Below, in pieces: positions 1 to 20,938 of a stretch of 20,938 nucleotides of DNA. Source of the DNA: a virus. Position numbers and translations under genes: made by a program. The notes beneath the pieces were generated by a model. It was not told the origin of the DNA. It made no database searches and was given only the letters and a program-made list of their open reading frames with translations. The number at the start of each line of letters is the position of its first letter. Within the stretch, counting starts at the first letter, position 1. Location of the stretch: positions 1 to 20,938 of the IMG/VR virus record IMGVR_UViG_3300034272_002176, one strand, 5' to 3'.

Positions 1-2
1 GT

Positions 3-437
3 GTTGAAGAGTCAGGAATGTTTACTCCAGCATTCGGAGTTTATCTTGCCGGCACTGTAGACCAGGTAAGCATCAACGGCAGGTTTAAGGGCACTACCAA
101 AGACATTCAAAACGACTCTTCTGGCAGAAATATTCGGGTTGGAACTATTTTGACAGACAAGATGATGTCTACTGTCTCAGCAAATGTATCTGGAGTGCTG
201 AGTGTTCCTCTTGCTGAGAATACAGTTTATCTTGCCGGCGCAAACAATGTTACAAGCATTGATGCAAATTCAGGGGCCAAGGGGCGTATCCTTACATTCA
301 TTGGAAACGCAACGCTTTCTGTGTTTGACGGAAACAATCTTAAGTTAAACGGCGGATGGACATGTGCAGCTTCGTACACGCTCACACTGATTTGTGATGG
401 CACTAACTGGTACGAATTGTCACGCAGCGCAAACTAA
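3..437 (+). CDS. C-terminal part of a beta-helix tail protein (5' partial)
   Basis: The reading frame is open to the left window edge (codons for VEESG precede the first ATG at 18), so this is the end of a longer gene. The visible part has short hydrophobic beta repeats typical of a right-handed beta-helix, then a compact C-terminal beta domain ending in DGTNWYELSRSAN. Endings of the type DGTNWYE-SRS are common at the C-termini of phage tail fibre and tailspike proteins; this is family knowledge, not a search result. The next gene is a pectate-lyase-fold tail protein, which supports a virion host-recognition or depolymerase role. The enzymatic part, if any, lies outside the window. An internal start at 18 would give only 139 residues and seems unlikely to be the native start. 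Confidence 0.75.
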   Translation, partial: VEESGMFTPAFGVYLAGTVDQVSINGRFKGTTKDIQNDSSGRNIRVGTILTDKMMSTVSANVSGVLSVPLAENTVYLAGANNVTSIDANSGAKGRILTFIGNATLSVFDGNNLKLNGGWTCAASYTLTLICDGTNWYELSRSAN

Positions 438-441
438 TCCT

Positions 442-2019
442 ATGAGCAGCAAATCTTTTCAAAACGCATCAAAGCTAAACGGCATCGTCTCAGTCTTGGA
501 GTTTGGAGCAGTGGGAGACGGGGTGACTGATGATACTGCGGCTATTCAGGCGGCTATCAATAGCGTGGCAACAGGAGGCACTGTTAATCTTCCAACTGGA
601 ACCTACAAAGTAACAGGTCAAATCCAGATTCAATCTCCAGTAAGTTTAGTTGGAGAAAATGCCACTGTTTTGCTTTCTACAACTACAAGTGGAACAATTT
701 TGAATTTATCCACCGTTTCTTCGTGGGCCTTTGATTCTGGCCCAACAGTTGATTCGATAATTTTTAAGTCTTCTGTAGTTAGATCGTCTGGAGAATTTAT
801 TAGATCCAGTGGAGTTTATTATATCCAAATTAAGAACTGTCAGTTCTTAAATGGATACAATGGGATTACTCATACTGGGATTGCCACAAATGGCTTCAAT
901 GTTTCTGATTGTATTTTTGCAAATAATACAAACAAAAATATCGTCATTGATTCAGTGACAACAGGAGGGCCTGCCGCGCAAGGATCTACTGACATCACGT
1001 TAAAAAATCTTACGATTAAAGGTCAATCTTCGGTTTTGCAATCACTAGCAGGAATTAGCATTTCATCCTGTGGTAATGGTGTTATTTCAAATGTCTCGAC
1101 ATTGCATTCTGGGAATGGACTTGAATTGATTCCAAATGGAACAGCATCAAGAATCCAAGCGTTGTTTATTTCAGACAGTTATTTTGATTCTGGAAATAAG
1201 TACGGAGTCTTTGTTTCTGGTGGGTTTGTAAATCTAGTTAAACTTTCTCAAGTTTGGGCATGTTCAAACACAAGAGGAGGAATACTTGTTTCTGGAACTG
1301 TAACCGCCCCTGTGCAGCAGGTTGATTTTGTTTCAGTCCAAGCATCTGGAAACACAAGTGCATCAGGTGGATCTGGAGATGGTCTTTACATTGAACAGTA
1401 CGCTACCAATATAAATGTTTTTGGGTGCTCGTTTGGTGGAAATACCGGGAATGGAATTGCTGTTGCTTCTGGCATGACAGATTTCAAAATAAGTAATTCC
1501 ACCTGTGGAGACACTGGTGAGTTTGCTGGCAATTCTCAGTGGGGAATTTACATCGCTTCGGGCGCATCAAATAGTTATGTGGTTTCAAATAATAATTTAT
1601 TTGGGAACACAACAGGCGCACTTTTTGACGGAGGCACTGGAACGAACAAAACAGTCTATCCAAACATTGGAGCTGGAACTGCAATTACGACAAACGCAGT
1701 TCCCTCTGTAGACTGGGGCATTGATTGTGCGAAACAAGGTGCAATCTCAATTGCAAATGGCACTCCGTACCAGCTTGGCGTTGGGTCCGGGCTTGTACTG
1801 ATTCATAGCAACACGACTGGCGACCTTGGAATGTTTTTGGTGTTTGCTGGCACAGTTACAAAGGTATCTGGGGCCGCAACAATCGTAGCAGGCGCTGCCG
1901 GAGCAAACCAAATTGGACTCGCATACAACGGAGGAACTGGAAAATATCAAATTTCCAATGGATATGTTGCGGCTCAGGAAATCAACATTTCCACACTCAA
2001 AACGCGCCTAGCATCTTAA
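442..2019 (+). CDS. Tailspike/tail fibre with pectate-lyase-like beta-helix
   Basis: The protein has 525 residues. Near the N-terminus, about residues 18-40, is the motif VLEFGAVGDGVTDDTAAIQ, the hallmark of the pectate lyase superfamily fold found in phage tailspikes and polysaccharide depolymerases. A long Ser/Asn/Gly-rich repetitive region of beta-helix type follows to about residue 400. A separate C-terminal beta domain (about 415-525) contains glycine-rich strands. The ATG at 442 was chosen because the in-frame ATG at 394 lies inside the preceding gene; 442 is 4 bases after that stop. No Shine-Dalgarno sequence is visible. The likely role is receptor binding or surface polysaccharide degradation at the tail tip. 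Catalytic residues cannot be assigned by eye and the substrate is unknown. Confidence 0.85.
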   Translation: MSSKSFQNASKLNGIVSVLEFGAVGDGVTDDTAAIQAAINSVATGGTVNLPTGTYKVTGQIQIQSPVSLVGENATVLLSTTTSGTILNLSTVSSWAFDSGPTVDSIIFKSSVVRSSGEFIRSSGVYYIQIKNCQFLNGYNGITHTGIATNGFNVSDCIFANNTNKNIVIDSVTTGGPAAQGSTDITLKNLTIKGQSSVLQSLAGISISSCGNGVISNVSTLHSGNGLELIPNGTASRIQALFISDSYFDSGNKYGVFVSGGFVNLVKLSQVWACSNTRGGILVSGTVTAPVQQVDFVSVQASGNTSASGGSGDGLYIEQYATNINVFGCSFGGNTGNGIAVASGMTDFKISNSTCGDTGEFAGNSQWGIYIASGASNSYVVSNNNLFGNTTGALFDGGTGTNKTVYPNIGAGTAITTNAVPSVDWGIDCAKQGAISIANGTPYQLGVGSGLVLIHSNTTGDLGMFLVFAGTVTKVSGAATIVAGAAGANQIGLAYNGGTGKYQISNGYVAAQEINISTLKTRLAS

Positions 2020-2023
2020 TAGC

Positions 2024-2314
2024 ATGAACCACTTCGCCCACCCAGTCATCGCCCTCGCACTGCAAGCCATAATCGGCCTTGTAAGCGGTGACTGGTGGGT
2101 TGGTGCTGCTGCTGGTTCGTTCTACTTCATCGGCCGTGAATACGCCCAAGCTGAATACCGCAACATCGAGCACAACTACGGAGGATTTCGTAGAAACATG
2201 CCTTACTGGGGCGGCCTACAGCCTCGTGCGTGGACCATCAAGGGCCTGCTTGATTTCATTCTCCCTTCCCTAGTCTGTGTCTTTGTGGCATGGTTGCGCT
2301 CGTGGATTTCCTGA
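2024..2314 (+). CDS. Small phage membrane protein of the lysis region
   Basis: This 96-residue protein starts 4 bases after the tail protein. It has a hydrophobic N-terminal segment (about residues 6-35, with HPVIALALQAIIGLVSG), a polar middle with the sequence IGREYAQAEYR and several aromatic residues, and a second hydrophobic segment near the C-terminus (about 74-92). Proteins of this type, with a helix followed by GREYAQAEYR and a second helix, are recurrent in phage genomes next to lysis genes but have no agreed function. Position among other small membrane proteins and upstream of an endolysin suggests a holin-associated or host-envelope role. I cannot say which of the neighbours is the true holin. 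Confidence 0.7.
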   Translation: MNHFAHPVIALALQAIIGLVSGDWWVGAAAGSFYFIGREYAQAEYRNIEHNYGGFRRNMPYWGGLQPRAWTIKGLLDFILPSLVCVFVAWLRSWIS

Positions 2315-2316
2315 CT

Positions 2317-2484
2317 ATGAAGACACTTATCCAATCATACGTTCGCCAGCCTTCGACTTGGCTGGGTCTTGCTAAAATGGGCGCAGCATTTGGCCTGTAT
2401 TCGAGTGGTGTAGGTGGCGCTTTGACTACGGTAATCGTTAGCATTTTTGGCGTCATTGACGTAATCCGCAACGAGCGTAGGTAA
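2317..2484 (+). CDS. Small membrane protein, holin candidate
   Basis: The product has 55 residues if it starts at the ATG at 2317, 2 bases after the previous stop. An upstream in-frame ATG at 2290 would overlap the previous gene. It has a polar N-terminus (KTLIQSYVRQPSTW), one or two hydrophobic stretches rich in Gly/Ala/Val (about residues 17-48) and a basic C-terminus (RNERR). Short length, a glycine-rich membrane segment and a charged tail fit small phage holins, but no family signature is decisive. It overlaps the next gene by one base (TAATG), suggesting translational coupling within the lysis block. Confidence 0.6.
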   Translation: MKTLIQSYVRQPSTWLGLAKMGAAFGLYSSGVGGALTTVIVSIFGVIDVIRNERR

Positions 2485-2738
2485 TGACCATTACGCCGGG
2501 CAACCTCTCAATGCTGCTTGCGATTGCGTCTTCAATTGCTCCAGGGACTTGGGCTGTTGTCGCAGGTGTGTCAGGCATTCTTGTAGGCTTTTTAGGCAAG
2601 CAGCTATTTAACAAATATGACAATTCTACCAACCCCAGTGATTCCGGCGTTCCAAGAAAAGTATCTAGGAGCAGTGCCTCCAGCGGGACTCCAAATCCTC
2701 GCAAACGTAAAAAGAGTCCTCCCTCCAGCGGGCACTGA
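2484..2738 (+). CDS. Membrane protein with basic low-complexity tail
   Basis: This 84-residue protein begins in a TAATG overlap with the previous gene. Residues about 9-40 form a hydrophobic segment (ML LAIASS followed by WAVVAGVSGILVGFLG). The C-terminal half, about residues 44-84, is polar and low-complexity, rich in Ser, Pro, Lys and Arg. That tail coincides with the start of another gene in a different frame (2617-2850). Its low complexity suggests it is constrained by, or was created by, the overlap. A holin or antiholin role is plausible from location and topology only. Confidence 0.55.
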   Translation: MTITPGNLSMLLAIASSIAPGTWAVVAGVSGILVGFLGKQLFNKYDNSTNPSDSGVPRKVSRSSASSGTPNPRKRKKSPPSSGH

Positions 2739-2850
2739 CGGCGTGGGTTTGCCACCAGACAAGATCAACCCTTACTCTGGAATCTACGATGCAAACGGAA
2801 AACTCCCCACAGTGCCAGGACCAGGAACAACTTTCGTTGCTCATGCATAG
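2617..2850 (+). CDS. Proline-rich small protein overlapping the preceding gene
   Basis: The product has 77 residues and shares its first 122 bases with the preceding gene in another frame. It contains proline-glycine segments (AVPPAGLQI, VLPPAGTDG, TVPGPGT) and no membrane helix or lipobox. Two things argue that it is translated. The part beyond the overlap (2739-2850) keeps a normal-looking composition, and its stop at 2848-2850 overlaps the ATG of the next gene at 2843 in the coupled style seen elsewhere here. Out-of-frame overlap in a lysis block recalls Rz/Rz1, but there is no lipoprotein signal, so I do not call it Rz1. Function unknown. Confidence 0.5.
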   Translation: MTILPTPVIPAFQEKYLGAVPPAGLQILANVKRVLPPAGTDGVGLPPDKINPYSGIYDANGKLPTVPGPGTTFVAHA

Positions 2851-3013
2851 CCGGCCACTATTTGACTTGGCCACAGTAAACCTTGCTAACGTGGGCGCTC
2901 TGGCGCTCTCGTTATCTGAGGCTGAACAGTGGATTCGAGTTGCCGGCTGTCTACTGGCAGCAGTCTTCACGCTGCTTAAGATCATCGAGACGATACGCAG
3001 TTTACGAAAATAG
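2843..3013 (+). CDS. Small membrane protein, holin candidate
   Basis: The product has 56 residues from the ATG at 2843, which overlaps the preceding stop by 8 bases. A longer in-frame start at 2789 would lie deep inside the previous gene and adds a polar extension, so 2843 is preferred. A polar N-terminal part ending in SEAEQWIRV is followed by one membrane segment (about residues 32-48, AGCLLAAVFTLLKII) and a basic tail (ETIRSLRK). This single-helix layout with a charged C-terminus fits a small holin or pinholin-like protein. It is followed after 3 bases by the metallophosphoesterase gene. Confidence 0.6.
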   Translation: MHSRPLFDLATVNLANVGALALSLSEAEQWIRVAGCLLAAVFTLLKIIETIRSLRK

Positions 3014-3016
3014 CCC

Positions 3017-3766
3017 ATGGCTAACATTACCCGGAACTGGAAACGGTTCCTCGCAGTTGGCTGCAGTCACGGTCACCACGCTGACCAGCAGCTCCTAAAA
3101 CGTGTGCTGGCGTTCAAGTCACGTTGGAAGCCACACACTACAATTCATCTAGGTGATGCTATAGACTTAGCCTGTCTTCGGGCTGGAGCCGCTGGAACAC
3201 GAGATGAATCGGCCGATCCAGAAGGCGACTTGCAAGACGGTCTGGCCTTCCTGCACCAGCTTGAACCCAAGCTCTACTTCTTGGGAAACCACGAGGCTAG
3301 GCTGAACACGCTGATGGAATCACCAAAGGCCATTGTGGCTGCATTAGCGGGCCGCGTGATGGGCCAGATCACCGATCAGGCCAGACGTATGCGGTGCGAG
3401 GTGATCGACTATAATTTCCAGAACGGCTGGAGGCAGCTTGGTGACACGCTCTTTGGGCACGGGTATATGGTGAATGAGCAGGCCGTGCGCGATCACGCCG
3501 AGGCCGTTTGTGGCCCTGGCAACACGACCAAAGTTGTCATCGCTCACCTGCATAGGGTCATGCAGGCTGAAGGGCGCAATAGGGCGCATCCTACGGGCTA
3601 CTGTGTTGGGTGGCTGGGGGACAAGGATGCCATGGGATACGCTGCAAACCGTAGGGCAACGACCAGTTGGTCAAGAGGATTCGCTTGGGGGGAGTATTGC
3701 GACACAGAGACCGTTGTGTGGCTTGCAAAAGAGACGCAGGCAAACGACTTTCGGTTGCCAGTATGA
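3017..3766 (+). CDS. Calcineurin-like metallophosphoesterase
   Basis: This 249-residue protein has the ordered motifs of the metallophosphoesterase superfamily: GCSHGHH (16-21), HLGDAIDL (44-51), FLGNHEARL (88-96), FGHGY (146-150) and AHLHR (176-180). These supply the GD..D, GNHE and HxH metal ligands. In motif I the usual Asp of D-x-H is Cys16, while His18 is kept, so one metal ligand looks changed. Phage members of this superfamily hydrolyse phosphoesters, often on nucleic acids or nucleotides, but the substrate is not predictable here. It lies inside the lysis and late block, with ATGA coupling to the next gene. It could equally act in DNA processing or host takeover. Confidence 0.85.
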   Translation: MANITRNWKRFLAVGCSHGHHADQQLLKRVLAFKSRWKPHTTIHLGDAIDLACLRAGAAGTRDESADPEGDLQDGLAFLHQLEPKLYFLGNHEARLNTLMESPKAIVAALAGRVMGQITDQARRMRCEVIDYNFQNGWRQLGDTLFGHGYMVNEQAVRDHAEAVCGPGNTTKVVIAHLHRVMQAEGRNRAHPTGYCVGWLGDKDAMGYAANRRATTSWSRGFAWGEYCDTETVVWLAKETQANDFRLPV

Positions 3767-3984
3767 AAAAGACCCTACTCGAACAGCTCAGGTATGAATT
3801 GATGGGAGAGCCAGCTCCTGAAGGCTGGTATACCATTACACAGTTGATGGAAATGCTTGGCTCAAAACGAACAGCAACTGAGAATTTTGTTGCGCGTAAA
3901 AAGTGGCCAATCAAGAAGTTTCGTTCTGTAGCCCGAGACGGTAAGGATTTGCTAGTCACCCACTACTACGTTGGAAAGCTATGA
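3763..3984 (+). CDS. Small basic protein, possible winged-helix DNA binder
   Basis: The protein has 73 residues from the ATG at 3763, which overlaps the upstream stop as ATGA; the longer in-frame ORF from 3667 lies inside the phosphoesterase gene. The middle reads GWYTITQLMEMLGSKRTATENFVARK, which resembles a short helix-turn-helix of the excisionase or MerR-like kind (a helix introduced by T-I-T-Q-L, then a turn and a basic helix). It is followed by a strand-rich basic end containing FRSVARDG and HYYVGKL. The resemblance is by eye only. It is coupled to the next gene by another ATGA. A regulatory role is possible. Confidence 0.6.
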   Translation: MKKTLLEQLRYELMGEPAPEGWYTITQLMEMLGSKRTATENFVARKKWPIKKFRSVARDGKDLLVTHYYVGKL

Positions 3985-4202
3985 CCATCGAAGAAAAGCA
4001 GGCTTACTTGGAGAAGATCGCCGCTGACTTGGGCGAGCACTTTGACTGTGTCCAGATCTTGGCTCACGACTCAGACACTGACAGCTACTCGACCTTTGAG
4101 GCCGGCTCTGGTAGCTTGTTCGCCCGGCTGTATCAGGCGATGCGGTGGGCAGAAGAACCTGTGGACATACTAGAGGACGACGATGACGAATCTATCGACT
4201 AA
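3981..4202 (+). CDS. Small acidic protein of unknown function
   Basis: This 73-residue protein is coupled to the gene before it by an ATGA overlap. It has an N-terminal helix (MTIEEKQAYLEKIAADLGEH), a central strand-like part (FDCVQILAH) followed by a Ser/Gly-rich stretch, and a strongly acidic C-terminus (ILEDDDDESID). No family recognised. The last 20 bases overlap the endolysin gene, and the stretch encoding the acidic tail carries AGAGGA a few bases before the endolysin ATG, so this gene may deliver ribosomes to the endolysin start. Confidence 0.65.
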   Translation: MTIEEKQAYLEKIAADLGEHFDCVQILAHDSDTDSYSTFEAGSGSLFARLYQAMRWAEEPVDILEDDDDESID

Positions 4203-4788
4203 AGGCATTCAGGCCATCATCAACTGGGAAACCAGTGGGCAGGCTTATTACAAGATCCACCCAATCTGGCCTGGCGCACAGTCCGGTGTGACGATTGGTG
4301 TAGGCTGGGACTTGGGCCACACCTCTGCTACTGACACGAGCCGGGCATGGTCGCCTCACTTGAATGCAGCTACACTGGCTCTGCTTGTCAGTGTGTCTGG
4401 CCGCAAGGGGGAAGCCGCCAGTGACGTATTGCCACACGTTAAGCACCTAGTGATTCCTTGGGAATCAGCACTTTCTGTGTTTGAGAATGTGACTCTACCT
4501 GTGTGGTACATGCGCACTCTCAGGATCTATCCACAGGCTGTAGAGTTGCCCGGAGACTGTGCCGCTGCTCTTGTTGGCTTGGTTTTCAACCGTGGAACTA
4601 GCCTTAGTGGTGAGCGCCGCAGAGAGATGGCTAATATCCAAGCACTTCTGCGTACTGGCAATCTCAAAGAGGTTCCCAAGCAAATCCGCGAGATGAAGCG
4701 TTTGTGGCCTGACCTTCAGGGGCTTAGAAACCGCAGGGAAAAAGAAGCCGACCTGTTCGAGTCTGGGCTTGTGCCTGCTGGAGAATAA
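4183..4788 (+). CDS. Endolysin, GH24/pesticin-like muramidase
   Basis: The protein has 201 residues. It has the start of a lysozyme-like fold: a helix ending in NWE (Glu16 as candidate catalytic acid), an insert with IWPGAQSGV, and TIGVGWDLGH (about 37-46), with Thr37 and Asp43 in the positions expected near the active site. The SGVTIG-GWDLG pattern is known from phage and pesticin-like relatives of T4 lysozyme. This family cleaves the glycan strands of peptidoglycan. No signal peptide is seen, so export would need one of the holin candidates upstream. The gene overlaps its neighbour by 20 bases and has AGAGGA upstream of ATG. It ends the lysis block. Confidence 0.8.
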   Translation: MTNLSTKGIQAIINWETSGQAYYKIHPIWPGAQSGVTIGVGWDLGHTSATDTSRAWSPHLNAATLALLVSVSGRKGEAASDVLPHVKHLVIPWESALSVFENVTLPVWYMRTLRIYPQAVELPGDCAAALVGLVFNRGTSLSGERRREMANIQALLRTGNLKEVPKQIREMKRLWPDLQGLRNRREKEADLFESGLVPAGE

Positions 4789-4890
4789 CGATTTGCCGGA
4801 TGGTGCGCAGGGAGAACCTGCGACGGGGTGCAGGGGTGCTTCCTCATGAAACAAAGGCATTTACGTTAGGGGCTGAAAAAAGATTACGTT

Positions 4891-4924
4891 TTTTGTTGCG
4901 CGTCTGATCTGCGTACAATACGCA
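4891..4924 (+). promoter_or_regulatory. Early promoter with palindromic operator over the -10
   Basis: A -10-like hexamer TACAAT (4914-4919) is preceded by T-rich -35 candidates (TTTTGT at 4891-4896, 17-base spacing; or TTGTTG at 4893-4898, 15-base spacing). The palindrome TGCGTA-CAA-TACGCA (4910-4924) covers the -10 completely. The next gene encodes a Cro-like helix-turn-helix protein starting at 4935, so autoregulation by binding this operator is the simple reading. The predicted transcript start leaves a leader of only about 9 bases. This rests on sequence pattern only. Confidence 0.55.
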
Positions 4925-4934
4925 TTGTCTCGCA

Positions 4935-5162
4935 ATGAAAACACCTACGCTCAATGTGAGCAGTGTGGTTCAGTTCTTCGGTGGCCGAGGCGAGCTTTAC
5001 AAGAAGCTCAGTGCGGCACAGATCGAACTGAGTCACCGCACAATCGACAACTGGCTGTATCACCGGGTCATCCCGATGAACAGGTTCTTGGAACTCATCG
5101 CAGTTGCCAAGGCAAACAAGCTCAACCTTAAGATTGAGGACCATTTGAAATATGAAAATTAG
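4935..5162 (+). CDS. Cro-like helix-turn-helix regulator
   Basis: This 75-residue protein starts about 10 bases after a palindrome that covers the likely promoter. The segment NVSSVVQFFGGRGELYKKL has the first two helices of a Cro/YdaS-type domain, with the GGRGELYKKLS turn. A recognition helix follows (about 32-42, SHRTIDNWLYHRV), then IPMNRFLELIAVAKAN as helices 4-5. Cro-type proteins bind palindromic operators as dimers and repress early promoters. It is the first gene of the early block, reads straight into the nuclease gene with an 11-base overlap, and has no visible ribosome-binding site. No divergent CI-like partner is seen. Confidence 0.75.
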   Translation: MKTPTLNVSSVVQFFGGRGELYKKLSAAQIELSHRTIDNWLYHRVIPMNRFLELIAVAKANKLNLKIEDHLKYEN

Positions 5163-6141
5163 ACACTCCTCACTCCCTAAGCTGGCCCTCTGTGGGCAGT
5201 ACGAAGGTACAGCAGGCAACAGTAGCGCAGCCTCCCGTGGCACAATGCTGGATGGCGTATTCCGTGACGCCTGGGTCACCGGCGAACTGCCTCGTGAACT
5301 CAGTGACGACGACGCAGCAGCAGTGCGCTGGGCACTGAATCAGTGTGTACAACTTGGCGGTGGAGCTGATGGCCTGACCACTAGCGAGTCTGAATGCCGC
5401 ATCCAGACCAGTGGTCTTGAGCACAAGGGCACTGCTGACGGCGTTGCTGTCCGTGGCAAGTGGCTGATCGACCTTAAGTCAGGCCAGGTTTACGACTACA
5501 CCGGCCAGATGGCAGCCTATGCTTTGGGCCTGATGGAGACTCACTTTGAGCAGGAGTGGACGACTCACTTGCTGTTTTGCGACCAAAGGCAGGTTGTGAC
5601 TCAGCACTGGACGTACACCAGTGCCAAAGAGACTGTACAGCGCATCTTGGACAACGTAGGGACGGCTCCCGTTCAAAACGATTACTGCAACTGGTGTGCC
5701 AAGAGCCTGACTTGCCCTGCTCGTGTGGCATCCAAGGACTCTGCACTGGTCACTGTGGCTGGTTTGGCTCCTACTGTGCAGGACGAAGCCTTTCTCTCGC
5801 TCCTCAACGATCCTGACCGGCTGGGACAGTTCCTTGCAGCTTGCCAGACTCTGGAAGACTTTAGGGACGCAGCCAAGGAGAAGGCTCACGGGCTGCTTGA
5901 AGCTGGCGTGAAGGTGCCCGGCTGGAGGTTACAGAAGCCTCGTGCGACTGAGTTTGTTAGCAGCGAGTATGTAGCCAAGGCAGTCGAGGAAGGACTAATT
6001 GGCGCAGGCAATGCCATCGCAGCCTTTGGCTCACTGTCAGCGAAGAAAGCTGAACAACTCTGGAGTGTGTCAGGTCACGAGATGCCTGCTTACATTGTGT
6101 CTCGTAAGGTTGGAAAGGCTCCACTCGTAGCTTCTAAATAA
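5152..6141 (+). CDS. Cas4/AddB-like PD-(D/E)XK nuclease with Fe-S cysteines
   Basis: The protein has 329 residues. The N-terminal part has SSLPKLALCG with Cys14, followed by SSAASRGTMLD, the usual opening of Cas4-like and phage DUF2800-type nucleases. The catalytic core is GTADGV (Asp96), IDLKSG (Asp107, Lys109) and GQMAAYALG (Gln119, Tyr123). Cys179, Cys182 and Cys188 follow in CNWCAKSLTCPA; with Cys14 they could bind a 4Fe-4S cluster, as in Cas4 and AddB. These nucleases resect DNA ends. Downstream are a resolvase, an annealing protein and an ssDNA-binding candidate, so this is probably the exonuclease of the phage recombination system. The C-terminal ~120 residues are helical and of unclear role. 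Confidence 0.85.
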   Translation: MKIRHSSLPKLALCGQYEGTAGNSSAASRGTMLDGVFRDAWVTGELPRELSDDDAAAVRWALNQCVQLGGGADGLTTSESECRIQTSGLEHKGTADGVAVRGKWLIDLKSGQVYDYTGQMAAYALGLMETHFEQEWTTHLLFCDQRQVVTQHWTYTSAKETVQRILDNVGTAPVQNDYCNWCAKSLTCPARVASKDSALVTVAGLAPTVQDEAFLSLLNDPDRLGQFLAACQTLEDFRDAAKEKAHGLLEAGVKVPGWRLQKPRATEFVSSEYVAKAVEEGLIGAGNAIAAFGSLSAKKAEQLWSVSGHEMPAYIVSRKVGKAPLVASK

Positions 6142-6143
6142 TC

Positions 6144-6506
6144 ATGCAAGACATACCAAGAAACGAATTGCTGGATAAGATTGATGCTGGCTGGCAGGTA
6201 CGGCGCAAAAGTTGGGGAATGATGGCTTGCAGTTCCAAGCGCGGCGGGAACACCATAATTGGGTGGTTAGAACTTTTGGAGAACGACTGGCAAGGAGAGC
6301 CACCAGGGCCATCAATTCGATACAAAAATTGCAGCATTGAATTTGCATTCAGTGAATTGAAGCGCAGCGATACAAAGTATATTCGTCGCCCCAGTTGGGA
6401 TAAAAAAGGTAAATGCACCTTTGATCACGAAAAATCTCAAGTTGCTCACGTATATGAATTGCGATTAGAGGACATCCTTACTGGTGACTGGGAGGTGTGG
6501 GCGTGA
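6144..6506 (+). CDS. Tad2/DUF2829-like protein, candidate anti-defence factor
   Basis: This 120-residue protein opens with LLDKIDAGWQVRRKSWG and ends with LEDILTGDWEVWA. An opening G-x-x-v-R-x-x-W and a closing DI/DL-A-x-DWE are the marks of DUF2829, the family that includes Tad2, which sequesters cyclic ADP-ribose-type signals of the Thoeris defence system. The pattern appears partly twice: a second RRPSWD at about residue 82 and an ELLENDWQG at about 43-51, so the protein may hold two related halves. Its base composition looks more AT-rich than the flanking recombination genes, which would fit later acquisition. The match is by eye; ligand residues cannot be checked. It overlaps the next gene by a GTGA. 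Confidence 0.5.
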   Translation: MQDIPRNELLDKIDAGWQVRRKSWGMMACSSKRGGNTIIGWLELLENDWQGEPPGPSIRYKNCSIEFAFSELKRSDTKYIRRPSWDKKGKCTFDHEKSQVAHVYELRLEDILTGDWEVWA

Positions 6507-6961
6507 CCCAAAACTACATTGCAATCGACCCAGGTGTAGGAGGCGGAATTGCCTACGTTGACACTGACGGCAGTGTTCATGCGCTGCCAATGCCGACAAC
6601 ATTGCACGACCTTGAGCACCAGTTGCGCATTTTGTGCAGAGGCATTGTCACCGTGTTTCTCGAAGAACTGCCCAAATTTGCGGGGAAAATGTCCGGCAGC
6701 AGTATGGCAACAATGTTCCGCAACTACGGACGCATTGAAGGAATGCTGGCCGCTCACTGTGCGCGGATCGAGTACCTGCCTCCCAAGAAGTGGCAGTCCA
6801 TCCTTGGCTTGGGCGAGAAGAAGACCCATGGCAACCGCTGGAAAGCTCATCTCAAAGGACGCGCTCAGGCGCTCTACCCAAACCTGTCAGTCACCCTAAA
6901 AACCGCAGACGCTCTCCTCATCCTTGAGGCTGGGCTAAAAATGAAAACCAAATGCAACTAA
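6503..6961 (+). CDS. RuvC-like Holliday junction resolvase
   Basis: The product has 152 residues. GTG at 6503 is preferred over GTG at 6497: it forms a GTGA overlap with the previous stop and has a good Shine-Dalgarno (GGGAGG, 6490-6495) 7 bases upstream, one of the few clear ones in the window. The N-terminal YIAIDPGVGGGIAYVD carries the first catalytic Asp (residue 9). VFLEELP gives Glu at about 54-55, and TADALLILEAG gives a late Asp at about 136. This is the ribonuclease-H-like arrangement of RuvC and phage relatives, which cut branched DNA. It sits between the nuclease and annealing genes, so it probably resolves recombination or replication intermediates before packaging. Confidence 0.85.
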   Translation: MTQNYIAIDPGVGGGIAYVDTDGSVHALPMPTTLHDLEHQLRILCRGIVTVFLEELPKFAGKMSGSSMATMFRNYGRIEGMLAAHCARIEYLPPKKWQSILGLGEKKTHGNRWKAHLKGRAQALYPNLSVTLKTADALLILEAGLKMKTKCN

Positions 6962-7677
6962 TCCCCATTGACCAAATATCCCTGATGGCAAAAGCCATCG
7001 CAGAATCCAAACTCTTCGGCATTCAGACGCCGGCTCAAGCTCTTGCTCTTGGCCTACTGTGCCAAGCTGAAGGGCGCCATCCCGCCGAGGCAGCCCGCGA
7101 CTACCACATCATCAACGGCAAGCCATCCTTGAAAAGTGAAGCCATGCTTGCACGATTTCAGCAGGCCGGCGGCAAGGTGGACTGGCACGAGTACACTCAC
7201 GAGGCAGTCAGTGGCACATTCTCGCATCCCCAGGGTGGCAGCCTAAAAGTGTCTTGGACAATGCAGGACGCTACTCGCGCCGGCCTGACTGGTAATCCAA
7301 CGTGGAAGAAGTTCCCACGGCAGATGCTCAAGGCCCGCTGTATTTCTGAAGCAGTCCGAGGCATCTTTCCCGGCGTCCTGTCTGGTCTCTACGCCCCTGA
7401 GGAAGTGGGCGAGTTCACACCAGTGCAGTCAGTTACTGAACCAGAGCCGCTTCAGATTCAAGCTGAAGCACAGCCGGTTCCTGAGAAGATCGAACGCATC
7501 AACCCGATGCAGCGTTTGCTGGCCGACAAAACTAAGGCTCAACGCGACAAGGTCACTGAAGGAGCACTTAAGAAGAACTGGATCAAGGAAGGCGAGACGT
7601 ACCTTGACATTCCCGCAGACATTGCCATGCAGGCTGTAGCTTTCCCAGAGAGGTTCTTTGCCGCTTTCGGAATTTAA
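6952..7677 (+). CDS. RecT-like single-strand annealing protein
   Basis: This 241-residue protein overlaps the resolvase gene by 10 bases. Recognisable blocks are the N-terminal MAKAIAESKLFGIQTPAQAL, then LLCQAEGRHPAEAARDYHI followed by GKPSLKSEAMLARFQQAGG, then FSHPQGGSLKVSW, and KFPRQMLKARCISEAVRGIF. This order and wording is typical of phage RecT-type recombinases, which coat resected ssDNA and pair it with homologous ssDNA. The C-terminal third, after about residue 155, is less conserved and rich in Pro, Glu and Lys. It works with the upstream Cas4-like exonuclease and the downstream DUF669-like protein, much as exo and annealing pairs do in other phages. Confidence 0.85.
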   Translation: MQLIPIDQISLMAKAIAESKLFGIQTPAQALALGLLCQAEGRHPAEAARDYHIINGKPSLKSEAMLARFQQAGGKVDWHEYTHEAVSGTFSHPQGGSLKVSWTMQDATRAGLTGNPTWKKFPRQMLKARCISEAVRGIFPGVLSGLYAPEEVGEFTPVQSVTEPEPLQIQAEAQPVPEKIERINPMQRLLADKTKAQRDKVTEGALKKNWIKEGETYLDIPADIAMQAVAFPERFFAAFGI

Positions 7678-7695
7678 CCCCAAACCAACAAAACC

Positions 7696-8094
7696 ATGCC
7701 ATCCGTAAAAATCGAACTAGGTGAACAGAAACAAGCAATCGAAGCAGGTATCCACCTTGCCAAGATCACAGACGCAGTCGAGGCTATCTCTAAAGCCGGC
7801 AACGACATGTTGAAGCTGGAGGTCGCAGTTGGACCTCTCAAATTCAACAGTTGGGTAGTCTTCACAACGAAGAACTCGCGCAACCTGGCTGACTTTGCTG
7901 AAGCTATCGGTCTGAAAGTTGTAGACGGCAAAGCGCTGGCTATCGAAATCGACGACTGCGTAGGCAAGGTCGCAAAGGTAGAGCTTGCCCCCGGCGAGAA
8001 GATCAGCGAGAAGACAGGCAAAGCATACCTCGAAATCAAGAGGTGGCTGCCAGTTGACGCGACAGATGTGAGCGGGGACGAGATCCCGTTCTAA
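7696..8094 (+). CDS. DUF669-like ssDNA-binding protein candidate
   Basis: The protein has 132 residues with alternating strands in the middle (KLEVAVG, FNSWVVFTT, GKALAIEIDD, GKVAKVELAPG, KAYLEIKRWLP) and an acidic-aromatic C-terminus, DEIPF. This tail mimics the DDIPF tip by which bacterial SSB recruits partner proteins. Phage DUF669 proteins found beside RecT-type recombinases have the same look. The likely role is to coat ssDNA in recombination and replication. The A/C-rich leader before the ATG (CCCCAAACCAACAAAACC) has no Shine-Dalgarno. I saw no OB-fold signature that would be decisive. Confidence 0.7.
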   Translation: MPSVKIELGEQKQAIEAGIHLAKITDAVEAISKAGNDMLKLEVAVGPLKFNSWVVFTTKNSRNLADFAEAIGLKVVDGKALAIEIDDCVGKVAKVELAPGEKISEKTGKAYLEIKRWLPVDATDVSGDEIPF

Positions 8095-8109
8095 GTGACT
8101 TATCGGGGG

Positions 8110-8135
8110 GTGCGCATCCGATCACGCACATTTTT
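8110..8135 (+). terminator. Possible weak intrinsic terminator
   Basis: GTGCG (8110-8114) can pair with CGCAC (8125-8129), followed by A and five T. The stem is only 5 bp with a 10-base loop, so it is weak. It would partly separate the recombination genes from the replication genes. It may only reduce downstream transcription. Confidence 0.35.
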
Positions 8136-8149
8136 ACAGGGACAAGGCC

Positions 8150-8365
8150 ATGATGAAAGCAGACTTGTTGGAGGCAGAGAGGATTGCAGCGGAGTTGTTC
8201 AAGGTGGATTACGATTTTAAGAGGACTGGGCAGGAAGGATTGAATGTTGGTAAGCTGGAGGTGATGACACTGGCTAAGGCAGTGCAGATTTTTCAGGGGA
8301 CTCTGGAAGCGAAACCGCTTTCGAGTGCGGCGCGGATGCAGCGAGAATTAGAGGCGACTCTCTAA
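8150..8365 (+). CDS. Small helical protein of unknown function
   Basis: This 71-residue protein starts at ATG 8150 or 8153, after AGGGACAAGG, one of the few Shine-Dalgarno-like leaders in the window. It is mostly predicted helix (residues 1-18 and 38-70) with a short central segment, YDFKRTGQEGLN. No family recognised. It sits 3 bases before the helicase gene, so it may be a helicase partner or regulator, but that is inference from position. Confidence 0.6.
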   Translation: MMKADLLEAERIAAELFKVDYDFKRTGQEGLNVGKLEVMTLAKAVQIFQGTLEAKPLSSAARMQRELEATL

Positions 8366-8368
8366 ACG

Positions 8369-9709
8369 ATGAGAGACCTAACCATCCCGCAGGCTGAGCA
8401 AGCCGAGCGGGCGGTGCTGGGGTGCCTGTTATTTGCACCTCATACGGCACTGCCTACCCTAGTCGCAAAGGGGCTGACCCAAAGCGACTTTCATAACCCA
8501 CAGTTTGGCGCCATTTACGCCGGCGTACAGGAAGGCGTACGTTCTGGCCTGAGCCTTGACCCCATTGGTCTGGCAACGCACTTAGCGAAGAAGGGTATTG
8601 CGTATGCGCTCCTCACAGAGCTTGCAACGGCAATGCCCTCTCTTGAACCGCTACCGAGCTGGTGCGAACTGGTTCAAGACGCAGCCCGGCGCAGGGAATT
8701 GCTCTCTGCTGTCCTGAAGGCTACTAAGGCCATCTCGGCCGGAGAAGCCACAGAAGAGGTTGTCGCGGGCCTGAGCGTGGCAACGCTGGCGGCCAATGCT
8801 GAACGTGGGCTGGGTTCTATAGTACAGTCTACGTTCAATGACCTATTGGCCTATGATACAGAGAACGATAGCAACACACTGATCGGCAACCGCTGGCTGT
8901 GTAAGGGCGGGAGTGTGCTCATTAATGCTCAGTCTGGTATCGGGAAGTCCAGCTTGACGATGCAGTTGGCAATAGGCTGGGCGCTCCACGGGATTGGTGC
9001 TTTCTCACATGTGCTCACCTTTGGGCTCACGCCGGTCAAGCCACTAAAGAGTCTGATCCTTCAAGCCGAGAACGACCAGGGCGATCAGGCTGAGATCTTG
9101 CAATCTGTCTTTTGCAAGTATGGGAAGCACCAATGTGGAGAGACTGAGCGGCAGCTACTGAATGAGAGGCTTGTCTTTTATCGGGACAACGTCCATTCAG
9201 GACAGGATTTCATCAGGGTGCTAGAGACTCTTGTCATCAAGCATCAGCCAGACATCGTGTGGATTGACCCACTGATGTGCTACTTGGGAGATGACATCAG
9301 TGACCAAGCAGTAGTGACGAAGTTCTGTAACGAACTCAACAGGATCAGCACTAAGACAGGTGTACTTTTGGCAGTCATTCATCACCTTCCAAAGCCAAGA
9401 GAGAACGGTCCAAAGACGGACTCAGACCTAGCTTATGCAGGCTTTGGATCGAGTGCATTGACTAACTGGGCGCGTGAGGTCATCACGTTGCAGCGGGTTG
9501 AGACGCCTGATAAAGACCCTTTGACGTGTAGTCTGACGATGACTAAACGCAGATTGCGCTCCGACATCAGGTGCTTTGAGAAAGGGATTCCCACTTCAAA
9601 GATCTACATTCGCCACAGCCCTACTCCTGAGAAACACGGCATGATTTGGCAGCAATGCTTAAAACCAATTATCGAAAGTGACGAAGAGAAATCAAAAAGA
9701 AGACGATGA
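8369..9709 (+). CDS. Replicative helicase-like ATPase: DnaB N-domain plus RepA/RecA-type core
   Basis: The protein has 446 residues. Residues about 7-100 resemble the DnaB N-terminal domain (PQAEQAERAVLGCLL near the start). After a linker comes a RecA-type ATPase with Walker A AQSGIGKS (187-194), a second strand LILQAEND (229-236), Walker B DIVWIDP (295-301) and VIHHLPKP (about 342), a typical RepA/AAA_25 feature. The core looks more like plasmid RepA hexameric helicases than DnaB itself, so the combination is unusual. It ends in a basic tail (KSKRRR). It probably unwinds DNA at the origin located in the initiator gene 0.9 kb downstream. ATGA coupling links it to the next gene. Confidence 0.8.
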   Translation: MRDLTIPQAEQAERAVLGCLLFAPHTALPTLVAKGLTQSDFHNPQFGAIYAGVQEGVRSGLSLDPIGLATHLAKKGIAYALLTELATAMPSLEPLPSWCELVQDAARRRELLSAVLKATKAISAGEATEEVVAGLSVATLAANAERGLGSIVQSTFNDLLAYDTENDSNTLIGNRWLCKGGSVLINAQSGIGKSSLTMQLAIGWALHGIGAFSHVLTFGLTPVKPLKSLILQAENDQGDQAEILQSVFCKYGKHQCGETERQLLNERLVFYRDNVHSGQDFIRVLETLVIKHQPDIVWIDPLMCYLGDDISDQAVVTKFCNELNRISTKTGVLLAVIHHLPKPRENGPKTDSDLAYAGFGSSALTNWAREVITLQRVETPDKDPLTCSLTMTKRRLRSDIRCFEKGIPTSKIYIRHSPTPEKHGMIWQQCLKPIIESDEEKSKRRR

Positions 9710-10257
9710 ACTACACAAAGATCGGAGCACTACCAACACACCGCTACATATGGGTGGACAGTCAGTACACTCATGAAGAGCCCTGTGGCCTCGTAGAAGC
9801 CATGTGGGTGGGCCTGACATCTATTCCCGGGCGGGCATGGGGCATCAATGTCATCTTGCGAGACGGGGGCGCCTTGTACAGGAACATCCCGCCTCATGCT
9901 GTCTCATTCACAGCAGGTCCGAAGCAGGAATGGAACATCAGTAATGCCCAGCTTTGGGACTGCTACAGCTACCATTTTGCAGTGCTCCAAAACCCGATTA
10001 TGCGTGGAATGGAGGTGAGTGTAAGGCTAAAAACCGACGTAATTTCGCATGGGCAATACCTTTTTTCGACTGCTCACATGCACGACGGCTGGTCTGACAG
10101 CCCGGATCAGGACAAGGAGTTTATCTTTGTGCAGCTCGATTGTGGCCGGCTAACGATCCAGCCCACCAACAGAGTGCGCTTCATTGACCGTAGCTTCACG
10201 ACAGATGCGCTACCAAAGTTGAAATTGCAAGAAACAGTCTATAGTTGCGAGAAATGA
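9706..10257 (+). CDS. Conserved-looking phage protein of unknown function
   Basis: This 183-residue protein is coupled by ATGA on both sides, between the helicase and the initiator. It has many aromatic residues and strand-like segments, with a distinctive part HMHDGWSDSPDQDKEFIFVQ followed by LTIQPTNRVRFIDRSF. I recall similar wording in unnamed phage proteins but can assign no function. The tight coupling inside the replication module suggests it is co-produced with the helicase and initiator. No membrane or signal segment. Confidence 0.75.
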   Translation: MNYTKIGALPTHRYIWVDSQYTHEEPCGLVEAMWVGLTSIPGRAWGINVILRDGGALYRNIPPHAVSFTAGPKQEWNISNAQLWDCYSYHFAVLQNPIMRGMEVSVRLKTDVISHGQYLFSTAHMHDGWSDSPDQDKEFIFVQLDCGRLTIQPTNRVRFIDRSFTTDALPKLKLQETVYSCEK

Positions 10258-10922
10258 ATCCACGTTCTGAGAACCCAAGAGAAGAAGGCCCATGGGGCTG
10301 GCAAGCACGAGATGCTGCTGCCCAGGCAGGCCAGCTAGGCATCAACCATCACTCAGTTTACTGCGCCCTTACCCACTTCCAGAGCGCAGCAGCGACTGAC
10401 CACAAACGGAGGTTTGCTGCCAGTTACGAGCAGCTCGCAGAGTACTTGAAGTGCTCAACGAAGACGATCCAGAGGTGCTTGGGCGACCTGCAAAAGGCCG
10501 GCCTTGTCAGGATCTTTTCTGGCGCAAACGGAAGCAACAGGAACACCCGTAACGCCTTTTTTTTGACCTCGATTAGTAGGGACTGTGAGTCCCAACGTAG
10601 GGACTATAAGTCCACATTGCCGAAGGACTGTGAGTCCCTACCACCGAAGGACTATAAGTCCCACCTTAATAAGAAAAAGAACAAATACAAGGCGGGGCCT
10701 CAAGCCCCCGCCGTTGTATTAAAGAAAGCAGAACCGCAGCCCACTTGCCCGCCCCTGACGGGCGGCAGTGGTCCACGAAAGAACCCGGAGATTATCCACG
10801 ACTTTTCGCACCTGCCAGAGCGTGACAGGGCGTACATGGTGATGATGCGTGCAATTGCTGCTGAGGCTGACGAGGCGATTGCGGAACAGCGCAGGCAAGC
10901 AGAGGCTGAAAACTTTTCCTAA
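10254..10922 (+). CDS. Winged-helix replication initiator (lambda O-like organisation)
   Basis: The protein has 222 residues from the ATG at 10254 (ATGA overlap); a TTG at 10245 is possible but less likely. The N-terminal 105 residues contain a winged helix-turn-helix: HHSVYCALTHFQ, RFAASYEQLAEYLKCSTKTI and RCLGDLQKAGLVRIFSG, then a wing. This is the pattern of phage and plasmid initiators and replisome organisers. Residues about 109-137 are a repetitive linker (four copies of K/R-D-C/Y-E/K-S) forced by four DNA iterons in the gene. The rest is a Pro/Ala-rich linker and a C-terminal helix (DRAYMVMMRAIAAEADEAI) that could contact the helicase. Gene order helicase-unknown-initiator differs from lambda O-P, but the embedded origin is alike. 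Confidence 0.8.
   Translation: MNPRSENPREEGPWGWQARDAAAQAGQLGINHHSVYCALTHFQSAAATDHKRRFAASYEQLAEYLKCSTKTIQRCLGDLQKAGLVRIFSGANGSNRNTRNAFFLTSISRDCESQRRDYKSTLPKDCESLPPKDYKSHLNKKKNKYKAGPQAPAVVLKKAEPQPTCPPLTGGSGPRKNPEIIHDFSHLPERDRAYMVMMRAIAAEADEAIAEQRRQAEAENFS
10579..10662 (+). repeat. Four palindromic iterons, candidate replication origin
   Basis: Four 15-base near-palindromes of form GGGACT-N3-AGTCCC lie at 10579-10593, 10600-10614, 10624-10638 and 10648-10662. The central triplets alternate GTG, ATA, GTG, ATA. Copy starts are 21, 24 and 24 bases apart, about two helical turns, so all sites face roughly the same side of the DNA. They lie in the middle of the initiator gene, where it encodes a flexible linker. 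This matches the layout of the lambda origin. An A-rich stretch follows directly. Confidence 0.75.
10667..10690 (+). other. A-rich segment, candidate DNA unwinding element
   Basis: Directly after the fourth iteron there is a purine-biased, A-rich stretch (TAATAAGAAAAAGAAC and the next few bases). In lambda-type origins an AT-rich unwinding element follows the iterons. The role here is inferred from position and composition. Confidence 0.5.
10686..10718 (+). other. Strong hairpin next to the origin
   Basis: TACAA-GGCGGGG (10686-10697) pairs with CCCCGCC-G-TTGTA (10706-10718), giving 12 bp with one bulged G and an 8-base loop. It lies inside the initiator gene just after the A-rich segment. 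It could be a primosome loading or priming site, or simply a coding coincidence of Pro/Ala codons. Confidence 0.5.
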
Positions 10923-10955
10923 AGTCCAAGCCGACCCAAGCCGATACCAACTTTG

Positions 10956-11255
10956 ATGACAACGACACACCACACCAACTCGCTCATCAGGGACGTAATC
11001 ATCCCTGAGGAGATTGCAGTGCTTAAACGCACCATTAGCCGGCTGGCTCAACGAGCCAACGAACTCGAAGGTCACCTCAGGGCAGCAATCTGCCTCCTCG
11101 ACCACGTTGACGCGACCAGCGTGAACTTGTACTGGGGAACGCAATCTCAGTTTATGAATGATCGCAGAGACCTGCATCATGCTTTTGAACAGCTAACTAA
11201 ACTGCCAATAGAGGCCCTTGGCAGCCCCGTGAAGGTGCCTAACCCACTCGACTAA
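10956..11255 (+). CDS. Small helical protein of unknown function
   Basis: The protein has 99 residues from the ATG at 10956. A long helix (about residues 15-45, IPEEIAVLKRTISRLAQRA) with heptad-like spacing is followed by a His/Asp-rich second helical part. No family recognised. It is the first of six consecutive small genes running to 12251, probably a single early transcript. It is separated from the next gene by one base. Confidence 0.6.
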   Translation: MTTTHHTNSLIRDVIIPEEIAVLKRTISRLAQRANELEGHLRAAICLLDHVDATSVNLYWGTQSQFMNDRRDLHHAFEQLTKLPIEALGSPVKVPNPLD

Positions 11256-11256
11256 T

Positions 11257-11460
11257 ATGACCACAGCCAACGATATGAAAACTAGGGCGCAACTCGATGA
11301 TGAGATTGCTGACCTAAAAGAGGCTCTCACCATTGCAGTGGAGACAGCGGCAGAGTTGCTCAGGATTGGGCAACCTCAAGTGCGAAACAGGCAGAGTTTA
11401 CTGACATGGAGTCAGCTTGCAGTGGCCGTAGACATTCTTAAGCGGGAGGTGCAGAAGTGA
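11257..11460 (+). CDS. Small helical protein of unknown function
   Basis: This 67-residue protein is mostly helix (TRAQLDDEIADLKEALTIAV and then WSQLAVAVDILKREVQK) with a short polar middle. The leucine and alanine spacing suggests a coiled coil. It is coupled to the next gene by a GTGA overlap at 11457-11460. Function unknown. Confidence 0.6.
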   Translation: MTTANDMKTRAQLDDEIADLKEALTIAVETAAELLRIGQPQVRNRQSLLTWSQLAVAVDILKREVQK

Positions 11461-11693
11461 AATCAATCCGTTGGGACGAAAACACCATCATCACGTTTTC
11501 TGATTTTTCCGATCAAGAAATTACCGTGAACGGCAAAGTGTGGCGATTTGACTACGATAGGCGCCTAGGGCCCTTATGGCTCAAGAAAGACGGGAGTGAG
11601 AGAAGTTGCCAGAATCCAAACAAAGCCGTATGGAAGGCTTTTGAGCAGTGGCTAATTGAACACGATAAAAACACGGAATTGAACACGAATTGA
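11457..11693 (+). CDS. Small phage protein, C-terminus in a tandem repeat
   Basis: This 78-residue protein starts with GTG at 11457, overlapping the previous stop. It is strand-rich at first (ITFSDFSDQEITVNGKVWRF) and then carries a pattern that looks conserved (FDYDRRLGPLWLKKDGSER). The last residues, from LIEHD to the stop, are encoded by copies of an 11-base repeat, and the stop codon itself lies in the second tandem copy. The true ancestral C-terminus may therefore have changed by repeat gain or loss. Function unknown. Confidence 0.6.
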   Translation: MKSIRWDENTIITFSDFSDQEITVNGKVWRFDYDRRLGPLWLKKDGSERSCQNPNKAVWKAFEQWLIEHDKNTELNTN

Positions 11694-11709
11694 ACACGAA
11701 TTGAACACG
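11654..11709 (+). repeat. 11-base tandem repeat AATTGAACACG
   Basis: Three perfect head-to-tail copies lie at 11677-11687, 11688-11698 and 11699-11709, with one further copy 13 bases upstream at 11654-11664. They span the end of one gene and the 17-base gap before the next ATG at 11711. The unit is not a multiple of three, so any change in copy number would alter the upstream reading frame end and the downstream leader spacing. Confidence 0.9.
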
Positions 11710-11710
11710 A

Positions 11711-11872
11711 ATGAAAAACAAGGAAGAACTCGATGCTGTCTGGGAGCTACTGCACCGGGCCATGTCAGTGATTGATGACCTGACAAGCCTCAGACCAATT
11801 GCGTCAAGGCTGGAGCAGGAGATTGAGGAGATCCAGGATGAGATCGCTGAGATTGAAGGGAGGCAGGAATGA
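11711..11872 (+). CDS. Very small coiled-coil protein
   Basis: This 53-residue protein starts just after the tandem repeat. Nearly the whole chain is helical and charged: ELDAVWELLHRAMSVIDDL, then RLEQEIEEIQDEIAEIEG with clear heptad spacing of Leu and Ile. Both ends fit the local pattern: it starts after the repeat and overlaps the next gene by ATGA. It is probably real, with unknown function; a protein-protein adaptor or dimeric small regulator is plausible. Confidence 0.65.
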   Translation: MKNKEELDAVWELLHRAMSVIDDLTSLRPIASRLEQEIEEIQDEIAEIEGRQE

Positions 11873-12066
11873 ACGAAGCAGGCGAACAGATTCTGCTGCA
11901 CAGGATCAAGTCACTGGAGTGGCTGCTAGACGTTAAGACCGAGCAAGTTTACAGATTGGAAACTGCACTCAAGCAAATCAAAGAATGCGACTGGCCGGGA
12001 TCAGAACCGGGAATATACAGCCGAGCAGACTGGATGCAGAAAATAGCAAGGGAGGCACTGGAATGA
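11869..12066 (+). CDS. Small helical protein of unknown function
   Basis: This 65-residue protein is coupled by ATGA on both sides. A long amphipathic helix (ILLHRIKSLEWLLDVKTEQV, continuing RLETALKQIKE) is followed by a short C-terminal part with GIYSRADWMQKIAREALE. No family recognised. It resembles its neighbours in being short, charged and probably coiled-coil. Confidence 0.6.
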   Translation: MNEAGEQILLHRIKSLEWLLDVKTEQVYRLETALKQIKECDWPGSEPGIYSRADWMQKIAREALE

Positions 12067-12251
12067 GCATCAAGCCTGAAGAAAGATTCCATCACGAGAT
12101 CGCGCTCGATATTTTGGGCGCAAAGGTTGCAGGGACTCAGCGCCAGCTTCGAGCTGCACTAAGACGAGTCGAGGCGCTGGAAACACAGATGCGTCGAGAA
12201 GGTTGGACTCAAGAAGACCTGGACCTGATTGAGCCGAAAATCGAACAGTAA
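12063..12251 (+). CDS. Small helical protein, last gene of early block
   Basis: This 62-residue protein starts at the ATG at 12063, overlapping the previous stop (ATGA). An upstream in-frame ATG at 11985 lies inside the previous gene. A helix with KVAGTQRQLRAALRRVEALE is followed by an acidic helical end. It is the last gene before the two-way terminator at 12274-12309. Function unknown. Confidence 0.6.
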   Translation: MSIKPEERFHHEIALDILGAKVAGTQRQLRAALRRVEALETQMRREGWTQEDLDLIEPKIEQ

Positions 12252-12273
12252 CCGTTCAGAAATCAAGACACAA

Positions 12274-12309
12274 AAAGAGGGCGCCCCGGGAGACTGGAGC
12301 GCCCTCTTT
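12274..12309. terminator. Strong bidirectional intrinsic terminator
   Basis: AAAGAGGGCGC (12274-12284) pairs with GCGCCCTCTTT (12299-12309), a perfect 11-bp stem with a 14-base loop. Each outer arm is A-rich on the left and T-rich on the right, so transcripts of either strand end in a U-rich tract. It lies between converging operons, the plus-strand early genes and the minus-strand island. Confidence 0.9.
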
Positions 12310-12323
12310 GCTTAGGGGGACGA

Positions 12324-12917
12324 CTACTGTTTAGTCCCCTTGGCACCCAATCGCAATGCTCGCCTTTCGGCGTGATGATTGTCTCTTGCCGTCCTAGCGC
12401 ATTCAGCATTGCAGGTCTTGGCCCAACCAGCACCAGACATCCTGGCTTCAAACTGAGAGCCACACACTGTGCAGCTATGTACTGGCCTAAGCTTGACTGG
12501 CTTCTTAAACGACTTCCGCACACATGCGTCAGAACAGCACTTAAGCCACCGCTCTTTGGCCTTAAACATGTTGCCACACACAGTGCACGACTTCTCAAGC
12601 CGGCACTCTGTACAGGTGTCGTACTTCATGGCCATCCTGATAAACGGCTCTTTACACCTGATACAGGTGATCTTTTGCCAGTCCGCAACACGCTGCTTAC
12701 GAGTCGAGCCATCTGAATTCTTGGGCTCTGGTTCTGGTTCTTCTTGCTTCTCTGGTAATTTAATCAGCCCAGCAGCAATGGCTCTGGCGACAAGGAAGGG
12801 CATCTCTTCCATTCCCTTTGGTGCAGCAGGAACAGTTTGGTCAATGAATCTGTCTCCAAGGCAGCGAGTGTGTCTTGTGGGTCCAGAATAGTACGGGTGG
12901 CCGTTCATCAAGCTCAT
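12324..12917 (-). CDS. Protein with three zinc-binding modules
   Basis: This 197-residue protein is on the minus strand. Cysteines form three four-Cys sets: 85/88/102/105, 111/114/128/132 and 149/152/169/173. Typical stretches are CIRCKEPF, CTECR, CTVCGNMF and CTVCGSQF, which look like successive zinc-ribbon or treble-clef units. The N-terminal 75 residues are different (RCLGDRFIDQ, then a Glu/Pro-rich linker). The C-terminus is basic (HHAERRALRLGAKGTKQ). DNA or RNA binding is likely but not proven. It starts directly after the membrane-protein gene (TAATATG) and ends before the terminator, forming the distal part of a two-gene unit. Confidence 0.75.
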   Translation of the reverse strand: MSLMNGHPYYSGPTRHTRCLGDRFIDQTVPAAPKGMEEMPFLVARAIAAGLIKLPEKQEEPEPEPKNSDGSTRKQRVADWQKITCIRCKEPFIRMAMKYDTCTECRLEKSCTVCGNMFKAKERWLKCCSDACVRKSFKKPVKLRPVHSCTVCGSQFEARMSGAGWAKTCNAECARTARDNHHAERRALRLGAKGTKQ

Positions 12918-12918
12918 A

Positions 12919-13176
12919 TTAGCGTGCGTAGTTAAGGGCCCAGAGGTTGACTAAGACAAGGAGGACTAGGGCAATGGCATCAACGATGTCGTAGCTACCA
13001 ATGATTGCCAGGATGTCGATAAAGAGCAGGGCGGCAATAGAGACCAGCCTGACTGGAGTCCATTTGACGGTGAAGACCTTGTCTTCTGGGAAGTGTAGTT
13101 TCATATGAGGTTCTGGGTAGTCGTCTGTGTTGGAGGGTGAAGTTATGTCAGGCTTGGAGTAGCGGGATGTGCTCAT
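12919..13176 (-). CDS. Small two-helix membrane protein
   Basis: This 85-residue protein is on the minus strand. It starts at the ATG at 13176 with AGGGGA about 9 bases upstream; longer in-frame starts extend into the leader. A polar N-terminal domain (about 42 residues, with DDYPEPHMKLHFPEDKVF) precedes two membrane segments, about 44-62 and 66-82. It is probably an inner-membrane protein with the N-terminus inside or outside undetermined. Such a protein in an accessory island may be a superinfection-exclusion factor, but that is only a guess. Its leader is one copy of a duplicated block. Confidence 0.65.
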   Translation of the reverse strand: MSTSRYSKPDITSPSNTDDYPEPHMKLHFPEDKVFTVKWTPVRLVSIAALLFIDILAIIGSYDIVDAIALVLLVLVNLWALNYAR

Positions 13177-13181
13177 GGGAT

Positions 13182-13260
13182 GGGTCCCCTTTTTGGGAGT
13201 AATTTCAGTTTTGAGAAATGGTTTTTCCAATTTCCGATTTAAGGATTCGGCAAAGGAAAC
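13182..13260 (-). repeat. Leader block, copy A of an imperfect direct repeat
   Basis: This block resembles 13368-13447 over about 80 bases. Both begin GGGTCCCCTTTTT and share TTTTGAGAAATGGTTTT in the middle and GGAAAC at the end. On the minus strand the block ends in AAAAAGGGGACCC, the ribosome-binding region of the membrane protein gene. It may hold promoter or operator elements. Confidence 0.7.
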
Positions 13261-13309
13261 TGGGTTCTTTAGGAGAATCTTCCTAGGCGGGTGAGATTGT
13301 CCGGTGAAC

Positions 13310-13333
13310 CATATCGGTGAAGGCACCGATATG
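13310..13333. promoter_or_regulatory. Perfect 10-bp-arm palindrome
   Basis: CATATCGGTG (13310-13319) and CACCGATATG (13324-13333) are perfect inverted repeats with a 4-base loop AAGG. There is no T-run, so it is not a standard terminator. It lies between the two copies of the duplicated leader block and could be an operator or an RNA hairpin in the leader of the minus-strand unit. Confidence 0.65.
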
Positions 13334-13367
13334 ATCCAGGCCGGCCAGCTCTGGGCACGAGCCAGGC

Positions 13368-13447
13368 GGGTCCCCTTTTTCCGAGTAAATTGACTTTTGA
13401 GAAATGGTTTTACCGATTTTGGATTTTAGGATTTTGGCTACGGAAAC
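13368..13447 (-). repeat. Leader block, copy B of an imperfect direct repeat
   Basis: Second copy of the block at 13182-13260, starting 186 bases away, with about three quarters of bases matching by eye. It also ends, on the minus strand, in AAAAAGGGGACCC, but no ATG follows at the right distance. Copy B may therefore be an orphan leader left by duplication or loss of a gene. Confidence 0.7.
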
Positions 13448-13461
13448 AGGCTGTTTTGAGG

Positions 13462-13480
13462 GGTCACTAGGGTGACCTAG
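13462..13480. promoter_or_regulatory. Overlapping small palindromes, possible operator
   Basis: GGTCAC-TAGG-GTGACC (13462-13477) overlaps CTAGG-GTGA-CCTAG (13467-13480). Two interlocked dyads in an intergenic area suggest a protein-binding site for control of the minus-strand unit. No direct evidence of function. Confidence 0.4.
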
Positions 13481-13577
13481 GGGTGTCTTTAGGGTCATTC
13501 CAGCCCTTTGGAGCCTGCCATTCTAGACTCAGGAAGGGCTGTTCTGATGGTGCTTTGTTTGTTGGCAGTGTCGCCAT
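13467..13577 (-). CDS. Possible 36-residue small protein
   Basis: A minus-strand frame from the ATG at 13577 encodes 36 residues, with the composition of a real peptide: SEQPFLSLEWQAPKGWNDP is rich in Trp, Pro and charged residues. No homologue recognised and no clear ribosome-binding site. Two other minus-strand frames over 60 codons cross the same region, so only one, or none, can be right. Listed as a weak candidate. Confidence 0.25.
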   Translation of the reverse strand: MATLPTNKAPSEQPFLSLEWQAPKGWNDPKDTPRSP

Positions 13578-13691
13578 AGCAGAATGAGGGGAAGAGGCTT
13601 TTAAAAGGGCATTCTGTACGTTCTGGGGAGCGTATAGGGAAAGGGGTGCGAAGGGGTGGAAAGGGGTGCGACCGGGGGCGTGAAAACAAGA

Positions 13692-13724
13692 AAGGGCGCC
13701 CTCCCGGTGTGGGAAGGCGCCCTT
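13692..13724. terminator. Strong hairpin terminator within minus-strand island
   Basis: AAGGGCGCC (13692-13700) pairs with GGCGCCCTT (13716-13724). An inner stem of TCCC with GGGA adds four more pairs after a mismatch, with loop GGTGT. On the minus strand it is followed by TTTCTTGTTTTC, a fair U-rich tail. It would end the minus-strand transcript from 13757-15232. It resembles the terminator at 12274-12309 in its AGGGCGCC arm. Confidence 0.8.
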
Positions 13725-13756
13725 GTTCGGCGTCGCGTGTTGTTATGTTTGCTAGG

Positions 13757-13924
13757 TCAGGTCAGTTTTCCATGAACCCACCTCAGGTCCTCGTGTTTTG
13801 CCCTGGTCAATTTCAGGCCGTTTTGTTTCGCCCAGGATCGAGCATGAGAGGCTTCAAAAAACTTGTGGTCAATCAGGGCGCGCACAATCCAGACATCGCC
13901 CCGGCGGATTAGTTTGGCGCTCAT
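13757..13924 (-). CDS. Small basic protein of unknown function
   Basis: This 55-residue minus-strand protein starts at the ATG at 13924, which overlaps the stop of the gene before it (ATGA). It contains strand-like MSAKLIRRGDVWIVRALID, then a helix (FEASHARSWAKQNGL) and a basic end. The longer in-frame ORF to 14059 lies over the neighbouring membrane protein. Function unknown; a nucleic-acid binding role would fit the charge. It ends about 30 bases before the hairpin terminator. Confidence 0.55.
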   Translation of the reverse strand: MSAKLIRRGDVWIVRALIDHKFFEASHARSWAKQNGLKLTRAKHEDLRWVHGKLT

Positions 13925-14097
13925 TTGGCAAACTTGGATTTGATGGGTGCAATGGCGACGACCAGCGCAGCGGATGCGCAGAGCCATAGGACAAGGGCGG
14001 AAAATGCCGATGGGTAAAGGGTGAGGGTGAGACAGTCCAGCGCAAAAAGGGCGAGACATGCCAAGCGGATTAACAGGGAGTGTTTGGGTGTGTTCAT
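13921..14097 (-). CDS. Small membrane protein
   Basis: This 58-residue minus-strand protein starts at the ATG at 14097; a longer in-frame start at 14214 lies inside the previous gene. It has two hydrophobic stretches (about residues 8-28 and 31-51, rich in Leu and Ala) and a basic end (APIKSKFAK). There is no clear Shine-Dalgarno; the leader is ACACTCTCCCAACA. Function unknown. Confidence 0.55.
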   Translation of the reverse strand: MNTPKHSLLIRLACLALFALDCLTLTLYPSAFSALVLWLCASAALVVAIAPIKSKFAK

Positions 14098-14110
14098 TGT
14101 TGGGAGAGTG

Positions 14111-14407
14111 TTACTTGCGGAAAAGGGACAGAAGCGCGTCTGTGCTGTCAAAGGAGAACAAAAGGATCGCGACATGATCGGCGCCACAAGCGCGGGCAAC
14201 AGGGAACAAGCCACTGTTTTCCAAGAACTTAACAGCGCCGTCTTCCGCGTCTTTAGCGTCGTAATCGTAAGAGATAGTTAGAGACTCTTCAAAGCGGGGG
14301 AGACTCATTTTGATGCGCGAGCCTCTGTAGTCCGTTGGTCCGATGTACTTTACAGACATGGCGATAAGGTTCTGTGCTTCTGATTTGTTGGAGTAGATAG
14401 TAGTCAT
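14111..14407 (-). CDS. Small conserved-type phage/plasmid protein (YIGPT-RGSRIK)
   Basis: This 98-residue minus-strand protein starts at the ATG at 14407. It contains VKYIGPTDYRGSRIKMSLP followed by a Tyr/Asp-rich segment and a helix near DGAVKFLENSGL. Small bacterial and phage proteins with a Y-L/I-G-P-T-N-x-R/K-G-S-R-I-K start are widespread but have no assigned function; that link is from memory. The A/C-rich leader (AAACCAAATCCCCAAA) lacks a Shine-Dalgarno. Confidence 0.6.
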   Translation of the reverse strand: MTTIYSNKSEAQNLIAMSVKYIGPTDYRGSRIKMSLPRFEESLTISYDYDAKDAEDGAVKFLENSGLFPVARACGADHVAILLFSFDSTDALLSLFRK

Positions 14408-14447
14408 TTTGGGGATTTGGTTTATTTTGTGGGAGCTGTGGGGAGGG

Positions 14448-14621
14448 TTATGCGTAAATAGCTGTTTCCAAACGGACGACAGAGCAATCGGCAGACATGC
14501 CATTGCGGCGTAGGATGCGCTCTGCACCGCGATAGGTGAGACGGCGGGACCGGATGATGTGGCGGGTTGATTGCTCGCCTGTGACGTGGTTGGAGACTGT
14601 GAGAGTGTGGAGGATGTTCAT
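14448..14621 (-). CDS. Small basic protein behind a pentamer-repeat leader
   Basis: This 57-residue minus-strand protein starts at 14621 and is rich in Arg and His (STRHIIRSRRLTYRGAERIL). The ATG sits at the very end of a run of ten 5-base units, so its whole leader is repeat DNA. Strand and spacing fit the neighbouring minus-strand genes. A basic helix of this sort could bind nucleic acid, but no family is recognised. Confidence 0.6.
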   Translation of the reverse strand: MNILHTLTVSNHVTGEQSTRHIIRSRRLTYRGAERILRRNGMSADCSVVRLETAIYA

Positions 14622-14670
14622 GGTTTGGGTTGGTTTGGTTTGGTTTGGTTTGGTTTGGGTTGGTTTGGGT
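14621..14670 (-). repeat. Ten-unit pentamer repeat forming a gene leader
   Basis: On the plus strand this is ten consecutive 5-base units of TGGTT or TGGGT. On the minus strand it reads as AACCA/ACCCA units ending at the start codon of the 57-residue gene. The resulting RNA leader has no G, so it should be unstructured. Related A/C-rich leaders precede genes at 7696 and 14407. Confidence 0.9.
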
Positions 14671-14804
14671 TAGAAAAGGTGGAGAGTATACTTGGCCAAG
14701 CCGTAGGCTGTGAGGCCAGCAATAAGGGCAAAGGGAAAAGCTAGGGCTGTGTAAGCCAAGACAGAGAAGACAGTGTTAAGAGTGGAGAGGATGCGTGTGA
14801 GCAT
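14670..14804 (-). CDS. Very small membrane protein
   Basis: This 44-residue minus-strand protein starts at the ATG at 14804; in-frame starts further up to 14936 overlap the previous gene. Residues about 10-38 are strongly hydrophobic (TVFSVLAYTALAFPFALIAG), enough for one or two membrane passes. The start is uncertain. The leader contains inverted GCGCAC/GTGCGC sequences (14816-14852). Function unknown. Confidence 0.45.
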   Translation of the reverse strand: MLTRILSTLNTVFSVLAYTALAFPFALIAGLTAYGLAKYTLHLF

Positions 14805-14905
14805 GCGTTGAATATGCGCACGGGACAAAGAAAGGGCAAGAAGATTGTGCGCTTTTTTTATGTAGGGGGAGAGGGGAGACTGGCAGGGGGTTGAGTACGT
14901 GGGGA

Positions 14906-15232
14906 TTAAGCTACTGATTTGGAAAACTTTGCCCAATGAATCTCAGGAACCAGAGAGATGATGTTTTCGCCAGCGTTGTAAGCGTAAAAGCAACAATCGT
15001 AAGAGGTTTTGTTATAACCTGTTGACCAGACAACGTAGATCTGTCCGATCTCGTTAACGATTACAGTTTTCTTGCCGAAGATAATCTTTCCGAAGTGTTT
15101 ACGCTGTACAGCGTAGGAGACTGTCATGCGGACGTTTTCCATTCCGACAAGCTTGACGCCTTCGAAGAAACCGATGGTATCGGCGGGGGAGATTGTTTCG
15201 GACAGGACGGGGAGGGCGGGGTTCTTTTGCAT
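14906..15232 (-). CDS. Small protein, first gene of minus-strand island
   Basis: This 108-residue minus-strand protein has alternating strands: MTVSYAVQRKHFGKIIFG, TVIVNEIGQIYVVWS and a Cys/Tyr-rich CCFYAY segment, suggesting a small beta-rich or alpha/beta fold. No family recognised. It is probably the first gene of a transcript that runs left to the terminator at 13692-13724. The ATG at 15232 follows TAGCTTTGACCC with no Shine-Dalgarno. Confidence 0.65.
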   Translation of the reverse strand: MQKNPALPVLSETISPADTIGFFEGVKLVGMENVRMTVSYAVQRKHFGKIIFGKKTVIVNEIGQIYVVWSTGYNKTSYDCCFYAYNAGENIISLVPEIHWAKFSKSVA

Positions 15233-15572
15233 GGGTCAAAGCTACGTAGAAGAAGCGTAGAGAGACAACAAAAGATTTGCACGTTAGCTGAAATATTTTT
15301 TTGGCTGTTTAAGGCGCTTAGCTGGCAATTCTAGGGGGGGGTGTGAGGCTCGGCTATCGTGATACGTTTTTTATGAGTAAGGGCATCAGAAGGGGCCTTT
15401 CTGCGAAAACGATAGCTCAAAGCGTTGAAAAAGCGTATAGTTACAGAGTAACAGGCTGGTTGTAGGTGCGCTTAGTTTGTGTAAGTATGGGTATGCGTAG
15501 GAGTTGTGTAATGCGGGGAGAGGGGGAGGCGAAGGTTGCCAAGTTAAGAAAACTAAGAGAAAACTAGATCAT
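15233..15572. other. Divergent intergenic region
   Basis: This 340-base stretch separates the minus-strand island from the late plus-strand genes, so promoters for both directions must lie here or nearby. Visible elements are a 7-bp inverted repeat GCTATCG/CGATAGC 50 bases apart (15353-15359 and 15410-15416), and a small dyad GTTAC-AGA-GTAAC (15440-15452). A 30-codon frame at 15373-15465 is too short to trust. No convincing -35/-10 pair was found. Confidence 0.5.
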
Positions 15573-15965
15573 ATGGCATTCACGGAAGCAGGACCGGGCA
15601 GACCGAAGGGGCTCCCGAATAAGCACACTTTGGCGCTCAAAGACGCGATACAAAACGCGTTTACCGAGCTCGGCGGCACAAGCTATCTGGTACACGTTGG
15701 CCGGTCCGATCCTCGCACGTTTTGCGCACTACTCAGCAAACTCCTGCCCACCAAACTAGCCAACGCAGACGGCTCGCCATTACTGGCAGCCTTGACCGAA
15801 CTAACAGACGCACAACTGGAAGCTCGTACGGCTAGGGCACTCGCGGATGCTCAACGGGCGGGTCTAATGGCCCCGCCTGATAGCCTGACCAGCGCGCCAG
15901 TGCTCGAGGTAGCGGCCGAGGTAGTGGAGCCGGTACAGGGGCAGACAGAGGGTGAGAGTCTATAA
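15573..15965 (+). CDS. terS: Terminase small subunit candidate
   Basis: This 130-residue protein starts at the ATG at 15573; an upstream ATG at 15504 would add a poorly supported extension. It opens with GPGRPKGLPNKHTLALKDAI, the GRPKG-xNK start seen in many phage small terminase proteins. Then comes LGGTSYLVHVGRSDPRTFCALLSKLLP, similar to the helix-turn region of that group, and an acidic C-terminal tail. It precedes the large terminase by 1.4 kb, unusual because the two are normally adjacent. Small terminases recognise the packaging site on DNA. The call rests on family resemblance and context. Confidence 0.65.
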   Translation: MAFTEAGPGRPKGLPNKHTLALKDAIQNAFTELGGTSYLVHVGRSDPRTFCALLSKLLPTKLANADGSPLLAALTELTDAQLEARTARALADAQRAGLMAPPDSLTSAPVLEVAAEVVEPVQGQTEGESL

Positions 15966-16116
15966 CGTCACACAACGTATATCATGTAGAGTACGTTTGC
16001 CTGATTATCAGGGACTTACGCTGATGCATGTCCTACTGATGCGGTGGAGTATAGCTGGACCGCTGGACCGCTGGTGGTCGGGGTCGGGGTCGGTCTGTAA
16101 TGGTCTGGACTAGGTG

Positions 16117-16166
16117 ACCACTACAGGTTGTGGTGTCAGGGTAGGGTAACCACTACAGGTTGTGGT
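16117..16166 (+). repeat. Two copies of a hairpin-forming 18-base repeat
   Basis: ACCACTACAGGTTGTGGT occurs at 16117-16134 and again, identical, at 16149-16166, 32 bases apart. Each copy has ACCAC and GTGGT arms around TACAGGTT, so each could form a hairpin or bind a protein dimer. Identity of both copies suggests selection or recent duplication. Confidence 0.85.
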
Positions 16167-16170
16167 CAGG

Positions 16171-16186
16171 GGGGGTCGTCACCCCC
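16171..16186. other. G/C hairpin GGGGGT-CGTC-ACCCCC
   Basis: A perfect 6-bp stem with a CGTC loop lies 4 bases after the second 18-base repeat. There is no T-tract, so it is not a standard terminator. It may belong to the same structured element. Confidence 0.5.
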
Positions 16187-16325
16187 AGGTCCGCTGCTAT
16201 AGAAAAGAAAGTCGAGGTCCCTACACAGCCGCCCTTCGTCACAACCTCAACCTTAGCAAATCCTCTTACAGCTAAGATCAGTGCTAAGACCCCCATCACT
16301 CTCCCCCCTAGTCACCCCAAGTGCC

Positions 16326-16344
16326 CTCCCCCTTTTCGGGGGAG
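16326..16344 (+). terminator. Hairpin with pyrimidine-rich tail, possible terminator
   Basis: CTCCCCC (16326-16332) pairs with GGGGGAG (16338-16344) around TTTTC. The next bases are C/T-rich and a run of six T appears about 25 bases later, so it is an imperfect intrinsic terminator. It lies before the gene at 16410. Confidence 0.4.
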
Positions 16345-16409
16345 TCTCCCCCCTCTCCCTCTTTTTTCCAGTTGCACAAACCTCTCTTCATGCTATCTCT
16401 CCCAGAGTT

Positions 16410-16760
16410 ATGGAAACACTCATTAAGACCCGTAAGCCTCGTACTCGCAAAGAAACTAATCCCCAGATTAGTGCATTAAAGAAATCCGTTAGTGCAGCCC
16501 TTAAGGCAGCCTGGATGGTTGAGTCTGTAAAGACTCGGCAAGAGAAGGCTGTGCGCAGGAGCAGGGTTACGCTGGAGGCTAAGGTCGAAGAGCAGCGTGA
16601 GGCGCTCAAGGCTATCAAGGCCAGTGTAGACGCCTTTCTAGTGGCACTCACCCCAGAGGCCGGCATCACCCCAGAGGCTACCCCCGTCATCCCCCAAGAG
16701 CTTCAGGCTATTCTGGACGACCCGGCCACCGTAGTCTTGGACCCTAGTGCCGCTGCTTAG
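16410..16760 (+). CDS. Basic helical protein between terminase genes
   Basis: This 116-residue protein starts at the ATG at 16410; an in-frame start at 16281 would translate a C-rich tract into Pro/Leu-rich sequence and is rejected. The N-terminus is very basic (KTRKPRTRKETNPQ). A long helix with EKAVRRSRVTLEAKVEEQRE and further heptad-like residues suggests a coiled coil. The C-terminus is Pro/Ala-rich and acidic. No family recognised. Its place between small and large terminase genes suggests a DNA-binding packaging or regulatory role, as inference only. Confidence 0.6.
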   Translation: METLIKTRKPRTRKETNPQISALKKSVSAALKAAWMVESVKTRQEKAVRRSRVTLEAKVEEQREALKAIKASVDAFLVALTPEAGITPEATPVIPQELQAILDDPATVVLDPSAAA

Positions 16761-16771
16761 TTTTCTCTAGA

Positions 16772-16813
16772 GCCCGCCAAGGCTAGTGCGCAAGCATCCT
16801 CAAACCGGCGGGC
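16772..16813 (+). other. Composite hairpin with GCAA tetraloop
   Basis: GCCCGCC (16772-16778) pairs with GGCGGGC (16807-16813). Inside, AGG (16780-16782) pairs with CCT (16798-16800) and TGC (16787-16789) with GCA (16794-16796), closing a GCAA loop of the stable GNRA class. It opens the structured region just after the gene ending at 16760. Confidence 0.55.
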
Positions 16814-16855
16814 CACTACTTCCGCGACACCTGCCTCTGGCTCCATGCCGGACAG

Positions 16856-17038
16856 CACCAACCGTTAGCTTAGGCCCGTTTGGTTGAGTGGTGTGACAAC
16901 CGGAGAGACGGCCATAGACAGCGACACCTGCGGCGATGCAAGTGGTGTGACTAGCTGGAGAGACAGCTTCGTCAGCGATTGACGTGTGAGTCGTGGGGAA
17001 CGCACCTCTTAGAGGCGTGACAGTCTGGAGAGACAGAC
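16856..17038 (+). repeat. Three two-hairpin modules with invariant GAGAGA loops
   Basis: Module 1 (16856-16911) has CACC-AACC pairing with GGTT-(GAGT)-GGTG, then TGAC, then CCG-GAGAGA-CGG. Module 2 (16924-16968) has ACACC-TGC pairing with GCA-(AGT)-GGTGT, then GAC, then AGCTG-GAGAGA-CAGCT. Module 3 (17000-17038) has ACGC pairing with GCGT, then GAC, then GTCTG-GAGAGA-CAGAC. An AGT-containing bulge at the same place is shared by the first two. Loops start 55 and 70 bases apart. Confidence 0.65.
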
Positions 17039-17076
17039 CAGGGGCTGCGCATCTGACAAACACGCAGACCAATTTC

Positions 17077-17241
17077 ATGGAACTAGAACCAGCTACCCCA
17101 CCTCAGAAAGCCGCTGACCTGGCTTACTCGCTTTTGATGGACTCGATCGAACGAGACATGGACTACGAAGAGTTCACCTTCGAGCTGGAAGGCGGCCCAG
17201 ACGATGGAGTCGAGTACAAAGTTTTAGTGATGAAAGTATGA
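17077..17241 (+). CDS. Small acidic protein upstream of terminase
   Basis: This 54-residue protein starts at the ATG at 17077, just after the structured region; an upstream in-frame start at 16993 would read through the third hairpin module. It has a helix (PPQKAADLAYSLLMDSIERD) followed by strand-like EEFTFELEGG and VEYKVLVMKV. Strongly acidic. No family recognised. It is separated from the large terminase gene by 128 bases containing a terminator. Confidence 0.55.
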   Translation: MELEPATPPQKAADLAYSLLMDSIERDMDYEEFTFELEGGPDDGVEYKVLVMKV

Positions 17242-17326
17242 AAAATACTTGCACGATTCTCGGAGATCTTTCAACCTACAGGCCAACCAGTCAACCCGGG
17301 GGTTTGGCTGGGGAAACGGAAAACGG

Positions 17327-17361
17327 AACCCGGCCCATCGTGTGATGGTGTCCGGGTTTTT
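17327..17361 (+). terminator. Intrinsic terminator or attenuator before terL
   Basis: AACCCGG (17327-17333) pairs with CCGGGTT (17352-17358), with an inner CCATC-GTGT-GATGG stem, followed by a T-run. It ends only 8 bases before the start codon of terL, leaving no room for a promoter. A second AACCCGG at 17293-17299 could pair with the same 3' arm, which would allow alternative folds. Confidence 0.75.
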
Positions 17362-17369
17362 CTCTTTGT

Positions 17370-18818
17370 ATGAGTGATCTTCTCGACAATCTCGACAAGA
17401 ACCTAGAGCTAACTCTCTTGCTTGAAGAGTCTCTAAGGCGCCGGAAGGAGCGTAAGATCGGTACTTACTTTCCTGACACTGGCGAGTACCGGCGTGAACT
17501 GTATCCCAAGCACATCGCTTACTTCGAGGCTGGGGCACGGTATCGTGAGCGCCTTATGATGGCTGCCAACCGTATCGGCAAGACTGAGAGTATCGGCGGG
17601 TACGAGATGGTGCTGCATATGACTGGCAGGTATCCCGCTTGGTGGAAGGGCAGGAAGTTTGACCAACCCATTAGTGCCTGGGCAGCGGGGGACACCGGCA
17701 AGACGACTCGTGACATTCTTCAGATGAAGTTACTTGGGCCGCCTGGGGAGTTTGGCACAGGACTCATTCCTAAGGCTGATCTCATCAAGACTACTGCCAA
17801 GGCCGGCGTAGCAGAAGCTATTGAAGTCATTACTGTTCGCCATGCCTCAGGTGGAGAGTCTCGCCTTACATTCAAGTCCTACGATCAGCGCCGGGAAGCG
17901 TTTCAGGGCTCTGAACAGGATGTGATCTGGTTGGACGAAGAGCCGCCTCTGGATGTCTACACAGAGTGTCTGCTTAGAACGATGACCAACAACGGGATGA
18001 CGATGCTCACCTTCACGCCTCTTATGGGGATGAGTGAGACAGTCATGTCGTTTATGCCCAATGGTGAAGTCCAAGAGCAGGCTTCAGGGAGTAAGTACGT
18101 TGGCATGGCGACGTGGGACGATGTCCCGCACCTGACTAAACAACAGAAGGACGAGCTTTGGGCGTCTATTCCACCCTTCCAAAGGGACGCTCGTTCTAAA
18201 GGCGTCCCACAGCTTGGAGCAGGGGCCATTTATCCTGTGCCAGAGAGTGAACTCATTTGTGAAGAGTTTGCTATCCCTGAGCACTGGAGGAGGTGCTACG
18301 GCATGGACGTAGGCTGGAACAGGACTGCTGTCGTCTGGGGCGCTACTAACCCGGATACAGAAGTGACGTATCTGTACTCAGAGTATTATCGCGGCCAAGC
18401 AGAGCCGATTTTGCACGCTGAAGCGATCAAAGCCCGTGGCGAGATGCCGGGGGTAATTGATCCAGCCAGTCGCGGTCGAGCGCAGACTGACGGGCAGCAG
18501 CTTCTTGGCATGTATCGCAGGCACGGTCTCGACATAACTTTGGCGAACAACGCCGTCGAGAGCGGGCTGTACACGGTTTGGCAGACGATGTCAGCCGGCA
18601 AGCTTCGTGTTTTCCCAAATCTTCGCAACTGGCTATCGGAATTTCGCCTTTATCGCAGAGATGAAAAGGGGCGTGTTGTAAAAGATAATGACCATTTGAT
18701 GGACGCAACACGGTATTTGGTAGTAAGTGGCTTGAGTAGGGCTGCTATTCCGTCTAAGTATGGTACAAAGAAGAATAGCTCTTTTGTGATGCCAGTGATT
18801 AACTTTTTCAAGAGATGA
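17370..18818 (+). CDS. terL: Terminase large subunit
   Basis: This 482-residue protein has both active sites of a phage packaging motor. The ATPase has Walker A AANRIGKT (65-72) and Walker B DVIWLDEEPP with Asp189-Glu190. The nuclease has GMDVGWNRT (Asp313), VIDPASRG (Asp364) and NDHLMDATRYL (Asp445), the usual three acidic residues of an RNase-H-like fold. It translocates DNA into the prohead and cuts it. The length is normal for the family. No ribosome-binding site is visible, and a terminator hairpin ends 8 bases before the ATG. The portal gene follows with an ATGA overlap, as usual in late operons. Confidence 0.95.
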   Translation: MSDLLDNLDKNLELTLLLEESLRRRKERKIGTYFPDTGEYRRELYPKHIAYFEAGARYRERLMMAANRIGKTESIGGYEMVLHMTGRYPAWWKGRKFDQPISAWAAGDTGKTTRDILQMKLLGPPGEFGTGLIPKADLIKTTAKAGVAEAIEVITVRHASGGESRLTFKSYDQRREAFQGSEQDVIWLDEEPPLDVYTECLLRTMTNNGMTMLTFTPLMGMSETVMSFMPNGEVQEQASGSKYVGMATWDDVPHLTKQQKDELWASIPPFQRDARSKGVPQLGAGAIYPVPESELICEEFAIPEHWRRCYGMDVGWNRTAVVWGATNPDTEVTYLYSEYYRGQAEPILHAEAIKARGEMPGVIDPASRGRAQTDGQQLLGMYRRHGLDITLANNAVESGLYTVWQTMSAGKLRVFPNLRNWLSEFRLYRRDEKGRVVKDNDHLMDATRYLVVSGLSRAAIPSKYGTKKNSSFVMPVINFFKR

Positions 18819-20830
18819 ACGAAGATAAACTTTCCCTAATCCACCAAGCTGCGAGGGCAGAGTTCGACCAGATCCAAGGTGCGATGTATCAAGAGCGCAT
18901 GAACTGCCTTGGTGACCGTAGGTTTTGCTCGCTGGCAGGCGCACAATGGGAAGGCCCTCTTGGCGATCAGTTTGAGAACAAGCCTAGGTTCGAGGTAAAC
19001 AAGATCCACATGGCGGTGCTTCGGATCATCAACGAGTATCGTAATAATCGGATCACAGTGAACTTCTCTTCCAAAGAAGGAGAAGAGTACGACAAACTCG
19101 CTGACACTTGTGCCGGTCTTTACAGGGCAGATGAGCAGGACTCAGGGGCAGAGGAAGCCTACGACAATGCCTTTGAAGAGGCTGTTATGGGTGGTTTCGG
19201 GGCTTGGAGGCTGAGGACTGAGTACCAGAACGAAGAAGACCCGGAGGACGACAAGCAGCGTGTCTGTATTGAGCCAATCTTCGACGCTGATACAAGTGTC
19301 TACTTCGACCTAGGCGCCAAGCGGCAGGATAAGGCAGATGCCAAGCGGTGCTTTGTGCTCACCAGCATGACTCGTGAAGCCTACAAGGCTGAGTACGACG
19401 ATGACCCCGCGACCTGGCCCAAGACGATTACGCGCTCCCAGTTTGACTGGTATACACCCTCTGTTGTCTACGTCGCTGAGTACTACAAGGTGGAGGAAGT
19501 TTCTGAGCAGATTCGTATCTACAAGGACTTCAATGGCGAAGAAGAGTCGCTCCGGCCGGAAGAACTGTACAAGGAAGAGGAAATGCTTGCCACTGGCTGG
19601 AAAGAAGTCCGGCGCAAGAAGGTTAAGACGCGCAAGGTGCGTAAGTACATCATGTCAGGGGCAAAGATCCTTGAAGACTGTGGGTACATCGCCGGCAAGA
19701 ACATCCCCATCATCCCCGTGTACGGGAAGCGTTGGTTCGTAGACAACGTCGAGCGTTGCATGGGGCACGTCAGGCTGGCAAAGGACGCCCAGCGCCTTAA
19801 GAACATGCAGCTTTCCAAGCTGGGCGAGATCAGTGCGCTCTCTGCGATGGAGAAGCCGATCCTCGTCCCTGAACAGGTGGCGGGACACCAGTTGATGTGG
19901 GCAGAGGATAACCTCAAGAACTACCCTTACCTGCTCATCAACACGCTTACCGACGCCAATGGCAACCCCATGGCGGCTGGTCCCGTGGCCTACACTAAGC
20001 CTCCCGCTCTGCCGCCCTCTATGGCTGCTCTCCTTCAGTTGACTGAAGTAGACATGCAAGAGATCCTCGGCTCCCCAGGGCAGGGAGACAAGATGGTGAG
20101 TCATCTCTCTGGCAAGACCGTTGAACTCGTCCAGCAGCGGCTTGACATGCAGACCTTCATCTACATGTCTAACATGGCAAAGGCTGTGAAGCGTTGTGGC
20201 GAAATCTGGCTGTCTATCGCTCGTGACATTTTCATCGAAGAAGGCCGCAAGATGAAGACCGTTCACGAGTCTGGCAAGATGGAGCCAATCGAGCTAATGA
20301 AGCCAGTCGTCAATGAAGAAGGCGAGATCGAGTACGAAAACGACATGTCGTCTGCCGAATACGATGTTGTCGTCACTGTTGGCCCTGCCAGCTCCACTAA
20401 GCGGCTCGCTACTGTACGGGCGCTAACCGACATGATGACCATGACTCAAGACCCTGAGATGACTCAGGTGCTCTCTGCTATGGCTATGCTTAACATGGAA
20501 GGCGAAGGGATCAGTGATGTTCGCGACTACTTCCGTAAGAAGCTTCTCATGATGGGAGTTCTCAAGCCTACAGAGGCAGAGGCGCAGGAAATGGCTATAG
20601 CGGCTCAGAATGCCCAGCCTGACCCGCAGGCGCAGTACTTGCAGGCTGCGAGTGAAGAAGCCATTGCACGGGCTTCTAAAGCGCAAGCAGACAGTATTCT
20701 TGCTGTTGCTAAAGCTGAAGAGGCACGCGCCAAGACAACTGAGACGCTTTCCAAGGTCAGCACAACCGATCAGGACCGTATCTTTGCGCTTGCTGATCGT
20801 TTGACTCAGCCTGCGCAGCCAATGCAATAG
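18815..20830 (+). CDS. P22-like portal protein
   Basis: The protein has 671 residues, close to the P22 portal at about 725. It starts in an ATGA overlap with terL. Features of this family visible here are an N-terminal helical part with GDRRFCSLAGAQW and VNKIHMAVLRIINEYRNNRI, an acidic central region, PIIPVYGKRWFVDN near the middle, and a long helical C-terminus (about 580-660) rich in Ala, Glu and Lys, like the P22 barrel helix. The portal forms the dodecameric ring through which terminase pumps DNA and to which the tail attaches. No frameshift or truncation is seen. Confidence 0.9.
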   Translation: MNEDKLSLIHQAARAEFDQIQGAMYQERMNCLGDRRFCSLAGAQWEGPLGDQFENKPRFEVNKIHMAVLRIINEYRNNRITVNFSSKEGEEYDKLADTCAGLYRADEQDSGAEEAYDNAFEEAVMGGFGAWRLRTEYQNEEDPEDDKQRVCIEPIFDADTSVYFDLGAKRQDKADAKRCFVLTSMTREAYKAEYDDDPATWPKTITRSQFDWYTPSVVYVAEYYKVEEVSEQIRIYKDFNGEEESLRPEELYKEEEMLATGWKEVRRKKVKTRKVRKYIMSGAKILEDCGYIAGKNIPIIPVYGKRWFVDNVERCMGHVRLAKDAQRLKNMQLSKLGEISALSAMEKPILVPEQVAGHQLMWAEDNLKNYPYLLINTLTDANGNPMAAGPVAYTKPPALPPSMAALLQLTEVDMQEILGSPGQGDKMVSHLSGKTVELVQQRLDMQTFIYMSNMAKAVKRCGEIWLSIARDIFIEEGRKMKTVHESGKMEPIELMKPVVNEEGEIEYENDMSSAEYDVVVTVGPASSTKRLATVRALTDMMTMTQDPEMTQVLSAMAMLNMEGEGISDVRDYFRKKLLMMGVLKPTEAEAQEMAIAAQNAQPDPQAQYLQAASEEAIARASKAQADSILAVAKAEEARAKTTETLSKVSTTDQDRIFALADRLTQPAQPMQ

Positions 20831-20864
20831 TTAAATTCTATTGCGTTGAGATAGTTTTAGACAT

Positions 20865-20938
20865 ATGAATAGCACCACACCGGCAGAAGATAAAGCAACA
20901 GAAGAAGTATCCGATAAGATTGAAGTCGTAACAGAGGC
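20865..20938 (+). CDS. Start of the next late gene (3' partial)
   Basis: An open frame starts at the ATG at 20865 and runs off the window. The visible 24 residues are polar and acidic (STTPAEDKATEEVSDKIEV), as in the N-termini of scaffolding or capsid-assembly proteins that follow portals in P22-like phages. That identity is inference from position. The 34-base gap after the portal gene has no clear ribosome-binding site. Confidence 0.45.
   Translation, partial: MNSTTPAEDKATEEVSDKIEVVTE

Follow-up and report, generated by a model that had tools for sequence, protein, structure and literature searches.

We analysed a virus record of 20,938 bases, referred to as the window in its full length. 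Its portal gene is P22-like, with the best match in MW202867 (Caudoviricetes sp., spring; 69% identity over 87%), and RecT-like, exonuclease and Holliday-resolvase genes were also recognised by Pfam or PHROG matches. The replication region encodes a likely single-strand binding protein, a DnaB-like helicase and a replication initiator of 222 residues (Table 1); the helicase had been proposed in a preliminary description of this DNA, and its DnaB_N and AAA_25 domains bear this out. The gene between helicase and initiator (9706-10257) matched PHROG 3704, 'ferredoxin' (E 5e-31). A gene of this type gave no tblastn match in the stretches of many relatives, and in some relatives the helicase ends directly at the initiator start. 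A short tandem repeat with an 11-base unit (AACACGAATTG) was seen by eye at the end of a small gene (about 11669-11712). Rfam returned nothing at gathering scores, ARAGORN found no tRNA, and the GC-skew check suggested earlier revealed no clear switch at the iteron site and was uninformative.

Table 1. Coordinates of the replication genes and of the candidate origin elements in the window
Feature	Position	Strand	Basis
Likely single-strand binding protein gene	7696..8094	+	PHROG 378, E 3e-5; replication-region context
DnaB-like helicase gene	8369..9709	+	Pfam DnaB_N + AAA_25; PHROG DnaB-like
Replication initiator gene, 222 aa (winged-helix domain, disordered linker, C-terminal helix)	10254..10922	+	ORF, HTH_36, PHROG, AlphaFold2 model
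Recognition-helix codons (residues 69-81; class residues T69, K70, Q73, R74)	10458..10496	+	model; covariation with iteron arms
Iteron 1, GGACTGTGAGTCC	10580..10592	+	exact GGACT-N3-AGTCC
Iteron 2, GGACTATAAGTCC	10601..10613	+	exact GGACT-N3-AGTCC
Iteron 3, GGACTGTGAGTCC	10625..10637	+	exact GGACT-N3-AGTCC
Iteron 4, GGACTATAAGTCC	10649..10661	+	exact GGACT-N3-AGTCC
A-rich segment, candidate unwinding element	10664..10690 (about)	+	composition
Hairpin 1 (inner 5-bp stem, loop CTCAA, one-base 3' bulge, outer stem)	10691..10712	.	covariation
Hairpin 2, CGCCC-CTGAC-GGGCG, weaker evidence	10750..10764	.	partial covariation
C-terminal tail codons, candidate helicase-docking part	10791..10919	+	covaries with helicase

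The window protein matched HTH_36 (PF13730) at 25.1 bits, a borderline score just above the curated cut-off of 25; relative L074 scored 20.4 bits, under the cut-off, and matched HTH_Crp_2 better. Against PHROGs, the window protein matched O-like replication initiators (best E 2e-8, PHROG 678), and PHROG 678 was also matched by the lambda, P22 and phi80 control proteins. These controls matched PF04492 (Phage_rep_O) at 6e-25 or better, whereas the window protein had no match to it at E 0.1; hhalign of 37 family sequences against the three gave a probability of 14% (E 0.002), in the HTH only. RepA_N (PF06970) was absent among the 20 Pfam families listed for the window protein at E 0.1.

An AlphaFold2 model from a 37-row alignment (mean pLDDT 62.7) formed a winged helix, with the recognition helix at residues 69-81 and wing strands at 85-89 and 100-104. 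Residues 21-90 reached 76-90 by ten-residue block, residues 110-179, encoded by the putative origin DNA, stayed below 50, and confidence was low except in the winged helix and the C-terminal helix. Together with the HTH_36 match, the model upholds the earlier assignment as a winged-helix protein. Its matches among solved structures were general winged helices (TFE: Z 11.0, rmsd 2.0, 84 aligned; CRP: Z up to 9.4), with MarR-like and CRP-like proteins also found. The matches to 4pql and 4pt7 (Z 9.0 and 8.9, rmsd 3.6 and 3.5, 94 aligned) were equalled or exceeded by TFE, CRP and others. We take 4pql to be a staphylococcal RepA structure, as 4pt7 is. The latter is named among such structures in one report (PMC7145576). 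Foldseek against the PDB gave no match at E 0.001 or better, and a sequence-profile search of the PDB gave at best E 0.17, to general regulators; the best predicted viral protein match was A0A6J5NTP9 from an uncultured phage (49% identical).

As first described, the iterons, the A-rich stretch and the hairpin all lie within a single open frame. The iteron centres read GTG, ATA, GTG and ATA (TGTGA and TATAA in five-base form), at spacings of 21, 24 and 24. Four copies of GGGACT-N3-AGTCCC had been reported; the number and spacing stood, but the sixth arm pair is present in copy 1 only, the others having 5-bp arms. The alternation of GTG and ATA was discarded as a signal, because all four centres are GTG in L011, whose recognition helix is almost unchanged. 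With one mismatch allowed, the window held 5 matches to GGACT-N3-AGTCC, 4 of them the exact iterons, compared to a mean of 0.67 and a largest count of 3 in 100 dinucleotide shuffles, none of which reached 5. All 16 arm positions of the window gene were paired, which none of 2000 synonymous recodings equalled (mean 8.0, largest 15).

Palindromes, A-rich segment and hairpins in relatives

No relatives were detected in 50,697 phage records at E 1e-3, and none of 16 pattern-matching stretches in genome contigs was confirmed as a relative. Successive scans of viral contigs, with the contigs largely shared, yielded 6, then 41, then 49 loci. Leaving out L048 (cut at a contig end) and L014, L042, L047 and L095 (proteins identical to another locus) gave 44 loci, comprising 43 relatives and the window gene itself (L008, 100% identical). 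The relatives were 44-72% identical to the window protein in the 37-row alignment, and the distances from the start codon to the helix and to the wing end were constant in all 44 loci. Each locus carried three to five near-palindromes in the same place (179 iterons in total), with centres 20, 41, 65 and 89 nt past the wing codons in 39 loci, five iterons in L010, L020, L021 and L032, and three in L080.

Over the 44 loci, 611 of 716 arm positions from ±3 to ±6 were paired. For 57 distinct iterons from 37 loci, the paired fractions at ±3, ±4, ±5 and ±6 were 0.96, 0.89, 0.72 and 0.91, compared to shuffle maxima of 0.74, 0.86, 0.47 and 0.51. When every locus was recoded synonymously 2000 times, no recoding was equally palindromic in 35 loci, and 1 to 42 were in the other nine. 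The repeat peptides varied by class (RDCES, YDSQS, NAPQA, STPHG, KPSQG, RSPQD), yet a near-palindrome with other letters was kept in place, which is not the case named beforehand as refuting an origin, that is, a peptide repeat kept while the palindromes decay. Most iteron centres read [CT]CACA or the reverse complement of this; other forms, CCAGA and CAGTT, were common in the GTNCA class. Iteron 3 of L016, a CGCC-class locus, was a hybrid that combined a CGCC arm with a TGAC arm and may be left over from recombination between classes.

The A-rich stretch of the preliminary description was confirmed, with 25 nt at 76% A+T compared to 45% for the gene. All 44 loci had a segment of 25-31 nt at 53-76% A+T between the last iteron and the hairpin picked by script, which in L032 was another hairpin. 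The hairpin itself, described as 12 bp, is actually shorter: either 7 bp closing a loop of 8 nt or, if a single bulge is allowed, 8 bp. One 22-column fold fitted 43 of the 44 loci, being shortened in L081. Among eleven distinct sequences, 96.6% of cells were paired, 4 of 8 pairs were changed on both sides (equalled by 26 of 500 shuffles, and the pair types by 13), and the covariation was 0.427 compared to 0.113 when shuffled (0 of 500). In L011, L037 and L039 the hairpin is read in another frame, giving RAASSGSGS or RAAPSGSGS instead of APPQAAAG, which points to conservation of the DNA or RNA rather than of the peptide. In hairpin 2, 2 of 5 pairs were changed on both sides, equalled by 40 of 500 shuffles, and the pair types by 495 of 500. 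Hairpin 2 lies 36-40 bases past hairpin 1, and its loop often complements loop 1. Loop-loop kissing between the two (CTCAA with TTGAG) was considered and rejected, as the 176 paired positions out of 210 were equalled in 217 of 2000 shuffles.

A simple scan classed hairpin 1, together with its T-rich tail, as a terminator-like site of the - strand, so that the A-rich stretch and this hairpin could together be a leftward intrinsic terminator instead of an unwinding element and an origin hairpin. We consider this unlikely, though a reading to keep in mind, as the second common stem type has a T-poor adjoining tract on the - strand, the scan found 4 such sites against a shuffle mean of 2.2, and the order of the parts is the same at the annotated origin of P22.

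Recognition helix and iteron arms

We typed the recognition helix by residues 69, 70, 73 and 74 and sorted the iterons into seven arm classes. TKQR occurred with GGAC arms, ERAR with TGAC/TGCC, KNAR and KNSR with ACCC (some CCCC), QRCR with CGCC, RGKA, RGKT and RGNS with GTNCA, RGRI with GGTCA, and RAAR, in one locus, with GTATC-like arms. The distance between four-residue helices correlated with the distance between arms (r 0.92; 0.90 without the N-terminal distance; 0 of 2000 permutations), compared to 0.42 for the remaining N-terminus against the iterons. Arm position -3 was C in 25 of 25 loci with R74 and A in 19 of 19 without it. These natural variants hint, at the level of sequence, at the pairing of protein residues with the DNA bases that they read, and the number of independent inventions would be about seven, one per class, not 44.

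L013 and L017, the clearest pair of near-natural chimeras, differ in helix and iterons; compared in 30-nt blocks, they agree at 83-100% upstream of the helix and downstream of the iterons, and at 57-83% in the part enclosed. In L031 and L094 the arms are the same although the DNA ahead of the helix is 63% alike. The seven helix-plus-iteron classes required at least 20 changes on a quick maximum-likelihood tree built from 41 helicases, and all 13 supported independent pairs differing in R74 differed in base -3 in the same way (p 0.00024). When the tree was built from the first 198 bases of the initiator gene itself, there were 12 changes and only 2 supported independent pairs (p 0.5).

We also searched viral contigs for arrays of two GGACT-N3-AGTCC at 21-24-base spacing. 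This returned 33 viral stretches, two of them from the window family. In the others, a PHROG scan of spanning frames matched initiators in 17 of 20 (10 of 10 and 7 of 10). Counting these 17 together with L104 (sub-threshold HTH_36 match) and L110, L114, L117 and L133 (58-98% identical to L101), 22 of the 31 loci outside the family were assigned to initiators. The nine unassigned loci were L102, the one of them scanned with profiles and without a match, and L105, L106, L108, L122, L124, L126, L130 and L131. TGACT arrays occurred in 11 viral stretches, and 9 of 10 scanned frames matched initiators; the tenth, L283, had no N-terminal part within the stretch, and the eleventh stretch, L275, shows the same array as L282. 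CGCCY arrays (8 of 8 viral stretches) were all on window-family contigs, as were 7 of 9 ACCCT stretches; in the remaining two, L262 and L268, no initiator frame was recognisable by eye. A small control with GCAGT-N3-ACTGC gave 3 stretches (two nearly alike), none of them in an HTH gene by eye.

Residue 70 was K in 18, R in 3 and A in 1 of the 22 GGACT loci, whereas the 9 TGACT loci had R in 8 and A in 1 (p 3.5e-5 in Fisher's test over loci, but 0.43 over clusters, with 6 and 2 clusters from single linkage at E 1e-5). The same contrast is seen in the window family between TKQR (GGAC) and ERAR (TGAC). The distant helices were assigned by eye from a regex requiring R at position 74, so R74 is no independent evidence in this set. 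BLAST similarity of the window protein to some of these loci was weak (L107 was best, at 5e-6 against a database of 22 proteins), and they are thus distant rather than demonstrably unrelated. The association of residue 70 with arm type accordingly points towards a general code without proving one. In genome contigs, at least 120 stretches held GGACT arrays, and among the 80 matches listed, 39 had a spanning frame with at least 60 residues upstream. Also among the matches listed, many of L143-L220 were Prevotella/Bacteroidales contigs carrying GGACT-N3-AGTCC pairs, which are frequently spaced by 22 bases, occur several times in a genome and look like a separate dispersed element; HTH-like motifs found by regex were in five Streptomyces loci, one Anaerolineae locus and a few doubtful others.

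Part of the correlation between helix and iterons is due to linkage or joint transfer, since about 100-200 bp separate the two and they travel as one. That it is linkage only, with whole cassettes inherited jointly and no functional match, is a view favoured by this closeness and by how few independent changes find support on the tree of the initiator gene itself. We judge it improbable, given that L031 and L094 keep their class arms over different flanks, that new arms are palindromic again, and that a similar association appears in distant phages by locus, though not by cluster.

The C-terminal tail followed a different partner. Three of the 44 loci were without a near-full helicase, leaving 41, in which tail distance correlated with helicase distance (r 0.65, 0 of 2000 permutations), compared to r 0.07 for the helix and 0.06 for the iterons (112 and 218 of 2000). 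No part of the gene lies farther from the helicase than the tail, yet the tail tracks the helicase, and we infer that it is the helicase-docking part.

Comparison with known in-gene origins

The lambda-like layout that had been proposed is common to the window, lambda O, phi80 gp15 and P22 gp18. In all three known phages the iterons lie within the initiator gene past the DNA-binding part, as in the window, and A-rich DNA follows them; the window thus has both marks of the lambda-type in-gene architecture: an initiator gene that contains phased near-palindromic iterons, and an adjoining A-rich segment. The iterons are at 39034, 39054, 39078 and 39101 in lambda O (spacing 20/24/23) and at 36663, 36683, 36704 and 36725 in phi80 gp15 (20/21/21), compared to 21/24/24 in the window. 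Arms are perfect in at least one copy in lambda (TCCCTC/GAGGGA), phi80 (TTCCCG/CGGGAA) and P22 (GGTAAA/TTTACC). P22 gene 18 contains an annotated origin, and it resembles the window further in a GC-rich hairpin (CCCCCTT/AAGGGGG in P22) and an adjacent DnaB-like helicase gene, gene 12. The window differs from all three in its iteron letters, its lack of a PF04492 match, its shorter initiator (222 aa compared to 271-302) and its arrangement, with the helicase upstream of the initiator and one other gene between. By coordinates, the lambda iterons are not all in one reading frame, unlike those of the window family. The differing iteron had been taken as a sign of an independent instance, but this independence is unsupported because the iterons of lambda, phi80 and P22 also differ from each other and the PHROG 678 match is shared by all of them with the window. 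By anatomy, the in-gene origin probably works like those of lambda and P22; Pfam places its initiator outside Phage_rep_O, to which it may be distantly akin.

O proteins of different lambdoid phages are origin-specific. Two reports describe six iterons in Stx phages compared to four in lambda, and a lambda inhibition phenotype (PMC7466680, PMC3349717); iteron number likewise varies in the window family (3-5). According to a plasmid study, the RepA_N plasmid pSK41 carries its origin in the linker-coding centre of rep, where the winged-helix N-terminal domain binds four boxes, the chimera pPR9 had a module of about 500 bp, N-terminal domain plus origin, replaced by a pfam13730 (HTH_36) type, and in RepA_N plasmids the C-terminal domain binds host DnaG (PMC5703833). 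pSK41 and pPR9 share with the window family the in-linker origin and the exchange of the DNA-binding part with the origin; the family differs from pPR9 in a finer swap (helix, wing, iterons) made many times, in encoding a phage helicase and in having no RepA_N match. In PLE, the initiator RepA reads semi-palindromic iterons and origin specificity is under selection (PMC8263062, PMC7145576), the iterons escaping the ICP1 nuclease Odn, which mimics the initiator (PMC8263062). The PLE origin is described there as lying in a non-coding region, whereas the window origin would lie inside the initiator gene. Nuclease escape could, at a guess, be the selective cause of origin specificity in the window family too.

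The literature searched, at the level of titles and abstract openings and with few subscription papers included, yielded nothing on helix-iteron covariation in the window family or in similar phage families. What is new here is that specificity changes at least 20 times on the helicase tree and that arrays of two arm types recur within initiator genes of distant phages.

Proposed mechanism and significance

We regard it as highly probable that the locus is a theta-type phage origin inside the initiator gene, with an exchangeable cassette and a tail paired to the helicase. As far as sequence can establish them, the repeats, the covariation and the layout are secure. Dimer binding, opening and helicase loading are what we infer: a dimer of the winged-helix N-terminal domain would sit on each near-palindrome, with the recognition helix reading the arms, and three to five bound copies would form a nucleoprotein complex on the DNA encoding the protein's own disordered linker. 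The adjoining A-rich stretch would then open, and the C-terminal tail would recruit the phage DnaB-like helicase. Helix and iterons would make up one exchangeable specificity cassette, and tail and helicase another matched pair.

Palindromic dimer sites are typical of repressors, and the CRP-like and MarR-like winged-helix matches fit a protein that is an autoregulator or transcription factor, the repeats being operators with no origin function. This is very improbable in our view: the sites are more than 320 bp inside the gene, a simple scan of 9500-11500 placed all 3 of its promoter-like sites on the - strand and none on the + strand, the four phased copies precede an A-rich segment and a hairpin as in P22, the helicase gene lies upstream with the tail tracking it, and the PHROG matches are to initiators. 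Although the window copies encode similar four-residue units and, like all family iterons, share one frame, so that frame alone cannot exclude a peptide repeat (D-[CY]-[EK]-S) selected as protein with palindromy as a by-product, we give this almost no credence, as palindromy stays while the class peptides differ and is lost on synonymous recoding, and the stretch is unstructured in the model.

Beyond the preferred reading of an in-gene origin, we hold it possible, though short of probable, that the outward-facing residues of the recognition helix predict arms generally in HTH_36-type initiators, even among widely differing phages (K70 with GGACT, R70 with TGACT, R74 with C/G at position 3), and that swaps of about 200-bp cassettes escape incompatibility or origin-directed attack while the helicase and its matched tail are kept.

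In-gene origins were already known from lambda, P22 and RepA_N plasmids, as a few well-studied examples. GGACT or TGACT arm arrays served here as a search key for such origins in metagenome contigs. One uncultured family provides 44 natural variants that fall into seven arm classes and are in some cases almost isogenic beyond the cassette, and with such variants at hand the recognition code, replicon incompatibility between phages and the selective cause of origin switching become directly testable; the family also offers candidate orthogonal initiator/origin pairs.
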